The position numbers and the translations under genes were made by a program. A DNA stretch of 64,000 nt, taken from contig CANRPJ010000003.1 of the NCBI GenBank assembly GCA_947632485.1, positions 1 to 64,000 on the forward strand, written 5' to 3'. Below the pieces are notes generated by a model that saw nothing but the letters and a program-made list of their open reading frames with translations, ran no database searches and was not told the origin of the DNA. The stretch is from an uncultured Muribaculaceae bacterium. GTDB taxonomy: Bacteria; Bacteroidota; Bacteroidia; Bacteroidales; Muribaculaceae. Positions 1 to 64,000 of the stretch are shown here, in pieces; the first letter of the stretch is position 1; the number at the start of each line of letters is the position of its first letter.

Positions 1-28
1 CGCCAGATCAGATTCAACCAATCTGGCG
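1..28. other. Perfect 8-bp hairpin at the left edge
   Basis: CGCCAGAT at 1-8 pairs exactly with ATCTGGCG at 21-28 around a 12-nt loop. No clear T-run follows on the plus strand, and the minus-strand side is cut by the window edge, so it could be a terminator or the structured end of a leader or small RNA. Positions 29-276 hold no gene that I recognise. Confidence 0.4.
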
Positions 29-125
29 CGCTGCTTCTGTCTGTCGCAATTTTTTCAATGTTCTAAGCAATTCAGCCTGCTCGATTCAGTCTTCGTCTGA
101 CCGGCTCACCGCCGAATTGCGAGTG

Positions 126-157
126 CAAAGTTACTGCCAATTTCACCTCCACGCAAG
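126..157 (-). promoter_or_regulatory. Candidate minus-strand promoter near the left edge
   Basis: Read on the minus strand, a -7 element TAACTTTG (126-133) lies 20 nt from CTTG (154-157), close to the Bacteroidetes consensus TTTG-N19-21-TAnnTTTG. It points leftward to whatever lies beyond position 1. The leader would be over 120 nt long and would include the hairpin at 1-28. Confidence 0.4.
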
Positions 158-276
158 CTTTTTCACAACAAATTTCTCAATTATTTGTTCACAGCAAAAC
201 AAAACTCTAATAGTTAGGTGATTAGAAAATGTTAAAATTTGTTTAGCGAAGCAAATAACTTTCAAATCCCGATATT

Positions 277-1851
277 CTACATATCATAATCGAGAGAATA
301 CTGATCTACATAGAGCACCGAACCGTTGCCGCCCGTGAAGAAATCTCCATACTTCGAGGCAGCGCTCGTGATCAGGATATACGACGGCCTTCTCGAGGTA
401 GAGCGATAGTTTATCACTATCTCGAAGGGCACATATCCATCGGTACTCTCACCGGAGATCAACTCTCCATAGCCAATCACCGAAGGCGAGTCCTTATCGA
501 AGAGCTGCCTGTTTTTGGGGTTGGTACGGATCTCGAACGGCGCGGTCCAGTCGGTAAGAGCCACATAAATATGGCAGGTATCGGGCCGACCTATGAGACT
601 CTTAAATTCCTCTGACGCATAGTCGATAGCCACGGGCGTATATTGATAATAGCCGCGCAGCTTTGTAGGCCTCAGCGTCCAGGGGCGCCCGAAATCGAGG
701 ATACCATTAGTGCCGTCGACCTTTGCGAAACGACCCGTATAGATAGATCCGGCAGCGAGCTTTCCGATGCCGAAGAGACCCACGAATCGGGTGGCGAGCA
801 TGGCTGACTGACCTGAGATACCCGCGGGCACATGATCGGAGGGCTGCACATTGCTCTGTCCCAGAGTGGCCGCACCGGTATTGCCCGTATCCCAGAACTG
901 GACTCCTCCCTCGCTCCAGGGGCACCATACCTTTCCATTCAGCCACCACTGGTCGAAATCTCCGTCGGGGAGCACCTCGGTGGTCTCGGTAGTAGCTTTC
1001 ACCTCGTTGCCCAAATCTTCACCGCTCGTGGCGCGCACCACATACTCGGTAAGCGGCTCAAGGCCTTTTATGCAGCAATGGAATGATCCGCCCTCGTTCA
1101 CAATCTCGCTATCAGCCACATCAATCCATTCATCGGAATCCGCCCTACGATACTGGAATCCTTGAGGACGCCCTTCCTCGCACACACCGTAAGCCCAGAT
1201 CACGCGGCTCCAGGCGTTCACCTCAGTAGTAGTCACGACAGCAACCGATGTCTGGGCATAGATTGTCCAGTCTTCCGTGCGCCCCCAACTCGTCACATCA
1301 ATCTCAATCGGCTTCGACAAGTCGATTTCACCCGGCACCAGATCCGGCACCATGGTAGTATGCCCCTCCGGACCGAGCTTAATAGAGGTCAGCTCCAGAT
1401 GCGCGAGATCGTAGGTATCCGGCATCGTGATGATAACCCTTCGGCCTACAGCATCGACCACACTGGTGCCGATCTGTCCCGCCACTGAAAAATAGCGTTC
1501 AATATTCTGAGTAGCCGTAATAGTCCATTCATAGTCTTGATAGAGCGACAGCACTACGGTAAGAGGATTTGCAAGATTCCACGCGCTATCGAGCAGCGGA
1601 CGCGAACAATGCGCCCCTTCAGTAAAAGTAAATTCCGAGAACCGCAGCTTCTGGATATCCACGCTCTCGTCCAAGGTGAGCTCTACGGTCAGCGCCCGGT
1701 CGTCGATCTTCGCCGGCTCCGTCTCCCCCTCGGCTGCGATTGAGAGAATGTTTTGAGGAATACGCGGATAGGGCACATCATTCTTGATGCACCCGGCCAA
1801 AGCTACGGCAGCTACCGCCGCTAACGCCAACTTAGATATAGACCCCGACAC
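277..1851 (-). CDS. PCMD-domain surface lipoprotein
   Basis: This 524-residue protein has a lipoprotein signal (lipobox ALAGC, Cys21), so it is probably anchored in the outer membrane. Residues 30-200 form two repeated beta-sandwich-like units containing the phrase YEWTITATQNIERY, familiar from Bacteroides PCMD proteins. A fibronectin-III-like unit follows (about 205-290). The last 230 residues are the putative carbohydrate metabolism domain (PCMD, PF13201 type), with NGDFDQWW-like and KVDGTNGILDFGRP segments that match the C-terminus of the lipoprotein at 3509-5752. It is the last gene of the minus-strand operon, and its start overlaps the preceding gene by 20 nt. The name of the domain suggests glycan binding, but no biochemical role is established. 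Confidence 0.75.
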   Translation of the reverse strand: MSGSISKLALAAVAAVALAGCIKNDVPYPRIPQNILSIAAEGETEPAKIDDRALTVELTLDESVDIQKLRFSEFTFTEGAHCSRPLLDSAWNLANPLTVVLSLYQDYEWTITATQNIERYFSVAGQIGTSVVDAVGRRVIITMPDTYDLAHLELTSIKLGPEGHTTMVPDLVPGEIDLSKPIEIDVTSWGRTEDWTIYAQTSVAVVTTTEVNAWSRVIWAYGVCEEGRPQGFQYRRADSDEWIDVADSEIVNEGGSFHCCIKGLEPLTEYVVRATSGEDLGNEVKATTETTEVLPDGDFDQWWLNGKVWCPWSEGGVQFWDTGNTGAATLGQSNVQPSDHVPAGISGQSAMLATRFVGLFGIGKLAAGSIYTGRFAKVDGTNGILDFGRPWTLRPTKLRGYYQYTPVAIDYASEEFKSLIGRPDTCHIYVALTDWTAPFEIRTNPKNRQLFDKDSPSVIGYGELISGESTDGYVPFEIVINYRSTSRRPSYILITSAASKYGDFFTGGNGSVLYVDQYSLDYDM

Positions 1852-2749
1852 CGAAATTGATATTGAAGATATTAAACTTGAAGTTTGCTCCGGAAGTTAC
1901 GCGGCGTCCGCTATCTACGCCGTCGGTATTCTGGTGCTCACTGTGCACATAGAATCCGAATACTCCGAACGATACGTTGAAGGCCACATTTTTCATTATA
2001 AAGACGCAGAGGCCGGGCGAAAAGGTAAGGCGCGCGTCCATAAATGTGGAATGGGTCTCCTTGGGGGTGCCGTCGTAGAGGCGGCGGAAATCTCCGTTGC
2101 CCGACGAAAAAGCCAGTTCCGCCTCATTGAAGATTCCGAAGCGGGTGCGCCGCGCCAGACCCACATACTGCCTGAGCACCAGAGCCGCTGTATAGCTCTC
2201 CCGGGTGTAGGCCACATCAGAGATATCGAAATTCAAATCCTCATCGATATCAATGGCGAAGCGCCCGAGCGAGGCCTTCGAGCTGTTGTAGCCGAGACGC
2301 AGGCCTACCGATACGTTGTTGCCGATAAAATAGCTCACCGAAGGCTTTATCGAGAAGGTATGGCCTGAGAAATCCACATCGCCCACTATATCAAGCAGCT
2401 GGAGGTCATTGCTGGAAAACTCCCCGTAAGAGGCCGTAAGACCGAAGCTCCAGATGCCTTTAGGCACAAACAGATAGTTGAACAGTCCGCGGTCATACCG
2501 CCCTAAATTGCGCTGGCGGATCACCACATCGAGCGTATCTCCCCGGAAGGCCACCTTATCACCCAGCTCAAGCTTCGGCTCCAACTGAGTTTCCACACTG
2601 CGGCCCGCAAGCACATCGGCCACCTTCTGAGCCATCGAATCAGGCACAAATACAAATTTTCCTGCGCCCGAAGAGACACTGTCGGGAGTCTGCGCCCCGG
2701 CAAGCAGCGGAAGCGCCATGAGCAGCGAAATCAGAAGCGGACGGATCAT
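1832..2749 (-). CDS. Small outer-membrane beta-barrel protein
   Basis: The 305-residue product begins with a Sec signal (MIRPLLISLLMALPLLAGAQ) and has alternating aromatic/polar strands ending in FNINFGVGVYI, a typical barrel C-terminus. The phrase VPKGIWSFGLTASYGEF parallels VPKGQWVTGLSVGYTQS in the upstream gene, so the two are paralogues. I chose the start at 2749 because it makes an ATGA overlap with the stop of the upstream gene; an in-frame Met 19 codons earlier would lie inside that gene. Residues 50-95 form a pre-barrel region. Its role is unknown; the context suggests an outer-membrane partner of the neighbouring lipoproteins. Confidence 0.7.
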   Translation of the reverse strand: MIRPLLISLLMALPLLAGAQTPDSVSSGAGKFVFVPDSMAQKVADVLAGRSVETQLEPKLELGDKVAFRGDTLDVVIRQRNLGRYDRGLFNYLFVPKGIWSFGLTASYGEFSSNDLQLLDIVGDVDFSGHTFSIKPSVSYFIGNNVSVGLRLGYNSSKASLGRFAIDIDEDLNFDISDVAYTRESYTAALVLRQYVGLARRTRFGIFNEAELAFSSGNGDFRRLYDGTPKETHSTFMDARLTFSPGLCVFIMKNVAFNVSFGVFGFYVHSEHQNTDGVDSGRRVTSGANFKFNIFNINFGVGVYI

Positions 2750-3516
2750 AGATAGAATGCGGCTCCGAAGGAAATCGAAAACAGGTTGATATGGAAATTG
2801 GCCCATTTCGACTTGCGGTCGGCTATATATATTTGGTTATTAATCTGCTTCGTATGATTGTAGGTAAGGCCAAGCACGCCTACATTGACCTCTATGGCCG
2901 AATAATTGTTGAGAAACATTATCAGTCCCGGAGCAAGGCCTACATCGATCAGGAAGTTTTTCTCAAACGTACCCGTCAGCTCCTCGCCTCCACCCTTTGT
3001 CAGCTTCGACTGGCCTCCTCCAAACTGCATCTGCACCTCATTGAAGATACCGAACCGCTTCGAAGTGCCCAGCGAGAAGTAGTTACGGAAGATCGCCATG
3101 CCGTAGTAGGTGTGCGAGAGGCAATAGAGCTTGTCGACGTCGTAACTCGTTTCCGAATCAAGAATCACATTGGCGCTCTTCAGCTTAGTCAGACTGCGCT
3201 TATAGGCGAACTTGCCGCCTACTCCCATATCGTCCTTGAATATATAGCATACCATCGGACTTACCTTAAACGAATAGGTGTCGCCCGTAATATTCTCTAT
3301 AATAAGAAACTGATACTTCTCCTGAGTGGACTGCGTATAGCCAACAGAGAGCCCGGTCACCCACTGGCCCTTAGGCACAAATACCACAGATTCGGGATCC
3401 ATAGCATATTGCGGCACGCTGTCGCTTTCCGCCGGACGCTCAACGAGTTGCGCCGCAGCCCCGAAAGGGACTGCAGCCGCAACCGCAAGCAATATGCTGA
3501 GGAGTGTCTTATTCAT
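2746..3516 (-). CDS. Small outer-membrane beta-barrel protein
   Basis: The 256-residue protein has a signal peptide cleaved near GAAAQ. A barrel of roughly 200 residues starts at FVPKGQWVTGLSVGY and ends FSISFGAAFYL, with a terminal aromatic-hydrophobic residue pair of the type used for outer-membrane assembly. It is paralogous to the 1832-2749 gene and linked to it by an ATGA overlap; it also overlaps the upstream PCMD lipoprotein gene by 8 nt. Such dense coupling argues that the lipoproteins and barrels are made in fixed proportion. No specific substrate can be read from the sequence. Confidence 0.7.
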   Translation of the reverse strand: MNKTLLSILLAVAAAVPFGAAAQLVERPAESDSVPQYAMDPESVVFVPKGQWVTGLSVGYTQSTQEKYQFLIIENITGDTYSFKVSPMVCYIFKDDMGVGGKFAYKRSLTKLKSANVILDSETSYDVDKLYCLSHTYYGMAIFRNYFSLGTSKRFGIFNEVQMQFGGGQSKLTKGGGEELTGTFEKNFLIDVGLAPGLIMFLNNYSAIEVNVGVLGLTYNHTKQINNQIYIADRKSKWANFHINLFSISFGAAFYL

Positions 3517-5752
3517 ACACTAGTTCAAAATCATCGAGAATTAGAACAGATCCCGCTGCACCGGAGAAATAATCGCCATACTTTGAAGCAGAAGCAACCA
3601 TAACAAGATACAACGGATTGTTTGTATTTTCACGTTTTACATCATCATTAGCTTTTTTACGCTCTATATAAGTAATCGGAATTTCGATACGTTCGAGTGT
3701 ACCATCAGCTCCGAAATTGTCGGTCCATGTAATCTCTCCATACGCAAGTACATGGGGATCATTTAAATCCATAAGTTTACGATTATTAGGATTAGTACGA
3801 ATCTCAATCGGCTCATCGGTCAAGGCAACATAAATCTGACCATGATCCGTACCACCGTCAAATCCTTCAGGCACGAACTCTTGATTTCCGGGTTTAACCG
3901 TTACACCAGAAGCAGGTCTATAATTGGCCCACGCCACAAGTTTAGTTGGATGGCACAATACATTTAGTTTACGACCAAGCTGGAGGACACCGTTGGTGCC
4001 ATCAGTCTTATCATATTTACCGATAAAAATATTTCCAGCTGCTATAATTCCAAAAGCAGATTTTGATTCCAAACGTGCGGAATATTTACCTGAATGTTTT
4101 ATATCTTCAAATTTATTTGTAAGAGTTATATTTGCAGTCGCCGAACCTTCATTTCCAGACCCCCAGAAAGAAGTTTCTTTATTTCCAGTATTTGACGGTA
4201 ATATCACTGTTTTCGTTCCAAGCATAGTACTTGCCTTATAAGTACTCCACTCCTCAAAAGAGGCGTTGGGAATAATGAAAATTCCTTCGGTGGTAAACTC
4301 AGTACTTACATCATTCACATAATCATCTGCAATAGCCTGCACCTCGTATGTGGTTTCAGGAGTAAGACCGCTGAATTTTACAACATTGTCTTTCGCAAAA
4401 AGCACAGTCCAGTCATCTTGACCCTTGACGCGATATTGCACTCCGGCATTTGTAACTTCTTTATCGTTAACCTGAATATTCATCTGAGCGCTATAGCTGC
4501 GCACCTTCATAGAATTTTCCTTTATCAGCACCTTCGCATTATCTACCACCAATTCAATCACCTTAACTGTTGTTTTTCCGGGTCTCGAGATTCCTTTTGA
4601 TTCAGTTTCGCCTTGATCCGTAGCAGTCACAGTTATATAATAGGTTCCTTTCCCCAACTTATCGAGAAATTCCTTTGAGAATGAAATGTAGTGAGTCTCG
4701 TAATCTTCTTTATTTATAGTGTCGATTATTGGGTCTTTAATTCCAATCTTCGCATCTACAAGAGCCATGTGACCGGCATAAGAGAGCACATCATAGTCCT
4801 CATCAGCCAATCCAAACTTTTCATTGGGAGAAAACGCCAGATGAAGAGATGCCAACTCTTTATGCGACTTTATACCTATCTCCAACGAGTCAATCGGAAA
4901 AGCGTTAGGAGCAAACGTAACCGGAGAATCAAGGTCGATACCTTCGGTCACGGATAAAATTGCCGGAGGTCCGAAAAATATAATCGAATCTTCCCGAAGA
5001 AGTTCTTCATCGTCAATCTCTACACTGATATATCCGCCGCCAAGAGATGAGACATCGGCTAAACCGAAATGCACGTTAAACGTGTATTGATGAGCCGGTT
5101 TCACATTATCAACTGTACCCTTTACGGGTTCGAACTCCTTACCGTTGCCGTCCTTACCGGTAATGGTATAATGTAGCGAACCGAGATCAGTGCCATCTGC
5201 GGAATTCCAGTCGGCAGAAGGCATCATGAAATAACCTTTGTCATCTATATTATCCTGCGTAAACTCAAGGTCCGCACGGGAATGGCCAACAGTAAGTTTC
5301 CAGTCCTTTATCATGTTCGGATCCATATCCTGACCATTGATAGCTGTAACCACATTTGCAATACCGCATACGAGGCTTACTTCAGTATCAGCACCGCTCT
5401 GGATCTGAAATTCGCGACGCCCTTTGTAGAACTTCTTATCCCACGAGGCGCTGACGCTATCGCCGGCATAACCCTCGGCTACATAACTGCCCGTAGACAG
5501 CATGAGACGATCAGGAATCGAACTGACTCCCTCATACTTATAAAGCAAACCCTTATCCGCTTTAGATATCAACACCTTACAGTTAGAAGCAAGGTCAGCA
5601 TCAACATCTCCCTCGGCGCGGGTGAGATCACCTCTCATCACCATCTTCATGCGCAGCGCTCCTTCTCCTCCCAAGCTAAAAGGAGACTCACTCACGCACG
5701 AGACAAACGCACCGGCGAGTAATATAGAAAAATATATAAAAATCTTTTTCAC
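3509..5752 (-). CDS. DUF4493 plus PCMD surface lipoprotein
   Basis: The 747-residue lipoprotein has the lipobox FVSC (Cys19). Residues 30-240 resemble DUF4493, including a TRA motif at 44-46 that the two upstream paralogues share. A middle beta-rich region runs to about 410, a fibronectin-III-like unit spans about 415-490 (VQYRVKGQDDWTVL, LTPETTYEVQA), and PCMD spans about 495-747 (NASFEEW, YDKTDGTNGVLQLGRKL). The C-terminal half aligns well with the lipoprotein at 277-1851. The gene starts 16 nt after its upstream neighbour and overlaps the next gene. It is probably surface-exposed, possibly glycan-binding; that role is inferred from the domain name only. The central coding region looks AT-richer than the flanking housekeeping genes. 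Confidence 0.75.
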   Translation of the reverse strand: MKKIFIYFSILLAGAFVSCVSESPFSLGGEGALRMKMVMRGDLTRAEGDVDADLASNCKVLISKADKGLLYKYEGVSSIPDRLMLSTGSYVAEGYAGDSVSASWDKKFYKGRREFQIQSGADTEVSLVCGIANVVTAINGQDMDPNMIKDWKLTVGHSRADLEFTQDNIDDKGYFMMPSADWNSADGTDLGSLHYTITGKDGNGKEFEPVKGTVDNVKPAHQYTFNVHFGLADVSSLGGGYISVEIDDEELLREDSIIFFGPPAILSVTEGIDLDSPVTFAPNAFPIDSLEIGIKSHKELASLHLAFSPNEKFGLADEDYDVLSYAGHMALVDAKIGIKDPIIDTINKEDYETHYISFSKEFLDKLGKGTYYITVTATDQGETESKGISRPGKTTVKVIELVVDNAKVLIKENSMKVRSYSAQMNIQVNDKEVTNAGVQYRVKGQDDWTVLFAKDNVVKFSGLTPETTYEVQAIADDYVNDVSTEFTTEGIFIIPNASFEEWSTYKASTMLGTKTVILPSNTGNKETSFWGSGNEGSATANITLTNKFEDIKHSGKYSARLESKSAFGIIAAGNIFIGKYDKTDGTNGVLQLGRKLNVLCHPTKLVAWANYRPASGVTVKPGNQEFVPEGFDGGTDHGQIYVALTDEPIEIRTNPNNRKLMDLNDPHVLAYGEITWTDNFGADGTLERIEIPITYIERKKANDDVKRENTNNPLYLVMVASASKYGDYFSGAAGSVLILDDFELVYE

Positions 5753-5768
5753 GATGTAGCCTCCTTTC

Positions 5769-7040
5769 TTACTTCATCTTAAGCTTCAGAGTCTTCTCGG
5801 TGGTGCCATTAGCATCGGTCACTTTCAGCACAAAATCATGTTGAGCCCCAGAATCGCTAATAAATCCTAAAAGCTCCATGAAGCCTGAGATATCAAAAGT
5901 TAACTCCGTACTATTTGCGACTTCAGCTCCTACAGGAAAACCTAAACCAGTAAGACCTTCCTCTAACTCACCAGGATTGACTAGATCAAGATGAGAAGCC
6001 AGACCTACTACCTGAAGTTCTTCCGGTGTAAGCACATTGCTCTTGATATCTACAATGAAACCAGTTATGCCAGTTTTGCTCTTAATCTCGAGCTTTACCA
6101 CGCTGGAACCGTCCACCTCATTAACGGCATCCAGGTTGATAGGAGCTACAGCCTCAATCGTCGGGCCTTCAGCTACCGGATCATCGGGCTTAGGATCATC
6201 GGGATTACCTTCATTACCATCGCTCGGACGCCCATCGTCGCTGATCACCTCTTCAATTACAGTAACTTTTCCTTCACTATCAATATGCTCTACGCGGGTA
6301 TTGATTTCAAACAGCTTCATCTCAGCACCACCCGTTACCGCAGGATTTTCAGGAGACCTATAATCATATATTATATGAAAATGATCACCCGGCTTTACAT
6401 TTTCATAAGTCTTCGTAATTTCATACTTATCACCGTCAATAGTGCCCACAAAGTGAGCTGCAAGAGTTGTCCACCCATCACCATGGGCAAAATATCCATG
6501 CCGGCTCTCGTTCTTATCAAAAAAGAGACTTACTCTATAACCAACTCCTCCATCAACCTTGACGCCGGAATCATCACTCATGTGAGCCTTTAGGTCATCA
6601 TCAAAAGTAACGGAAACGCGCACATTATCACGCTTGCAGACTACCTTCTCTACCTGCGTCACTTTATTAGCCTCGATTGCAAAGTTCTGGCTACCTACAT
6701 AATAGGGGGCATCCCAATCAGCATCTTTAGCCTGAACATCAGATTTCACCTCAACCGAATAGTCATCACCTTCAGGCAGAGTAATCACCTCCGGGAGCGC
6801 GGAATACGTGTAACTATGCTTTAACACGTCGCCTTTTCGGATCTCTACTATAAAACCGTCGGTATCGACCGCTCGCGTACGGACATCATCATCAATGGTC
6901 ACGCTCAACAGTAGTTCAGCAGTAGAAAGTTGCCCTGTAGGACCTTCCTCCGCATCAGGCAGGAAGGGAGTTTCGCGATTAGAGCAGGCGGCAAACAGGA
7001 GCACCGCTGCTCCTGCAGCCCATAGTATATTGCGTTTCAT
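5769..7040 (-). CDS. DUF4493-type lipoprotein
   Basis: From MKRNILW the product is 423 residues with lipobox FAAC (Cys19). An alternative Met four codons upstream (7052) would overlap the previous stop codon. Residues 35-240 fit DUF4493: VRTRAVDTDGFIVEI, then LPEGDDYSVEV, YYVGSQNFAIEANKVT and VENVKPGDHFHI-like strands. A Pro/Asp/Gly-rich linker (about 265-285) leads to a C-terminal domain of about 135 residues that discusses no family I know. It is shorter than its paralogues and lacks PCMD. The TRA tripeptide (55-57) is shared with its neighbours. The function is unknown. Confidence 0.65.
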   Translation of the reverse strand: MKRNILWAAGAAVLLFAACSNRETPFLPDAEEGPTGQLSTAELLLSVTIDDDVRTRAVDTDGFIVEIRKGDVLKHSYTYSALPEVITLPEGDDYSVEVKSDVQAKDADWDAPYYVGSQNFAIEANKVTQVEKVVCKRDNVRVSVTFDDDLKAHMSDDSGVKVDGGVGYRVSLFFDKNESRHGYFAHGDGWTTLAAHFVGTIDGDKYEITKTYENVKPGDHFHIIYDYRSPENPAVTGGAEMKLFEINTRVEHIDSEGKVTVIEEVISDDGRPSDGNEGNPDDPKPDDPVAEGPTIEAVAPINLDAVNEVDGSSVVKLEIKSKTGITGFIVDIKSNVLTPEELQVVGLASHLDLVNPGELEEGLTGLGFPVGAEVANSTELTFDISGFMELLGFISDSGAQHDFVLKVTDANGTTEKTLKLKMK

Positions 7041-7044
7041 AAGA

Positions 7045-9582
7045 TTAATCATAATTAAGATGGATTGACTTTATTTTTAGTACACTACCGGTTGAGAGAG
7101 CATGGTATGAATTGGCCTCAATTGATGTACTTGAAAATGCTGATGATAATCCTTCATCCAGTTCTGAACCAGAAGGTATATGAGTTTTAGGATTATCGAC
7201 CGCAGAGGATCTAACATTAACCTTCAACTTAGAAGCTCGAGAACCAAAATCATAAGTCAAAGGCAAAGTTACTATTCCTGCCTTAGAAATATAAGTTTGG
7301 TTAGATGACAATTCATTTCCAGAAGCATCAAATACCTGAACACTCACAACTCCCTTATCATCAGAATTATACGATGAATATTCAATAATTTCAAAAGAAA
7401 TAGAAGAAGGGCGGGAACCAAATGATACTCCATCTGACCTTTGCTCATTTCCATTGAATGAATACGACCCTAAGAATAATTCACCTGACGCACTAGATGC
7501 AATTTTCCCAGGTGCATTTTCACAATAATATTTAAAATCAGTTATATAATAACTTCCAGATTCTTCAATTGGGCCTCCATCATGATCATAAGCAACTGAA
7601 CGAACAGTAACGACCCCACTATAAATATCAATAAAGGTAGAAGGAACTAAATACCAAGTATTAATATTAGAAGAACCAACATAGCATGTTTTCCCATTAA
7701 TAGAAGCCCAATAAGTAGGTTCTGATATTTTTATGGAAGAAACATTCTGGTGGTCACGTACAGCCGCAGCATTATATTGTCCTCCTACATTAATATTACT
7801 GATATTAATTGTCTCAGTAGTTTCAGTGAAGTCACCGTTTGGCACATCGGCGGCTATTTCGGTAGTAAATTTCGTTCCATTACTCTCGTCCGGAGATGCA
7901 CAATCTGCCAGAAACAGCTGCAAATCATAATTCTGGCCCGCATCAAAGCCTTCTATTTCAAAAATATCAGACGGAAGATTATCTCTTTTTATATTTTTAG
8001 AGGCGCCATTTACTTTCGCCGTTACGTTATCTCTTAAATAATCTGATATCTCCGAGTCTGAATTTTTGATTTTCACATAAGCGCGTTTCGCAAAGGCGTC
8101 AACCTCAATGTCATACTCCGGATTTGCGGGCGTAGCCTTTGCCGTAGCCATTTCCTTATCTCCAATATAAGCCCACATATCGCGTGAATACAACATCTTG
8201 GGTACTTTTTCCAATCTAACCTTAAATTGATTCATAGGGAAGGCACCCTCATTCTTAGTCAGCTGCTCAACGTCCTTAATAGCTACATCTTCCGAGGAAT
8301 CACTACCATTTCCTACTTTGAAGCTCAGATCGTCGGCCACATTTAAGCCATTATAACTTATCGTCACATCGACTTCGGTAGATCCGTATGCGGGATTGTC
8401 GACAGATTCAATATTAAACTCAGGAACTAATACCTTGAATTTCATCGAGGCTGAGGCTTCGCGAGTGAAGGCATCTGTTACTGTGAGGGTCACCTCATAG
8501 GAGCCTTTGGGAAAATGAGCTGCGAAGCCGGCAAGATCTATCTCTGCAATCTGGTCGCGGTTGTTGAATATACCAAGAATCTTAAGACCGGAGTTCTCTA
8601 CAGCCGCCTGGCCGTCGGCATCAAGAGCGCAGAGATCCTGACCGGCATAGGAGAATGTAAAGGCGGGATCAGAAACCAGCGTAAGGATAGCCGTGCCTAT
8701 TCCGGCCGGAGCCTTAATCACGAATTTAGCATCTTCCGAGCCACGGGTGCCCGCGAGAATAGCCTGCTCAGCAGAAAGCGAAGCGATAATTTCGGGTCCC
8801 GGGGCATTCTCTACTGCGGAGAGGTCAACATCAACCTCCTCTTCAGAGACTCCGTTATCGAAGGTCACATGAAGCACTCCTCCACTCATCTCCTGATCGA
8901 GGTCAAGCTTCACATGATAATATTTATGAGCCTTAACATCTAAGGTAACCGGGCGGATTGTGGCCGACTTGCCATCTCTGGTCACGTAGGAGAGCACTAC
9001 AGCGACCTGGCCGGGGTGCACATAGGTCGGATCCGTCTGGCCGCGCGGCACCGGCACGTATGCCCCCGTCTCGCCTGAATGAAGCTGAAGGCTGAAATCG
9101 GAAAAATAGCCGAGGAAATTATCAGTCTGGGTAACCTCCACGAGAGCGTTGCCTAAAGCGGCCTCGATATTCACGGGGGTTGTCTCACCCGGGGTCACGG
9201 TCACATCGGCTGAGCCTACGAAATAGGGGCGCTTGTTACCTTCATCGCGGGGATCGCCATAGCGCGCGGTGACTATATAATTTCCCTTCCGCAGCTCTAC
9301 GCTTGCCGGATCATAGTCAGCCATGCGCCAGCTTTTGGAAAAGGTGCCGTCGCTCTTCGTTATCTCAAGAGTAAAATCGCTTTCCGAAGGCACATCGCCC
9401 TCAGGCACTGCCTCTTCTATCGGAGCCCTGGTAACCGCAGCTCCTACTGCGGCATCGACCAACACTTCCGGACGCAGGGAGCCTACATCACCGCCTTCGT
9501 TCCAGGGGTTGTTTTCGGCGCAACCGGCAGCCATCAGAAGCAGTCCGGCCAGAATGCCGTTAGAAATTCTCTTTGTCGTCAT
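7045..9582 (-). CDS. Large DUF4493 lipoprotein, first gene of operon
   Basis: The start at 9582 gives 845 residues with lipobox MAAGC (Cys21). An open frame continues 46 codons upstream, but it runs through the promoter region and lacks a signal peptide. Residues 40-270 are DUF4493-like (VTRAP at 50-54, LRKGNYIVTARYGD, PYFVGSADVTVTPGETT). Several beta-sandwich repeats follow to about 560, then a C-terminal region with SGELFLGSYSFNGNEQRSDGVSFGSRP that resembles the end of PCMD-type proteins. It leads the six-gene operon. The 3' third is clearly more AT-rich than the 5' part, which may reflect a mosaic origin. Confidence 0.7.
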   Translation of the reverse strand: MTTKRISNGILAGLLLMAAGCAENNPWNEGGDVGSLRPEVLVDAAVGAAVTRAPIEEAVPEGDVPSESDFTLEITKSDGTFSKSWRMADYDPASVELRKGNYIVTARYGDPRDEGNKRPYFVGSADVTVTPGETTPVNIEAALGNALVEVTQTDNFLGYFSDFSLQLHSGETGAYVPVPRGQTDPTYVHPGQVAVVLSYVTRDGKSATIRPVTLDVKAHKYYHVKLDLDQEMSGGVLHVTFDNGVSEEEVDVDLSAVENAPGPEIIASLSAEQAILAGTRGSEDAKFVIKAPAGIGTAILTLVSDPAFTFSYAGQDLCALDADGQAAVENSGLKILGIFNNRDQIAEIDLAGFAAHFPKGSYEVTLTVTDAFTREASASMKFKVLVPEFNIESVDNPAYGSTEVDVTISYNGLNVADDLSFKVGNGSDSSEDVAIKDVEQLTKNEGAFPMNQFKVRLEKVPKMLYSRDMWAYIGDKEMATAKATPANPEYDIEVDAFAKRAYVKIKNSDSEISDYLRDNVTAKVNGASKNIKRDNLPSDIFEIEGFDAGQNYDLQLFLADCASPDESNGTKFTTEIAADVPNGDFTETTETINISNINVGGQYNAAAVRDHQNVSSIKISEPTYWASINGKTCYVGSSNINTWYLVPSTFIDIYSGVVTVRSVAYDHDGGPIEESGSYYITDFKYYCENAPGKIASSASGELFLGSYSFNGNEQRSDGVSFGSRPSSISFEIIEYSSYNSDDKGVVSVQVFDASGNELSSNQTYISKAGIVTLPLTYDFGSRASKLKVNVRSSAVDNPKTHIPSGSELDEGLSSAFSSTSIEANSYHALSTGSVLKIKSIHLNYD

Positions 9583-9629
9583 TGTCGTTTCATGAGCCTG
9601 CCTTTGCGGGCAGAACATATTATCCGACG

Positions 9630-9661
9630 CAAATGTAGAAATTCCTCCCGTTTCAACCAAT
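9630..9661 (-). promoter_or_regulatory. Promoter of the DUF4493/PCMD operon
   Basis: On the minus strand, ATTG (9658-9661) lies 20 nt before TACATTTG (9630-9637), matching the Bacteroidetes -33/-7 pattern with one mismatch in the -33 element. The start codon at 9582 is about 47 nt downstream. It supports 9582 as the start rather than the longer frame. Confidence 0.55.
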
Positions 9662-9724
9662 TTTTCGCCCCTCAAATATCCAAATTGTTCCTTTTCTACC
9701 ACTTTTATTGGCAAAAACATAGAA

Positions 9725-9755
9725 TTTGGAGTGATAGGAATTTATTGTAACTTTG
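9725..9755 (+). promoter_or_regulatory. Promoter of the DUF4923 gene
   Basis: TTTG (9725-9728), a 19-nt spacer and TAACTTTG (9748-9755) form a textbook Bacteroidetes promoter. The ATG at 9763 is only 7 nt past the -7 element, so the transcript should be leaderless or nearly so. Confidence 0.75.
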
Positions 9756-9762
9756 CTGCCCT

Positions 9763-10476
9763 ATGAAGCAGATGCTTATTTTTGCCGCCATCGCAGCGGC
9801 CTTTATGGCGCCCGCCGGAGCGCAGGCGCAGACCTCCGGATTCTCTTTGGGGAAGGTGCTGGAGGGGGTGTTCAGTTCTTCTGACATTGAGGTGAAGGAC
9901 CTCGCCGGGCAATGGACGGTAGAGGGCTCCGCCGTGGCGCTCAGGAGCGACAACCTGCTCGAAAAAGCCGGGGGAGCCGCGATTGCCGCCACTGTGGAAA
10001 ATAAAATCGACCCTTATTTCAATCAGCTCGGCCTGAAAGGAGCAGTGCTTACGATCCAGACCGACGGTGCTTTCGAGCTAAAATCGAGCCGCATAGCCAT
10101 AGGCGGAACAATCACAAAAAATTCCGACGGCACCTTCGCTACAAAACTCAGCAAGGGCAAGCTGCCGCTGGGCACCCTCACTACCTACATAGAGAAGACC
10201 TCGCAGACGATGGACGTGATGTTTGATGCCTCCAAGCTCCAGAAAGTGCTCGCCACATTGAGTTCCGTAACCGGCAATTCCACTCTGAATCTTGCTAATT
10301 CGGTGCTTTCCGCCTACGATGGCGTTCTCATAGGCTTAGGCACGAGGAAAACCGGTTCCGCCGGTGAGAAGGCCGGTACACCCGCCGATACTACTACGAG
10401 AACCGATTCCGGCAAGACTACCGAAACCGGTTCCGGTTCGCTGATTGAGATTCTGAAAGACCGCCTCAAGCGCTGA
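9763..10476 (+). CDS. DUF4923-family exported protein
   Basis: The 237-residue protein has a signal peptide ending AGAQAQ. The body matches what I recall of DUF4923/lipocalin-like Bacteroidetes proteins: IEVKDLAGQWTVEGSAVAL, then DNLLEKAGGAAIAATVENKIDPY and a beta-rich domain ending FDASKLQKVLATLS. The tail (about 200-225) is rich in Thr, Gly and Lys and likely flexible. The Met at residue 4 is an alternative start. It is monocistronic from its own promoter and convergent with ribE, whose stop lies 11 nt away. It is probably periplasmic; the function is unknown. Confidence 0.75.
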   Translation: MKQMLIFAAIAAAFMAPAGAQAQTSGFSLGKVLEGVFSSSDIEVKDLAGQWTVEGSAVALRSDNLLEKAGGAAIAATVENKIDPYFNQLGLKGAVLTIQTDGAFELKSSRIAIGGTITKNSDGTFATKLSKGKLPLGTLTTYIEKTSQTMDVMFDASKLQKVLATLSSVTGNSTLNLANSVLSAYDGVLIGLGTRKTGSAGEKAGTPADTTTRTDSGKTTETGSGSLIEILKDRLKR

Positions 10477-10487
10477 TCTTCAACCTC

Positions 10488-11093
10488 CTACTTGAATTCC
10501 GAAAGGCGGGCGAGGTATTTGCCTAGTATATCAAACTCCAGATTCACCCGGGTGCCCTTTTCGATGCGGCAGAAATTGGTGTGGTCGTGGGTGTAGGGAA
10601 TAATTGCCACGCGGAAAGAGTCGCGTTCCGAGTCGCAAACGGTTAGGCTTACACCATTTACTGTGACCGAGCCTTTCTCTACCGTGACATAGCCCTTTGC
10701 AGCCATGGCGGGATCAAGCTCGTAGCGGAAGCTGTAGTACCAGCTGCCGTCGGCTTCCTCTACACCGGTGCATACGGCAGTGGTATCCACATGCCCCTGC
10801 ACGATATGGCCGTCAAGGCGACCGTCGATCTTCATTGAGCGCTCGAGATTCACCAGGTCGCCCGGCTTCAGGTCGCCGAGATTCGAGCGGTCGAGGGTCT
10901 CCTGAATCGCCGTCACGGTATATGTGCCATTGCCGGGAAGAGCCACAACCGTAAGGCAGACCCCGTTGTGAGCCACACTCTGGTCAATTTTCAGCTCGTC
11001 GACGAAGGAGCACTCGAGAGTAAGATGCAGGTTGCCGTCTTCGCGGCGCAGGGCCGCTACCCTGGCGGCCTCTTCTACTATTCCAGAAAACAT
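10488..11093 (-). CDS. ribE: Riboflavin synthase alpha chain
   Basis: This enzyme dismutates two 6,7-dimethyl-8-ribityllumazine molecules into riboflavin and the pyrimidinedione. The 201-residue length fits the family. Two tandem lumazine-binding barrels are visible: residues 1-95, starting MFSGIVEE and containing HNGVCLTVV, and 98-190, starting HIVQGHVD and containing VNGVSLTVC. The repeated NGVxLTV and GH(I/V)-type segments mark the two ligand sites. It has its own promoter, arranged divergently from the ATPase/TOPRIM gene. No other rib gene is in the window. Confidence 0.95.
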   Translation of the reverse strand: MFSGIVEEAARVAALRREDGNLHLTLECSFVDELKIDQSVAHNGVCLTVVALPGNGTYTVTAIQETLDRSNLGDLKPGDLVNLERSMKIDGRLDGHIVQGHVDTTAVCTGVEEADGSWYYSFRYELDPAMAAKGYVTVEKGSVTVNGVSLTVCDSERDSFRVAIIPYTHDHTNFCRIEKGTRVNLEFDILGKYLARLSEFK

Positions 11094-11119
11094 AATGCTG
11101 TCAATGCTGTTTTACCCTG

Positions 11120-11158
11120 CAAAGATATAGGTATTTTCAGGATTTTTTGTTATCTTTG
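11120..11158. promoter_or_regulatory. Divergent -7 elements for ribE and the ATPase/TOPRIM gene
   Basis: The minus strand carries TATCTTTG at 11120-11127 (27 nt before the ribE start), and the plus strand carries the same octamer at 11151-11158 (23 nt before the 11182 start). Neither has a perfect TTTG -33 at 19-21 nt. The two elements sit 23 nt apart back to back. Confidence 0.55.
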
Positions 11159-11181
11159 TAGCTGAAACGATTTATAAAGCT

Positions 11182-12957
11182 ATGACCCGAATCCGCACCT
11201 CAGCTCCCCTGCCGGCTCTTCCTCCGCGTCTCGACGGCGCGGAACCGCCCATGATGCCCTCCTCGCGACAGATCACCCTCGTAGGAGCCAACGGGGCGGG
11301 AAAGTCGCTCTTCATGGAAGCGCTCATTGAGAATTGCCGGGAGCGGGCCTATTGCCTCTCGGCTCTCGAGGCCTCATTCCCGGAGCGCAGCGTTTCGGAG
11401 CGGCCAGGTTCGATCGATATGCTGTATGCCAGCGCCGTGGCATCGCAACCCTATATGAAGGATACCGCTGTAAGCGAGATCGATAAACTCGCCTTCCTGC
11501 TCTTCACCGACGAACTGGAATATCTGCTGTCGATCAAGGCAAGGCGCCTCGGAGGGTCGGGCACCGTGGAGCTGAAACCCACGAAACTCGACCGGCTGGC
11601 CAACGTATGGCGGAAGATTTTTCCCGACGTGCATATAGTGCGCGATGAGGGGCGGCTGCTATTCTCCAACTCCAACGGCGACGACGTGATCTCCCCTCTC
11701 AAGCTGAGCCGCGGTGAGAAAGCGGCGCTCTACTACATTGCGGCCGCACTCTACGCAATGCCGGGGGCGGTGATTTTCATTGAGAATCCTACCCTTTTCC
11801 TGCACCCGGCCATCGTGGATACGCTCTGGAACGCGATCGAGGATCTCCGGCCCGACTGCACTTTCGTCTACGATACGGTCGACGAAGATTTCGTGAGCTC
11901 GCGTACAGACAACATCTGCATCTGGGTAAAGAGCTTCGATGCCGACGCCCATCGCTGGGACTATGACCTGCTGCCCCACGACCAACTGACCGACGACCTC
12001 TTCGTAGAGCTGATAGGCAGCCGCAAGCCAATGCTTTTCATAGAGGGCGATGCCACCCACAGCATCGACGCCAAACTCTATGCGCTGGTTTTCTCCAACC
12101 ATAGGGTGAAGCCACTCGGATCGTGCAACAAGGTGATCGAGGTAGTGCGCTCTTTCAATGATATGAAACCGATGCATCATCTCGAGAGCCTCGGCATCGT
12201 AGACCGCGACCGCCGCACGGAGCAGGAGGTGGAATATCTGAGGCGCAAGAGCATTCTGGTAGCCGACGTGGCGGAGGTGGAGAATATTTTCCTGATGGAG
12301 AATGTGATCAAGACTATGGCGCGGCTGCGCGGGCGCGATCCGGAGAGAGTGGCTGCCAAGGTGAAGGATTCGGTAACGGCAATGTTTGCTGCGCAGCTTG
12401 AGGCTCAGACGCTGATGCATGTGCGCCATCGGGTAAAGCGCGAGGTGGAGGTGAAGATCGACGCGCGATTCACCTGCATAACCGCCCTTGAGGCTCACCT
12501 TAGGGCGCTCCCTAACGTGTTGCGGCCGCGCGAGCGCTTCAATGAGCTTGTAGCTTCGTTCCGGCAGATGGTGGAGACGGGCGACTATAACGGCATTCTC
12601 CGCGTGTTCAACCATAAGCCGGCTCTGACGGCATGCGGAGTGGCAGGAATGCTCGGCTATGCCAATACCGATAATTATATCGCCGGAGTGCTCTCAACTC
12701 TCAAATCCGACTCCCCTGCGAGCCGTGAGCTGAAGGCCGCCGTGAAGCATGGCTTCGGCCTTCGCCTCGACGACACCCCTGAGCGCCTGCCCGATCCGGC
12801 TGCTCCCCGGCCGAGAAAAAGCGCCTCAGAAGAAGAAAAGGCAGCCCCCGACGACTATGCCGCAAGGGCTCAGGCCAGGCGCGAACGGCGCCGGCAGAAG
12901 CGGGAGCAGCATCATGCCCGCCAGCGCAATGAGAATGGAGGAAGACGCCAGCGCTGA
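11182..12957 (+). CDS. Fused ABC-type ATPase and TOPRIM/DUF4435 nuclease-like protein
   Basis: The N-terminal half (about 25-270) is an ABC/OLD-type ATPase: Walker A GANGAGKS (35-42), a signature-like LSRGEKAA (175-182) and a Walker B strand VIFIENP (197-203) followed by LFLHP. Where such ATPases usually carry a switch His, the sequence reads YDTVDEDF, with Val233 at that place. The second half (about 283-520) fits DUF4435/TOPRIM: FIEGD with Glu288, GIVDRDRR with Asp341 and Asp343, and EVENIFL with Glu367. The tail (about 540-591) is very basic. The order ATPase then TOPRIM is that of AriA and AriB in PARIS, or of OLD proteins, here in one 591-residue chain. A start at Met24/25 is possible. 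The neighbours are housekeeping genes, so a defence role is inference only. Confidence 0.7.
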   Translation: MTRIRTSAPLPALPPRLDGAEPPMMPSSRQITLVGANGAGKSLFMEALIENCRERAYCLSALEASFPERSVSERPGSIDMLYASAVASQPYMKDTAVSEIDKLAFLLFTDELEYLLSIKARRLGGSGTVELKPTKLDRLANVWRKIFPDVHIVRDEGRLLFSNSNGDDVISPLKLSRGEKAALYYIAAALYAMPGAVIFIENPTLFLHPAIVDTLWNAIEDLRPDCTFVYDTVDEDFVSSRTDNICIWVKSFDADAHRWDYDLLPHDQLTDDLFVELIGSRKPMLFIEGDATHSIDAKLYALVFSNHRVKPLGSCNKVIEVVRSFNDMKPMHHLESLGIVDRDRRTEQEVEYLRRKSILVADVAEVENIFLMENVIKTMARLRGRDPERVAAKVKDSVTAMFAAQLEAQTLMHVRHRVKREVEVKIDARFTCITALEAHLRALPNVLRPRERFNELVASFRQMVETGDYNGILRVFNHKPALTACGVAGMLGYANTDNYIAGVLSTLKSDSPASRELKAAVKHGFGLRLDDTPERLPDPAAPRPRKSASEEEKAAPDDYAARAQARRERRRQKREQHHARQRNENGGRRQR

Positions 12958-13009
12958 CCAAAAGGTGCCTGCCAGTTGTTATTAACATCGTAACCCAAAT
13001 TATCCCGAC

Positions 13010-15082
13010 ATGGCTAAGAAAAAGAAACCACTCGATATTCTCCGCAACGATCCCTGGCTCGAGCCGTATGCCGAAGCCATCAACGGTCGCCACGCCGATG
13101 CCCTGCGCAAGCTCGATGAGCTTACTGCAGGAGGAGGCACACTGGCCGATTTCGCCAATGCCTACAATTATTTCGGTCTGCACCGCGAGGCCGACGGCAG
13201 CTGGGTATTTCGCGAAATGGCTCCCAACGCTACCGATATCTGGCTCATAGGCACCTTCTCCGACTGGAAAAATTCCGACTCCTACCGGCTGCAGCCGATA
13301 GGCGACGGCGTATGGGAGGTAAGGCTGAAACCTGATCAGATCGCTCCGGGCGATCTTTTCAAGCTCCTGGTGCGCTGGCCCGGAGGAGAGGGAGAGCGCA
13401 TACCGGCCTATGCGCGCCGCGTAGTGCAGGATCCGCAGACCTATATCTTCTCAGCTGAAGTGTGGGCTCCGGAGCACCCCTACGAGTTCAAGATCAAGGA
13501 TTTCACCCCTGACGTGAGTCCGCTGCTCATCTATGAGTGCCATATCGGCATGGCTCAGCCCACAGAAGGCGTAGGCACCTATGAGGAGTTCCGCACCTCG
13601 GTGCTTCCCAGGATAGCCGCCGACGGCTACAACGCAATCCAGATCATGGCGATTCAGGAGCACCCATACTACGGCTCGTTCGGCTATCACGTATCGAGCT
13701 TCTACGCCGCCTCCTCGCGCTTCGGCACTCCCGACGACCTGAAGCGCCTGATCGATGATGCCCATTCGCGCGGATTAGCCGTGATCATGGATATCGTGCA
13801 CAGCCATGCCGTGAAGAATGAAGTAGAGGGGCTCGGCCGGTTCGATGGCTCTGCAGACCTCTATTTCCATTCGGGCGACCGCCGCGAACACCCTGCCTGG
13901 GACTCTCTCTGCTTCGACTATGGTAAGAACCGCACACTGCATTTCCTTCTATCCAACTGCAAGTTCTGGCTCGATGAATACCATTTCGACGGGTTCCGGT
14001 TCGATGGCGTCACCTCGATGCTCTATTACGACCATGGCCTCGGAAAGGCTTTCGGCTCTTATGCCGACTACTACGACGGCGGCCAGGACACCGATGCGAT
14101 CACTTATCTCACCCTTGCCAACATGCTGATCCATCAGGTGAACCCGAGAGCTATCACCATAGCCGAGGAGATGAGCGGAATGCCCGGTCTGGCACTCCCC
14201 TTCTCCAAAGGAGGAATAGGATTTGATTACCGCATGGCGATGGGAATACCGGACTATTGGATTAAGACCATCAAGGAGAAGAAAGATGAGGACTGGCACC
14301 CCACATCGATCTTCTGGGAGCTCACAAACCGCCGCAGCGATGAGAAAACCATATCCTACTGCGAGAGCCACGATCAGGCGCTGGTCGGAGACAAGACAAT
14401 CATATTCCGCCTGATCGACAAGGAGATGTACTGGCACATGATGGACGGCGACCATGACTCGACCGTGGAGCGCGGAATGGCTCTCCACAAGATGATCCGC
14501 CTCGTGACTCTCGCTACAATCAATGGCGGCTACCTCAATTTCATGGGCAATGAGTTCGGCCACCCGGAATGGATTGACTTTCCGCGCGAAGGCAACGGCT
14601 GGAGCTATAAGTATGCCCGCCGCCAATGGGAGCTGCTTGACAGAGAAGACCTTAAATATAAATACTTGAACCGCTTCGACAACCGTATGGTGGAGCTCGT
14701 GAGCGCTTGCTACAATTTCCAGGCGCTCCCAGTAGAGAAGCTTTGGGAGAAAGACGATGACCAGGTGCTCGCCTTCGGAAGAGGCGACCTTATCTTCGTA
14801 TTCAACTGGAACCCAGTCAAATCTTTCTCCGACTACGGTTTTCTGGCTCCCGCCGGCGAATATGAGGTAGTGCTCGACAGCGATGCCACGGATCTCGGCG
14901 GCTACGGCAATGTCGACACCACGGTTCATCACTTCACGATTCCCGATCCCCTCTATGATGCCACCGGCAAGGGCTGGCTCAAGCTGTATCTGCCGGCGCG
15001 CACTGCCCAGGTGCTCCGCAGGGTTAAGGCTCACCGCATCTCTACAAAGAAGCCAAAGGTAACCCGGAAAAAGAAAGCCTGA
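13010..15082 (+). CDS. glgB: 1,4-alpha-glucan branching enzyme (GH13)
   Basis: This enzyme makes alpha-1,6 branches in glycogen. In the 690-residue protein a CBM48-like module (about 55-150, NYFGLHREADGSWVFREMAPNA) precedes a GH13 barrel. The barrel shows the conserved regions DIVHSHAVKN, FDGFRFDGVTSM (nucleophile Asp), TIAEEMSG (acid/base Glu) and SHDQALVG, followed by an all-beta C-terminal domain ending near ARTAQVLRR. The tail is Lys-rich. The layout is that of the eukaryote-like GH13_8 branching enzymes common in Bacteroidetes. It begins 52 nt after the ATPase/TOPRIM gene, with no promoter seen between them. No other glycogen gene is present here. Confidence 0.92.
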   Translation: MAKKKKPLDILRNDPWLEPYAEAINGRHADALRKLDELTAGGGTLADFANAYNYFGLHREADGSWVFREMAPNATDIWLIGTFSDWKNSDSYRLQPIGDGVWEVRLKPDQIAPGDLFKLLVRWPGGEGERIPAYARRVVQDPQTYIFSAEVWAPEHPYEFKIKDFTPDVSPLLIYECHIGMAQPTEGVGTYEEFRTSVLPRIAADGYNAIQIMAIQEHPYYGSFGYHVSSFYAASSRFGTPDDLKRLIDDAHSRGLAVIMDIVHSHAVKNEVEGLGRFDGSADLYFHSGDRREHPAWDSLCFDYGKNRTLHFLLSNCKFWLDEYHFDGFRFDGVTSMLYYDHGLGKAFGSYADYYDGGQDTDAITYLTLANMLIHQVNPRAITIAEEMSGMPGLALPFSKGGIGFDYRMAMGIPDYWIKTIKEKKDEDWHPTSIFWELTNRRSDEKTISYCESHDQALVGDKTIIFRLIDKEMYWHMMDGDHDSTVERGMALHKMIRLVTLATINGGYLNFMGNEFGHPEWIDFPREGNGWSYKYARRQWELLDREDLKYKYLNRFDNRMVELVSACYNFQALPVEKLWEKDDDQVLAFGRGDLIFVFNWNPVKSFSDYGFLAPAGEYEVVLDSDATDLGGYGNVDTTVHHFTIPDPLYDATGKGWLKLYLPARTAQVLRRVKAHRISTKKPKVTRKKKA

Positions 15083-15103
15083 TAACCGGCAGAAAAGAAC
15101 CTA

Positions 15104-16099
15104 TCAGAAGGGCTTGCGGTATTTCTCTGATCCGTCGAGCCCTTCTGCTTCCTCAAGCACCGAGAGATAGGAGGCGTAGCGGCTCTGCGCTATCAGCTGC
15201 TGATCAAGCGCTTCGGCCACAGCACAGCCCGGCTCGCCCGTATGGCGGCAATCGCCATAGCGGCACCCCGCTCCCACACGGAAAATCTCAGGGAAGAAAT
15301 GGCTCACCTCGGCGGCGTCAAAATCAAGGGTGCCGAATCCCTTCACGCCCGGCACGTCGATCAGCTCCCCTCCTCCGGGCAGCGGAATCATCTCTGAAAA
15401 CGTCGTGGTGTGCATGCCGGTATGGTGCAGATCGGATATCTCACCGGTGCGTAGCCCCGCGCCGGGCACAAGAGCATTGATGAGCGACGACTTGCCGACT
15501 CCGCTGTTGCCGGCAAGCAGAGTGACCTTGCCGGCGCATCTCTCCCTAATGGCTCCGATTCCCTCGCCGGTCACGGTTGAGGCGAACATCACCGGATAAC
15601 CGATGTCCTCATAGAGATATTTCATTCCATCGGCCAGCTCCTTAAGGTCATCGTCCCAAAGGTCGGATTTGTTGAGCAGAAGCACAGCGGGCACATTGTA
15701 GGCCTCTGCTGTAGCGAGAAAGCGGTCGATGAAGGTAGTGGTAACCGGAGGATCCACAAGCGTAGCCACCAGCATTGCGCAATCTATATTGGCAGCGAGA
15801 ATATGGCTCTCCTTGGAAAGATTGGAAGCCCTACGGATAATATAGTTCCTTCGGGGTTCTACCGCGCTTATATAGTTGGCATCAAGACCCGTCAGCGTGA
15901 CCTCCACATGATCGCCTACAGCCACAGGATTAGTAGTGCGCAAACCTTTAATACGAAAATTGCCTTTCACCCGGCAGGGAATCTCTTCGCCGCTTTCAAG
16001 GCGCACTATATAGGCGCTACCGGTATTTTTCACTACCAGACCTCTCGCTATTTCTGCCGGCTGCACCGCCTCCGGCATCTTTTTAATCTTTTTTGCCAT
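15104..16099 (-). CDS. rsgA: Ribosome small-subunit maturation GTPase RsgA
   Basis: RsgA is a late 30S assembly factor. The 331-residue protein has an N-terminal OB fold (about 20-85), then circularly permuted GTPase motifs in the order G4 (LLNKSDLW), G1 (LLAGNSGVGKSSLINAL) and G3 (DVPGVKGFG). A C-terminal zinc motif with CRYGDCRHTGEPGC completes it. The start at 16099 (MAKKIKK) is favoured over 16114 because the -7 element TAATTTTG at 16103-16110 would sit inside the longer reading. It converges on glgB with a 21-nt gap. Confidence 0.93.
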   Translation of the reverse strand: MAKKIKKMPEAVQPAEIARGLVVKNTGSAYIVRLESGEEIPCRVKGNFRIKGLRTTNPVAVGDHVEVTLTGLDANYISAVEPRRNYIIRRASNLSKESHILAANIDCAMLVATLVDPPVTTTFIDRFLATAEAYNVPAVLLLNKSDLWDDDLKELADGMKYLYEDIGYPVMFASTVTGEGIGAIRERCAGKVTLLAGNSGVGKSSLINALVPGAGLRTGEISDLHHTGMHTTTFSEMIPLPGGGELIDVPGVKGFGTLDFDAAEVSHFFPEIFRVGAGCRYGDCRHTGEPGCAVAEALDQQLIAQSRYASYLSVLEEAEGLDGSEKYRKPF

Positions 16100-16102
16100 A
16101 CG

Positions 16103-16110
16103 CAAAATTA
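16103..16110 (-). promoter_or_regulatory. -7 element of rsgA
   Basis: TAATTTTG on the minus strand lies 3 nt before the ATG at 16099, which predicts a leaderless transcript. No perfect TTTG is seen at 19-21 nt upstream; GTTG at 23 nt is the nearest. Confidence 0.45.
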
Positions 16111-16159
16111 ACAATTCGCCCCGGTATTTGTTACAACTGAAAGAGCTTACTTAAAATAA

Positions 16160-16191
16160 TTTGCTTTATCACATAATTTTAGGTAGCTTTG
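16160..16191 (+). promoter_or_regulatory. Promoter of the winged-helix gene
   Basis: TTTG (16160-16163), 20 nt, then TAGCTTTG (16184-16191). The start codon at 16246 follows a leader of roughly 47 nt. Confidence 0.75.
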
Positions 16192-16245
16192 TAACATAAA
16201 AAGAGACAAGACAATCTATTTACTCCACAAAAAACCAATATTACT

Positions 16246-16452
16246 ATGACAATCGAAACTATTGGAACACACGCAGGAGAGGTCTACAAGGCCCTCGAAG
16301 GCTCCGACACCCGCATGCTCGGTCTCAAAGGCATCAAGAAGGTGACGAAGCTCAAGAAAGATGAAATAATGGCTGCCCTGGGTTGGCTCGGACGCGAAGG
16401 CAAGATCTCGCTGACCCAAGACGATCTGGACATCATCGTGACCCTTATCTGA
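16246..16452 (+). CDS. Small winged-helix protein (DUF2582 type)
   Basis: This 68-residue protein fits the WHTH_10/DUF2582 family: GTHAGEVYKAL, then LKGIKKVTKLKKDEIMAALGWLGREGKI and a short beta wing (SLTQDD). The fold suggests DNA or protein binding, but the family function is not established. It has its own promoter, and a bidirectional terminator lies 75 nt downstream. The gene is probably monocistronic and well expressed. Confidence 0.85.
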   Translation: MTIETIGTHAGEVYKALEGSDTRMLGLKGIKKVTKLKKDEIMAALGWLGREGKISLTQDDLDIIVTLI

Positions 16453-16527
16453 AACTTTATTTCAGATTCCTTCAGGAGGCTTCGGCTTACGATGACCTTT
16501 ACAGGTTGCTCCTTAAGCCGACCTTCG

Positions 16528-16567
16528 AAAAATGGCCCCGGAATTTCTATTTCCCGGAGCCATTTTT
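16528..16567. terminator. Bidirectional terminator
   Basis: AAAAATGGC (16528-16536) pairs with GCCATTTTT (16559-16567). After one mismatch an inner CCGG/CCGG-type stem continues. T-runs follow on both strands, so it serves both the winged-helix gene and the convergent serpin operon. Confidence 0.8.
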
Positions 16568-16652
16568 CATTGTTGGCTATGTTAACCAAGAGCATCGGCG
16601 CACCCGAAGATGCGCCGACTCATAGAATTTGTAATACTGCCGCCCCTATTGG

Positions 16653-17894
16653 TCAGAGTTTGCCGATCTTGCCCATGAAGAGGATAGCTCCGCTGCTGTT
16701 CTCGCGGATAGCGAACACAAACGGGTGATCCAGGAAAAAGTCACCGCCAGGAAAAATTGGTAAAGCTATATCAAAATCACCGACTACTGTTACGACTTGC
16801 GCAACTACACCATCTTCATCAATTGAAAATGTGCAACCCTGGTTAACATGGTCGATATACAAAGCAGCTCCTGCGGATTGAAAGATTCCTCCCAACTGCG
16901 CATCAAAATCAAAAACTTTCTCTATGCCCATATCAACCAACGTTTTAACCAAGTCTGACTTCAATGTGATATCTATTTTAGGAATTCTTAGATTCACCTC
17001 CAATCTTTTTGTGTTATTACGTAATTCACCCAATACATCGACATCAAACGAGCGCAACTTCTCGTCAAGATCCGCAATTGGATCCAGAAGTTTTAGGAAC
17101 TCTATTGAGAAAGCTCCATTGCCAAAATCAAGTCGGGCAAGTGCCCATTCCTCATTCTGACCTAACCCAATCTGGCGCTTATCGCATAGATAATCAATAT
17201 TACTGATTCCTCCATCATACGAAATGAAAGGATATTTACTGGTCTGACCCTTATCAAAAGGTTCGGCCCATCTACCGCGAAAACTTATTGCATTCAGAAG
17301 ACTAAAATTTGATTTCTGATAGCCAAGATCCAGCTTCTTTATGGCACCATTCGTCTTCTTGGAAATCCAATCTGAAATATGACTTACATATTGATCAGAC
17401 GAAATAGCCATAACATCAGCATCGTAATCACTCTTCAACAAGTTAGAATACGATTTCTCCAATACAGGCCCCTCTTTATAGAACATTGCATTCGCCACCA
17501 CAGCTTCTGTTGACGGATCTTCCTTACCCAGATTCTCCATAAGACGCTGAGCATAGGCGTTCATATCTTCAAGACCCGATTCGCTATTGAAGCCCAAAGC
17601 GGTAAGGATCTCTGACTGAGTCTCACCCGTGGCACCATTAGCTACCATCGCCATTGCAAACGTAGCGCTCAGAGGCGATATAGCCACGTTGGGATCGCCA
17701 GACAGCTCGCTATATTTCCTGAAGAGATCCAAGCTGAACGGCTTCGTAGCGTCAACAGCCGCCTGTTCTGATGCAGTGAATGGAATCGGCTCAAACCGGG
17801 TCTCGATCTTCGAATCGTTATTATCATCAGAACATGCCGACAGAAGCACTACCGACAAAGAGAATAATATCCCTCTTACTAAATTCATCTTCAT
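16653..17894 (-). CDS. Serpin-family lipoprotein (copy 2)
   Basis: The 413-residue protein has lipobox LLSAC (Cys21) and a complete serpin fold: PFSLDLFRKYSE, VAISPLSATFAMAMVANGATGETQSEI, LLNAISFRGRWAEPF, LRIPKIDI and the closing DHPFVFAIRENSSGAILFMGKI. Serpins trap serine or cysteine proteases by cleavage of a reactive loop. The loop here starts SIDEDG and has an ordinary length, but positions P12-P9 read Ala-Gln-Val-Val rather than all Ala, so the inhibitory mechanism is plausible but not certain. It is the last gene of the duplicated lipoprotein-serpin unit. The likely targets are host or microbial gut proteases. Confidence 0.9.
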   Translation of the reverse strand: MKMNLVRGILFSLSVVLLSACSDDNNDSKIETRFEPIPFTASEQAAVDATKPFSLDLFRKYSELSGDPNVAISPLSATFAMAMVANGATGETQSEILTALGFNSESGLEDMNAYAQRLMENLGKEDPSTEAVVANAMFYKEGPVLEKSYSNLLKSDYDADVMAISSDQYVSHISDWISKKTNGAIKKLDLGYQKSNFSLLNAISFRGRWAEPFDKGQTSKYPFISYDGGISNIDYLCDKRQIGLGQNEEWALARLDFGNGAFSIEFLKLLDPIADLDEKLRSFDVDVLGELRNNTKRLEVNLRIPKIDITLKSDLVKTLVDMGIEKVFDFDAQLGGIFQSAGAALYIDHVNQGCTFSIDEDGVVAQVVTVVGDFDIALPIFPGGDFFLDHPFVFAIRENSSGAILFMGKIGKL

Positions 17895-17922
17895 AGTATT
17901 CTTTTCATTATTAGTGATCTAA

Positions 17923-18147
17923 TCAATTCGTTGTCTCTCCTTCATAGGTCTCCGACTTGGAGTTATCATCATCTCCCGCGCGAGTGCGTTCCTTCTTATG
18001 GTCAGCGATGTGTTTGTAGATAGCAGACTCCTTCGCAGGTAGAGCAGTGTTATCCACTTCTACGTCTTCTCGGGCACAGGAAGAAGCAACGAGACCGGCG
18101 AGCAACACAGCTGCAAGGCCAAACCTGAATTTCAAGATAGTTCTCAT
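17923..18147 (-). CDS. Small lipoprotein, truncated inhibitor-like (copy 2)
   Basis: A 74-residue lipoprotein (lipobox ASSC). After the shared core SAIYKHIADHKKERTR it has an acidic stretch and ends at TYEGETTN. In the paralogue at 19560-19838 the matching TYEGDT-like segment leads into YVANYGEGW, the start of a Spi/I69-like or C10-peptidase prodomain. This copy therefore stops where that domain would begin. It may be a decayed remnant, or the conserved 12-residue core alone may be what matters. It lies 23 nt after the upstream serpin stop and 28 nt before the next serpin. Confidence 0.65.
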   Translation of the reverse strand: MRTILKFRFGLAAVLLAGLVASSCAREDVEVDNTALPAKESAIYKHIADHKKERTRAGDDDNSKSETYEGETTN

Positions 18148-18170
18148 AATACTAAATAATTAGACCTCGG

Positions 18171-19403
18171 TCAGAGTTTGCCGATCTTGCCCATGAAGAG
18201 GATAGCTCCGCTCGAAAGATCATTTATCGTGAATATAAACGGGTGATCGAAGAAAAGATTACCACCATCAACTATAGGGTGCCAATCTTCTGACACCCAA
18301 TTACCATCACCTTGGGTATAAGACTCAATCTTCACTCCATCTTCATCTATCGAGAATTTCGATGCTTGATTAATTTTATCAATGTATGAACTTTCACTTG
18401 AAATTTTTCCTAACTGGGCTTCTCCTAAAGTAAAAAGCCTATTTACACCTAACTCTTTTAGCGACGGGATAATAGAAGCTTTGTGCTCAATCTCAAATTT
18501 TGGAATGCGAAGATTCACTTTAAGTAGCTCTATTGCGCCTAACTCATCTGATTTCTCGCCATTAAAATGTTTCATACATTCATCGAAACCTTTTTCTTCA
18601 TTTGGCTTATAGAGATTAAGATAATATGCACTGTTTCCAAAAAACAGTGTAGCACAAATGAAATACTCATTCTGTCTAATTCCTATTTCACGGTTATCAC
18701 ACAGATACTCAACTTTAGACGCTATGTTGTCTTCACCAATAAAATCATATTCGGCTGTATTTTCCTTTTTGAAAGGCGCTTCCCATACTCCTTTGAACCG
18801 CAAAGCATTTATTACTGAATAGGCTTGTTCCGGAAATTCCTGATTAGACTCAAGCCTAATATTAGGCACATATTTTGAAAGCCAGGAATTAATTGAGCTC
18901 TCCATAGAACCACATTCTGCCGAAAAAACTTGAGCGTCGTAATTCCTCTTAAGGGTCTCTATGTATGAATCAAAAATAGGAGAATTCTTCACATAGAACA
19001 GAGCATTAGCCATTTCTATCTCCGTTGAAGAATCAACAGTTTTAAGATTACTAATTAATCTATTAGTAAAGGAATTAAAATCTTCAAGAGTAGATACGTT
19101 TAGATTTAATGCATTTAAAACCTCATCTAAAGTCTCCCCCGTAGCTCCGTTGGCGAGCATACCAAGATCCATCAGAACGCTTAGTGGAGAAAGCATAACA
19201 TTCTCCGTTTCAGACGTCGCTAAATACTGCTTGAAAAGGTCGATTCCAAATGGCTCAGCCGCTTCCAAAGCATCACATTCAGCTCTTGTGTAAGGCACTA
19301 CCTCAAACGGTTTTACAGTTTCTCGGCTATCACCGTCGTCAGAACAACTCGTAATACACATTATCGCTAAAAAGCTGACAAAGAATTTCTTTAACAATTT
19401 CAT
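18171..19403 (-). CDS. Serpin-family lipoprotein (copy 1)
   Basis: The start at 19403 gives 410 residues with lipobox CITSC; an upstream Met at 19427 would spoil the signal peptide. Serpin hallmarks are MLSPLSVLMDLGMLANGATGETLDEV, VINALRFKGVWEAPF, LRIPKFEI and DHPFIFTINDLSSGAILFMGKI. The reactive loop after SIDEDG is about three residues longer than in copy 2, and the hinge P12-P9 reads Ile-Glu-Ser-Tyr. Bulky and charged hinge residues are typical of non-inhibitory serpins. The coding sequence is AT-rich compared with its surroundings. Confidence 0.88.
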   Translation of the reverse strand: MKLLKKFFVSFLAIMCITSCSDDGDSRETVKPFEVVPYTRAECDALEAAEPFGIDLFKQYLATSETENVMLSPLSVLMDLGMLANGATGETLDEVLNALNLNVSTLEDFNSFTNRLISNLKTVDSSTEIEMANALFYVKNSPIFDSYIETLKRNYDAQVFSAECGSMESSINSWLSKYVPNIRLESNQEFPEQAYSVINALRFKGVWEAPFKKENTAEYDFIGEDNIASKVEYLCDNREIGIRQNEYFICATLFFGNSAYYLNLYKPNEEKGFDECMKHFNGEKSDELGAIELLKVNLRIPKFEIEHKASIIPSLKELGVNRLFTLGEAQLGKISSESSYIDKINQASKFSIDEDGVKIESYTQGDGNWVSEDWHPIVDGGNLFFDHPFIFTINDLSSGAILFMGKIGKL

Positions 19404-19473
19404 AGTTATACCTCCTATTATAATCAATTAATGATGGAATATATTTTATAGGGCCTACCATCTCTTGTAACAG

Positions 19474-19583
19474 TTAAAAGAAAGCCGAAAAAGTAGGATT
19501 ATCAGCAAGCGTTGAGGCATCGAAAGTGCCTGTTTCGCTTCGCATCAGTACCATAGGCATTATTGTGGAGTTGGAGAAGATTT
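19474..19583 (-). pseudogene. Out-of-frame continuation of the small lipoprotein
   Basis: If one A is added to the AAA at 19581-19583, the small lipoprotein reads on past its TAA as GWKIFSNSTIMPMVLMRSE, TGTFDASTLADNPTFSAFF, then stops at 19474-19476. That continuation has the look of the Spi/I69 and C10 prodomain core (NYGEGWxIFS, PMVL, GTFD, NPxFxAF). It indicates a one-base deletion, phase variation, programmed frameshifting or a sequencing error. Confidence 0.7.
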
Positions 19584-19838
19584 CCAGCCCTCACCATAGT
19601 TGGCTACATACATAACCGTATCACCTTCGTAGATTACCGGTTCCAAATTAATCTCCTCCCCAGAGCGGGTACGCTCCTTCTTATGGTCTGCTATATGTTT
19701 CTGAATAGCAGATTTGTTAGGAGGAAGTGCCTCCACACTACCGTTTAACCCTTCTTCATCTCTAACGCACGAAGAGGAGCCGATGGCAAATATTAGAACT
19801 ACTGCCAGACCAAACCAATTTTTTAAGTTTTTCATCAT
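19560..19838 (-). CDS. Small lipoprotein with frameshifted Spi/I69-like domain (copy 1)
   Basis: The in-frame product is 92 residues: lipobox SSSC, core SAIQKHIADHKKERTR, then IYEGDTVMYVANYGEGW and a short tail KSSPTPQ. The segment DTVMYVANYGEGW matches the opening of Spi/I69 inhibitor or C10 (streptopain) prodomains, which normally run on for about 35 more residues; that remainder is found in another frame just downstream. Spi-like proteins inhibit C10 proteases, and the partner gene is a serpin, so the locus reads as a protease-inhibitor cassette. No C10 protease is in the window. Met19835 is an alternative start. Confidence 0.65.
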   Translation of the reverse strand: MMKNLKNWFGLAVVLIFAIGSSSCVRDEEGLNGSVEALPPNKSAIQKHIADHKKERTRSGEEINLEPVIYEGDTVMYVANYGEGWKSSPTPQ

Positions 19839-19897
19839 TGTATATTATTTATTAAAAATCAAACTACAATAATCGGGCATTTCGGTTGCCCCGTTTG

Positions 19898-19930
19898 CAA
19901 AGTTACGACCGACTGAATTTCATCTCCAAA
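19898..19930 (-). promoter_or_regulatory. Promoter of the lipoprotein-serpin operon
   Basis: On the minus strand TTTG (19927-19930), 21 nt, TAACTTTG (19898-19905). The first start codon (19838) lies about 59 nt downstream. No comparable promoter was seen before the second lipoprotein-serpin pair, so all four genes are probably one transcript. Confidence 0.75.
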
Positions 19931-20098
19931 TTTTGATTTTAATATTTTCAAAATTAAATGCCTGATAATCAGACCAAGTTGAAAAAAGTTTGGCGCAGGC
20001 TCAAAATTTATTTCACATTGGCCATTTTTCGACCCTTTTTGAGCCCTTTTCAGCCTCTCTTGAGCAATTTTCCAATTTGCATATTATACGCAACAAGA

Positions 20099-20120
20099 AA
20101 CCCGACCATAAGGCCGGGTT
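20099..20120 (-). terminator. Hairpin terminator after the DPP IV-like gene
   Basis: AACCCGACC (20099-20107) pairs with GGCCGGGTT (20112-20120) around loop ATAA, with one G-U pair. On the minus strand it is followed by TTCTTGTTG, a moderate U-tract. It lies 24 nt after the peptidase stop. Confidence 0.7.
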
Positions 20121-20144
20121 CCTAAATCATATATTAACTACAAA

Positions 20145-22607
20145 TCAATAATCCTTGGCTGGGTAGAGCGTGTTCCACCAGGTGTCGTCGCCCTGCAGAT
20201 GCTTTGCAAACCACGCAAAGATCGTATCCTGCCATTTCTGCCGCTTCACCGGATCCAGAATATGATGATCCTGACCGGTCACCTCTACAAGAGCGGCATC
20301 TTTACCGAGCAACTTCATTGCAGTAAACATCTGAATGCTCTCACCCGGCGGCACGTTGGTATCGCTGTCGCCATGAATGAAAAGAATCGGCGTATTAATT
20401 TTCTCCACCCGGAAGAGCGGACTCTGGTCTACGAAGAGCTTCCTGTTGGTCCAGGGCTTGTTGTCGCCCATCGAGGTTTCGCTGTAGCTGTAGCCCCAAT
20501 AGCCATTGCCCCAGTAGCTTGTATGGTCGCTGATACCGGCATGGGATACTGAAGCGGCGAAAATATCGGTAATCGTAGGCAGATACATGCTGGTGAAGCC
20601 GCCGTAGCTTGCTCCGATGCAGCCTACCTTCGAGGCATCTACGTATGGGTGGGCATCGATGAATTTCTTGGTACCCTCTACAATATCATCGGCCGGACCT
20701 TCACCGGCGGTATTCACGTGGCGGCTCGAGTGCTCCTGACCAAAACCGGTGGCGCCGCTTGGCTGCACGATATAGACTACATAGCCGAGGCTTGCGTAAA
20801 CATGATGGGGATAGCGGCTCTCAAACGCACGCTGCGTGGGGCTGCAACCGCCGTAGTAGTTCACGATCATCGGATATTTCTTCGTAGGATCGAAGTTATC
20901 GGGCAGATAATAGCGTCCGTAGATGGTATCTCCGCGCTCGCTCACGAAATTCCAGTCTTCGCATTTTGCGAGCTTCACGTTGGCGAGGCGCGTGGCCGAA
21001 GGATCGTCGAGCATCTGCGTCTTGCCCGTCTTCAGGTCGAGACTGTAAAGGCGGTCGGGGTTGCTGTCGCTCTGACCCCAGATAGCAGCCATATCGCTGT
21101 CGGCGCTGAGAGCGAAGCCGGCCGTCACATTTTCCGGCAGAGCTATCTCATCGATCTTTCCGGTAGCGGGATTGATGCGATACAGGCCATACATATCGCG
21201 GTTCTCGGCGCGCACGTAGATATTGCCATCGCGTTTGCTCCATTCTACCTCCTGCGGATTCTGGTCGAAATTGCGGGTAAGCGGAGTAATCTTCTTAGTA
21301 GCAATATCCATCAGGTAAAGTTCCTGCTGGGTCATGCTGGGGGTCACGTCGGCGGGCAGCACGCAGCCGATGCGGTCGAAAGCCTCCGGCGAGCCGGTGA
21401 AGAGCACCTGGCTGCCATCGGGAGAGAACACGGCGTTGCTCAGGAAGCCCTGCTCCTCCGCCAGAGCCTCAGCCTTCATCGTAGGGAGATCTACGAGCCA
21501 TACCGACTCCACCGTAGTCGGGCGCTTTGTGAGCCGCGAATGGCTGCTCATAAGGAGAGCCTTTTTCGAATCGGCGCTGATATCGGTGAGGCGCACGTTG
21601 TCGACTCCCGAGGTCATCGGAGTGAGCACGCCATTGCGGTAGAGCGCGGGATAATGGCGGTTGCGCCAGCCCGGCTGGCGGTCGTCGGGTTCGAGAATCT
21701 GATATATGTCTTTATCCTCCTTCTGACCCTCGCGGGTGAGCATGAATACCAGAGTCTCCTCATCGGGAGCCACATAGAAGTAGCCCTCCGGCAAATGAGT
21801 GAGCCAAAGCTCTTCCTGCCCGGTGGTAGGATCGATTTTTACCAAATGGCGCTTATGCTCGTAATCATTGCGCTCTGCATACAGCTTCTCCGATTTCGGC
21901 ATCCAGCGCACGCGGTCGCTAAGGGTGCGCGGCGGTACAAGGCCTTTTCCCTTCAGGTCATAGAGCACCTGCGAGCTATGGTTTCTTCCCTCTACATCGG
22001 TATCTGTCTTATCTTCCAGTATATAGCGCCCGGAAGGCGATACGGAAGCGGAAGAAACGCGCGTGCCGTTGAGCACGTCCTGAAGCGTATACATGCGCTT
22101 GCCGTCGGTCGGGAAGCTCAGAAGCTCCGGCTTGTCGGTCTTGAGCGCCACCTTGAGGCTCTGATTTGATTCCGGCTTGGAAGCATACTTGATGTCGACG
22201 CGATGCGTGCCGGGACGCAGTTTCAAGTTCTTGTCGGTGGTTTTCTTTCCGTCGACAGCCACAGAGTATTCCTCCAGACCCTCCACAACGAGCGTGGCGG
22301 GCACGAACTGGCGGTTCTCAACATCAAACGAAAGCACATTGACTGCGGGAGCCGACTTCGAACCCGGGGCCGTGGAGCCGGGGGTGATCCAGGAAGAGGG
22401 CTGTCCGGGATTGATATAGACGTCGAGCAGGCTTTTGCTCTCCACAGGCGAGGGGCGACCGATCTTGATCGGAGCGGTCATCTCCACAGGGCCGGTGTAG
22501 AGGAAGCGGTCTACCACCACTTCCTTGCCGCCATCTGACGCCGGCGCTGCCGAAGCGCCCGATATGGCCATAGTTGCCATAAGCGTAAGAAATGTTTTGC
22601 GTATCAT
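20145..22607 (-). CDS. S9 family dipeptidyl/prolyl peptidase, exported
   Basis: The 820-residue protein has a signal peptide (ending SGASAA). An N-terminal region of about 170 residues is of unknown fold. A beta-propeller follows (about 180-560; repeated VSPSGRYIL- and FSPDGSQVLF-type blades), then a C-terminal alpha/beta hydrolase with the triad Ser in GASYGGF, Asp in HGDSDTNVP and His in GQDHHIL. This matches DPP IV/acylaminoacyl peptidase S9 enzymes that release dipeptides or short peptides in the periplasm. The transcript is monocistronic between its own promoter and terminator. The exact cleavage specificity (Xaa-Pro or broader) cannot be told; a clear DPP IV double-Glu motif was not seen. 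Confidence 0.88.
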   Translation of the reverse strand: MIRKTFLTLMATMAISGASAAPASDGGKEVVVDRFLYTGPVEMTAPIKIGRPSPVESKSLLDVYINPGQPSSWITPGSTAPGSKSAPAVNVLSFDVENRQFVPATLVVEGLEEYSVAVDGKKTTDKNLKLRPGTHRVDIKYASKPESNQSLKVALKTDKPELLSFPTDGKRMYTLQDVLNGTRVSSASVSPSGRYILEDKTDTDVEGRNHSSQVLYDLKGKGLVPPRTLSDRVRWMPKSEKLYAERNDYEHKRHLVKIDPTTGQEELWLTHLPEGYFYVAPDEETLVFMLTREGQKEDKDIYQILEPDDRQPGWRNRHYPALYRNGVLTPMTSGVDNVRLTDISADSKKALLMSSHSRLTKRPTTVESVWLVDLPTMKAEALAEEQGFLSNAVFSPDGSQVLFTGSPEAFDRIGCVLPADVTPSMTQQELYLMDIATKKITPLTRNFDQNPQEVEWSKRDGNIYVRAENRDMYGLYRINPATGKIDEIALPENVTAGFALSADSDMAAIWGQSDSNPDRLYSLDLKTGKTQMLDDPSATRLANVKLAKCEDWNFVSERGDTIYGRYYLPDNFDPTKKYPMIVNYYGGCSPTQRAFESRYPHHVYASLGYVVYIVQPSGATGFGQEHSSRHVNTAGEGPADDIVEGTKKFIDAHPYVDASKVGCIGASYGGFTSMYLPTITDIFAASVSHAGISDHTSYWGNGYWGYSYSETSMGDNKPWTNRKLFVDQSPLFRVEKINTPILFIHGDSDTNVPPGESIQMFTAMKLLGKDAALVEVTGQDHHILDPVKRQKWQDTIFAWFAKHLQGDDTWWNTLYPAKDY

Positions 22608-22630
22608 GGTTTAGGTTTGTTGCGTTGATG

Positions 22631-22662
22631 CAAAGTTACTCAATTTCTCCCGCTTTCCCAAG
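22631..22662 (-). promoter_or_regulatory. Promoter of the S9 peptidase gene
   Basis: On the minus strand CTTG (22659-22662), 20 nt, TAACTTTG (22631-22638). The start codon at 22607 is 23 nt further. Confidence 0.65.
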
Positions 22663-22750
22663 CATCGGGAGAAGTATAAAGTCAACGGGCATGAGCCGAA
22701 CCCATACCCGCATGCAAATTCTTGCAGCACAATAGCTGAAGTGCTGAATA

Positions 22751-23212
22751 TCACTTTCGGAAAGCCACAGCGTAGATCACCCTAACGGGCACCGCCTGGC
22801 CGTCGAGCTTACCTGGCCTCCAGGCCGGCATCTTGCGGATCAGCCTCACGGCCTCCTGGTTGAGCGACTGCTCCACGCCGCGGAGCACCCTGACGTGGCT
22901 CACCGATCCATCGGTATTGACCACAAACGAACAGGTAACCCGCCCCTGCACGCCATCTTTGTAGGCCTTTGCCGGGTAGCGGCGCTCTTCGTTTATATAG
23001 TGCATCAGCATCTCGTCGCCTCCCGGAAACGATGGCTTTTCCGACACATAGTCATATTCATACACCTCTATATATGTGCGCACTCCGTTGGCCATCTCTC
23101 CGGCCACCCGGAAAGTCTGCGCAGAAGCCTCCGGCGCGAGAGCAGCCAGAAACGCGAGCGTAAGCAGCAGGCCGAAGCCGCTGAGTGAGGTGAGAAATCT
23201 TCGTTGTTCCAT
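22751..23212 (-). CDS. TonB C-terminal domain protein
   Basis: The 153-residue protein has an N-terminal hydrophobic segment (residues 10-30, ending ASAQ) that reads as a cleavable signal, then a TonB-like C-terminal domain: YPAKAYKDGVQGRVTCSFVVNTDGSVSHVRVLRG, EAVRLIRKMPAWRPGKLDGQAVPVRV. The YP...A...GxVxxxF core is that of energy-transducing TonB. It lacks the Pro-rich spacer of a full TonB, so it may be a periplasmic adaptor or an outer-membrane-associated domain rather than an energy transducer. Confidence 0.85.
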   Translation of the reverse strand: MEQRRFLTSLSGFGLLLTLAFLAALAPEASAQTFRVAGEMANGVRTYIEVYEYDYVSEKPSFPGGDEMLMHYINEERRYPAKAYKDGVQGRVTCSFVVNTDGSVSHVRVLRGVEQSLNQEAVRLIRKMPAWRPGKLDGQAVPVRVIYAVAFRK

Positions 23213-23220
23213 TGTGGGTG

Positions 23221-23252
23221 CAAATATATACCCGTTGCGCCGTTATTCCAAA
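23221..23252 (-). promoter_or_regulatory. Promoter of the TonB-domain gene
   Basis: On the minus strand TTTG (23249-23252), 20 nt, TATATTTG (23221-23228). The ATG at 23212 is 8 nt beyond the element, giving almost no leader. Confidence 0.7.
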
Positions 23253-23359
23253 CCCATGCAGGCTGCAACAAAGTTATTTAATTTAGTTTTACATTTTTTT
23301 ACACACCGGCGCCCCTTCGCATAATAGAAAGGCCCCTTACGCGTTATTTAATCGTAGTT

Positions 23360-24304
23360 ATGAAAACCTTCTGGCTCATATTTAGTCTGGTTATAGGTGC
23401 TCTCGCCGCTTCGGCCCAGAGCAGCACCTCTGCCTATGGATTTCTCGATATCCCGACCTCGGCTCATGTGTTTGCCCTCGGCGGCACCAACCCGGCCATT
23501 ATTGATGAAGACCCCACGCTGGCGCAGCAAAACCCTGCCCTACTCGGACCGGAGATAGGAATGGCCGCCGGCGTAGGCTATATGCACTATATCGGCGATT
23601 CCAATTTCGGATCAGCCGTGTTCGGAAAATCTGCCGGCGACCTGGCGGCGTGGGGAATCGGAGTGCGCTACCTCAACTATGGCTCTTTCGAGGGTCGCGA
23701 CGAGACCGGAGCCCTTACCGGAGATTTCTCAGCTCAAGATGTGGTGATCGGCGGCACCTACAGCCATGTCATAACCGACCGGCTTCGCGGAGGCATCAAT
23801 CTTGATTTCGCCTACAGCTCTTATGAGGCCTACTCCGCACTTGCCATTTCCGTTGACCTCGGAATCAACTACTACGACGAGGAGCGCGATATGTCGCTCT
23901 CGCTGGTGCTCAAGAATATGGGTGGCCAGGTGAAGCGGTTCGACACCCGCTACGCCCGCCTGCCCTTCGATCTGCGCTTAGGCTGGATGCAGGCTATAGG
24001 CCGCTCCCCCTTCAGTCTCACCCTTACGGCCATGAGGCTGACGGAATGGAAAGGAAGCGTGCTGCGCCATTTCATAGCCGGCGCCCAGTATTCACCCGAA
24101 GGGAAATTCTACGCCGCCATCGCCTTCAATCCCGGAATGCGTTCCGATATGGAGGGCTACCGCAAGAGTCTGCTCAGCGGCTGGTCGGTGGGAGCAGGGC
24201 TCCGCATCAAGGCTTTCGGAGTAGGGGTAGCCTTCGCGCAGCCGCACCGGGGAGCCACATCGCTGCTTCTCAACCTATCTACCGATATCCGCTCGCTGCT
24301 CTAA
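23360..24304 (+). CDS. porQ: Type IX secretion system protein PorQ
   Basis: The 314-residue outer-membrane barrel protein has a signal peptide ending AASAQ. The phrases YGFLDIPTSAHVFALGGTN, DPTLAQQNPALLGPE, GDFSAQDVVIGGTYSH and ITDRLRGGIN match PorQ of the PorV/PorQ/FadL group. PorQ is linked to cell-surface retention or processing of T9SS cargo (established for Porphyromonas). The last residues overlap no gene; cmk follows 26 nt later with its own -7 element. No other T9SS gene is in the window. Confidence 0.9.
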   Translation: MKTFWLIFSLVIGALAASAQSSTSAYGFLDIPTSAHVFALGGTNPAIIDEDPTLAQQNPALLGPEIGMAAGVGYMHYIGDSNFGSAVFGKSAGDLAAWGIGVRYLNYGSFEGRDETGALTGDFSAQDVVIGGTYSHVITDRLRGGINLDFAYSSYEAYSALAISVDLGINYYDEERDMSLSLVLKNMGGQVKRFDTRYARLPFDLRLGWMQAIGRSPFSLTLTAMRLTEWKGSVLRHFIAGAQYSPEGKFYAAIAFNPGMRSDMEGYRKSLLSGWSVGAGLRIKAFGVGVAFAQPHRGATSLLLNLSTDIRSLL

Positions 24305-24316
24305 AAGGATTTTTAG

Positions 24317-24324
24317 TAACTTTG
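24317..24324 (+). promoter_or_regulatory. -7 element of the cmk operon
   Basis: TAACTTTG ends 6 nt before the cmk ATG at 24331. No TTTG at the usual -33 spacing was found. The position supports 24331 as the start rather than an earlier in-frame codon inside porQ. Confidence 0.5.
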
Positions 24325-24330
24325 CAGCCT

Positions 24331-25029
24331 ATGGAGCAGAAAATCATTGTAGCCATCGACGGCTACTCCTCTTCAGGCAAAAGCACAATGGCGAAGGCGC
24401 TCGCCAAAACCGTAGGCTACCACTATGTTGACAGCGGAGCCATGTATCGTGCTGTAACCCTCTTTGCCATGCGCCATGGCATGATAGCACCGGACGGAAC
24501 TGTTGACAGCAATGCACTTGAAGCTGACCTGCCGAAGATTCATATCACGTTTGCCACTGATACCGACGGCTCGCAGGTGACCGAGCTCAACGGCGAGGTA
24601 GTTGAGCAGGAGATTCGCGGTCTGGGAGTGGCTGACCATGTAAGCGCCGTAGCGGCCATAGGAGCCGTGCGCGACCGTCTCACCGCCTTGCAGCGCGAGA
24701 TGGGAGTGAAGAAAGGTATCGTGATGGACGGCCGCGATATCGGCACTACGGTCTTTCCGCAGGCCGAAATGAAAGTGTTCGTGCAGGCATCGCCGGAGGT
24801 ACGCGCCCGCCGGCGCTGGCTTGAACTGGCCGGGAAGGGGCAGAATGTGAGCTATCAGGAGGTGCTCGACAATGTGCGCGAGCGCGACCGCATCGACACC
24901 ACGCGCGCCATTTCTCCACTGCGCAAGGCCGCAGACGCCCTCGAGCTTGATAATGACCATCTCACAATGGAGGAGCAGATGCAGTGGCTCCTCGGGAAAT
25001 TTCAGGAAATAGCAGGTGGCAAAAATTGA
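24331..25029 (+). CDS. cmk: Cytidylate kinase
   Basis: Cmk phosphorylates CMP and dCMP. The start at 24331 gives 232 residues, the normal size. It shows the P-loop GYSSSGKSTMAKALA (10-24), YHYVDSGAMYRAVT (NMP-binding), VMDGRDIGTTVFPQAEMKVFV and the lid RARRRW. An open frame extends back to 24046, but that region is porQ in another frame. The gene leads the operon cmk-ispH-tadA-ArnT-like-GT2-LAB_N and overlaps ispH by 14 nt. Confidence 0.95.
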   Translation: MEQKIIVAIDGYSSSGKSTMAKALAKTVGYHYVDSGAMYRAVTLFAMRHGMIAPDGTVDSNALEADLPKIHITFATDTDGSQVTELNGEVVEQEIRGLGVADHVSAVAAIGAVRDRLTALQREMGVKKGIVMDGRDIGTTVFPQAEMKVFVQASPEVRARRRWLELAGKGQNVSYQEVLDNVRERDRIDTTRAISPLRKAADALELDNDHLTMEEQMQWLLGKFQEIAGGKN

Positions 25030-25885
25030 GATTGACGAAAATTCCGGTTTCTGCTTCGGAGTAGTCACCGCTATCCGAAAGGCGGAAGAGGAGCTCGACA
25101 AGAGCGGATCGCTCTATTGCCTGGGCGATATCGTGCACAACAGCGATGAGGTTGACCGGCTCAGGCGCAAGGGTCTGCGCACGATAACCCATGCCGACCT
25201 CGATAAGCTCAAGGGAGTGAAAGTGCTGCTCAGAGCCCACGGCGAGCCGCATTCCACCTACGCTACTGCCAAGACCAACGATATCGAGATAATCGATGCC
25301 ACCTGTCCGGTGGTGCTCCAGCTCCAGAAGCGAATAAAACAGGCCTACGACACTCCTTCCGAGCGAGCCCCGCTGATTCTTATCTACGGAAAGAACGGGC
25401 ACGCCGAAGTCAATGGCCTCGTAGGGCAGACAGAAGGCTCAGCCGTAGTGATTCAAAATGAAGAGGAGCTCGAGGGGATCGACCTCGACCGCGATGTGTT
25501 GCTCTATTCTCAGACTACAAAATCCCATGCCGGATTCCTTGCCCTCGTGGAAGCTATAAAGAAGCGCAAGAAGAAGGGCGCTTTCCAGTATTTCGATACG
25601 ATTTGCCGCCAGGTGGCCAACAGAATGGCGCAGATGCGCGAGTTTGCCCGAAGCCATGAGGTGGTGATTTTCGTGTGCGGCAAAGAAAGCAGTAATGGCA
25701 TGGTGCTCTTCGCTGAATGCAAAGCCGCCAACCCCCGGTCCTACATTATCTCCAACACGGAGGAAATTGACCCTGAGTGGACGCGGGGAGCTAAAGAAAT
25801 CGGAATCTGCGGAGCCACGAGCACTCCTGCCTGGCTGATGCTCAATGTGAAGGAATATCTTGAAAAGACCTTGGCCGATGATTGA
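25016..25885 (+). CDS. ispH: 4-hydroxy-3-methylbut-2-enyl diphosphate reductase
   Basis: IspH is the last enzyme of the MEP isoprenoid pathway, yielding IPP and DMAPP. The 289-residue protein uses a GTG start (25016). The three Fe-S ligands are visible as Cys13 (GFCFGV), Cys97 (DATCPVV) and Cys197 (DTICRQV), with the substrate-binding HGEPHS and GICGATSTP loops. The GTG start lies inside the end of cmk, and the stop overlaps the tadA start by 8 nt, so translation is coupled. Confidence 0.96.
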   Translation: MAKIEIDENSGFCFGVVTAIRKAEEELDKSGSLYCLGDIVHNSDEVDRLRRKGLRTITHADLDKLKGVKVLLRAHGEPHSTYATAKTNDIEIIDATCPVVLQLQKRIKQAYDTPSERAPLILIYGKNGHAEVNGLVGQTEGSAVVIQNEEELEGIDLDRDVLLYSQTTKSHAGFLALVEAIKKRKKKGAFQYFDTICRQVANRMAQMREFARSHEVVIFVCGKESSNGMVLFAECKAANPRSYIISNTEEIDPEWTRGAKEIGICGATSTPAWLMLNVKEYLEKTLADD

Positions 25886-26339
25886 CGAAAGCCCGCAACA
25901 GACTGATGAGCGCTTCATGCGCGCCGCCCTGGCCGAAGCAGAGCAGGCAGCAAAGGAGGGAGAGGTGCCGGTAGGAGCCGTAATAGTGAGCGGCAGGCGC
26001 ATCATTGCGCGCACCCACAATATGACGGAAGCGCTAACTGATGTCTGCGCCCATGCCGAAATAATGGCAATAACCGCCGCCAGCTCCCATCTCGGAGGGA
26101 AATACCTTAACGACTGCACGCTCTACGTAACGGTCGAGCCATGCGCCATGTGCGCAGGAGCTCTCGGCTGGAGCCAGATAGGACGAATCGTCTACGGCAC
26201 CGCCGACCCTAAGCGCGGATTCACCACATATTTCTCCGGCTCCCGTTCGCCTCTCCACCCCAAAACCATAGTGGAAAGCGGCTTGCTGGCCGACGAATGC
26301 CGCCAGCTGATGCAGGATTTCTTCAAACAGCGCCGATGA
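25878..26339 (+). CDS. tadA: tRNA adenosine(34) deaminase
   Basis: TadA converts A34 to inosine in tRNA-Arg(ACG). From MIDESP the protein has 153 residues. Zinc and catalytic motifs are HAE (His59, Glu61) and PCAMC (Cys89, Cys92), with the RNA-binding KRGFTTYFSGSR near 125. The start at 25878 was chosen for the overlap with ispH; an earlier in-frame codon at 25860 lies deeper in that gene. It ends in an ATGA overlap with the ArnT-like gene. Confidence 0.92.
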   Translation: MIDESPQQTDERFMRAALAEAEQAAKEGEVPVGAVIVSGRRIIARTHNMTEALTDVCAHAEIMAITAASSHLGGKYLNDCTLYVTVEPCAMCAGALGWSQIGRIVYGTADPKRGFTTYFSGSRSPLHPKTIVESGLLADECRQLMQDFFKQRR

Positions 26340-27844
26340 ATCCCACCCGCACCCGATACCAGTTTTCATGGCTGCCATATCTGGCGGTGATTCTCGCAGC
26401 CCTTCCGCTGATGATAGGGCGCGATTTCACCCCCGACAATGAGCTGCGCTATCTCAGCATTGCCGATGAGGCACTGGCCAACGGTCAGTTCATGGCCTTC
26501 ACCAACCATGGCCTCCCCTACGCCGATAAGCCGCCTCTCTATATCTGGATCGTGATGGCGTGCCGCCTTATTGCGGGCGCACACTGCATGTGGCTGCTCT
26601 CGCTTTTCTCCCTCGTGCCGGCTCTGATTTGCTGCGCCGTAATGCAGCGGTGGGTGCGCCTCAAAGCGCGATGGAGTGAGGCTGCGGCATGGATGCTGCT
26701 TACCGGAGCCTACTTCTTCGGTCTTTCGGTCACCCTCCGTATGGATATGCTGATGACCCTCTTCATCGTGCTTGCGCTGCGCTCGTTCTGGATAATGTAT
26801 CGCGAGCCATCTCGCGTCCGGCAGAGGTGGCTGTTTCCGCTTTGGGTATTTCTGGCAGTGTTCAGCAAAGGGCCGTTAGGTATCTTGATACCGCTTGCCG
26901 GATCGGCTGCTTTCCTGCTATGGCAGAAGGAGCTTAAGAGCTTCGGACGCTTCTGGGGCTGGCGCACATGGCTGGTGCTTCTGGTGCTCTGCGGAGCCTG
27001 GTTCGGAGGAGTGGCCCTCGACGGAGGAGCAGCCTATCTTGATAATCTGCTCGTGCATCAGACTGTAGGCAGGGCCGTAAATGCTTTCCACCACAAGAGG
27101 CCGTTCTGGTATTATTGCGTGGCCTTCTGGTATTCCATGGCTCCCTGGAGTCTCGCAGTCATAGCTGCCGTGATAGTTGCCGCGATAAGAAAGAAGCTAA
27201 GCGGTCCGCTCGACCGACTGCTGCTGAGCGTCAGCGCCGTAACCTTCGTCATGCTCTCCTGCTTCAGCTCTAAGATCCAGGTCTATCTGCTGCCGATTTT
27301 CCCCTTTCTCGCCTTTCTGGGAGCGCGACTCATGCAGGATTCCAAAGGAAACAGGCTCCCGGTGCGCCTCTGCCTCGCGATTCCTGCCTTAGCCTTTGTT
27401 TTTGCGCCTATGGCGGTAGATCTCATCGGAGCTAAGGTTTTGCCCGCAAGCGCTTTCAGCGCAGCCTGGAGGGCATCGTTTATCCTTATGATAGGCGGAT
27501 TGTGGGCTCTGTCAAAGATGTTTCTCAGAGGCCGTGATGTAGAAGCTGCAATCCGCTCTATCGGGCTCGCGCTTATGGGAGCCGTTTTTGTGGCCGGTCT
27601 GAGCATCGGAAGCCTCAACAGTCTGCTCGGATATAGAACTGCCGCTGAAGCGGCCAAACCTTATATCACTGAGAATTCCATGGTCTACACCTTTGGAATG
27701 CCACGAAGCGAGAACATGGACGCCTATCTGGGTCGCCCGGTTGTCTTCGCCGATACGATAAATTTCCGACCCGGACCCGGCGATGTCGTGATTCGCCGCA
27801 ATCAAGCCGACAATAGTTATAAAATCGAGATATTCCGCAAATAA
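26336..27844 (+). CDS. ArnT-like lipid-linked glycosyltransferase (GT39/GT83)
   Basis: The 502-residue integral membrane protein has about 11-12 hydrophobic segments. The first periplasmic loop carries GRDFTPDNELRYLSIADEAL, the acidic-pair motif of ArnT and protein mannosyltransferases that binds the polyprenyl-phosphate sugar donor, followed by YADKPPLYIW, also typical of ArnT. It probably moves a sugar from undecaprenyl phosphate onto lipid A or another periplasmic acceptor. The downstream GT2 could make the donor and the LAB_N protein points to lipid A. The sugar (aminoarabinose, galactosamine, mannose) cannot be told. Coupled by ATGA to tadA and by a 1-nt overlap to the GT2. Confidence 0.85.
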   Translation: MNPTRTRYQFSWLPYLAVILAALPLMIGRDFTPDNELRYLSIADEALANGQFMAFTNHGLPYADKPPLYIWIVMACRLIAGAHCMWLLSLFSLVPALICCAVMQRWVRLKARWSEAAAWMLLTGAYFFGLSVTLRMDMLMTLFIVLALRSFWIMYREPSRVRQRWLFPLWVFLAVFSKGPLGILIPLAGSAAFLLWQKELKSFGRFWGWRTWLVLLVLCGAWFGGVALDGGAAYLDNLLVHQTVGRAVNAFHHKRPFWYYCVAFWYSMAPWSLAVIAAVIVAAIRKKLSGPLDRLLLSVSAVTFVMLSCFSSKIQVYLLPIFPFLAFLGARLMQDSKGNRLPVRLCLAIPALAFVFAPMAVDLIGAKVLPASAFSAAWRASFILMIGGLWALSKMFLRGRDVEAAIRSIGLALMGAVFVAGLSIGSLNSLLGYRTAAEAAKPYITENSMVYTFGMPRSENMDAYLGRPVVFADTINFRPGPGDVVIRRNQADNSYKIEIFRK

Positions 27845-28584
27845 TGGCCAATAATACAGCAGCCTACGAGTTTACGATCATAGTGCCGGTCTTCAACGAG
27901 ATCGACAATATGGAAGCGCTTGAGAAGCGTCTCGGCGACTACGCGAAAAATGCCCCCGTGAAAACGTGCGTTCTCTTTATCGACGACGGGTCGACCGATG
28001 GCAGCGCCGCCGCCCTCAAGGAGATATGCAGCCGTCACCCGGATCTTTATTTCGCAGCCTTGAAGCGCAACACCGGTCTCACAGGAGCGCTCAAGGCCGG
28101 CATCGACCTCACGGAATCACCCTTGGTGGGATATATCGACGCCGACCTGCAGACCGCCCCTGAAGATTTCGATCTGCTTCTTCCTCTTATGGACCGCTGT
28201 GAGCTCGCCATGGGAATCAGGGCTAAACGCAAAGACAGCGGCTTCAAAAAGCTTCAGTCGAAAATTGCCAACGGATTCCGGCGCAGCATGACCGGCGACA
28301 AGGCTACCGACACCGGGTGCCCCCTGAAGATTATGAAGACCGGCTATGCCAAAAAGCTTCCGCTCTTCAACGGCATGCACCGCTTTCTGCCCGCCCTTTT
28401 CGCCCTTCAGGAAGGCAGGGTGATTGAAGTGCCCGTGCGCCATTTCCCGCGAGTGGCCGGTAAGTCGAAGTATCACCTGTGGAACCGTCTTGCCGGACCC
28501 TTCATGGACTGTTTCGCCTACCGGTGGATGCGTAAGCGTTGGCTGAACCCCGAACCCGGTGATACCGACCTGAATCTCTCTTAA
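27844..28584 (+). CDS. Polyprenyl-phosphate sugar transferase-like GT2
   Basis: The 246-residue GT2 has IVPVFNEIDNMEAL, DDGSTDGS, RNTGLTGALKAGID and GYIDADLQTAPEDFD, the pattern of DPM1/ArnC-type enzymes that load a sugar on a polyprenyl phosphate at the cytosolic face. It lacks the two C-terminal membrane helices of ArnC, so it should be soluble or peripheral. The stop-start overlap with the ArnT-like gene and the LAB_N gene 4 nt downstream support a shared pathway. Confidence 0.85.
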   Translation: MANNTAAYEFTIIVPVFNEIDNMEALEKRLGDYAKNAPVKTCVLFIDDGSTDGSAAALKEICSRHPDLYFAALKRNTGLTGALKAGIDLTESPLVGYIDADLQTAPEDFDLLLPLMDRCELAMGIRAKRKDSGFKKLQSKIANGFRRSMTGDKATDTGCPLKIMKTGYAKKLPLFNGMHRFLPALFALQEGRVIEVPVRHFPRVAGKSKYHLWNRLAGPFMDCFAYRWMRKRWLNPEPGDTDLNLS

Positions 28585-28588
28585 GCGC

Positions 28589-29218
28589 ATGAATCATCTG
28601 CCGGTTATAGCCATCGGCCTGATTTCTCAGGTATTTTTCTCTGCCCGCACGCTGGTGCAGTGGATCATGTCGGAGCGGGCGCGCAAGGTGCTCTCCCCTA
28701 CCCTCTTCTGGGTGCTCAGTCTTGCCGGAAGCTGGTTTTTATGCCTCTACGGCTGGTTGCGCCAGGATTTCGCCATAGTGCTGGGGCAGTGCATCTCCTA
28801 CTATGTCTATATCTGGAATCTGCGCATCAAGGGCGATTTCGCGCGCGTGCCGGCTATCGGCCGCTGGCTTCTTCTGCTCTCACCGCCATTGGCCCTGATT
28901 CTTGGAATTTCCGACGTAAACACCTTTATCAATGCCTTTTTCCGAAATCAGAATATCCCTCTCGGGCTTCTGATATTCGGTAGTGCCGGCCAGATTATCT
29001 TCACCTTCCGGTTCATCTACCAGTGGTGGTACAGCTCCCGACGCGGCATTTCGGAACTGCCCGCCGGATTCTGGATTCTCAGCCTCGTGGGGGCATCGAT
29101 TATTCTCATCTACGGTTGCGTGAGAGCCGACATTGTGCTGATTCTCGGTCAGGGTTTCGGCCTGATTGTCTACGGTCGCAACCTATGGATAGGCTACCGC
29201 GAGAAATCGAAAAAATGA
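28589..29218 (+). CDS. LAB_N (lipid-A-disaccharide synthase N-terminal-like) membrane protein
   Basis: The 209-residue protein has about six hydrophobic segments and two LAB_N-type repeats: LISQVFFSARTLVQWIMSE near the start and GQIIFTFRFIYQWWYSS near residue 135, each followed by a WxLSLxG segment. LAB_N units occur in front of lipid-A-disaccharide synthase in some bacteria and as free proteins beside ArnT/ArnC-like genes. It may anchor the soluble GT2 or help flip the lipid-linked sugar; both are inference. Confidence 0.85.
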   Translation: MNHLPVIAIGLISQVFFSARTLVQWIMSERARKVLSPTLFWVLSLAGSWFLCLYGWLRQDFAIVLGQCISYYVYIWNLRIKGDFARVPAIGRWLLLLSPPLALILGISDVNTFINAFFRNQNIPLGLLIFGSAGQIIFTFRFIYQWWYSSRRGISELPAGFWILSLVGASIILIYGCVRADIVLILGQGFGLIVYGRNLWIGYREKSKK

Positions 29219-29225
29219 TTTTTTG

Positions 29226-29233
29226 TAACTTTG
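29226..29233 (+). promoter_or_regulatory. -7 element of the epimerase gene
   Basis: TAACTTTG lies 20 nt before the ATG at 29254, overlapping no coding sequence. A perfect TTTG -33 element was not found. Confidence 0.45.
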
Positions 29234-29253
29234 CCTGGCTATATCGCAATTAA

Positions 29254-30246
29254 ATGAAAATTCTCCTGACCGGGGCCGCCGGCTTTATCGGAGCGGCCGT
29301 AATGAGAAAGCTCGCCCAGAGGGGTCACGAGGTTGTTGGCATCGACAACCTTAACTCTTACTACGACCCGGGGCTGAAGCTTGCCCGTCTCGCTGACCTG
29401 GGTCTGAATCCGGGTGAAGCAGAAGCGGGAAAGGCTAATTGCGGATCTATCAGCTTTCTCAGACTCGACATTACAGATGCCGGAGCTATCAGGGAGCTGA
29501 TGCTAAGGGAAAAATTCGACAAGACGGTGCATCTTGCAGCTCAGGCGGGAGTGCGCTATTCCCTCGAAAACCCTCATGCCTACGTAGAGACTAACGTGAC
29601 CGGCTTCCTGAATATCCTGGAGGGAATGCGGGCCTCAGGCTGCAGCCATCTGATCTACGCCAGCTCAAGCAGCATATATGGCGCCAACACCAAGGTGCCA
29701 TACGAAGAGACCGACATGACGGATTTCCCGGTGAGCCTTTATGCGGCGACCAAAAAGGCCGACGAGCTTATGGCTCATGCCTACTTCTCCACCTTCGGAA
29801 TCCGCTCCACAGGGCTCAGGTTCTTCACGGTCTACGGCCCCTGGGGACGCCCCGACATGGCTCCGATGCTTTTTCTCGAGGCGATAAAGGCAGGGCGCCC
29901 TATCCGACTTTTCAATGAAGGGCGAATGAAACGCGACTTCACATATATCGACGATGTAGCCGATGCAGTGGTGGCCGTAGCGGAGGCACCGGTTCCGGAA
30001 AAGCCGAAGATATATAATGTAGGCCACTGCGATCCGGTAGATCTCCCTGAGTTTCTGGCCGAAATGGAGCGCGCGTGCGGGCATCGCGCGATAGTGGAAC
30101 CTGCTCCCATGCAGCCTGGAGATGTGGCTGCCACCTGGGCCGACTGCACCCGCCTTCAGGCCGATTTCGGAGTGCGTCCGGCTGTGGGTCTTCGCGAGGG
30201 GCTGGAAGCATTTTGCCGTTGGCATGATGATTTTTCCGGCAAATAG
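29254..30246 (+). CDS. NAD-dependent sugar-nucleotide epimerase (UDP-glucuronate 4-epimerase-like)
   Basis: This 330-residue extended short-chain dehydrogenase has the NAD motif GAAGFIGAA (7-15), the acidic IDNLNSYYDP after beta-2, SSSSIYG and the catalytic SLYAATKKADE (Tyr and Lys). NLNSYYDPxLKxAR and FFTVYGPWGRPDMA are phrases typical of UDP-glucuronate 4-epimerases, which supply UDP-galacturonate for surface polysaccharide. The substrate is inferred from those phrases. It is transcribed from its own -7 element, downstream of the lipid A module. Confidence 0.88.
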   Translation: MKILLTGAAGFIGAAVMRKLAQRGHEVVGIDNLNSYYDPGLKLARLADLGLNPGEAEAGKANCGSISFLRLDITDAGAIRELMLREKFDKTVHLAAQAGVRYSLENPHAYVETNVTGFLNILEGMRASGCSHLIYASSSSIYGANTKVPYEETDMTDFPVSLYAATKKADELMAHAYFSTFGIRSTGLRFFTVYGPWGRPDMAPMLFLEAIKAGRPIRLFNEGRMKRDFTYIDDVADAVVAVAEAPVPEKPKIYNVGHCDPVDLPEFLAEMERACGHRAIVEPAPMQPGDVAATWADCTRLQADFGVRPAVGLREGLEAFCRWHDDFSGK

Positions 30247-30276
30247 TTGGTTTATTCGAATATTTTGCTACCTTTG
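30246..30276 (+). promoter_or_regulatory. Promoter of the ADP-ribosylglycohydrolase-like gene
   Basis: GTTG (30246-30249), 19 nt, TACCTTTG (30269-30276). The start codon at 30322 gives a leader of about 40 nt. Confidence 0.5.
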
Positions 30277-30321
30277 CAACCGGATAGCTGAAAAAATTAC
30301 AGCATTCCGCTTAAAACAACA

Positions 30322-31308
30322 ATGACATACTCCACACCCTCCCTTCCCGGCCTTCGCGACCGGATCCGAGGCCTTCTCTTTGGATGCGCTGTAGGCGAAG
30401 CGTTTGGCCACGGCACATTCTACATGACACCCTCCGAAGTGAAGCGCCACTATCCTAAGGGCCTCACCGACTTCTCGCAGTTCATAACCGACACTGCACG
30501 CACCATCTTCGAACCCGGAGCATGGGACGCTGAAACTGCGCTCGCACTCTGCGCCGTGAAATCGATATGTGCCACCGACGGCAAATTCGATATCCACGAT
30601 ATGGCATGCAGAATCCAGCAATGGTACCGCGACAACAAGATGTTCATCTCGCCGCAGATGCGGTGGGTGCTCGGCAACCCCGCCTATCCCAACGCACCAT
30701 TCGCCACAGCGCTCGATGTGTGGCAGCGTATGGGAGCGGAACACGCCGCCTACGAATGCCTTTCCCGCGTAGCGCCTGTAGCGCTGCTCGGAGGCGACGT
30801 AAACCGGAACTCGACCGATGCCTGCCGACTCACTCACCCCTCGCCGCGGTGCATGGGCTGCGCAGAGGCGTTCGGCTTCGCTGTCTACACCATTCTCTAT
30901 GAAAACCGGGTGCCCACTCTCGAAGAGACATTGGCCAGCGTGAACTTCGCTATCGACGACATCGTACCCTATCTGCGTCATGCTGCCAATGGAGAGCTTG
31001 AGGCTCTGGAGCTTCACGACGAAGATACCTACTGGTATGTGCGTAAACCCTCCTCAGCTGCCTTCTGGGCAATCTGGAATGCCAAAAGCTTCGAAGAGGG
31101 GCTTACGGAGGTGGTGAAATGCGGAGGAGGCGCCCCTACCAACGGTGCTATAACAGGCAGTCTGCTCGGCCTCATGTATGGCTATAATGTTATTCCGGAA
31201 CGCTGGATCAACGCTCTCCAGAATCCGGAAGAGGTAGAAAGCGCAGCAGAGGCGTTGGCCGACATGCTCGAAAAGAAAGCCAAAGCGGAATCTGATGCCC
31301 GGGATTAA
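30322..31308 (+). CDS. ADP-ribosylglycohydrolase-fold protein, metal ligands altered
   Basis: The 328-residue protein is of the DraG/ARH superfamily: RIRGLLFGCAVGEAFGHG at the start, an all-helical body, and GGGAPTNGAITGSLLGLMYGYNVIPERW near 268-295. Active members carry TDDT near residue 70 and GGDTDT near 270 as Mg ligands. Here the first reads DAET (69-72) and the second GGGAPT (Gly270, Pro272 in place of the two Asp). The enzyme may be inactive on ADP-ribose or work without the usual metal pair. It overlaps menA by 14 nt. Confidence 0.8.
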   Translation: MTYSTPSLPGLRDRIRGLLFGCAVGEAFGHGTFYMTPSEVKRHYPKGLTDFSQFITDTARTIFEPGAWDAETALALCAVKSICATDGKFDIHDMACRIQQWYRDNKMFISPQMRWVLGNPAYPNAPFATALDVWQRMGAEHAAYECLSRVAPVALLGGDVNRNSTDACRLTHPSPRCMGCAEAFGFAVYTILYENRVPTLEETLASVNFAIDDIVPYLRHAANGELEALELHDEDTYWYVRKPSSAAFWAIWNAKSFEEGLTEVVKCGGGAPTNGAITGSLLGLMYGYNVIPERWINALQNPEEVESAAEALADMLEKKAKAESDARD

Positions 31309-32179
31309 GGCCTGGATAGAGGCTATGCGTCTGCGCACGCTGCCTGTAAGCGTGGCCGGAGTGATTGTGGGCTGCGGCTGCGCTGCCTACTATGGTTCAT
31401 TCGCATGGCCGCAGGCAGTAATCTGCCTCCTTTTTGCCGTGATTGCCCAGATTTGCTCCAACTTTGCAAATGAATATTACGACTTCCGCAACGGTCTCGA
31501 CCGCAAGGGTCGCGAAGGCTTCCGCCGCGGAGTGACCGAGGGCGATATCCGTCCGGAGGCTATGAAGCGGGCCACCTATGGCTTGCTCATGGCCGATGCC
31601 CTTCTCGGCTGCACCCTGATCTGGTGGGGAGGTCCCTGGCTATTCTTTATCGGTCTGGCAATCGGTCTTTTTGCCCTCGCCTACAGCACCGGCCCCTATC
31701 CTCTGTCGCACCACGGCCTGGGCGATGCCGCGGTAGTAGTGTTTTTCGGATTTGTGCCTGTCTGTTTCACCTGCTATGTCCAGACCCTCTTCTGGCAATG
31801 GTGGGGAGTGACCGTACCTCTATCGCTCGCAGTTGGCCTTCTGGCGGCATGTGTGCTCGTGGTGAATAACTACCGTGACTTCGACGATGACCTGGCCGTA
31901 GGTAAGCGCACTCTGATAGTGAAACTCGGGCGCCGTAGCGGCCCGTGGGTATATCTTATATTCGGCCTCGGAGCTCTCGTGCTCGCGTGGATAGCCCTCT
32001 ATGACCGCATAGGCAAAGGCTGGACAGCAGCCGCCGCAGTCTACGCCGCAGCGATCCTGCTGCTGTTTCGCGAGGTGAGCCGACGCAAGGGAGCAGAGCT
32101 TAACCCTATTCTCGGCATGACAGCTATGCTCCTGCTGGTTAGCTCAGTTGCCGTCACGGTGGCACTTGCCTGTAGATAA
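31295..32179 (+). CDS. menA: 1,4-dihydroxy-2-naphthoate polyprenyltransferase
   Basis: MenA attaches the polyprenyl chain in menaquinone synthesis. The 294-residue protein has about eight membrane segments, the Asp-rich motif NFANEYYDFRNGLDRKG (about 49-65), and the second motif NNYRDFDDDLAVGKRTL (about 189-205), both typical of UbiA-family MenA. Its start lies inside the end of the preceding gene. The window has no other men gene. Confidence 0.93.
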   Translation: MPGIKAWIEAMRLRTLPVSVAGVIVGCGCAAYYGSFAWPQAVICLLFAVIAQICSNFANEYYDFRNGLDRKGREGFRRGVTEGDIRPEAMKRATYGLLMADALLGCTLIWWGGPWLFFIGLAIGLFALAYSTGPYPLSHHGLGDAAVVVFFGFVPVCFTCYVQTLFWQWWGVTVPLSLAVGLLAACVLVVNNYRDFDDDLAVGKRTLIVKLGRRSGPWVYLIFGLGALVLAWIALYDRIGKGWTAAAAVYAAAILLLFREVSRRKGAELNPILGMTAMLLLVSSVAVTVALACR

Positions 32180-32230
32180 CCTGACAATAACTCTTTGCCA
32201 CTCGCCGCGGCTTTTTAGGCCGCGACAGAT

Positions 32231-32238
32231 TAACTTTG
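32231..32238 (+). promoter_or_regulatory. -7 element of dnaB
   Basis: TAACTTTG ends 4 nt before the dnaB ATG (32243), predicting a leaderless mRNA. No TTTG at standard spacing. Confidence 0.5.
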
Positions 32239-32242
32239 CAGC

Positions 32243-33784
32243 ATGGAATCAATCTATCCGCAAAGACCGCGACATCAGCCGGAGATAACCGACCATCTGG
32301 GTAAGCTGCCTCCGCGCGACACAGACCTTGAAGAGGCCGTGCTGGGCGCCCTCATGCTGGAGAAAGACGCCTACATGAACGTATGCGAGCTTCTGACTCC
32401 CGACAGCTTCTACGAACCGCGCAACCAGAAGATCTACGAAGCCATCGTAAGCCTCGGCTTAAAGCAGCAGCCAATCGATATGCTGACCGTGACGGAAGAG
32501 CTACGACGTCTCGGCACCCTCGAAGAGGTAGGAGGTCCAGTACGCATCACTGAGCTTACGGCAAGCGTATATTCGGCGGCCAACGTGGAGTTTCACGCAA
32601 AGATTGTGGGCCAGAAGCATCTGGCGCGTCGCCTGATCACTTTCGCTACTAAAGTGGAGGGAGAAGCCTTCGACGAGTCGAGAGACGTTGACGAGGTGCT
32701 CCAGGAGGCGGAAAAAGAACTCTTCAATATCTCGCAGACGCAATTGAAGCGCGAGGTGACGCAGGTCGACCCCGTGCTCAATGTAGTGATGGAGCAGATT
32801 CAGGCAGCGGCCAACCGCGAAACCGGTCTGTCTGGTCTCCAGTCCGGCTACAGGCAGCTCGACCGCCTCACCTCCGGCTGGCAGAATTCCGACCTCATAA
32901 TCATCGCTGCCCGACCTGCGATGGGCAAGACCGCCTTCGTGCTCTCAATGGCCAAAAATATGGCAGTAGACTTCAACATACCTATCGCCATCTTTACCCT
33001 TGAGATGACCAACGATCAGCTCGTGAAGCGAATCATAAGCAATGTGGCCGACCTTGAAGGCGAAAAAATAAAGAGCGGACGCCTCAGCGCCGACGAATGG
33101 GACCGCCTTAACGAGCGCCTGCGCTCCCTCTACGGCGCCCCCCTCTATCTCGACGAGACCCCGGCTCTCACAATCACCGAGCTGCGCACCAAAGCCCGCC
33201 GCCTGGTGAGGGAGAAAAATGTGCGAATGATAATGATCGACTACCTTCAGCTTATGAATGCCGGCAAGGAAAGCGGCAAGTTCGGAAGCCGCGAGCAGGA
33301 GGTAAGCACGATCTCGCGCTCGCTTAAGGCCCTGGCAAAAGAGCTCAACATTCCGGTAATCGCCCTCTCGCAGCTCAACCGGTCAACCACTACCCGCGAG
33401 GATAAACGCCCTATGCTGAGCGACCTGCGCGAATCGGGAGCCATAGAGCAGGACGCCGACATCGTATGCTTCATTCACCGACCCGCCTACTATACCAAGA
33501 GCAAGGAAGATGAAAACGGCAACGATATTAGCGATCTCGCTGAATTCATAGTGGCTAAACACAGAAGCGGCGCCGTAGATACCATCGACATGACCTTCGT
33601 ATCCCGGTTTGCCCGCTTCGAAGACCGCGACCGCGGCTACAACGCTGTGCGCGATGCCATCGGCGGAGCCACCACCATGCACGTGGCCTCCGATTGGGAT
33701 TCCTCGGATCCCGACCCCGGAGCTCCACCCGCAGATTACCCGGATCTGAGACCTGCCCCGGGCGAAGAATCGGTGCCGTTTTAA
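32243..33784 (+). CDS. dnaB: Replicative DNA helicase
   Basis: DnaB unwinds DNA at the replication fork. The 513-residue protein has the N-terminal primase-binding domain (about 20-125, TDLEEAVLGALMLEKDAY) and a RecA-type ATPase with Walker A ARPAMGKTAF (about 226-235), Walker B IMIDYLQLM and the DnaB signature LSQLNRSTTTREDKRPMLSDLRESGAIEQDAD. No intein is present. The C-terminal 30 residues are acidic and Pro-rich. The promoter-proximal ATG gives the expected N-terminus. Confidence 0.97.
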   Translation: MESIYPQRPRHQPEITDHLGKLPPRDTDLEEAVLGALMLEKDAYMNVCELLTPDSFYEPRNQKIYEAIVSLGLKQQPIDMLTVTEELRRLGTLEEVGGPVRITELTASVYSAANVEFHAKIVGQKHLARRLITFATKVEGEAFDESRDVDEVLQEAEKELFNISQTQLKREVTQVDPVLNVVMEQIQAAANRETGLSGLQSGYRQLDRLTSGWQNSDLIIIAARPAMGKTAFVLSMAKNMAVDFNIPIAIFTLEMTNDQLVKRIISNVADLEGEKIKSGRLSADEWDRLNERLRSLYGAPLYLDETPALTITELRTKARRLVREKNVRMIMIDYLQLMNAGKESGKFGSREQEVSTISRSLKALAKELNIPVIALSQLNRSTTTREDKRPMLSDLRESGAIEQDADIVCFIHRPAYYTKSKEDENGNDISDLAEFIVAKHRSGAVDTIDMTFVSRFARFEDRDRGYNAVRDAIGGATTMHVASDWDSSDPDPGAPPADYPDLRPAPGEESVPF

Positions 33785-33867
33785 CCGGTAATCAAAAAAA
33801 TTCCTCAATTCTTACGAACATCTCCGCGCCCCGTGCGTTTATAAGACAAACATCAAAGCTAAAGGTT

Positions 33868-34092
33868 ATGGATACAAAGGAACGACACATTAAAGAGAAC
33901 GAAAGACGTGAGGATCCCGATACGCTGGCTCAGAGCCTGACCGCAAACGGAAAGAACCGCAAACGTCACGACACGAAGAAGATCAACCGCCTGTGGCTAT
34001 GGCTGGGAGTGCTGATTCTCGTCTTCATCCTCCTTTATTGGCTCTTCAGCGTAGGTATCTTCGCAGATCTGACCAATAGCGTCAACGGCTGA
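33868..34092 (+). CDS. Small single-pass membrane protein
   Basis: From MDTKER the product is 74 residues: a charged, hydrophilic first half (about 1-42) with many Lys/Arg/Glu and one strong hydrophobic helix, LWLWLGVLILVFILLYWLF (about 43-61). The open frame extends upstream into dnaB, but that part lacks coding character. The orientation is probably N-in by the positive-inside rule. I do not recognise a family. The gap to dnaB is 83 nt and the terminator at 34179 closes the unit. Confidence 0.65.
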   Translation: MDTKERHIKENERREDPDTLAQSLTANGKNRKRHDTKKINRLWLWLGVLILVFILLYWLFSVGIFADLTNSVNG

Positions 34093-34178
34093 TAAGTCAG
34101 CCCCAAAGAAACACCCGGCCATTCAAGGTCCTCTAAAAGGGTCTGTAGTCAGAATTATTAAAAAGAGACCGGGAATTG

Positions 34179-34215
34179 AGCTCTCGCTTGCCTCTGGCAC
34201 TCGAGAGCTTTTTTT
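34179..34215 (+). terminator. Rho-independent terminator
   Basis: AGCTCTCG (34179-34186) pairs with CGAGAGCT (34202-34209) around a 15-nt loop, followed by a run of T to 34215. It separates the dnaB region from pruA. Confidence 0.8.
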
Positions 34216-34312
34216 GCGACATTTTGACATAATTTTCGCCCCCGGAATTTTCTTAGGATTATTTAAGAAACTTTTTTGCTTCTGTTTGATATAAATTTCA
34301 GAGGAAAAGGTG

Positions 34313-34320
34313 TAACTTTG
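34313..34320 (+). promoter_or_regulatory. -7 element of the pruA-hypE-hypD operon
   Basis: TAACTTTG at 34313-34320; a TTTG at 34285-34288 lies 24 nt upstream, a slightly long spacing. The leader to the ATG at 34353 is about 30 nt. Confidence 0.5.
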
Positions 34321-34352
34321 TAGGCAAGAAACTCTATTCAAACAGAACCGAC

Positions 34353-35984
34353 ATGAACAACTCTATTTTCAAGTTTCCGAATCCGGGCAACGAGCCTGTG
34401 AAGAGCTATGCACCCGGCACTCCGGAAAAAGCAGAACTCAAGAAAGCGCTTAAGCAACTTTCCGGCGAACAGTGGGATATACCCCTGGTGATCGGCGGCA
34501 AAGAGATCCGCACAGGCAATACGGGCAAAGTAGTGATGCCCCATGACCACAACCATGTGCTCGCCACTTACCACAAGGCTGGTGAGAAAGAGGTGCAGAT
34601 GGCTATCGATGCAGCCATGAAGGCCCGCAAGGAATGGGCTGATCTTCCCTGGGAAGAGAGGGCAATGGTGATGCTGCGTGTAGCTGAGCTGCTTGCAACC
34701 AAATACCGCTATCTGCTCAATGCATCGGTGATGCTTGGCCAGAGCAAGAATCCCTTCCAGGCTGAAATCGACGCTCCCTGCGAGCTGATCGACTTCCTGC
34801 GCTATTCCACCTGGTATGCCCAGCAGATCTATGCTGACCAGCCTTACAGCGAGAAGGGTCTCATCAACCGTATGGAATACCGCGGCCTCGAGGGCTTCGT
34901 ATTCTCTCTGACTCCGTTCAACTTCACTTCGATCGCATCGAACCTGAACATGGGTCCGGCTATGATGGGTAATGTGGCAGTATGGAAACCTTCTACTACC
35001 GCACTCTATTCGAACTATCTGCTGATGAAGGTGTTCAAGGAAGCAGGTCTGCCCGACGGCGTAGTAAACTTCATCCCGGGCAGCGGCCGCACCATCGGTA
35101 AGGTTGTTACCTCGAGCCCCGATTTCGCAGGCTTCCACTTCACCGGTTCAACCGAGACCTTCAACACGCTCTGGCGCCAGATCGGCGAGAACCTTGGCAA
35201 CTACAAGAGCTACCCGAAGATCGTAGGCGAGACTGGCGGAAAGAACTTTATCTTCGTTCACCCCTCGAGCCCCACGAAGGAAGTGGCCGTAGCTATCGTG
35301 CGCGGTGCTTTCGAATATCAGGGTCAGAAGTGCTCCGCAGGTTCGCGCGCTTATATTCCGAAGTCGCTCTGGCCTGAAATCAAGGAGCAGGTTGGCGAGA
35401 TGCTGAAGGAGATCAAGATGGGTGACGTTCAGGACTTCTCGAACTTCATCAACGCCGTGATCGACGAGGCTTCGTTCGACAACATCATGGGCTACATCGA
35501 GCACGCCAAGAACGCTCCCGACGCTGAGATCGTATTCGGCGGCAAGGGCGACAAGAGCGTAGGCTATTTCGTAGAGCCGACCGTGATCCAGACCACCAAC
35601 CCGCACTATAAGTCGATGGTTGAGGAGATCTTCGGCCCCGTGATCACGATCTATGTATACGACGACGACAAATACGAGGAGACTCTGGAGCTTGCCGACT
35701 CCACATCGCCTTACGGCCTGACGGGTTCGATCTTCGCCCGCGACCGCGACGCGATCAACAAGGCTTACGACAAGCTGCGCTTCTCGGCCGGCAACTTCTA
35801 CGTGAACGACAAGCCGACCGGCGCCGTAATCGCCCAGCAGCCCTTCGGAGGCGCCCGCGCTTCCGGCACCAACGATAAGGCAGGCGGCCCGCTCAACCTT
35901 ATCCGCTGGACCAACGCACGTTGCATCAAGGAGACACTCGTACCGCCTACGGATTACAAATATCCGTTCCTGGCCGAAGCATAA
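34353..35984 (+). CDS. pruA: L-glutamate gamma-semialdehyde (P5C) dehydrogenase
   Basis: The enzyme oxidises glutamate semialdehyde, the open form of P5C, to glutamate with NAD. The 543-residue protein resembles the ALDH4 group: TPFNFTSIASNLNMGPAMMGN, VWKPSTTAL, FTGSTETFNTLW, the general base Glu293 in VGETGGKN and the nucleophile Cys327 in GQKCSAGSR. It is a stand-alone dehydrogenase with no PutA-type proline dehydrogenase domain. The activase gene starts 51 nt downstream, followed by the HypD-like gene, so the P5C it uses could come from hydroxyproline. Codon usage looks strongly biased, suggesting high expression. Confidence 0.93.
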   Translation: MNNSIFKFPNPGNEPVKSYAPGTPEKAELKKALKQLSGEQWDIPLVIGGKEIRTGNTGKVVMPHDHNHVLATYHKAGEKEVQMAIDAAMKARKEWADLPWEERAMVMLRVAELLATKYRYLLNASVMLGQSKNPFQAEIDAPCELIDFLRYSTWYAQQIYADQPYSEKGLINRMEYRGLEGFVFSLTPFNFTSIASNLNMGPAMMGNVAVWKPSTTALYSNYLLMKVFKEAGLPDGVVNFIPGSGRTIGKVVTSSPDFAGFHFTGSTETFNTLWRQIGENLGNYKSYPKIVGETGGKNFIFVHPSSPTKEVAVAIVRGAFEYQGQKCSAGSRAYIPKSLWPEIKEQVGEMLKEIKMGDVQDFSNFINAVIDEASFDNIMGYIEHAKNAPDAEIVFGGKGDKSVGYFVEPTVIQTTNPHYKSMVEEIFGPVITIYVYDDDKYEETLELADSTSPYGLTGSIFARDRDAINKAYDKLRFSAGNFYVNDKPTGAVIAQQPFGGARASGTNDKAGGPLNLIRWTNARCIKETLVPPTDYKYPFLAEA

Positions 35985-36035
35985 GGCTTCGACCCGCATA
36001 GGCGATAACAGAGGAAGAGTTTCGCTATCCAAGAT

Positions 36036-36848
36036 ATGGAAGGACTCATCTTCGATATGAAACGCTATGCCATCCACGATGGCCCCGGTATCCGGACGAC
36101 GGTATTCTTAAAAGGGTGCCCTCTCCGGTGCCGCTGGTGCCATAATCCTGAGAGCCAGGCTGGAGGGCAAAGCATGATGCATAGTGTGCAGAAACTGGAC
36201 GGCCACGAGTTTAACGCCGACCACACTGTAGGTGAGCGCATCACTCCCCAGGAGGTGATCCGCCGCGTGATGCGCGACCGGATGTTTTTCGACGACTCCA
36301 ATGGCGGCGTCACCTTCTCCGGCGGCGAACCGCTGCTTCAGGCCGACTTTCTGATAGAATGTCTCCGACTGGCTAAAGAGGCCGGCCTTCACACTACGGT
36401 CGACACCGCAGGCGCCGTAGCTCTCGACCCCGAGAAGCTCGACAAGATCTGCGACCTGACCGACCTATTCCTCTACGACGTAAAGACCGTAGACCCCGAG
36501 CGCTTCTCCACCTGGATCGGAAAAGGATTCGACCATGTGGTGGCCAATCTGAAGCATATAGCAAAGAGAGGCAATCAGGTGCTGGCGCGTATACCGGTGA
36601 TTCCGGGAGTGAACAACGATCCCGAAAGCATCAGCGCCATCTCCCGCTTCCTCGATGAGCTCGGCCTGCGCTACGTAGAGATGCTGCCTTTCCACCGCAC
36701 AGGATCCGACAAATATGAGCGCCTGGGAATGGAATGGGGTATGGGCGATGCGAAGTCGCTCACCAAAAAGGACCTCGTGCCCTTGAAAGAACAGATGGCC
36801 GCCGAACTGCCCGGAGTGGTATTCGCCGACGACCAGAGAAAAGCTTAA
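36036..36848 (+). CDS. Glycyl-radical enzyme activase (HypD partner)
   Basis: The 270-residue radical SAM activase has the cluster motif CPLRCRWC (CxxxCxxC), followed by HNPES, and GGVTFSGGEPLLQ, the SAM-binding GGE region. It should install the glycyl radical on the enzyme encoded 54 nt downstream. Most activases of this class other than PflA carry a ferredoxin-like insert with eight Cys after CHNPE. Here the stretch of about 40 residues after that point has no Cys, so only one 4Fe-4S cluster is predicted. An internal Met8 (MKRYAIHDG) is an alternative start. Named from context; hypE would fit. Confidence 0.88.
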   Translation: MEGLIFDMKRYAIHDGPGIRTTVFLKGCPLRCRWCHNPESQAGGQSMMHSVQKLDGHEFNADHTVGERITPQEVIRRVMRDRMFFDDSNGGVTFSGGEPLLQADFLIECLRLAKEAGLHTTVDTAGAVALDPEKLDKICDLTDLFLYDVKTVDPERFSTWIGKGFDHVVANLKHIAKRGNQVLARIPVIPGVNNDPESISAISRFLDELGLRYVEMLPFHRTGSDKYERLGMEWGMGDAKSLTKKDLVPLKEQMAAELPGVVFADDQRKA

Positions 36849-36902
36849 AAAGCAAACAACCATAATAATAAGGAAAACACAGAACTAACAATTAGGAAAT
36901 CT

Positions 36903-39266
36903 ATGACACCTCGCATTCAGAAGCTGCGTCAGGAGAGCCTTGACGCCGTGAACAGAATCACCGCCGAGCGTGGTAAGCTCGTGACCGATTTCTACAAGTC
37001 GGGAGTAGCTGCCGCAGAACCGGTGCCCGTACAGAGGGCAATGTGCTTCGACTACATTCTTTCGAACAAACATATCTATGTAGGCGAAGGCGAACTGATC
37101 GTAGGCGAGCGCGGACCGGCCCCGAAGGCCACCCCGACCTACCCTGAGATCAACATCCACTCTGAAGAAGACCTCAAGATCCTCAACGACCGCGAGAAAG
37201 TATCGTTCAAGAGCGATGAGGAGACCCGCAAGGTATATCGCGACGAGATCATTCCCTTCTGGGAGGGTCACAGCAACCGCGACCGCCTCTTCGCTTCCCT
37301 TCCGCAGGAATGGCAGGACGCCTATGCCGCTGGTATCTTCACCGAATTCCAGGAGCAGCGTGCCCCCGGCCATACGGCTCTGGGTCTGAAGATGTTCCGC
37401 ACCGGCCTGCTCGATCTCAAGAAAGAAATCGCTGAGAGCATGGCCAACCTCGATATGGTCAACGATCCCGAGGGTCTCGATAAGAAAGACGAGCTCCGCG
37501 CTATGGACATCGTATGCGATGCCATGATCAAATATGCCAACCGTCACGCCGACGAGCTCGACAAGCTGGCTAAGGCTGAGAAAGATCCGAAGCGCAAGGC
37601 TGAGCTCGAGGAGATGGCACGCATCTGCCGTAAGGTGCCCGCCCACGCTCCCGAGACTATCCACGAGGCTCTGCAGCACTACTGGTTTATCCACCTCGGC
37701 GTGGTGACCGAGCTCAACCCCTGGGACTCCTTCAACCCCGGCCGTCTCGATCAGGCTCTCTGGCCTATCTATGAGAAGCAGCTTGCAGAAGGCACAATCG
37801 ACAAAGAGACCGCCCGCGAGCTCCTTAGCGCATTCTGGGTGAAATTCAACAACCACCCCTCACCTCCGAAGGTAGGCGTAACGGCTCAGGAGAGCGGTAC
37901 CTATACCGACTTCTGCCTCATCAATGTGGGCGGCGTGAAGCCCGACGGCAGCGACGGCGTAAACCCGATGACCTATCTCATTCTCGAGGTAATCAAGGAG
38001 ATGCGTCTGCTCCAGCCCAGCTCTATGGCTCAGGTAAGCCGCAAGAACCCCGACAAATACGTGCGCGCGGTGATCGATATCGTAAAGACCGGTTTCGGCC
38101 AGCCTTCGATCTTCAACACCGATGCTATCGTGCAGGAGATGCTCCGCGCAGGCAAGGATATCGTAGATGCCCGCAACGGCGGCTGCTCTGGCTGCGTTGA
38201 GACCGGTGCATTCGGTACCGAGGCTTATATCCTGACCGGCTACTTCAATCTGCCGAAGATTCTCGAACTCACGCTCAACAACGGTTTCGATACCCGCACT
38301 GGCAAGCAGCTCGGCCTCAAGACCGGCGATCCGCGCGACTTCAAGACCTACGACGAGCTCTTCGAGGCTTACCGCAAGCAGGTGCAGCACTTCATGAACA
38401 TCAAGCTCATGGGCAACAACATCATCGAGCGCATCTTCATGAAGAATATGCCTGTGCCCTTCCTCTCGGTTCTGATCGAAGACTGCATCAAGAACGGCAA
38501 GGACTATATGTGCGGCGGCGCACGCTACAACTCCAGCTACGTGCAGGGCGTGGGTCTCGGCTCAATCACCGATATCCTCACTTCGCTCCGCTACCACGTA
38601 TACGATAAGAAGGACATCTCCATGGACACCATGCTCGATGCTCTGGAGAAGAACTTCGAAGGCTACGAGGAGCTGCAGCGTAAACTCGTGTACGAGACGC
38701 CGAAATTCGGTAACGATGACGACTACGCCGATGAGCAGGCTACGGCTGTGTTCGACATGTACTATGACTCCGTCAACGGTCACAAGACCCCGCGCGGCGG
38801 CCAGTATCGCGTCAACATGCTCCCGACCACCTGCCACGTATACTTTGGCTCCGTGACGGGCGCAACCCCCGACGGACGTAAGAGCGGAAAGACGCTCAGC
38901 GAGGGCATCTCGCCGTCGCAGGGTGTTGATACCTGCGGTCCTACGGGCGTAATCAAATCCTGCGCTAAGATCGACCACATCAAGACCGGCGGCACGCTGC
39001 TGAACCAGAAGTTCACTCCGTCGCTGCTCGAGACTGAGCAGGGTCAGCAGGGTGTGCTCCACCTGATCCGTTCTTACTTCAAGATGGACGGCCACCACAT
39101 CCAGTTCAATGTAGTAAACGCTGATACGCTCCGCGATGCCCAGAAGCACCCGGAGAACTACCGCGACCTCATCGTGCGCGTAGCAGGCTACAGCGATTAC
39201 TTCAATGACCTGAGCGTTGACCTCCAGAACGAGATCATCACCCGTACGGAACACGAGAACTTCTGA
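36903..39266 (+). CDS. hypD: Glycyl-radical enzyme, trans-4-hydroxy-L-proline dehydratase (HypD)
   Basis: HypD removes water from trans-4-hydroxyproline to give P5C. The 787-residue length and many segments match C. difficile HypD as I recall it: GELIVGE, EFxEQRAPGHT with His157, PSSxAQxSRK-like, NGGCSGCVETGAFG with thiyl Cys431 and Glu433, PKILELTLNNG, GKDYMCGGARYN, TPKFGNDDDYAD, KSCAKIDHIKTGGTLLNQ, and RVAGYSDYF with the radical Gly762. The numbering is offset by 3 from the C. difficile residues 160, 434, 436 and 765. The pyruvate formate-lyase signature (two adjacent Cys) is absent. The operon with activase and pruA fits. An older database name would be formate acetyltransferase. Confidence 0.88.
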   Translation: MTPRIQKLRQESLDAVNRITAERGKLVTDFYKSGVAAAEPVPVQRAMCFDYILSNKHIYVGEGELIVGERGPAPKATPTYPEINIHSEEDLKILNDREKVSFKSDEETRKVYRDEIIPFWEGHSNRDRLFASLPQEWQDAYAAGIFTEFQEQRAPGHTALGLKMFRTGLLDLKKEIAESMANLDMVNDPEGLDKKDELRAMDIVCDAMIKYANRHADELDKLAKAEKDPKRKAELEEMARICRKVPAHAPETIHEALQHYWFIHLGVVTELNPWDSFNPGRLDQALWPIYEKQLAEGTIDKETARELLSAFWVKFNNHPSPPKVGVTAQESGTYTDFCLINVGGVKPDGSDGVNPMTYLILEVIKEMRLLQPSSMAQVSRKNPDKYVRAVIDIVKTGFGQPSIFNTDAIVQEMLRAGKDIVDARNGGCSGCVETGAFGTEAYILTGYFNLPKILELTLNNGFDTRTGKQLGLKTGDPRDFKTYDELFEAYRKQVQHFMNIKLMGNNIIERIFMKNMPVPFLSVLIEDCIKNGKDYMCGGARYNSSYVQGVGLGSITDILTSLRYHVYDKKDISMDTMLDALEKNFEGYEELQRKLVYETPKFGNDDDYADEQATAVFDMYYDSVNGHKTPRGGQYRVNMLPTTCHVYFGSVTGATPDGRKSGKTLSEGISPSQGVDTCGPTGVIKSCAKIDHIKTGGTLLNQKFTPSLLETEQGQQGVLHLIRSYFKMDGHHIQFNVVNADTLRDAQKHPENYRDLIVRVAGYSDYFNDLSVDLQNEIITRTEHENF

Positions 39267-39290
39267 TCCGCACAAATATCCTCTTAATAC

Positions 39291-39319
39291 CGGAGGCCGT
39301 CCTGATGAGACGGCCTCCG
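39291..39319. terminator. Strong hairpin between convergent genes
   Basis: CGGAGGCCGTC (39291-39301) pairs perfectly with GACGGCCTCCG (39309-39319), loop 7 nt. It is followed by CTGCTTTATATT on the plus strand. It ends hypD and the convergent fucosyltransferase gene. Confidence 0.7.
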
Positions 39320-39324
39320 CTGCT

Positions 39325-40140
39325 TTATATTATAACCCGGAATAAATTGTCAAACCGGTCGAAATCCGAATCGGAAAACTCCTTGGCCGGATCCTTTATC
39401 CAATAGAGCGGCACATCGCGATACATTGAAGCCACCAGCGAGAATGTGCTCGGCGCTCCCGCGAGCCAGTCGCATTTCGAGAGCAGACAAAGATCTTCGG
39501 CGGGATTGCCCTCGGCGAAAACGAAGTTCACATCCGGAAGCTCACGCCTGAAGAAATCACGGTCAAGAGTGGGATCATTACCACATACGAAAACCGTGAC
39601 TCCCCTATCTGCATGGAGCTCAGCGAAACGGCGCACCACGGCAGCATATTGGGCATCGCTATAGAGATAGCGGCCACCCTGCCAGCGCGCATAGTCACCC
39701 CGCCTGATGTGCAGCCCAAGAGCCACATCGCCTGGACGGCACAGGCTTCTCACATTCTCCGCCTGCTTCTCAACCTCAGGCAGAAAGGCGAAAAGATCAA
39801 GAATCTCACGTTTATATTTGAGAAAGAGATCGTAGAACCTCACTTCCCAGCCCTGCACCACCAGATTGCGCTTACGCTCCATCTGAGCCACAAGCTCCAG
39901 CTCCACCACTCCGGGAGTATCGAAGCTCACTACCGGGAGCAGTCCGGCGCCGGCAAGCCCTTTGGCCACCACATAGGTCAGGAAATTATGACCTCTCGTA
40001 TGCGAAATCCGGAACCAGGGATATTTGTAGGCGAAACGCATAGAAAGCGCCTTCCTTCCGTGCTCGCGCGCCCAGGCGTAGACATGGCCGAATTGCAGGA
40101 TATTATTGCATAACCTGCCTTTATCTCTTACGAAAATCAT
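39325..40140 (-). CDS. GT11 alpha-1,2-fucosyltransferase-like protein
   Basis: The 271-residue protein carries HIRRGDY (about residues 148-154), the GDP-fucose motif of GT11/GT37 enzymes, and the later motifs VFVCGNDP, NFVFAEGNPAEDLCLLSKCDWLAGAPSTFSLVAS. The N-terminal GRLCNNILQFGHVYAWA replaces the usual GxLGNQxFQY-type phrase, with Cys-Asn where Gly-Asn is normal. It probably adds fucose to a surface glycan. It is coupled by an ATGA overlap to the upstream GT2. Confidence 0.82.
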   Translation of the reverse strand: MIFVRDKGRLCNNILQFGHVYAWAREHGRKALSMRFAYKYPWFRISHTRGHNFLTYVVAKGLAGAGLLPVVSFDTPGVVELELVAQMERKRNLVVQGWEVRFYDLFLKYKREILDLFAFLPEVEKQAENVRSLCRPGDVALGLHIRRGDYARWQGGRYLYSDAQYAAVVRRFAELHADRGVTVFVCGNDPTLDRDFFRRELPDVNFVFAEGNPAEDLCLLSKCDWLAGAPSTFSLVASMYRDVPLYWIKDPAKEFSDSDFDRFDNLFRVII

Positions 40141-40913
40141 GAATTGAGTTTATCCTGTTCCTGGCTCTCGTAGGCCTTGGCAAGCATCAGAAATTTATAG
40201 TAGCCCTTCTGCACCGCCTCCATGAAGCCTACGCGGCCATAGCGGAAACCTCCCTGAAGCACGTACTTACGGAAGAAATGAAAGGCCGGCACAGCCATCA
40301 TGTTCCAAAGCGTGGGGTGGAGCCGTCCTTTCCTCTTCTCCAGCTCATTCTCTGTATAATGGTTAAGCTTATCTACAGTTGAGAATACAGTAGAGTCGAG
40401 ATGCACGAATGCCAGTTCCTGCCGCTTTGCAGGGATTCGCTCCACAGAGCCATCTACCTTAGGGAAAGTATGTACGTAAGGAGGCCACACCGTGCCCTCA
40501 CGCTTGAAAAAGCGTAACTGGGAATCAGGATAGGAGGAGCGCAGGAAAATTCCTCCCATATAGTTCTTGCGGGGGATATAAAGACCGGCTGGGCAATCGG
40601 GCTCGGCAATCCTTGAATAAAGATAGCTGCGTAGCTCCGGGGTAACAATCTCATCGGCATCAACCACCAACACCCACGGATTGGCGGCCGACTGAATAGC
40701 AAAAGTTCGCGCAGGCTCAGCGCTGTGATGATTCTCCTTCGGAAAGGTCACGATCCGCGCGCCGTGGCGGGAAGCAATTTCGCGAGTGGAATCAGTGCTC
40801 TCCATATCGCAAACCACTATCTCATCAAAACCTTTAAGCGCCGAGAGCACCCGATCAAGGTGCTTCTCGGCGTTGTAGGTATTGATCACTGCGGATATGC
40901 GCTTATCGGCCAT
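40137..40913 (-). CDS. WaaE/KdtX-like GT2 glycosyltransferase
   Basis: From MADKRI the product is 258 residues. It has SAVINTYNAEKHLDRVL, CDMESTDSTREIA, VVDADEIVTPEL and a C-terminal pair HFFRKYVLQGGFRYGRVGF, all typical of the family that adds a core sugar to lipopolysaccharide. An open frame begins 27 codons earlier, inside the GH2 gene; the chosen start leaves a 22-nt gap after that gene. It is the middle gene of GH2-GT2-GT11. Confidence 0.85.
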   Translation of the reverse strand: MADKRISAVINTYNAEKHLDRVLSALKGFDEIVVCDMESTDSTREIASRHGARIVTFPKENHHSAEPARTFAIQSAANPWVLVVDADEIVTPELRSYLYSRIAEPDCPAGLYIPRKNYMGGIFLRSSYPDSQLRFFKREGTVWPPYVHTFPKVDGSVERIPAKRQELAFVHLDSTVFSTVDKLNHYTENELEKRKGRLHPTLWNMMAVPAFHFFRKYVLQGGFRYGRVGFMEAVQKGYYKFLMLAKAYESQEQDKLNS

Positions 40914-40935
40914 AGCTGCTGTGAGGGGTTTTGTT

Positions 40936-42747
40936 TCACTTGCCGTCGAGCGAATGCACGAGCTTCTGATTCGCCTCGCGCACTGCTTTCTCATCTACCT
41001 TCAGCACCTTGCGGTCGTAGGTCATCAGTCCGTTAACCTCGCCTTCCACATCAGTGGTCTGCGTATATACGCCGGCCGAAAATCCGTTAGGCACGAGGTC
41101 GAGAAGCTTACCGGCATAGTCCACGTAGGTGTCAGTAACCTCCTTGGGGGAGTTAAACTTCACGTAACCCCAGTTCTTGTCGGGCTCCCAGATATGATCT
41201 TTCACCACCAGGCCGATACCTCCGTATTCACCCAGCACCGTCGGGCGCATGGCATCATAGAGATAAAGCTTAGGCTCAGGATAATGGTGAAGGTCGAGCA
41301 TATCGCCAACCGGGTAATGATTGCCGCCGCTTGCAGGATTAACAAGACGCGAAGGATCATACTTCTTAGTCCAAGCCACGATTTCGGGAGTCTTAAACTG
41401 TCCCCATGCCTCATTGAATGGCACCCATACCACCACCGAGGGATTATTGTAGCAGAAATCCATGATTTCCTTCCATTCCTTGCGATACTGAGCCTCCGAC
41501 TCCTCGGAGCGTGCAAATTCAGTGCCGTCGAAATATTTATCGTCGATCCACTGCGGTCCGCGGTCGCCGCTCGGCATATCCTGCCATACGAGAATACCCA
41601 GGCTGTCGCAATGAGTGTACCAGCGGGCTGGTTCAACCTTCACGTGCTTACGGATCATATTGAAGCCCAGATCCTTGGTCTTCTTGATATCGTAGGCGAG
41701 AGCCTCGTCGGTAGGAGCCGTATAGAGCCCGTCGGGCCACCAGCCCTGATCCAGAGGCCCCATCTGGAAAAGCGGCTTATTATTGAGCTCCATGCGCACT
41801 ACCCCGTTCTCATCGCGACCGGTAGAGATCTTGCGCATAGCCGTATAGCTGTCAACCTGGTCTACCACCTTACCATCTTTCACCAGACGCACCTTGAGGC
41901 CGTAAAGATTCGGGCTGTCAGGGCTCCAGAGCTTCATGTCGGCTGGCATTGCCACATTCGCCTTCTCGCCATTTACAGCTGCGCCGGAGGCCACCTTCCT
42001 GGCTCCATCGTATACGTCGACCTCGAGCTTCATGTGGCCGTCTCCTGCCAGATCCGCACCTACCGAAAGCTCACCGGCATCAATATCGGGGGTGATATTG
42101 AGCGAAGCTATATGATTTTCGCCTACAGGTTCAAGCCATACGGTCTGCCAGATACCGGTGACCGGCGTGTACCAGATTCCGGTAGGCTTCTGCGTCTGCT
42201 TTCCTCTTGGCTGATAGCCCCGGTTTGTAGGATCCCACACCCGGAGCGTCACCGTATTATCGCCTTTCTGGAGAGCATCGGTCACATCGAAGCTGAACGG
42301 CGTATAGCCGCCACTATGGCTTCCGACCTTGACACCGTTTACCCACACGTCGGCCAGCCAGTCTACTGCTCCGAAATGCAGCAGCGTGCGCCGGCCGTCC
42401 CATGTCTTAGGCACGGTGAAGGAGCGCTCATACCAAAGTTCCTCATTGTCTGAAACTCTTTTACCTACCCCTGAGAGAGCCGATTCCACTGCGTAGGGCA
42501 CCAGAATTTTGCCCTGCCAGCTTTCCGGAGCCTTCTGGCCCTTCGGCAGAATGGCATAATTCCATTCTCCATTGAGGTTTTTCCACTCTCCCCGCTTCAT
42601 TGCCGGTCTGGGATACTCCGGCAGCGGCGCCTTGGGATCTACTTTCTCTGCCCACGGCGTAAGAATCTTGCCGCCGACAGGTTTCCATTGTGCATTAGCG
42701 CCCGCTACAGTCGCCGCGAGCGTGAGGATTAAAGCAATACGTTTCAT
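40936..42747 (-). CDS. Glycoside hydrolase family 2 protein, exported
   Basis: The 603-residue protein has a signal peptide ending AGANAQ. The order is a sugar-binding jelly roll (about 55-205, GAVDWLADVWVNGVKVG), an immunoglobulin-like domain (about 210-300) and a TIM barrel with acid/base Glu in PFNEAWGQF and nucleophile Glu in VLGEYGG. The layout fits beta-galactosidase, beta-glucuronidase or beta-mannosidase, and the substrate cannot be decided. At 603 residues it is a short GH2 without the extra C-terminal domains of LacZ. It is the first gene of a unit with two glycosyltransferases. Confidence 0.9.
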   Translation of the reverse strand: MKRIALILTLAATVAGANAQWKPVGGKILTPWAEKVDPKAPLPEYPRPAMKRGEWKNLNGEWNYAILPKGQKAPESWQGKILVPYAVESALSGVGKRVSDNEELWYERSFTVPKTWDGRRTLLHFGAVDWLADVWVNGVKVGSHSGGYTPFSFDVTDALQKGDNTVTLRVWDPTNRGYQPRGKQTQKPTGIWYTPVTGIWQTVWLEPVGENHIASLNITPDIDAGELSVGADLAGDGHMKLEVDVYDGARKVASGAAVNGEKANVAMPADMKLWSPDSPNLYGLKVRLVKDGKVVDQVDSYTAMRKISTGRDENGVVRMELNNKPLFQMGPLDQGWWPDGLYTAPTDEALAYDIKKTKDLGFNMIRKHVKVEPARWYTHCDSLGILVWQDMPSGDRGPQWIDDKYFDGTEFARSEESEAQYRKEWKEIMDFCYNNPSVVVWVPFNEAWGQFKTPEIVAWTKKYDPSRLVNPASGGNHYPVGDMLDLHHYPEPKLYLYDAMRPTVLGEYGGIGLVVKDHIWEPDKNWGYVKFNSPKEVTDTYVDYAGKLLDLVPNGFSAGVYTQTTDVEGEVNGLMTYDRKVLKVDEKAVREANQKLVHSLDGK

Positions 42748-42751
42748 TCAG

Positions 42752-42783
42752 CAAAGTTACCGAAAAAAGGCTTTTATTCCAAA
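42752..42783 (-). promoter_or_regulatory. Promoter of the GH2-GT2-GT11 unit
   Basis: On the minus strand TTTG (42780-42783), 20 nt, TAACTTTG (42752-42759). The ATG at 42747 is 4 nt away, so the mRNA should be leaderless. Confidence 0.75.
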
Positions 42784-42812
42784 TTGAGCTTCACCATATA
42801 CATAAGAACGCA

Positions 42813-42840
42813 CAGGACCTCTCCCTGGGGAGCTGTCCTG
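42813..42840 (-). terminator. Hairpin after rpmH
   Basis: CAGGAC (42813-42818) pairs with GTCCTG (42835-42840), with an inner CTCC/GGAG stem and a 4-nt loop. It lies 24 nt past the rpmH stop. The T-tract on the minus strand is weak. Confidence 0.55.
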
Positions 42841-42864
42841 CGCTTATTCTGTCGGCCAGACCGA

Positions 42865-43023
42865 TCAGCCCTTCGAGGCGATGTGATCGGATACGGAAAG
42901 GCTCTTACGGCCTTTGGCGCGGCGGGCATTAATCACCCGGCGACCCGTCTTGGTGGCCATCCGCTCGCGGAAACCGTGCTTATTCACGCGACGGCGGTTG
43001 GAGGGCTGAAACGTTCTTTTCAT
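42865..43023 (-). CDS. rpmH: 50S ribosomal protein L34
   Basis: Reading the minus strand from the ATG at 43023 gives a 52-residue basic protein beginning [18 protein letters not shown], continuing [22 protein letters not shown] and ending SKG. This is the L34 signature ([12 protein letters not shown], HGFRxRMxTxxGRxVLxxRRxKGR). The length is typical. It has its own promoter and a downstream hairpin, and is divergent from efp across about 160 nt. No dnaA or rnpA is adjacent, unlike the arrangement in many other phyla. Confidence 0.97.
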
Positions 43024-43060
43024 TTTATTGCAGTTTTATTTTGTTCAGTTTTTCGGCCTG

Positions 43061-43092
43061 CAAAGTTACGCATTCCTTTTCATTCCCGCAAA
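43061..43092 (-). promoter_or_regulatory. rpmH promoter
   Basis: On the minus strand TTTG (43089-43092), 20 nt, TAACTTTG (43061-43068). The leader to the ATG at 43023 is about 35 nt. Confidence 0.8.
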
Positions 43093-43141
43093 TCATTTTT
43101 CAAAACGACACGACCATTATAGCTATTTCGCGGAAAATAGC

Positions 43142-43149
43142 TACCTTTG
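43142..43149 (+). promoter_or_regulatory. -7 element of efp
   Basis: TACCTTTG, 33 nt before the efp ATG at 43183. An in-frame non-ATG start at 43147 would fall inside this element, which argues for 43183. No exact -33 TTTG was seen. Confidence 0.55.
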
Positions 43150-43182
43150 CAGCACTACAAAGAATTAGAACAATTACTAAAT

Positions 43183-43749
43183 ATGATCAACGCTCAAGAC
43201 ATTAAAAACGGCACCTGCATCCGCATGGACGGCCGTCTCTATTTCGTAGTGGAATTTCTTCATGTTAAGCCTGGTAAGGGCAACACCTTCATGCGCACAA
43301 AGCTCAAAGATGTGGTCGACGGCCGCGTACTGGAGCGCCGCTTCAACATCGGCGAGAAGCTGGAAGACGTGCGCGTAGAGCGTCGTCCGTATCAGTATCT
43401 CTATGCTGAAGGCGGCGACGATATCTTCATGAACAATGAGACTTTCGAGCAGATTCCTATCGCGAAGGAGCTCGTGACCGGCGCAGAATTCATGAAAGAA
43501 GGCGATACGGTTGAGGTTGTAAGCGACGCTTCCACAGAGACGGTGCTCTACGCTGAGATGCCGATGAAGACGGTGCTCAAAGTGACCTATACGGAACCGG
43601 GTCTTAAGGGTGATACCGCCACCAACACGCTGAAACCCGCCACCGTAGAGACTGGCGCCACGGTACGCGTGCCTCTGTTCGTCAACGAAGGCGAGTTCAT
43701 CGAGGTCGACACCCGCGACGGCAGCTACGTAGGCCGCGTAAAGGCGTAA
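43183..43749 (+). CDS. efp: Elongation factor P
   Basis: EF-P rescues ribosomes stalled at polyproline. The 188-residue protein shows three OB-like domains and the loop [10 protein letters not shown], where Lys32 is the usual modified position. The C-terminal signature [18 protein letters not shown] is present. Lys rather than Arg at 32 means that EarP-type rhamnosylation is not expected; a modification by an EpmA-like or other route, or none, is possible. Followed after 5 nt by a GT2 and then radC. Confidence 0.96.
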
Positions 43750-43754
43750 GCGCC

Positions 43755-44753
43755 ATGCGTCCGGCAGTATCGATTATAGTGCCGGTCTACAACAGGCCGC
43801 AGGAGGTAGCCGATCTGCTGTCAAGCCTCGCGGCGCAGACCGACAGCGACTATGAGCTGGTGCTCGTAGAAGATGGATCGACCATCGACTGCCGAAGCGA
43901 AGCCGAGGCGTGGCAAGATCGCGTGCGCCTGAAATATTTCTATAAGAGCAACGAGGGGCGGAGCATAGCCCGCAACTACGGAATCGACAGAGCCGATGGA
44001 GACTTTCTGGTCTTCGTCGACTCTGATTGTGTGCTCCCTCCCGACTATATCGCCACTCTTAAGCGAGAGCTGAAGGAGCGCCCCACCGACTGCTTCGGAG
44101 GCCCCGATGCCGCCCACGAAACTTTCACACCCCTGCAGAAGGCCATCAATTATTCGATGACAAGCTTTCTGACCACAGGCGGCATACGCGGCGGAAAGGT
44201 GCAGATGGAGAAGTTCGTGCCCCGTACATTCAATATGGGCTTCAGCCGGAAGGTCTACGACCGTGTGGGAGGCTTCCGCGAGATGTTCAGCGAGGATATC
44301 GATATGAGCACGCGCATCCGCCAGGCAGGCTTCTCGATAGAGCTCTACCGCCCCGTGAAGGTCTACCATAAGCGGCGCGTAGACCTGAAGAAATTCTGGA
44401 GGCAGGTGCATGTGTTCGGTATGTCGCGTATCACCTTGCAACTGCTCTATCCGGGGTCGATGAAGCTCGTACACTGGCTTCCGGCGCTCTTCGTGCTCGG
44501 AGCTCTGGCAATGATTATAGGCAGCTTCTTCAACCCCTGGCTGCTGCTGCCTCTGGCCGTATATCTTCTGGCCGTATGGATCTGCGGAATAATAGCCACC
44601 CGGAGCCTCAAGATCGGAACTATGGCGGTAGCTACAAGCATAGTGCAGCTTGCCGGCTACGGCACAGGATTCCTCCGGGCCTACATCTGGAAAATCCTGC
44701 TGCGCCACGGCCGCGATGAGGAGCAGGAGGTAAGGTTGCGTAAAGGGAAATAA
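43755..44753 (+). CDS. Membrane-bound GT2 glycosyltransferase
   Basis: The 332-residue protein has a GT-A domain (SIIVPVYNRPQEVADLL, EDGSTIDC, NEGRSIARNYGID, VFVDSDCVLP, FSEDIDMSTRI) and two or three C-terminal membrane segments from about residue 235 (WLPALFVLGALAMII, WLLLPLAVYLLAVWICGII). The SEDIDMSxRIR motif is the acidic catalytic region. It probably builds a surface polysaccharide or glycolipid at the inner membrane. It sits between efp and radC in one short-spaced unit. Confidence 0.85.
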   Translation: MRPAVSIIVPVYNRPQEVADLLSSLAAQTDSDYELVLVEDGSTIDCRSEAEAWQDRVRLKYFYKSNEGRSIARNYGIDRADGDFLVFVDSDCVLPPDYIATLKRELKERPTDCFGGPDAAHETFTPLQKAINYSMTSFLTTGGIRGGKVQMEKFVPRTFNMGFSRKVYDRVGGFREMFSEDIDMSTRIRQAGFSIELYRPVKVYHKRRVDLKKFWRQVHVFGMSRITLQLLYPGSMKLVHWLPALFVLGALAMIIGSFFNPWLLLPLAVYLLAVWICGIIATRSLKIGTMAVATSIVQLAGYGTGFLRAYIWKILLRHGRDEEQEVRLRKGK

Positions 44754-44759
44754 TGTCCG

Positions 44760-45485
44760 ATGGTTGAAGAACGACCCGGAGAAGACTACCGGCAGGAAAC
44801 ACCGAGGCGCACCGTAAAGGAATTCGATACCGACGACCAGCCGCGCGAACGCGCCCTGAAGCTCGGTGTAGGAGCCCTTTCAGTGGCCGACTTGTGGGCC
44901 ATAGTGTTGCGCACAGGCACTCCCGGCAAACCGATCACCGAGCTCTGCCGCGAACTGATGCGCGCCAACGACGGGAGCCTGCGTCGCCTCGAGCGTCGCA
45001 ATCTCAAGGAGCTCACCGCCATAAAGGGGATTGGCACTACTAAAGCGATACAGATTCAGGCCGTGATGGAGCTGATGCGCCGCTATAGCGCCGAAGAAGC
45101 GGCTGATAATCCAACCGTTACCAAGTCAGCCGATATTTTCGCCATCATGCGCCATAAGATCGGCAATCTGCCTCACGAAGAGATCTGGGCTCTGCTGATG
45201 AACCGGCGCAACGAGGTGTTGACCCTCTACCGCGTCTCAGAGGGAGGAACCGCATCTACGGTGTTCGATGTCAAGAAACTCCTTAAGAAAGCCCTTCTCG
45301 AAGGCTGCAGCTCGATAGCTCTATGCCATAACCACCCTTCCGGAGCGCTTAGGCCCAGTCAGCAGGACGACGCTATGACCCAGCGCTGCAAAGAAGCCTG
45401 CCAGACCCTGGATATCAAGCTTATCGACCATCTGGTCATCACCTCTTCTTCCTACTATAGTTATTGCGACGAGGGGCGCCTCTGA
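44760..45485 (+). CDS. radC: RadC-family JAB/MPN protein
   Basis: The 241-residue protein has an N-terminal helix-hairpin-helix region (about 40-90, KELTAIKGIGTTKAIQI) and a JAB1/MPN-like metal site with CHNHPSGALRPSQQD near residues 185-200 and IDHLVITSSSYYSY. RadC has no confirmed repair role in bacteria; members are also found on mobile elements. This one is chromosomal and longer than the element-borne forms. Its 3' end overlaps the convergent GH3 gene by 25 nt with no terminator visible between them. Confidence 0.92.
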   Translation: MVEERPGEDYRQETPRRTVKEFDTDDQPRERALKLGVGALSVADLWAIVLRTGTPGKPITELCRELMRANDGSLRRLERRNLKELTAIKGIGTTKAIQIQAVMELMRRYSAEEAADNPTVTKSADIFAIMRHKIGNLPHEEIWALLMNRRNEVLTLYRVSEGGTASTVFDVKKLLKKALLEGCSSIALCHNHPSGALRPSQQDDAMTQRCKEACQTLDIKLIDHLVITSSSYYSYCDEGRL

Positions 45486-46651
45486 GCAGCCTCGGAAAGC
45501 CTGCTTACCATCGCCTCCGACTCAGTGTTGTTTACATCTGCCGCTTCTCCGCGGTCAGGGCGTTCAAGACCGGCCAGATATTTATGAAAGAGCACCCTGC
45601 GCACGCGGTCGGAAAGAATATTGCGGGGCAATCTCCCGCTCTTGGCCGCATCTACGATGGCACCGAACTCCTTCGCCGTATCCCGTGGAGAGAGCACTAT
45701 GTCAGCTCCCGCCAGAATGGCATCTACAGCATCGTAGCCGTCAGCGCCGCTCATATTGAGCGCATCGGTTACTATCAGTCCCTTAAATCCCATTCTTCCC
45801 CTGAGTTCATTCTGCATTATCTCGGGCGATACAGCAGCCGGTCGCATCGTGCTGTCGAGCTCTGGCACAGATATATGACCTATCATCACTGCCGAAAGAC
45901 CACCTTCAACCAAAGTGCGAAACGGGTGGAGGTCAAGGCTATCAAGCTGCGCGCGTCCACGCCGGTTCACTGCCAGCCGCCTGTGGGAATCGCCTTCAGC
46001 ACCTCCGTGGCCGGGGAAATGCTTCGCCACGGCAATCACTCCTCCCGCCTCTACTCCCCGAGCATAGGCGAGAGAGAAATCGGCCACTCTTCGGGGATCG
46101 CCTCCGAAAGAGCGGCGGCTCATAAATCCATCGGCTGCCACGTCTGCCACCGGGCCGAGAAGCATGCTGACCCCGACCTGGCGGCACTCGCGCGCCATCT
46201 CCCGGCCATAGTCGAACAGCAACTGCTCGTCGGCGCCTTCAAGCGATGAGTTTTCCGGAAACAAGGGAGCTCCCGACAGACGCATTCTAAGGCCCCACTC
46301 CGCATCTATTGCCACAAAAGCCCCCACCGGCGAGCGGAGCTGAAGGGTATCGCCAAGAGCGGCAGCTGATTCCAGATCGCCTTCCAGCAGCAACAGACCG
46401 CCTATATGGCAGCCGGATATATAGCCGGTAAGCCGCTCTATCGTCTCGTAGTCGCCGCGCGCTAAAATACCGGGCATCAGAAGCTGACCGGCCATCTCTT
46501 CCAGGCTCATGGCCATTGCCACCGAGTCGGCCCAGCGAAAGGCATCAGCAGTGAAATCCGACCTTTCCGGCTCTATCGGATCAGCCGCAGGTTTACCCTG
46601 GCGCGAGCATGATAATATCGGAATCAGTATTACAAACAGCCACCTCCACAT
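45461..46651 (-). CDS. GH3 beta-N-acetylhexosaminidase-like lipoprotein
   Basis: From MWRWLF the product is 396 residues with lipobox ILSC (about Cys15). It is a single GH3 barrel domain: FVAIDAEWGLRMRL, LGPVADVAADGFMSRRSFG, AKHFPGHGGAEGDSHRRL (the catalytic Asp-His dyad loop of NagZ-like enzymes) and VTDALNMSG with the nucleophile Asp. NagZ-type enzymes release GlcNAc from peptidoglycan or glycans. The lipoprotein signal puts it in the periplasm or on the outer membrane rather than in the cytosol. It starts 1 nt after the 5'-nucleotidase stop. Confidence 0.9.
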   Translation of the reverse strand: MWRWLFVILIPILSCSRQGKPAADPIEPERSDFTADAFRWADSVAMAMSLEEMAGQLLMPGILARGDYETIERLTGYISGCHIGGLLLLEGDLESAAALGDTLQLRSPVGAFVAIDAEWGLRMRLSGAPLFPENSSLEGADEQLLFDYGREMARECRQVGVSMLLGPVADVAADGFMSRRSFGGDPRRVADFSLAYARGVEAGGVIAVAKHFPGHGGAEGDSHRRLAVNRRGRAQLDSLDLHPFRTLVEGGLSAVMIGHISVPELDSTMRPAAVSPEIMQNELRGRMGFKGLIVTDALNMSGADGYDAVDAILAGADIVLSPRDTAKEFGAIVDAAKSGRLPRNILSDRVRRVLFHKYLAGLERPDRGEAADVNNTESEAMVSRLSEAAQRRPSSQ

Positions 46652-46652
46652 G

Positions 46653-48224
46653 TCAATCCAATGGCTGCTGCACCACAAACCGCGGCGCCATATCCGGCTC
46701 TATCGGAAGCCCGACACGCCCGAACTCAGCTACATAGTCGAGTATCGGCGCGCTCATCTGCTCCTCACTGCGCCAGAGCTCACGCCCGTTGGCCAGCGAA
46801 GTGAGACCATCGTTGCCCCCGGCGAGATAGTCGATAGTCATTACATTATAAGTGCGGTCCGGATCGATCTCATGACCATCGACCATCACATGCTTCACAT
46901 TGAGATCTCTATCGGTTATCACCCTCACATTGGCGCTTATAGCCTCTCCTCCCCTCTTGGCCGAAACCTTCATGGCCTCTAAAAAATCAGAGCCTTTGAG
47001 CTCTATTATTACCATATAATTGGAGAAAGGGAAAGTGCTTAGAATCTGACCCTCGGTCACCGGGCCTTTCGGCATATCCTGCCTGATTCCGCCCCTGTTC
47101 ATTAAGGATAGGTCCACATGCATCGGAGTCCCTGCGCGCGTAAGGCTATCGGAAATGTGACGCCCGTAGGCCAGTCCGAAGTCAGCAGTGAAGTTAGGAT
47201 AACCGCCCACTCCTGAAGAGCTTGAAAGATCGGCTGCCGACATTGCGATAACGTGGGCATTTACGGAATCTACGCTCTGCTTATAAGGCTCGAGAAATTT
47301 CGTGATCTTCTGATCCAGCTTTTCTGCCGGGAAGCGGTCGGTTACGGGAATGAGCTCATATTTATAGTCTTCTCCCGTGCTCCCCTTCAGATGATCGAGA
47401 TCCACCTCGATCTTGCCTACATATTTACCATATTTCCCTGTCTGCACCACTCTTACCGGCTTGCCCTCGGCATTCTTGAGAAGCGAAGGATACTGCCCGC
47501 CTTCCGGCTCCACAAGCGTATGGCTATGGCCGCCTATTATTATATCTATATCTTTTGAAGCTGCTGCAAGCATCGCATCGGTCTCCCGGCTCGGGTCCGG
47601 CGCATTGATATATCCGATATGAGTCACGGCAACCACCAGATCGCAACCCTTGTCGTGTTTCAGTTCGTGAGCCACCCGGTTGGCCGTCTCGATTATCGGC
47701 AGAAACTTCATTCCCTCAGTATTCTTCGCAGCTATGAGGCTGGAGGGATCTACATTTATGCCCATGAAACCTATCTTCTTGCCCGCCACCTTCTTGATGG
47801 TATATGGCTTGAAGAGCCCCTCGGCTGCGGTGCCTGTGAAATCATAGTTGGCCGAAAGCCGCTCCGCCTTGCTGCTGCGGTAATGGTCGGCCATCGACTC
47901 CAGCCCATTGTCAAATTCATGATTGCCAAGCACCCTGATATCGTAGCCCTGCATATCCATTAGCGGATACTCCACATCGCCCCCAAAGAATTTGAAGAAG
48001 AGGGTGCCCTGCACCATATCGCCGGCATCTACGAGGATCACGTGCTTCTCAGCCTGCCTTACGCTGTCGAATATCGCTTTCCGCTGCAGCACTCCCCCGA
48101 TGCCATTGGCGTCGGGCTCCACATTGGAGTGGGTATCGTTGGTATGAAGGATCACCAGCCGGTCGGCAGCCGCAGTCGTGGCCGCTGCTGCAAGAATCGA
48201 TATAATAAAGGTCCTGAGCTTCAT
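46653..48224 (-). CDS. UshA-like 5'-nucleotidase/UDP-sugar hydrolase
   Basis: The 523-residue protein has a signal peptide (about 1-20). The N-terminal metallophosphatase shows HTNDTHS, VDAGDMVQGT, LGNHEFDNG, VTHIGY and GGHSHT (all metal ligands). The C-terminal substrate domain (about 320-523) has MNRGGIRQDMPKG and FPFSNYMVIIELKG. It would hydrolyse nucleotides or UDP-sugars in the periplasm. Bacteroidetes often split the two domains into two genes; here they are fused. Coupled with the GH3 gene, it suggests salvage of nucleotide and cell-wall sugars. Confidence 0.93.
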   Translation of the reverse strand: MKLRTFIISILAAAATTAAADRLVILHTNDTHSNVEPDANGIGGVLQRKAIFDSVRQAEKHVILVDAGDMVQGTLFFKFFGGDVEYPLMDMQGYDIRVLGNHEFDNGLESMADHYRSSKAERLSANYDFTGTAAEGLFKPYTIKKVAGKKIGFMGINVDPSSLIAAKNTEGMKFLPIIETANRVAHELKHDKGCDLVVAVTHIGYINAPDPSRETDAMLAAASKDIDIIIGGHSHTLVEPEGGQYPSLLKNAEGKPVRVVQTGKYGKYVGKIEVDLDHLKGSTGEDYKYELIPVTDRFPAEKLDQKITKFLEPYKQSVDSVNAHVIAMSAADLSSSSGVGGYPNFTADFGLAYGRHISDSLTRAGTPMHVDLSLMNRGGIRQDMPKGPVTEGQILSTFPFSNYMVIIELKGSDFLEAMKVSAKRGGEAISANVRVITDRDLNVKHVMVDGHEIDPDRTYNVMTIDYLAGGNDGLTSLANGRELWRSEEQMSAPILDYVAEFGRVGLPIEPDMAPRFVVQQPLD

Positions 48225-48258
48225 AGGCTAAAGATTTTAAGGCGAAGTTAGCAAATCT

Positions 48259-48290
48259 TTTGCAAACTCGGCCAAAAAGCGCTAACTTTG
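48259..48290 (+). promoter_or_regulatory. rplS promoter
   Basis: TTTG (48259-48262), 20 nt, TAACTTTG (48283-48290). The leader to the rplS ATG is about 66 nt, longer than for other genes here, and could hold an autoregulatory L19 site; I see no clear structure. Confidence 0.8.
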
Positions 48291-48363
48291 CAGCCGGATT
48301 TGCAATCTCTGGTAAGACAAGGCAGCTTATTAAATTGCAAGCTAACACGTTAACAGAAAAGAA

Positions 48364-48723
48364 ATGGACTTGATCAAAGTTGTGGAGGAGGCTTTTGCCA
48401 CTCCCAAAAAGGAATTTGACTCCTTCGGCCCCGGCGACACCATCACGGTAGCTTACCGCATCAAGGAGGGTAACAAGGAGCGTATCCAGCAGTATCGCGG
48501 CGTTGTGATCCGCATCAATGGTGAGGGCGACAAGAAGCGCTTCACCGTTCGCAAGATCTCCGACGGTATCGGTGTAGAGCGTATCTTCCCGATGGAATCA
48601 CCGTTTATCGAATCTATCACCGTCAACAAGTATGGCCGCGTGCGCCGCGCCAAGCTTTATTACCTCCGCGGCCTCACCGGAAAGAAGGCCCGCATCAAGG
48701 AGCGCCGCGTGAAGAAAGCTTAA
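48364..48723 (+). CDS. rplS: 50S ribosomal protein L19
   Basis: The 119-residue protein has the L19 signatures FGPGDTITVAYRIKEG, QQYRGVVIRINGEG, ERIFPMESPFIESI and KLYYLRGLTGKKARIKERR. L19 sits at the subunit interface. The usual trmD neighbour is absent. It is monocistronic, with a strong promoter and a perfect terminator. Confidence 0.98.
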   Translation: MDLIKVVEEAFATPKKEFDSFGPGDTITVAYRIKEGNKERIQQYRGVVIRINGEGDKKRFTVRKISDGIGVERIFPMESPFIESITVNKYGRVRRAKLYYLRGLTGKKARIKERRVKKA

Positions 48724-48747
48724 TAGCGCCCTTCCCGATTGATCTAA

Positions 48748-48810
48748 GCTTGATACTTTATACCCTCCGGCGCGAATGAGCGGGGAAGGATAGAGTATCA
48801 AGCCTTTTTT
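48748..48810 (+). terminator. Rho-independent terminator of rplS
   Basis: GCTTGATACT (48748-48757) pairs with AGTATCAAGC (48794-48803). The inner stem extends through TAT/ATA pairs, and TTTTTT (48805-48810) follows. It ends 24 nt before gpmI. Confidence 0.9.
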
Positions 48811-48834
48811 AATATCGATATAAAGAGAAATATA

Positions 48835-50343
48835 ATGGCACACAAAGCATTACTCATAATCCTCGACGGCTACGGCATCGGCGACCACAAGAAAGACGAC
48901 GCCATCTTCAACACCCCCACCCCGGTGATCGATTCGCTGGTGGCTTCTAACCCTCACTCGCAGCTTCAGGCAAGCGGTGAAAACGTAGGTCTGCCCGACG
49001 GCCAGATGGGCAATTCCGAGGTAGGTCACCTCAACATCGGAGCCGGCCGCGTGGTCTATCAGGATCTGGTGAAGATCAACCGCGCTATCGCCGACGGATC
49101 GATTCTCAAGAACAAAGAGATCGTGGAGGCCTTCAGCTATGCCAAGACCCACAGCGTGCCCGTGCATTTTATGGGTCTCACCTCCTCAGGAGGCGTTCAC
49201 TCATCGCTCGGCCATCTCTATGCCCTCTGCGACATCGCAAAGCAGTATGAGATCGGCGAGGTATTCCTCCACTGCTTCATGGACGGCCGCGACACCGACC
49301 CGAAATCCGGCGCCGGATTCCTCCGCGAGGTGCAGGACCACTGCGCGCAGTCGGCAGGCGTGATCGCCGACGTGATCGGCCGCTACTACGCCATGGACCG
49401 CGACCATCGCTGGGAGCGCCTCAAGGTTGCCTACGATATGCTCATCGATGGCGAAGGCCACAAGACCGACGACGTGGTGAAAGCCGTAGAAGAGAGCTAC
49501 ACCGAGGGAGTGACCGACGAATTCCTTAAACCGATCGTAAATGAGAAGGTCGACGGCCGCATCAAGGAAGGCCACGTAGTGATCTTCTTCAACTATCGCA
49601 ACGACCGCGCAAAGGAGATTACCACCGTGCTCACCCAGCATGAGGAAGACGGCATGAAGCCCATTCCCGGCCTGCAGTACTACTGCATGACCCCCTACGA
49701 CGACTCATTCAAGGGCGTGCACGTGATCTTCACCAAGGAAAACGTAAGCAACACGCTCGCCGAATACCTCGCCTCCAAGGGCCTCAAGCAGCTCCACATA
49801 GCCGAGACGGAGAAATACGCTCACGTGACCTTCTTCCTCAACGGCGGTAAGGAAGAGCCCGCCGAGGGCGAGGACCGCATCCTGGTGCCCTCCCCGAAGG
49901 TAGCCACCTACGACCTGCAGCCCGAGATGAGCGCTCCGGAAGTGACCACTAAGCTCGTAGAAGCCATCAGCAGCGACAAATACGACTTCATCGTGGTCAA
50001 CTTCGCCAACGGCGACATGGTGGGCCACACCGGCGTTTACCCCGCTATCCAGAAGGCTGTGGCTACCCTCGATGAGTGCGTAGGCAAAGTGGTGGAAGCC
50101 GCTACCATCCACGACTTCGAGACCATCATCATCGCCGACCACGGCAATGCCGACCACGCCATCAACGAAGACGGCACCCCCAACACCGCCCACTCCCTCA
50201 ACCCCGTACCGTTTATCTACGTGACGGAGGATCACAAAGACGTAAAAGCGAAAGACGGTCGCCTGGCCGACGTAGCTCCCTCAATCCTGAAGATCATGGG
50301 TCTACCCCAGCCCGAAGAGATGACCGGCGAACCCCTCATCTGA
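48835..50343 (+). CDS. gpmI: Cofactor-independent phosphoglycerate mutase
   Basis: GpmI interconverts 3- and 2-phosphoglycerate. The 502-residue protein has ILDGYGIGD at the start, the phosphoserine region [38 protein letters not shown] and the C-terminal metal site [17 protein letters not shown] with AHSLNPVP. It is a two-metal alkaline-phosphatase-fold enzyme. Codon choice is strongly biased, as in other glycolytic genes. I see no promoter of the usual form after the rplS terminator. Confidence 0.97.
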
Positions 50344-50700
50344 CCCATAGGCTAAACCTTACCTAAAATCGGCGGAACCCTCATCTGAGAATCCCGCTGA
50401 TAAGTCAATCAAGAATGTTCCGCAGCGTGCGCGTCCAGCCACCCTGCGGAACATCTTCTATATAGTCAGACCGCCACGTAGCTACGCAGTTATGACGCAG
50501 TAACAGACTTGACACAGATTTAGGCCTTTCTATCTAATAATCAAACATTTAACTTCATATTAATGTCAAGGCTGTCAAGTGACCTATCCGGGCGGCCTAC
50601 ACATGTGGCCTCCACTTGGCTGCATACACCCACACCTCCGGAGCTTTATTTACGAGGACGTGCCCACCCCGGACACTCGCTCCTACTCCTATGAAAGCTT
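50344..50700. other. Intergenic region between gpmI and the phosphatase gene
   Basis: About 357 nt between convergent genes. It holds a strong hairpin (50415-50454) and, further on, ACTTGACA at 50507-50514, facing TGTCAAG at 50564-50570 and again at 50573-50579 (one inverted, two direct copies). No gene is recognised; short open frames have no coding character. Confidence 0.5.
50415..50454. terminator. Hairpin after gpmI
   Basis: ATGTTCCGCAG (50415-50425) and CTGCGGAACAT (50444-50454) form a perfect 11-bp stem with an 18-nt loop. The following CTTCTATAT is only moderately T-rich. Confidence 0.6.
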
Positions 50701-51903
50701 CTATGGGTTTAGGCGGGAGCGCCAGGCGGAGCTGAGCTGCGACCAGGGAGCGAGCGACGCCACTCCCGGAGCGGGAGAAACGGGACGCCCGTTGTGGAGC
50801 GAGAGTGTGTAGAGCGTACCCGAGGAGCCTTTGGCGAAAACGAAGGTGACGCAGGCGGCCAAGGGCACTACCTCATAGTCGCGCCATGTGCGCCACACGT
50901 TGTCGGCACTTATAGCAGGAGCATTGCAATCCTCCATACCCATGAGCGAGAGGAGCGGCATCAGCGTCTCTGCATGGCCGAAAAAGAGCTGCATCTCTGG
51001 TGCCGGAGGAGCTAAGAGTGCCTCCAGGAGCGAAGCAGACGCCTGGGCAGGGATAGGGCTGATACTGGTTTCGGTGCGAACGAGCCAATGCTCATAATTG
51101 CTTACTTTCCAGCAGGCGAGGTATTCATCGTAGGTAAACCATTTCTCGCGGTCTATCTCCTGGCCGATAGCGGCGAAGCCGCTCACTACGGCTCTCATCT
51201 CTCCGGTCAGTTTCTGTGCCTCCTCACGGCTCAGACCCTCCACGAGCCTGTGGGCAGGAGCCTCAGGCATCACGGCAGCCGTATAAGCCTCCAGAAGCTC
51301 CTTTGTGGACGCGCTCCCCTTGTAGGCTAAGAAAGCTGTATCGGTCTCGAAAAAGCGCAGCAGCGGGTTCGTATCAGTGCCTGATGACGTCTGGATCCAT
51401 GCTTTGGTAGGCCTTTGAAGAGCTATACCGTGACAGGCGCCATACATGCTCATTACCACACGAGGCACATAGCTTGACAGAGCCACAACCGCCTTTAAGG
51501 AATCTGTCATATAGTCGCGTGCTATCCAGCGGCCTATGGAGGTCTGCTCCTTAAGCCCTAACGCATCAAGCTCTCCCCAACGACCTGCAACGATGGAATC
51601 CATCGAATCGATAAGCCTCAGAAACTCCTCGCCTGCCGGTGTGAGTCTCCCCTCATTGCGGGCTTTTATCAGACGCTTGCTGGGAGCTTCCGTTTTCTTC
51701 CCGGAGCTGAGGAAGCGCGCTCCGTGGCGCCCCACATGGCGCACCGTGACAAGCTCCAACGAGTCCGGAAGCAGCGAGGCTCCCTCAAAAGGCTCCAGAT
51801 CTATCGGCATCATACTGCCATCGAGCTGCTTCCACGTAGGCATATTCTGAGCGTACAGCCCAAGCGACAAGCTGAGTAGAAGAATAGCAAACAGATATCT
51901 CAT
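50701..51903 (-). CDS. Histidine acid phosphatase, MINPP-like
   Basis: The 400-residue protein has a signal peptide (ending GLYAQ). The phosphohistidine motif VRHVGRHGARF (about 54-64) and the proton donor GHAETLMPLL near 310 are those of clade-2 histidine phosphatases, and the HAE form is characteristic of multiple inositol polyphosphate phosphatase (MINPP). Bacteroides MINPPs dephosphorylate phytate, so this is a candidate phytase in the periplasm. The substrate is inferred from the HAE motif. It is coupled to cdaA by a 4-nt overlap. Confidence 0.82.
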   Translation of the reverse strand: MRYLFAILLLSLSLGLYAQNMPTWKQLDGSMMPIDLEPFEGASLLPDSLELVTVRHVGRHGARFLSSGKKTEAPSKRLIKARNEGRLTPAGEEFLRLIDSMDSIVAGRWGELDALGLKEQTSIGRWIARDYMTDSLKAVVALSSYVPRVVMSMYGACHGIALQRPTKAWIQTSSGTDTNPLLRFFETDTAFLAYKGSASTKELLEAYTAAVMPEAPAHRLVEGLSREEAQKLTGEMRAVVSGFAAIGQEIDREKWFTYDEYLACWKVSNYEHWLVRTETSISPIPAQASASLLEALLAPPAPEMQLFFGHAETLMPLLSLMGMEDCNAPAISADNVWRTWRDYEVVPLAACVTFVFAKGSSGTLYTLSLHNGRPVSPAPGVASLAPWSQLSSAWRSRLNP

Positions 51904-52676
51904 AACGCTTCAGAAACAAATTGCTCCAACTCAAGGTTCGAAACCTTCACGTGCATAGCGCCATCTTTAGCCACTGATATATTGCCCGTTTCCTCGCTCA
52001 CGATCACGCACACGGCATCGGTGACCTGGCTCATGCCGAGCGCGGCGCGGTGACGCAGACCGAGACTCTTCGGAATGTTCATATCATGGCTCACGGGCAG
52101 GATACACCCCACCGAGGCTATCCTGCCGCCTGCTATTATCATCGCTCCGTCGTGAAGAGGACTGTTTTTGAAGAAGATATTCTCGATCAGTCGCATATTG
52201 ATGTCGGCATCGATCATATCGCCGGTTTTCTCATAGTCGCCCAGCGGCATCTTGCGCTGCAGCACTATCAGGGCGCCGGTCTTGGAGCGCGACATGCTCA
52301 TGCAGGCATATACTATGGCCAGCACAGCCTTGCGACTGTCGGCATCCGTCTCTTCCTTCTTATGCACGAAGAGATTTCTCACGGTAGCCCATTTTCCCCG
52401 CGAGCCGATATCGATGAGAAAGCGCCGGATCTGGTCCTGAAAGAGAATCACTATCACTATCAGACCGATACCCATGAATTTATCGAGAATCGTACCCGTG
52501 AGCCTCATTCCGAGGATTTCGGAGGCTATCACCCATATCACGATAAAGGCGAGCACTCCGTAGAAGAGGCTCAGCGTGCCGCTGTTTTTCATCAGCCGGT
52601 ACACGTAATAGAGCAGCACCGCCACTATCAGGATGTCGAGCACATCTTTTACTCCGAAATCAAACATATCAGTCAA
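51900..52676 (-). CDS. cdaA: Diadenylate cyclase CdaA
   Basis: CdaA makes c-di-AMP from two ATP. The 258-residue protein has about three N-terminal membrane helices (VLDILIVAVLLYYVYRLM, LFYGVLAFIVIWVIA, GIGLIVIVILFQDQI) and a DAC domain with LHDGAMII (DGA) and LGLRHRAALG (RHR), both intact. The next in-frame Met (52667) is an alternative start. It overlaps folP upstream and the phosphatase downstream by 4 nt each. folP-cdaA is a common Bacteroidetes pair; cdaR and glmM, usual in Firmicutes, are absent. Confidence 0.94.
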   Translation of the reverse strand: MTDMFDFGVKDVLDILIVAVLLYYVYRLMKNSGTLSLFYGVLAFIVIWVIASEILGMRLTGTILDKFMGIGLIVIVILFQDQIRRFLIDIGSRGKWATVRNLFVHKKEETDADSRKAVLAIVYACMSMSRSKTGALIVLQRKMPLGDYEKTGDMIDADINMRLIENIFFKNSPLHDGAMIIAGGRIASVGCILPVSHDMNIPKSLGLRHRAALGMSQVTDAVCVIVSEETGNISVAKDGAMHVKVSNLELEQFVSEAL

Positions 52677-53527
52677 TCTTCTTGGGTTGCTTCATTAATC
52701 ATTTCCATGAGGCTCACAGCCTCTACAGCGGCCTTCACATCGTGAACCCGCAGAATCTGCGCCCCTTTCTGAAGGGCTACGGTATTGAGCACCGTAGTGC
52801 CGTTGAGGCTCTCTTCAGGGGTGCAGCGAAGGGTTTTCCATATCATCGATTTCCGCGACATACCCGCCAGCAGCGGAGCATCGAGCTGCCGGAAGGCGTC
52901 CAACTCTCCGAGGAGGCGGAAATTCTGCTCCAGAGTCTTCGCGAAGCCGAAGCCGGGGTCGACTATCACATCGGCCACTCCGAGCTGCCTGAGCTCAGCC
53001 AGACGCCTCGCAAGCCATTCTATTACGTCGGCCGTCACATCGGCGTAGTCGGTCAGCTGCTGCATATTGGCCGGCGTGCCGCGCATGTGCATCAGCACAT
53101 AGGCCACTTTGAGCCCGGCTACCGTAGAATACATCTCGGGGTCGAGCGTGCCGCCTGAAACATCGTTGATGATCTGCACTCCCCACTCCTCGACGCATTT
53201 CCGGGCCACCCCGGCGCGCCACGTATCAACGGATACGATAGCCTCAGGCGCCGCCTTGCGAACCCCCTCCAGAGCCTCTGCCAGCCGCCTGTATTCCTCA
53301 TCAGCATTCACGTCGGAAGCCCCTGAGCGCGTGGAAAATCCGCCCACATCTATCATATCCGCTCCCTCATCAAGGAGGGCGAGGGTGCGGCTTTCGGCAT
53401 CGCCGGTTCCGGAGCAGCGGCTGCCCACGAAAAATGAATCGGGAGTAGCGTTGAGGATACCCATCACCTGCGGCCTCGCGAACTTCACCAGGCAGCCTCC
53501 TACGTTAAGCGTGAAACATTCCTTCAT
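52673..53527 (-). CDS. folP: Dihydropteroate synthase
   Basis: FolP joins p-aminobenzoate to the pterin diphosphate and is the sulfonamide target. The 284-residue protein has MGILNATPDSFF, DVGGFSTRSGA, VSVDTWRA, INDVSGG, MHMRGTP, VDPGFGFAKTLEQN and MSRKSMI, the full motif set. It leads the folP-cdaA-MINPP-like unit. A minus-strand TAACTTCG at 53558-53565 could be a degenerate -7 element. Confidence 0.96.
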   Translation of the reverse strand: MKECFTLNVGGCLVKFARPQVMGILNATPDSFFVGSRCSGTGDAESRTLALLDEGADMIDVGGFSTRSGASDVNADEEYRRLAEALEGVRKAAPEAIVSVDTWRAGVARKCVEEWGVQIINDVSGGTLDPEMYSTVAGLKVAYVLMHMRGTPANMQQLTDYADVTADVIEWLARRLAELRQLGVADVIVDPGFGFAKTLEQNFRLLGELDAFRQLDAPLLAGMSRKSMIWKTLRCTPEESLNGTTVLNTVALQKGAQILRVHDVKAAVEAVSLMEMINEATQED

Positions 53528-53579
53528 TCAAGATGTGCGCCTTATGGAGCCGCGGTGCGAAGTTACGAACATTTTTTCG

Positions 53580-53587
53580 TAATTTTG
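53580..53587 (+). promoter_or_regulatory. -7 element of typA
   Basis: TAATTTTG, 22 nt before the typA ATG at 53610. No -33 TTTG at standard spacing. It lies 53 nt from the divergent folP start. Confidence 0.5.
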
Positions 53588-53609
53588 CGCCCGGTTTTCA
53601 AATTCACTC

Positions 53610-55406
53610 ATGCAGGACATCAGAAACATAGCCATCATTGCCCACGTAGACCACGGCAAGACTACCCTCGTAGATAAAATGCTGCTCGCCGGCCATCTGT
53701 TTCGCGACAACCAACAGACCGGAGAGCTCATGCTCGACAACAACGACCTGGAGCGCGAGCGAGGTATAACGATACTCTCTAAAAACGTAAGTATCAACTA
53801 TAAAGGTACCAAAATCAACATCATCGACACCCCGGGACACGCCGATTTCGGCGGAGAGGTGGAGAGGGTGCTCAATATGGCCGACGGGTGCCTGCTCCTC
53901 GTAGATGCCTTTGAAGGCCCGATGCCGCAGACGCGCTTCGTGCTTCAGAAAGCCATCTCGATGGGTCTCAAGCCCGTTGTGGTAATCAATAAGGTCGATA
54001 AGCCCAACTGCCGCCCCGATGAGGTCAATGAGATGGTGTTCGATCTGATGTTCAACCTCAACGCCACTGAAGAGCAGCTCGACTTCCCCACCATCTACGG
54101 TTCGGCGAAGCAGAACTGGATGGCTACCGACTGGCGCAAGCCGACGCAAGATATCACGGCGGTGCTCGATGCCATAGTGAAATATATCCCCGCTCCGGTG
54201 CGCCTCGAAGGCGAATCGCAGATGCTCATCACGAGCCTCGACTTCTCCAGCTATGTAGGCCGCATCGCCATCGGGCGCGTGCATCGCGGCACCCTTCATG
54301 AAGGCCAGATCGTGGCCCTCTGCAAGAAAGACGGCAGCGTGCAGAAGCAGAAAATCAAGGAGCTCCACGTGTTTGAAGGCATGGGGCGCCGCAAGGTGAA
54401 GGAGGTGGAAAGCGGTGATATCTGCGCCATTGTGGGTCTTGACGACTTCGAAATCGGCGACACGATCTCGATACCGGAAAATCCTCAGGCTCTGCCCAGA
54501 ATAGCCATCGACGAGCCTACCATGTCGATGACCTTTACGATCAACGACTCCCCCTTCTTCGGCAAGGACGGAAAATATGTAACCTCCCGCCATATCGCCG
54601 AGCGCCTCACCCGCGAGCTCGACCGCAACCTGGCGCTGAGGGTGGAGCGCGGAGCTACGGAAGACCGCTGGACCGTGTTCGGCCGCGGAGTGCTCCATCT
54701 CTCAATCCTGATTGAGACCATGCGCCGCGAGGGCTATGAGCTTCAGGTAGGCCAGCCGCAGGTAATCGTGAAGGAAATCGACGGCCGCAAATGCGAACCT
54801 ATCGAATCGCTTTCGATCAATGTGCCCGAGGAGTTTTCCTCAAAGGTGATCGATATGGTCACTCGCCGCAAAGGCGACATCGTATCTATGCAGACACAGG
54901 CCGACAGAGTGCAGATTGAGTTCCAGATCCCATCGCGAGGCATCATCGGCCTGCGCAGCAATATCCTTACGGCTACCGCCGGCGAGGCCATCATGGCTCA
55001 CCGCTTCCTCGACTATCAGCCCTGGAAGGGCGATATTGAACGGCGCACAAACGGCTCGCTGATAGCCCACGAGACGGGCACAGCCTACGCCTACGCCCTC
55101 GATAAGCTCCAGGATCGCGGACGCTTCTTCATCGCTCCGGGCGACGAGGTCTATGCCGGACAGGTTGTGGGCGAGAACGCGAAAGACAACGATATCACGG
55201 TCAACGTGACTAAATCGAAGAAGCTCACCAATATGCGTGCCTCCGGCTCCGACGAGAAGGTGCATATCGCTCCGCCGGTAATCTTCTCGCTCGAAGAGGC
55301 TCTCGAGTATATCAAGGAAGACGAATATGTGGAGGTGACCCCTCACAGCATTCGTCTGCGCAAGATTCTTCTCGACGAAAACGACCGCAAACGCGCCGCG
55401 CGCTGA
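53610..55406 (+). CDS. typA: Translational GTPase TypA/BipA
   Basis: TypA is a ribosome-binding GTPase that helps 50S assembly and stress or cold adaptation. The 598-residue protein has G1 [15 protein letters not shown]2 ERGITIL, G3 [16 protein letters not shown]4 [10 protein letters not shown], and the BipA C-terminal domain with [17 protein letters not shown] and [18 protein letters not shown]. It is full length. Codon use is strongly biased. It is followed by 294 nt with no recognised gene. Confidence 0.97.
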
Positions 55407-55700
55407 ACCATCTGAGAGCCTACGCGTTTTAGTGACAAGTAGGTGACAATGCACAAGATCCTACATGGATTCGGCACCCGCCGCACTATGGTCGCTGCAT
55501 ACGCCGCCAGCTATCCACCGCTGACGCAAGCGGAGCACCCGACCCGCACTCCACCCCGATTTTTCAGCGGGGAGGGCTTAGAATCGGCGACAATCCAAAA
55601 GCGTTAGGCGACGCTGCCGGAGAATCCGACATCAGCAGCAGAAGCGTCAGGTATCCACACCCGGCGCTTCGCTTCATTTTTCCCTCACGAAGACCTGATT
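55407..55700. other. Intergenic region after typA
   Basis: 294 nt. An ATG frame at 55449 runs 48 codons but shows no recognisable coding pattern. A small CCGCT/AGCGG hairpin at 55518-55533 has no T-tract. Nothing else is supported. Confidence 0.5.
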
Positions 55701-55979
55701 TCACTTGTCGCCGTAATGACCTTTAAGGGAGATGACTATTACAACTACCTTTTCATCTTCAATACGATAGATGAGTCGGGCACCTTTGGTAATCCGCCGG
55801 CTCCAAAAACCGGCCAGACTTCCTTTCAGCTGCTCTACCTGACCAGTGCCCGTAGCAGGGTGAACCCGGAGCTCAGCAAGCAGATCAGCAATCTTTTTCA
55901 GGGTTTTCTTTTGACCTGACTTTCTCCATTCCTGCAGATGGCGCTCCGCTTCAGGCGTCAGAATCAGTTCAAAAATCAT
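55701..55979 (-). CDS. YoeB-type mRNA interferase toxin
   Basis: The 92-residue protein has the RelE/YoeB pattern: FELILTPEAERHLQEWRKSG, IADLLAELRVHPATGTGQVEQLKG, GFWSRRITKGARLIYRIED and a C-terminal SLKGHYGDK with the catalytic His-Tyr pair. YoeB toxins cut mRNA in the ribosomal A site. It is translated from an ATGA overlap with the antitoxin. It appears intact. Confidence 0.92.
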   Translation of the reverse strand: MIFELILTPEAERHLQEWRKSGQKKTLKKIADLLAELRVHPATGTGQVEQLKGSLAGFWSRRITKGARLIYRIEDEKVVVIVISLKGHYGDK

Positions 55980-56278
55980 ACTCCAAGAAGATTTCTGATC
56001 TCTTCCATCGAATAGGCCTTGCCTTTTCCCTCCTTCATCTCTTCTACTCCGCGCTTCACGGAAGCCACATTTTCAGGATTTTCAAACCACGAATCACCTG
56101 AAGGAGAAGGATTCTCGATCACCTCCACCGCAATCGAATCTGCTTTCGCTATCAGAATCGTCTCGATAAATTTCTTCAGGCTCTTCCCCTGCGAAACAGC
56201 CATAATCGATAGTTTCTGCAATGTTTCAACCGGCAGATCTATATTCTTGCGCTTTATGTTGAGTGTTGTCGGCATCAT
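55976..56278 (-). CDS. Antitoxin of the YoeB-type pair
   Basis: The 100-residue protein starts MMPTTLNIKRKNIDLP. An N-terminal ribbon-helix-helix-like or Phd-unlike DNA-binding region (DLPVETLQKLSIMAVSQGKSLKKFIETIL) is followed by a disordered toxin-binding tail ending YSMEEIRNLLG. It would bind the toxin and repress the promoter just upstream. A longer frame to 56296 is rejected because the -7 element occupies 56296-56303. I cannot assign a named antitoxin family with certainty. Confidence 0.85.
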   Translation of the reverse strand: MMPTTLNIKRKNIDLPVETLQKLSIMAVSQGKSLKKFIETILIAKADSIAVEVIENPSPSGDSWFENPENVASVKRGVEEMKEGKGKAYSMEEIRNLLGV

Positions 56279-56295
56279 GTAAACTTTATGTCCCA

Positions 56296-56327
56296 CAAAG
56301 ATATAAAATATATATCATATACACAAA
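56296..56327 (-). promoter_or_regulatory. Promoter of the toxin-antitoxin pair
   Basis: On the minus strand TTTG (56324-56327), 20 nt, TATCTTTG (56296-56303). The start at 56278 is 17 nt away. The AT-rich stretch 56303-56325, with ATATAAAATATATATCATAT, is a plausible operator for autoregulation. Confidence 0.75.
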
Positions 56328-56365
56328 TTCCGGCGTAAAGTTTTCTCTGTAACACACAGCTGATG

Positions 56366-57580
56366 TCAGAGGAGGATGCGGAAGCCGGTTTTCGGGCCGG
56401 GCATAAGGGTGAGGGTGCCGCCCCTGCGCGTCACCATTCTCCGAGAGAGGCTCAGTCCGATGCCACTGCCGCTTCCCTTGGTGGTGAAGAATGGGGTAAA
56501 GATCTGAGCAGCAAGCTCCGGGTCGATAGGAGCTCCATCGTTGGTCACTTCTATCTGCACCGCCTCATCTTCCTTCACCGAAGCCTTCAGGTCAATCTGC
56601 GAGGCTCCGGCCTCGAGAGCGTTTTTGAGAAGGTTGAGCAGCACCTGGCGCAGCATGGCGGCATCGGCATAGACCATCACATCGGCCGGCAGGGCTGACA
56701 CGGCTATTTCCGCCTCCTGCCCCCCCGGATAGTTGCGCGAGAGCGACGCCACCTTCTCCATGAAGGGTTTCAGATACATCACCTTCATCTCCGGCTCCGG
56801 CACGATGGTGAAGCGCCTGAAATTAGACACGAACTCCATAAGATGGCTTCCGCTTTCCGCAATGGCGCGAAGGCGCTCAAGCATCTTCGCATCGAGCCCC
56901 GTGCCCTCCTTCGCGAGGGTCTCCGACAGCGACGTGACGGGAGTGAGCGAATTCATTATCTCATGGGTGAGCACCCTCGTCAGCCTCTCCCAAGATTCCA
57001 CCTCTTTCTGCTGCAGGGGTCGCCTCAGGTCGCTGAAGGTATATATCTTCATCGACCTGCCCTTCAGCTCCACCGGCGTGATTTTCACAGCCAGGTCGCC
57101 GGTGTCGGCGGGAAGCTGGCAGATGTGGGTGAAGGCGGTGCGTCCGAGCTGGCTGAGCGCCGCCTTATTGTGTCTCACCACATTGCCCTTCTCTTCTACC
57201 ACCGCTATAGCCGTATCCATCAGGTTGATCACCAGCCCCATGTATTCCTCCTTCTCGCGGGCCTCAGATGAAAGCCTTTCCAGATGGCCCACAAGGGCAT
57301 TGAGCGCCGTGCTCGTGGCCCGGTCGCTCCCGGCGTCGTAAAAACGGAAGGCGAAGTCATCGTTGCGTGCGGCATCGAATATGAACTCAACGCGCTCCCT
57401 TATGCGCATCGTTGTAGCCACCACCCTCCAGCCCAGCAAGGCGGCCACAGCCGCCGCTGAGATGGCAAACATCAAGTTGCCCTCCTGAAATTCCACCCCC
57501 GCGCAGAAGGCCACCAGGAGCGCCCCGGAGAGCCAAATCACGGGTTCACCCGCCACCCGGCCCAGTTTCCTAAAGGCCAT
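56366..57580 (-). CDS. NtrY-like sensor histidine kinase
   Basis: From MAFRKL the product is 404 residues. Two membrane helices (about 14-50) are followed by a HAMP-like linker and PAS-like region (about 85-180). HisKA has the phospho-acceptor in LTHEIMNSLTPV, and HATPase has N box NLLKNALEAGA, G1 region VTNDGAPIDPE and G2 GSGSGIGLSLSRRMV. It pairs with the sigma-54 regulator upstream, overlapping it by 11 nt. A longer frame upstream lies inside that regulator. The signal is unknown; the neighbouring ABC transporter suggests envelope stress or toxic lipids or peptides. Confidence 0.88.
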   Translation of the reverse strand: MAFRKLGRVAGEPVIWLSGALLVAFCAGVEFQEGNLMFAISAAAVAALLGWRVVATTMRIRERVEFIFDAARNDDFAFRFYDAGSDRATSTALNALVGHLERLSSEAREKEEYMGLVINLMDTAIAVVEEKGNVVRHNKAALSQLGRTAFTHICQLPADTGDLAVKITPVELKGRSMKIYTFSDLRRPLQQKEVESWERLTRVLTHEIMNSLTPVTSLSETLAKEGTGLDAKMLERLRAIAESGSHLMEFVSNFRRFTIVPEPEMKVMYLKPFMEKVASLSRNYPGGQEAEIAVSALPADVMVYADAAMLRQVLLNLLKNALEAGASQIDLKASVKEDEAVQIEVTNDGAPIDPELAAQIFTPFFTTKGSGSGIGLSLSRRMVTRRGGTLTLMPGPKTGFRILL

Positions 57581-58907
57581 AGCACCGGATTTTGTTGTAG
57601 AGCGTCTGGCGCGACACTCCCAACCTTCTCGCCACCTCCGCGATATTGCCTCCGGTCTGCTGCATGGCGCCGGCAATGGTATGGCGCTCAATCTCTTCGA
57701 GAGTCATATCGGCGGTATCGACGGCGCTGCTGCCGCCCGCATCAATCAGGTCGAAGTCGGAGGTGCGGAGCTCCACCCCGTCGCCGAGAATGAGAGCCTT
57801 CTCCACCACATGCTCCAACTGCCTGATATTGCCGGGCCACGTCTGGGCCTTGAGGCGCTCCATCGCCTCGGGAGCCACCTGAGGCACGGGCTTGCCATAT
57901 ACCTTCGCATACTTCTCCAGGAAGAGCTCCACGAAGGCCGGGATATCATCGGCTCTATGGCGGAGCGGCGGCAGCTCGAGAGTCACCGTATTGAGACGGT
58001 AGAAAAGGTCTTGCCGGAAGCTCCCCTCCTCCACCATCGCCGGCAGGCTGCGGTTGGTGGCGCAAAGTAGGCGTATGTCGATCGGCCTCGGTGAGTTGCT
58101 TCCGATCCTCACAATCTGGCGCTGCTGCAGCGAGGTGAGCAGCTTCGCCTGCAGATGGTAGGGCAGATTGCCGATCTCGTCGAGAAAGAGCGTACCGCCG
58201 TGGGCGGTCTCGAACTTTCCGGGTCGGTCGGCCTTCGCATCGGTGAATGCTCCCTTTGCGTGGCCGTAGAGCTCGCTGTCGAAGAGGGTCTCCACCACGG
58301 CTCCCATATCGATGATCTCGAGGGGGCCTTTGCTGCGGCGCGAGAGGCGGTGAATTTCTCTCGCGAGCAGGTCCTTGCCTGTGCCGTTCTCCCCGGTTAT
58401 CAGCACATTGGCATCAGTGGGCGCCACCTTCTCAACCATTGCCTTGAGGCTACGCATCGGCGCCGACTGCCCCCAGAGCATGCCCTGCTTCTCTTTGGGC
58501 GCTGCTGCCTCGACCACTTTCTTTTTGGGTCCGAAGGCATTGAGAAGCGTGCGGCGAAGCATTTCGTTATCAAACGGCTTGACCAGGAAATCGACTGCTC
58601 CGAGTTTCATTCCTTCCACCGCAAGGGCCACATCGGCATAGGCCGTGAAGAGCACCACTTTAGTGAGCGGTGCGATACGACGGATCTCCTTCAGCCAATA
58701 GAGACCCTCGTTGCCGGTATTCACGGCTGCCTGAAAGTTCATGTCGAGCAGCACTACCTGCGGGTGATACTTCGCCAACAGCCTTGCGAGGCCGTCGGGC
58801 CGGTCGGCGGTCACCACGGTCTCGACCACGCTCTCCATCAGCATTTTCACAGCCTGCAGAATAGCGCGGTTATCATCGATGACCAAAAGGGTGCCCGGAC
58901 GCTTCAT
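57570..58907 (-). CDS. NtrC-family sigma-54-dependent response regulator
   Basis: From MKRPGT the product is 445 residues. The receiver domain (about 5-125) has phospho-acceptor Asp55 in VVLLDMNF and Lys in FLVKPFD. The AAA+ domain has Walker A GENGTGKD, the sigma-54 contact loop GAFTDA and Walker [11 protein letters not shown]. The C-terminal Fis helix-turn-helix is [27 protein letters not shown]. The -7 element 5 nt upstream decides the start against a longer frame to 58943. It probably drives the transporter genes from sigma-54 promoters. Confidence 0.92.
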
Positions 58908-58912
58908 GATTA

Positions 58913-58944
58913 CAAAGATAGTAATTTTCCGGCGTCCGGGCAAG
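58913..58944 (-). promoter_or_regulatory. Promoter of the regulator-kinase pair
   Basis: On the minus strand CTTG (58941-58944), 20 nt, TATCTTTG (58913-58920). The ATG at 58907 is 5 nt away: a predicted leaderless mRNA that separates the two-component genes from the transporter unit upstream. Confidence 0.6.
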
Positions 58945-58946
58945 AG

Positions 58947-59621
58947 TCAGAGCTGAGTATTTTCTACAATTTTTCCGTCGAAGAGGTTAATCACGCGGTG
59001 GGTGTAGGAGGCGTCGTGCTGCGAGTGGGTCACCATCACGATGGTGGTGCCTTCGCGGTTGAGCTCCGTGAGCAGGCGCATCACCTCCTCGCCATTCTTC
59101 GAGTCGAGGTTACCGGTGGGCTCGTCGGCGAGAATGAGTCCCGGGTTTGCCACAACTGCACGGGCTATCGCCGCCCTCTGCTGCTGACCTCCGGAGAGCT
59201 GCTGCGGGAAATGCTTTGCGCGGTGGCTGATCGCCATGCGCTCGAGCACCTCTTTCACCCTCTTCTTGCGCTCCGAAGCCTTCACGCCGAGATAATGCAG
59301 AGGCAGCTCCACATTCTCCTCGATCGTAAGCTCGTCGATAAGGTTGAAGTTCTGAAACACGAATCCGATCTTTCCCTTACGGAGCATCGTGCGGTCGCGC
59401 TCCTTGAGCGAGCCTACCTCCTTGCCGTCGAGCAAATAATTGCCGGCGGTTGGGTTATCGAGGAGACCCAAGATATTGAGCAGGGTTGATTTGCCGCAGC
59501 CCGAGGGACCCATTACGGCTACGAATTCGCCGTCGTCAACCTTGAGCGATACGTCGCGCAGCGCAAGCGTTTCAACTTCGTCAGTGCGGAAAGACTTTGA
59601 AATGTTCTGAATTTCGATCAT
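58947..59621 (-). CDS. MacB/LolD-type ABC transporter ATP-binding protein
   Basis: The 224-residue ATPase has Walker A GPSGCGKST (Lys44), Q-loop VFQNFNLIDELT, signature LSGGQQQRAAIARA, Walker B LILADEPTGNLDS and switch His in VTHSQHD. The AlaDEPTGNLDS form is characteristic of the MacB/LolD/FtsE group, which power FtsX-like permeases. The two permease genes directly upstream are the obvious partners. The gap to the permease is 31 nt. Confidence 0.95.
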   Translation of the reverse strand: MIEIQNISKSFRTDEVETLALRDVSLKVDDGEFVAVMGPSGCGKSTLLNILGLLDNPTAGNYLLDGKEVGSLKERDRTMLRKGKIGFVFQNFNLIDELTIEENVELPLHYLGVKASERKKRVKEVLERMAISHRAKHFPQQLSGGQQQRAAIARAVVANPGLILADEPTGNLDSKNGEEVMRLLTELNREGTTIVMVTHSQHDASYTHRVINLFDGKIVENTQL

Positions 59622-59652
59622 AATACAAAAGTTTTATTTATTATTAGTTATT

Positions 59653-60060
59653 TTAATTTTGGTAGAGAGCTTTCACGGGGTTGGCACTTGCTGCACGCCA
59701 GCTCTGCAGCCATACGGAGAGCAGGGAGATCACCACACAGACGGCACCAGCGGCGGCGAAGATCCACCAATAGAGCGGAATGCGATAACTATATTCCGAC
59801 AACCAGTCGCTCATCAGCCACCATGCTACTGGCACTGCAATCACGATAGCGACAGCCACATAGGTCATGAAGGAGCGGAGGAGCCTCTGCAGCACGCTGC
59901 CGCTCGTGGATCCGAACACCTTGCGCACGGCTATCTCGCGGGCGCGCTGCTGCACGTAGTAGGTGCTCATCGCCACCAGTCCGAGCATCGAGATAATCAC
60001 CGCCACCAAAGCGAAGACGCCTACAATCTTCACTATACGGCCTTCGCGCTCAAACCGCTT
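59653..60060 (-). repeat. 3' repeat shared with the upstream permease gene
   Basis: The last ~400 nt of this gene and of the next permease (62025-62432) agree at about nine bases in ten, with an offset of 2372 nt and no gap; the encoded C-termini are almost identical. Upstream the two genes diverge in the periplasmic part, then converge again in the central membrane region. Confidence 0.75.
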
Positions 60061-62001
60061 CTGAATCACCTGCTCCATAAACGGCTCAGATACATACTCA
60101 ATAAGTTCCGGTCCATCACTGAGACTTCTGAATACCTCGCTGATCTGCTTCCAGGCTTCCGCATGGTCACCTTTAATCTTTACGTCAAGGCTCCATAAAT
60201 CTACGATATTACTCATAATCTTGATCATTATGGGGTGTTCAGACTCCAGGATATTACCGATCCGCATATCCGGCACCACACCCCGCACGGGCAATCCGGA
60301 TTCTCCGAACACGCTTCCCGGCGGCAGAAGCTCCGCATCTAAGGGCAGTCCGAGATCGACAAGCATCTTATGGTTCACGAACCAGCCGTCGGGATTACCG
60401 TTATCGCGCTCCGGCTCAATGCCATAGAACTTCAACCAGTTTTCATCGCCTTTCATAATCTGGATTGAAAGAGCCCGGCCATCGTAGACTAAAGAATTAT
60501 TGAGACCTCCATTTATAGGATTACCCATACTATAGACGACCTGCTCCACGCAACTCAGATTCTTTAGTGCCTCTCCGAACTGACGGTTCATATTGCCCGG
60601 CAGCTGAATACTGATCCTGTCTTTATATTCAAAACCGAGCGGAGCCTCAACAAGGTGATGCAGCTGAAGATAGATAGTGAATGTAGCAACAAGCATAATA
60701 ACCGTCACCGCATTCTGAAGCACGATGAACACCTTCGAGAGCACCGAACGGGAGTGGCGGCGGAAGGTACCTCTCACCACGTCGATAGGCTTTGCACGCA
60801 AAATCACGATTGCCGGAATTATGCCGGCAGCCACCCCGATGAGAGAGAGCATAATGAGACCAACCACGAGAGTAATCGGATTCAGAAGAACTGAAAGCGA
60901 GAGGGTTACATTGAGCAGCTGGGCGAAATATGGCATAGCTACGGCGGCCAGACCCAGACCGATAAAGAATGAGAATAATACTACCAGACCGCTTTCGGCT
61001 ATCAACCGCCAAACGATGCCCATTCGCGAATTGCCCATAAGCCGGCGGGTAGCCATCTCCTTAGCTCTGCGCGTAGATTGGGTTACAGTCAGATTAATAT
61101 AGTTGATTACGGCGAAAAGCAATATCGCAACTCCCATGGCGAAAAGCAATTTCACCATCGATTTATCACCAAGAGCCAAATACTCGCAATCCCCATCTGA
61201 CAGATAAGTATCCTCAAGACGCTCGATGTTAAGCGAGGCCTCGAACTCCTCCATCATGAAAACCGGGAAGAAAGTCTTGAGATAGTCTTCTATCTCCTTA
61301 TTTTTCTGTATCAGATCAGAACCCGGCTTAGCAACCAAAAATGAAGCTGCTCCCGTAATATTTTGCATACCGTCTGATACCTTATAATAGTCGATAGCAC
61401 CAACGCGCTCGTAACGCACGAGCATATCTATGGGTCCTTTATCGCTGCCAATAAGCATAGTGGCTTTCATTGGTTCCATCACCGCGGTAACCACTACAGG
61501 CACAGTGTCTTTCTCCAGCTTAAGCGACTTACCTATAGGATCCTCATCACCAAAGAGACTACGGGCATAGGCCTCACTGATCACCGCCGAATTCGGAGCT
61601 CTGAGAGCCGTAGCCCTGTCACCCTGGCTCAGCTGGAAATCGAAAACATCATAAAAGGTAGAGTCTACGTAGAGTATTTTTGCAGTAAAATCTTCACCAT
61701 CAGGCCGAGTAACCAAACGTCTATTTCCCTCATAAGTCACACCACAGGTAGTCTCTATCTCAGGAAAACGGTCGCGAAGCCTTTGCTGAACTCTCCAGTT
61801 AATACCATGTTCTACTTTACCATCAAAAACAATTCCCGGCAGATATGTGCGGTCGGCTTTGGAATGCCAGGTGTCGATGTGGGTTTCCTGCCAGGTGTAG
61901 GCTCCGATGATGAGAATGAACATCAGAGCCACCGCCAGACCGAGCACGTTGATGGCCGTGTAGGCCTTGTTGCGCGAAAGGAATTTGAAAAACGATTTCA
62001 T
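59653..62001 (-). CDS. FtsX/MacB-like ABC permease (copy 1)
   Basis: The 782-residue protein has one N-terminal membrane helix (AYTAINVLGLAVALMFILIIGAYTW), a MacB-like periplasmic domain (about 40-275), then a second membrane set (about 285-430), a second periplasmic domain (about 440-650) and three C-terminal helices. This is the eight-helix, duplicated layout of Bacteroidetes FtsX-domain permeases. It should work with the adjacent ATPase in mechanical export or envelope-stress relief, with no HlyD-like adaptor seen in the window. The gap to the second permease is 23 nt. Confidence 0.93.
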   Translation of the reverse strand: MKSFFKFLSRNKAYTAINVLGLAVALMFILIIGAYTWQETHIDTWHSKADRTYLPGIVFDGKVEHGINWRVQQRLRDRFPEIETTCGVTYEGNRRLVTRPDGEDFTAKILYVDSTFYDVFDFQLSQGDRATALRAPNSAVISEAYARSLFGDEDPIGKSLKLEKDTVPVVVTAVMEPMKATMLIGSDKGPIDMLVRYERVGAIDYYKVSDGMQNITGAASFLVAKPGSDLIQKNKEIEDYLKTFFPVFMMEEFEASLNIERLEDTYLSDGDCEYLALGDKSMVKLLFAMGVAILLFAVINYINLTVTQSTRRAKEMATRRLMGNSRMGIVWRLIAESGLVVLFSFFIGLGLAAVAMPYFAQLLNVTLSLSVLLNPITLVVGLIMLSLIGVAAGIIPAIVILRAKPIDVVRGTFRRHSRSVLSKVFIVLQNAVTVIMLVATFTIYLQLHHLVEAPLGFEYKDRISIQLPGNMNRQFGEALKNLSCVEQVVYSMGNPINGGLNNSLVYDGRALSIQIMKGDENWLKFYGIEPERDNGNPDGWFVNHKMLVDLGLPLDAELLPPGSVFGESGLPVRGVVPDMRIGNILESEHPIMIKIMSNIVDLWSLDVKIKGDHAEAWKQISEVFRSLSDGPELIEYVSEPFMEQVIQKRFEREGRIVKIVGVFALVAVIISMLGLVAMSTYYVQQRAREIAVRKVFGSTSGSVLQRLLRSFMTYVAVAIVIAVPVAWWLMSDWLSEYSYRIPLYWWIFAAAGAVCVVISLLSVWLQSWRAASANPVKALYQN

Positions 62002-62024
62002 AATCCCGTATCTTCAGAGAGTAT

Positions 62025-64000
62025 TTAATTTTGGTAGAGAGCTTTCACGGGGTTGGCGCTTGCTGCACGCCAGCTCTGCAGCCATACGGAGAGCAGGGAG
62101 ATCACCACGCAGACGGCACCGGCGGCGGCGAAGATCCACCAATAGAGCGGGATACGGTAGCTATACTCTGAGAGCCAATCGCTCATCAGCCACCATGCCA
62201 CTGGCACTGCAATCACGATAGCGACAGCCACATAGGTCATGAAGGACTTCAGGAGCCTCTGCAGCACGCTGCCGCTCGTGGACCCGAACACCTTGCGCAC
62301 GGCTATCTCGCGGGCGCGCTGCTGCACGTAGTAGGTGCTCATCGCCACCAGTCCGAGCATCGAGATAATTACCGCCACCAAAGCGAATATACCTACGATC
62401 TTCACTATACGGCCTTCGCGCTCAAACCGCTTCTGAATCCATTGCTCCATAAACGGCATTGGCGCAAATTCGATCAGTTCAGGCCCATTACTGATGCTTC
62501 TGAATACCTCGCTTATCTGCTTCAGAGCCTCTGCCTGATCGCCCCTTATCTTGATATCTACGCTCCACGGATAATCCATCTTTTCCATAATTTGGATGGC
62601 AATCGGATGGGGCTCATCAAGCACGTTACGAAGCCGGAAATTTTTCAATACACCCCTGACTGGCGTAACGGTTTCTCCTTGCACGCCAAAAGGAATTTCC
62701 GTGGCATCGAGAGGAAGCGAAAGATCATTGAGAAACTTTTCGTTGACGAAATATCCGTCGCCACCATCATCGCGGAGCACTTCCAGACCATAAAAATCAA
62801 GGAAATCCGGCGAGCCCCACATAATCTGAACCGGATAGCGATTCCCTTCCCATAAAGGTGAATTATTGTAGCCGCCGTTTATAGGATTACCCAGACTGTA
62901 GACCACCTTATCCACGCAGCTCAGGTTCTTCACAGCCTCACCGAGCTGCCGTTTCATATCGCCTGGCAACCAAAGACTTATACGATCCTTATACTCGAAT
63001 CCGAGCGGTGCATCTACCAGATGGCGCAACTGCAGATAAATCGTGAATGTGGCTACAAGCATGATTACCGTCACAGCATTCTGAAGCACGATAAACACCT
63101 TCGAGAGCACCGCCCGGGAAGTGCGACGGAAGGTACCTCTCACCACGTCGATAGGCTTCGCGCGCGAAATCACTATTGCCGGAATAATGCCCGCCGACAC
63201 TCCGGTAAGGGAGAGCATCACGAGCCCCACAACGAGGGTGATCGGATTCTGTAGGACTGACAGCGAGAGGGCTACGTTGAGCAACCGGGCAAAATATGGC
63301 ATAGCTACGGCTGCCAGACCCAGGCCAATAAAGAATGAGAACAATACGACCAAAGTGCTTTCGGCAATCAGCCGCCATACGATGCCCATTCGCGAATCAC
63401 CCATAAGCCTGCGGGTAGCCATCTCTTTAGCGCGGCGCGTAGACTGGGTTACAGTCAGATTAATATAGTTGATAACGGCGAAAAGCAATATCGCCATGCC
63501 CATGGCGAAAAGCAATTTCACCATTGGCTTATCACCCAGAGTCAGATAATCGCCCTCTCCATCTGAGAGATGAATCTCATCGAGCCGCACAATCTCTGAC
63601 GAAGTAGCGTACTCTTCCTCCATGAATATCGGGAAGAAAGTGCGGAGATAGTCTTCAATCTCCTTATTCTTCTGTCTCAGATCGTAATCCGGCGTCGCTA
63701 CAAAAAATACGGCGGCTCCCATGATTGCGTTCATACCTCTGTCGACCTTACCTATATTGAGAATGCCAACCCTTTCGAAGCGCACGAGCATATCGATCGG
63801 CTCTTTATCGTCGCCAATAAGCATTGTATTTTTCATAGGCTCCATCACCGCTGTGACAATTACGGGTACGCTATCTTTCTCCAACTTCAGCGACTTCCCT
63901 ATAGGATCCTCATCACCAAAGAGGCTGCGGGCGTAGGCCTCGCTGATTACCGCCGAGTTCGGAGCTACGAGTGCAGTGGCCTTGTCACCCTGACTCAGTC
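62025..64000 (-). CDS. FtsX/MacB-like ABC permease (copy 2), 5' end outside window
   Basis: The frame is open from the stop at 62025 to the right edge. The partial product, about 658 residues, begins inside the first periplasmic domain (NSAVISEAYARSLFGDEDPIGK) and then follows copy 1 nearly throughout. Both have the central TQSTRRAKEMATRRLMG and the C-terminal QQRAREIAVRKVFGS segments. The second periplasmic domain (about 300-480 of the partial) differs most. It is a tandem paralogue, so the transporter could be a heterodimer or two alternative homodimers. Confidence 0.93.
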   Translation of the reverse strand, partial: LSQGDKATALVAPNSAVISEAYARSLFGDEDPIGKSLKLEKDSVPVIVTAVMEPMKNTMLIGDDKEPIDMLVRFERVGILNIGKVDRGMNAIMGAAVFFVATPDYDLRQKNKEIEDYLRTFFPIFMEEEYATSSEIVRLDEIHLSDGEGDYLTLGDKPMVKLLFAMGMAILLFAVINYINLTVTQSTRRAKEMATRRLMGDSRMGIVWRLIAESTLVVLFSFFIGLGLAAVAMPYFARLLNVALSLSVLQNPITLVVGLVMLSLTGVSAGIIPAIVISRAKPIDVVRGTFRRTSRAVLSKVFIVLQNAVTVIMLVATFTIYLQLRHLVDAPLGFEYKDRISLWLPGDMKRQLGEAVKNLSCVDKVVYSLGNPINGGYNNSPLWEGNRYPVQIMWGSPDFLDFYGLEVLRDDGGDGYFVNEKFLNDLSLPLDATEIPFGVQGETVTPVRGVLKNFRLRNVLDEPHPIAIQIMEKMDYPWSVDIKIRGDQAEALKQISEVFRSISNGPELIEFAPMPFMEQWIQKRFEREGRIVKIVGIFALVAVIISMLGLVAMSTYYVQQRAREIAVRKVFGSTSGSVLQRLLKSFMTYVAVAIVIAVPVAWWLMSDWLSEYSYRIPLYWWIFAAAGAVCVVISLLSVWLQSWRAASANPVKALYQN

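What the first reader, a model, noticed from the sequence alone, without database searches (positions are those of the whole stretch)
34353..39266. Oxidative hydroxyproline pathway: pruA, activase and hypD in one operon
Seen: a P5C dehydrogenase, a radical SAM activase and a glycyl-radical enzyme, spaced 51 and 54 nt apart on one strand behind one promoter-like element. The enzyme has Cys431, Glu433, His157 and Gly762 in contexts that match HypD, all offset by 3 from the C. difficile residues. Known: HypD turns trans-4-hydroxyproline into P5C, and clostridia reduce P5C to proline with ProC as an electron sink. Inference: here PruA would oxidise P5C to glutamate instead, so the bacterium would gain NADH, nitrogen and carbon from collagen-derived hydroxyproline. 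No proline dehydrogenase or proC is in the window.
Basis: partly seen in the sequence, partly recalled or inferred. Interest (0 to 1): 0.72.

Follow-up and report, generated by a model that had tools for sequence, protein, structure and literature searches.

The report
Operon oxidising hydroxyproline to glutamate
A Bacteroidales-type genome carries a three-gene operon that looks built to turn hydroxyproline, the signature amino acid of collagen, into glutamate, and its enzyme-activating protein lacks an iron-sulfur domain that most such proteins are said to have.

Summary
HypD passes its equivalog cut-off (1252 vs 1100 bits) and keeps all ten residues checked; PruA passes too (804 vs 614).

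The oxidative reading gains support. Of the six nearest pruA relatives (75-85%), four have a proline dehydrogenase gene, another P5C maker, just downstream; here activase-hypD stands there. A close hypD relative has a PutA-like gene between activase and hypD. Corrections: the genome has PutA and ProC outside the window, and the operon is no family trait (HypD over cut-off in 1 of 297 family genomes; the operon lies in a 9 kb stretch that is 0.6-0.9 kb in four congeners). Type-1 P5C dehydrogenase lies near none of 88 other hypD loci with enough flank.

Of 78 classifiable loci of the order sample, all 65 upstream activases lack it and all 13 downstream ones have it; outside the order the rule fails (Cetobacterium: upstream, with domain). 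Activity is untested.

The parts
34179..34215 (+). hairpin (8-bp stem, 34179-34186 with 34202-34209) followed by T6: likely terminator of the preceding transcript
   Evidence: read from the sequence; not reported by the scan, whose loop limit is 8
34285..34320 (+). promoter-like element: TTTG, 24 nt, TAACTTTG
   Evidence: read; spacer one base beyond the range searched
34353..35984 (+). pruA: type-1 L-glutamate gamma-semialdehyde (P5C) dehydrogenase, 543 aa
   Evidence: TIGR01236 803.7 bits, cut-off 613.6; P5CDHs are the best PDB hits; nearest relatives 84-85% identical in family f105
36036..36848 (+). radical-SAM glycyl-radical-enzyme activase, 270 aa, without the ferredoxin (two [4Fe-4S]) domain
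   Evidence: TIGR02494 269.9 bits, cut-off 174.35; CxxxCxxC present, 54 aa and no Cys between it and the GGVTFSGGEP region; groups with activases of the same HypD clade
36903..39266 (+). [quoted passage not shown]
   Evidence: NF043068 1252.2 bits, cut-off 1100; PDB 6vxc best (1032 bits, next 535); ten catalytic/binding residues conserved
39291..39319 (+). terminator-like stem (11 pairs) after hypD
   Evidence: weak: the scan as a whole is at chance level
34093..43182 (.). accessory stretch between a small ORF after dnaB and the elongation factor P gene; holds the operon plus two glycosyltransferase genes and a GH2 gene
   Evidence: the same flanking genes are 604-880 nt apart in four congeners; domains

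Best explanation
This is a dedicated oxidative hydroxyproline operon. The activase uses SAM and a reduced [4Fe-4S] cluster to put a glycyl radical on Gly762 of HypD; HypD dehydrates trans-4-hydroxy-L-proline to P5C; PruA oxidises P5C (as glutamate semialdehyde) to glutamate, presumably with NAD+; glutamate can then feed glutamate dehydrogenase and nitrogen metabolism. Shown here: gene identities by curated models, conserved residues, gene order, the different partner gene in pruA's relatives, and that no other genome of the family sample has HypD over cut-off. Inferred: co-transcription, catalytic activity, direction of P5C flux, cofactor, and that the activase works without auxiliary clusters. 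The likely history, also inferred, is that a pruA of the PRODH-linked type and an activase-hypD pair of another lineage were brought together after lateral gain.
For: HypD and P5CDH equivalog cut-offs passed. Ten HypD residues kept in the window and in all 123 relatives aligned. HypD tree: window inside the HypDs, apart from the other GREs given. PruA's nearest relatives have PRODH next door in 5 of 11 loci, 4 of the nearest 6, 3 of 4 in the nearest family; the own genome has one Pro_dh match only, that in the PutA-like protein. In L045, a close HypD relative, the order is activase, PutA-like, HypD; L041 (97% identical HypD, so one case with L045) has PutA-like then HypD. HypD-positive genomes carry type-1 P5CDH in 108 of 129, the rest in 118 of 264. 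The genome has a glutamate/leucine-type dehydrogenase match (277 bits). Contrast: a Cetobacterium plasmid has activase-hypD-proC, the reductive arrangement.
Against: ProC and a PutA-like protein with both domains exist in the genome, so P5C need not pass through PruA. Type-1 P5CDH is within 5 kb of hypD in none of the 88 other loci with enough flank, so this arrangement stands alone in the sample and could be chance. 6 of the 11 nearest pruA loci show no PRODH beside pruA. No transporter or peptidase gene lies in the operon, and the only PutP-like match is far below its cut-off (103.5 vs 515.5). The co-occurrence is not corrected for relatedness or genome size. GC content of the genes gives no sign of foreign origin. 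L045's PutA-like protein is below the NCBIfam PutA cut-off (378.5 vs 747).
Confidence: 0.75

Rival explanations
1. HypD's P5C is reduced to proline by the genome's ProC (as in clostridia), and PruA is there for P5C from other sources.
For: proC is present on contig 14. Papers describe the reductive route in Clostridia, with P5CR beside hypD in some of them (PMC9044972 passages; PMC7077986 introduction). A Cetobacterium plasmid shows activase-hypD-proC.
Against: proC lies on another contig; pruA, not proC, shares the operon. A ProC-like gene lies within 5 kb of hypD in 1 of 88 other loci, on the other strand and at 81 bits (the query was the own ProC at E 1e-15, so divergent ProC could be missed).
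Confidence: 0.12
2. pruA serves proline or arginine breakdown and only happens to lie beside hypD.
For: Relatives of this pruA sit beside PRODH in 5 of 11 loci, and in genus g220 of the same family beside an arginine deiminase family gene in 3 of 9 loci.
Against: Neither gene lies beside it here, and the genome's PutA-like protein already has an aldehyde dehydrogenase domain. The 51-nt gap and shared strand favour one transcript.
Confidence: 0.08
3. The operon is poorly functional because its activase has lost the ferredoxin domain.
For: Passages in PMC10239695 say that 4-Hpad-AE without auxiliary clusters activates its enzyme but the radical does not last.
Against: The same passages report lasting radical with IbsAE lacking its auxiliary clusters. 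All 65 upstream activases in the classified order sample lack the domain while the HypDs aligned keep every residue checked, so the form is maintained. The radical-SAM motif and the GGE region are intact.
Confidence: 0.05

Closest known systems
HypD of Clostridioides difficile (PDB 6vxc/6vxe; [quoted passage not shown]
   Same: Best PDB hit; same curated equivalog family; ten residues identical
   Different: Reductive context in C. difficile (hypD with proC; PMC9044972 passages); here pruA instead. The C. difficile activase was not examined
Parabacteroides distasonis hypD-activase pair (NZ_OY725750)
   Same: Bacteroidales HypD with adjacent activase
   Different: HypD 53.6% identical; activase downstream, 301 aa, 8 Cys in the ferredoxin stretch; no P5CDH annotated within 6 kb
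Activase, PutA-like, hypD of a rumen MAG named Bacteroidaceae (L045, JAFWPH010000002)
   Same: HypD 79% identical and a ferredoxin-less activase of the same clade; a P5C-oxidising gene in the cluster
   Different: A fused Pro_dh-aldehyde dehydrogenase protein rather than stand-alone type-1 P5CDH
pruA-PRODH pairs of families f105 and f113 (L241, L243, L244, L245)
   Same: pruA 76-85% identical
   Different: Partner is proline dehydrogenase, not activase-hypD
Pyruvate formate-lyase activating enzyme (PDB 3c8f)
   Same: Radical-SAM activase without ferredoxin domain; best solved relative
   Different: Below the PFLA cut-off (199.5 vs 231.75); PFL-type rows form a separate clade with 100/100 support; linker 54 aa here, 33-35 aa in the PFL-type activases of family genomes

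Membership tests
[quoted passage not shown]
   1252.2 against 1100 bits
[quoted passage not shown]
   all ten present
[quoted passage not shown]
   quick tree of 55 rows; the C. difficile enzyme is not a row, and two of the six outgroup rows have very long branches
[quoted passage not shown]
   -
Type-1 P5C dehydrogenase | Score over equivalog cut-off TIGR01236 | tested here: met
   803.7 against 613.6
Type-1 P5C dehydrogenase | Aldehyde-dehydrogenase Cys and Glu motifs (recalled, from no call: GQxC and GExGGKN) | tested here: met
   GQKCSAG and GETGGKN visible
HypD activase NF043069 | Score over equivalog cut-off | tested here: not met
   265.8 against 425; an activase of the order sample WITH the ferredoxin domain also misses it (L186, 338.6)
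HypD activase NF043069 | Two-cluster ferredoxin-like domain | tested here: not met
   no Cys in the 54-aa stretch
Glycyl-radical-enzyme activating protein (TIGR02494) | Score over subfamily cut-off; CxxxCxxC | tested here: met
   269.9 against 174.35, in two stretches; motif
Pyruvate formate-lyase activase (TIGR02493) | Score over cut-off; branches with PFL-type activases | tested here: not met
   199.5 against 231.75; outside the PFL-type clade
Clostridial reductive hypD-proC cluster | proC next to hypD | tested here: not met
   the genome's only proC match is on contig 14

The most novel reading that the evidence does not exclude
Bacteroidales hold a distinct, widespread HypD system: activase gene first, and an activase whose ferredoxin domain is replaced by a shorter segment (54 residues here and in most relatives, 0-2 Cys), so that the glycyl radical is installed and kept without auxiliary clusters. 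In this genome that system has taken the place of proline dehydrogenase beside a pruA, giving a hard-wired oxidative hydroxyproline-to-glutamate operon.
Probability: 0.6. Interest if true: 0.62.

Novelty: new variant of a known kind. Interest (0 to 1): 0.47.

Why it matters
HypD is described as one of the most abundant glycyl radical enzymes of the healthy human gut (PMC7077986, introduction), yet the physiology that I saw worked out is the clostridial reductive one. An operon joining HypD to P5C dehydrogenase gives a testable case of hydroxyproline serving as carbon, nitrogen and reducing power. That paper's introduction already says in general terms that Hyp can be catabolised for carbon and nitrogen, so the idea is not new; the operon would be a hard-wired example. 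The ferredoxin-less activases give a natural comparison for the open question of what the auxiliary clusters do (function 'still largely unknown', PMC10239695 passage; most GRE activases are said to have such clusters, PMC11528403 passage).

Tried and rejected
Rejected: that the activase missed the NF043069 cut-off only because the ferredoxin domain is gone.

Rejected: that the activase is a PFL activase paired by chance; it groups with the activases of the same HypD clade (100/100) and not with the PFL-type rows. Whether the domain was lost, and how often, is open: the base of the activase tree is unresolved and the ferredoxin-less rows are not one clade on it, while the ferredoxin-less HypDs form one group at SH-aLRT 98.

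Rejected as general: 'activase upstream means no ferredoxin domain'. It holds for all 78 classified loci of the order sample, but a Cetobacterium plasmid (Fusobacteriota) has the activase upstream with 8 Cys in that stretch.

Rejected: that the operon is a family trait (HypD over cut-off in 1 of 297 family genomes; short site in congeners). Loss in all the others is not excluded.

Led nowhere: structure prediction of the activase (12 attempts, machine busy each time), so the shape of the 54-aa segment is unknown and no fold search was made. The two papers most likely to discuss HypD neighbourhoods (PMC5705181, PMC6219649) are not held; I therefore make no claim that the operon or the ferredoxin-less activases are absent from print. 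Paper searches made. Papers seen: PMC7077986 (passages, and the introduction); PMC11574389, PMC11528403, PMC10239695, PMC9044972, PMC6620236 (passages only); all others only as search listings.
Full report
OBSERVATION. The three genes are exactly where stated, on one strand, with gaps of 51 and 54 nt. No terminator-like site lies between them on + and one follows hypD, though that scan found no more sites than shuffles give. Upstream stands TAACTTTG at 34313-34320. The fuller pattern TTTG-N17-23-TAnnTTTG is enriched in this window (9 against 0.58 expected) but is not matched here, since its TTTG is 24 nt away.

IDENTITY. HypD: NF043068 1252.2 bits (cut-off 1100); in the PDB the C. difficile HypD scores 1032 bits and the next GRE 535; all ten residues checked are kept, as they are in 123 of 123 relatives aligned (those with a complete activase beside them; nearly all from records named Bacteroidota or from the order sample). 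PruA: TIGR01236 803.7 (cut-off 613.6). Activase: TIGR02494 269.9 (cut-off 174.35), below NF043069 (265.8 against 425). Part of that shortfall is general, as a ferredoxin-type activase of the order sample scores 338.6. The genomes of the genome search bear codes; that the order is Bacteroidales is inferred from one sample genome whose hypD contig (G106, 383982 bases) gave the same sequence as a contig of that length named Odoribacter. The family name is not verified.

THE ACTIVASE. Between CxxxCxxC and the GGVTFSGGEP region it has 54 residues and no Cys. In other ferredoxin-less activases the stretch is 54 in most, 40-55 in range, with 0-2 Cys; in the seven ferredoxin-type HypD activases that could be measured it is 90-91 with 7-9 Cys; in PFL-type activases of family genomes 33-35. 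Of the order sample (129 of 393 genomes with HypD over cut-off) I looked at 88 loci, 82 after removal of repeats: 65 have the activase upstream and ferredoxin-less, 13 have it downstream with the domain, none is mixed, 3 have no activase in the stretch and 1 is cut off. 30 of the 88 were the best-scoring and 58 were picked for room on the contig, so the sample is not random. Of the 80 named loci found by similarity to the window HypD, 70 are ferredoxin-less, 7 have no activase in the stretch and 3 are cut. The two HypD groups are separate on the tree (ferredoxin group 100, other group 98 SH-aLRT). Outside the order the link fails: in Cetobacterium the activase is upstream and has 8 Cys in that stretch. 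The activase alignment (38 rows) has an invariant Gly66 in the segment. Its structure could not be predicted.

NEIGHBOURHOODS ELSEWHERE. Among 134 unique hypD loci (80 named, 58 of the order sample, 4 repeats removed; the window not counted), 88 have at least 4.5 kb upstream and 3 kb downstream. Within 5 kb of hypD: type-1 P5CDH in 0 of 88; PutA-like in 1 (L045); a ProC-like gene in 1 (opposite strand, 81 bits); M24 peptidases in 17; proline racemase family in 6 (family names). L041, whose flank is too short for that count, has a PutA-like gene directly upstream of HypD; its HypD is 97% identical to that of L045, so the two are one case. Named contrasts: Parabacteroides distasonis hypD-activase, Cetobacterium activase-hypD-proC.

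WHERE PRUA COMES FROM. In the order sample the closest pruA genes are in family f105 (85, 84, 84, 78%), then f113 (76, 75%). Of the 11 nearest loci, 5 have a proline dehydrogenase gene next to pruA: 4 of the nearest 6, 3 of 4 in f105. Two HypDs of f105 are 89-90% identical to that of P. distasonis, so f105 may be Tannerellaceae (inference); the three f105 HypDs examined are of the other, ferredoxin-type group. The window HypD and activase instead belong with L037, L039, L040 and L042-L045 (75-80% HypD identity). So the operon seems to join parts of two histories, with activase-hypD standing downstream of pruA where PRODH stands in relatives. Within the own family, whole-length pruA is otherwise found in genus g220 at 63-66%, beside an arginine deiminase family gene in 3 of 9 loci.

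GAIN OF THE OPERON. HypD over cut-off occurs in 1 of 297 family genomes, the window's own. Of the 75 other genomes of the genus sample with a dnaB match I fetched 18 dnaB stretches. Four (L213, L220, L221, L227) keep dnaB, small ORF and efp in the window's order with 604-880 nt between the last two; in the window that distance is about 9.1 kb and holds the operon, two glycosyltransferase genes and a GH2 gene. Three more (L216, L222, L223) have small ORF and efp 1.9-2.4 kb apart with the efp end turned round; the other 11 lack one of the two genes in the stretch. None of the 18 stretches matched PruA, the family-11-like glycosyltransferase or the GH2 protein; the second glycosyltransferase gave only 25-28% matches in three. 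No tRNA lies in the window. GC over the genes is ordinary (0.55-0.58; 0.495 in 34000-34999, which takes in the intergenic stretch).

MECHANISM AND RIVALS. Hyp to P5C by HypD, P5C to glutamate by PruA is the best reading (0.75). HypD-positive genomes have type-1 P5CDH in 108 of 129, others in 118 of 264 (Fisher p 5e-14, not corrected for relatedness or genome size). Against it: ProC and a PutA-like protein are in the genome, there is no transporter or peptidase gene in the operon, and the arrangement was seen nowhere else in the sample. The literature already says that Hyp may be catabolised for carbon and nitrogen (PMC7077986, introduction); that text and PMC9044972 (passages) describe P5CR beside hypD in some Clostridia.

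VERDICT. A real HypD operon; a new arrangement of known enzymes with a variant activase. New variant of a known kind, interest 0.47.

Noticed in passing
L037:3596-8364 and L042:3597-8361: In two MAGs with HypD 80% identical to the window's, a dnaB gene ends 19 nt upstream of activase-hypD; in the window the operon also lies downstream of dnaB, although their dnaB scores only 528-529 bits against the window's (most congeners 690-806). The two MAG HypDs are 97% identical, so this may be one case. Shared site or chance is open.
   Followed up: partly
window 39325-42747: The accessory stretch also carries, on the other strand, a family-11-like glycosyltransferase (26.2 bits, cut-off 23.9), a family-2 glycosyltransferase and a GH2 glycoside hydrolase.
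   Followed up: no
L070, L062, L075, L104 and others, just downstream of hypD: M24 peptidase genes (one scanned is of the aminopeptidase P type) recur beside hypD, in 17 of 88 loci, sometimes with a dipeptidyl-peptidase-like gene and a proline racemase family gene, as would suit peptides rich in proline and hydroxyproline.
   Followed up: partly
L183, L185-L190, L192-L194, L196-L198: A second HypD type in the order sample: hypD first, activase downstream with ferredoxin domain.
   Followed up: yes
L200, L201, L203: In genus g220 of the window's family, pruA is followed by an arginine deiminase family gene in 3 of 9 loci, another possible source of P5C.
   Followed up: no
L262 (NZ_OY725750): A record labelled plasmid 5 of P. 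distasonis carries hypD-activase near xylose and RND efflux genes; whether it is a true plasmid was not checked.
   Followed up: no
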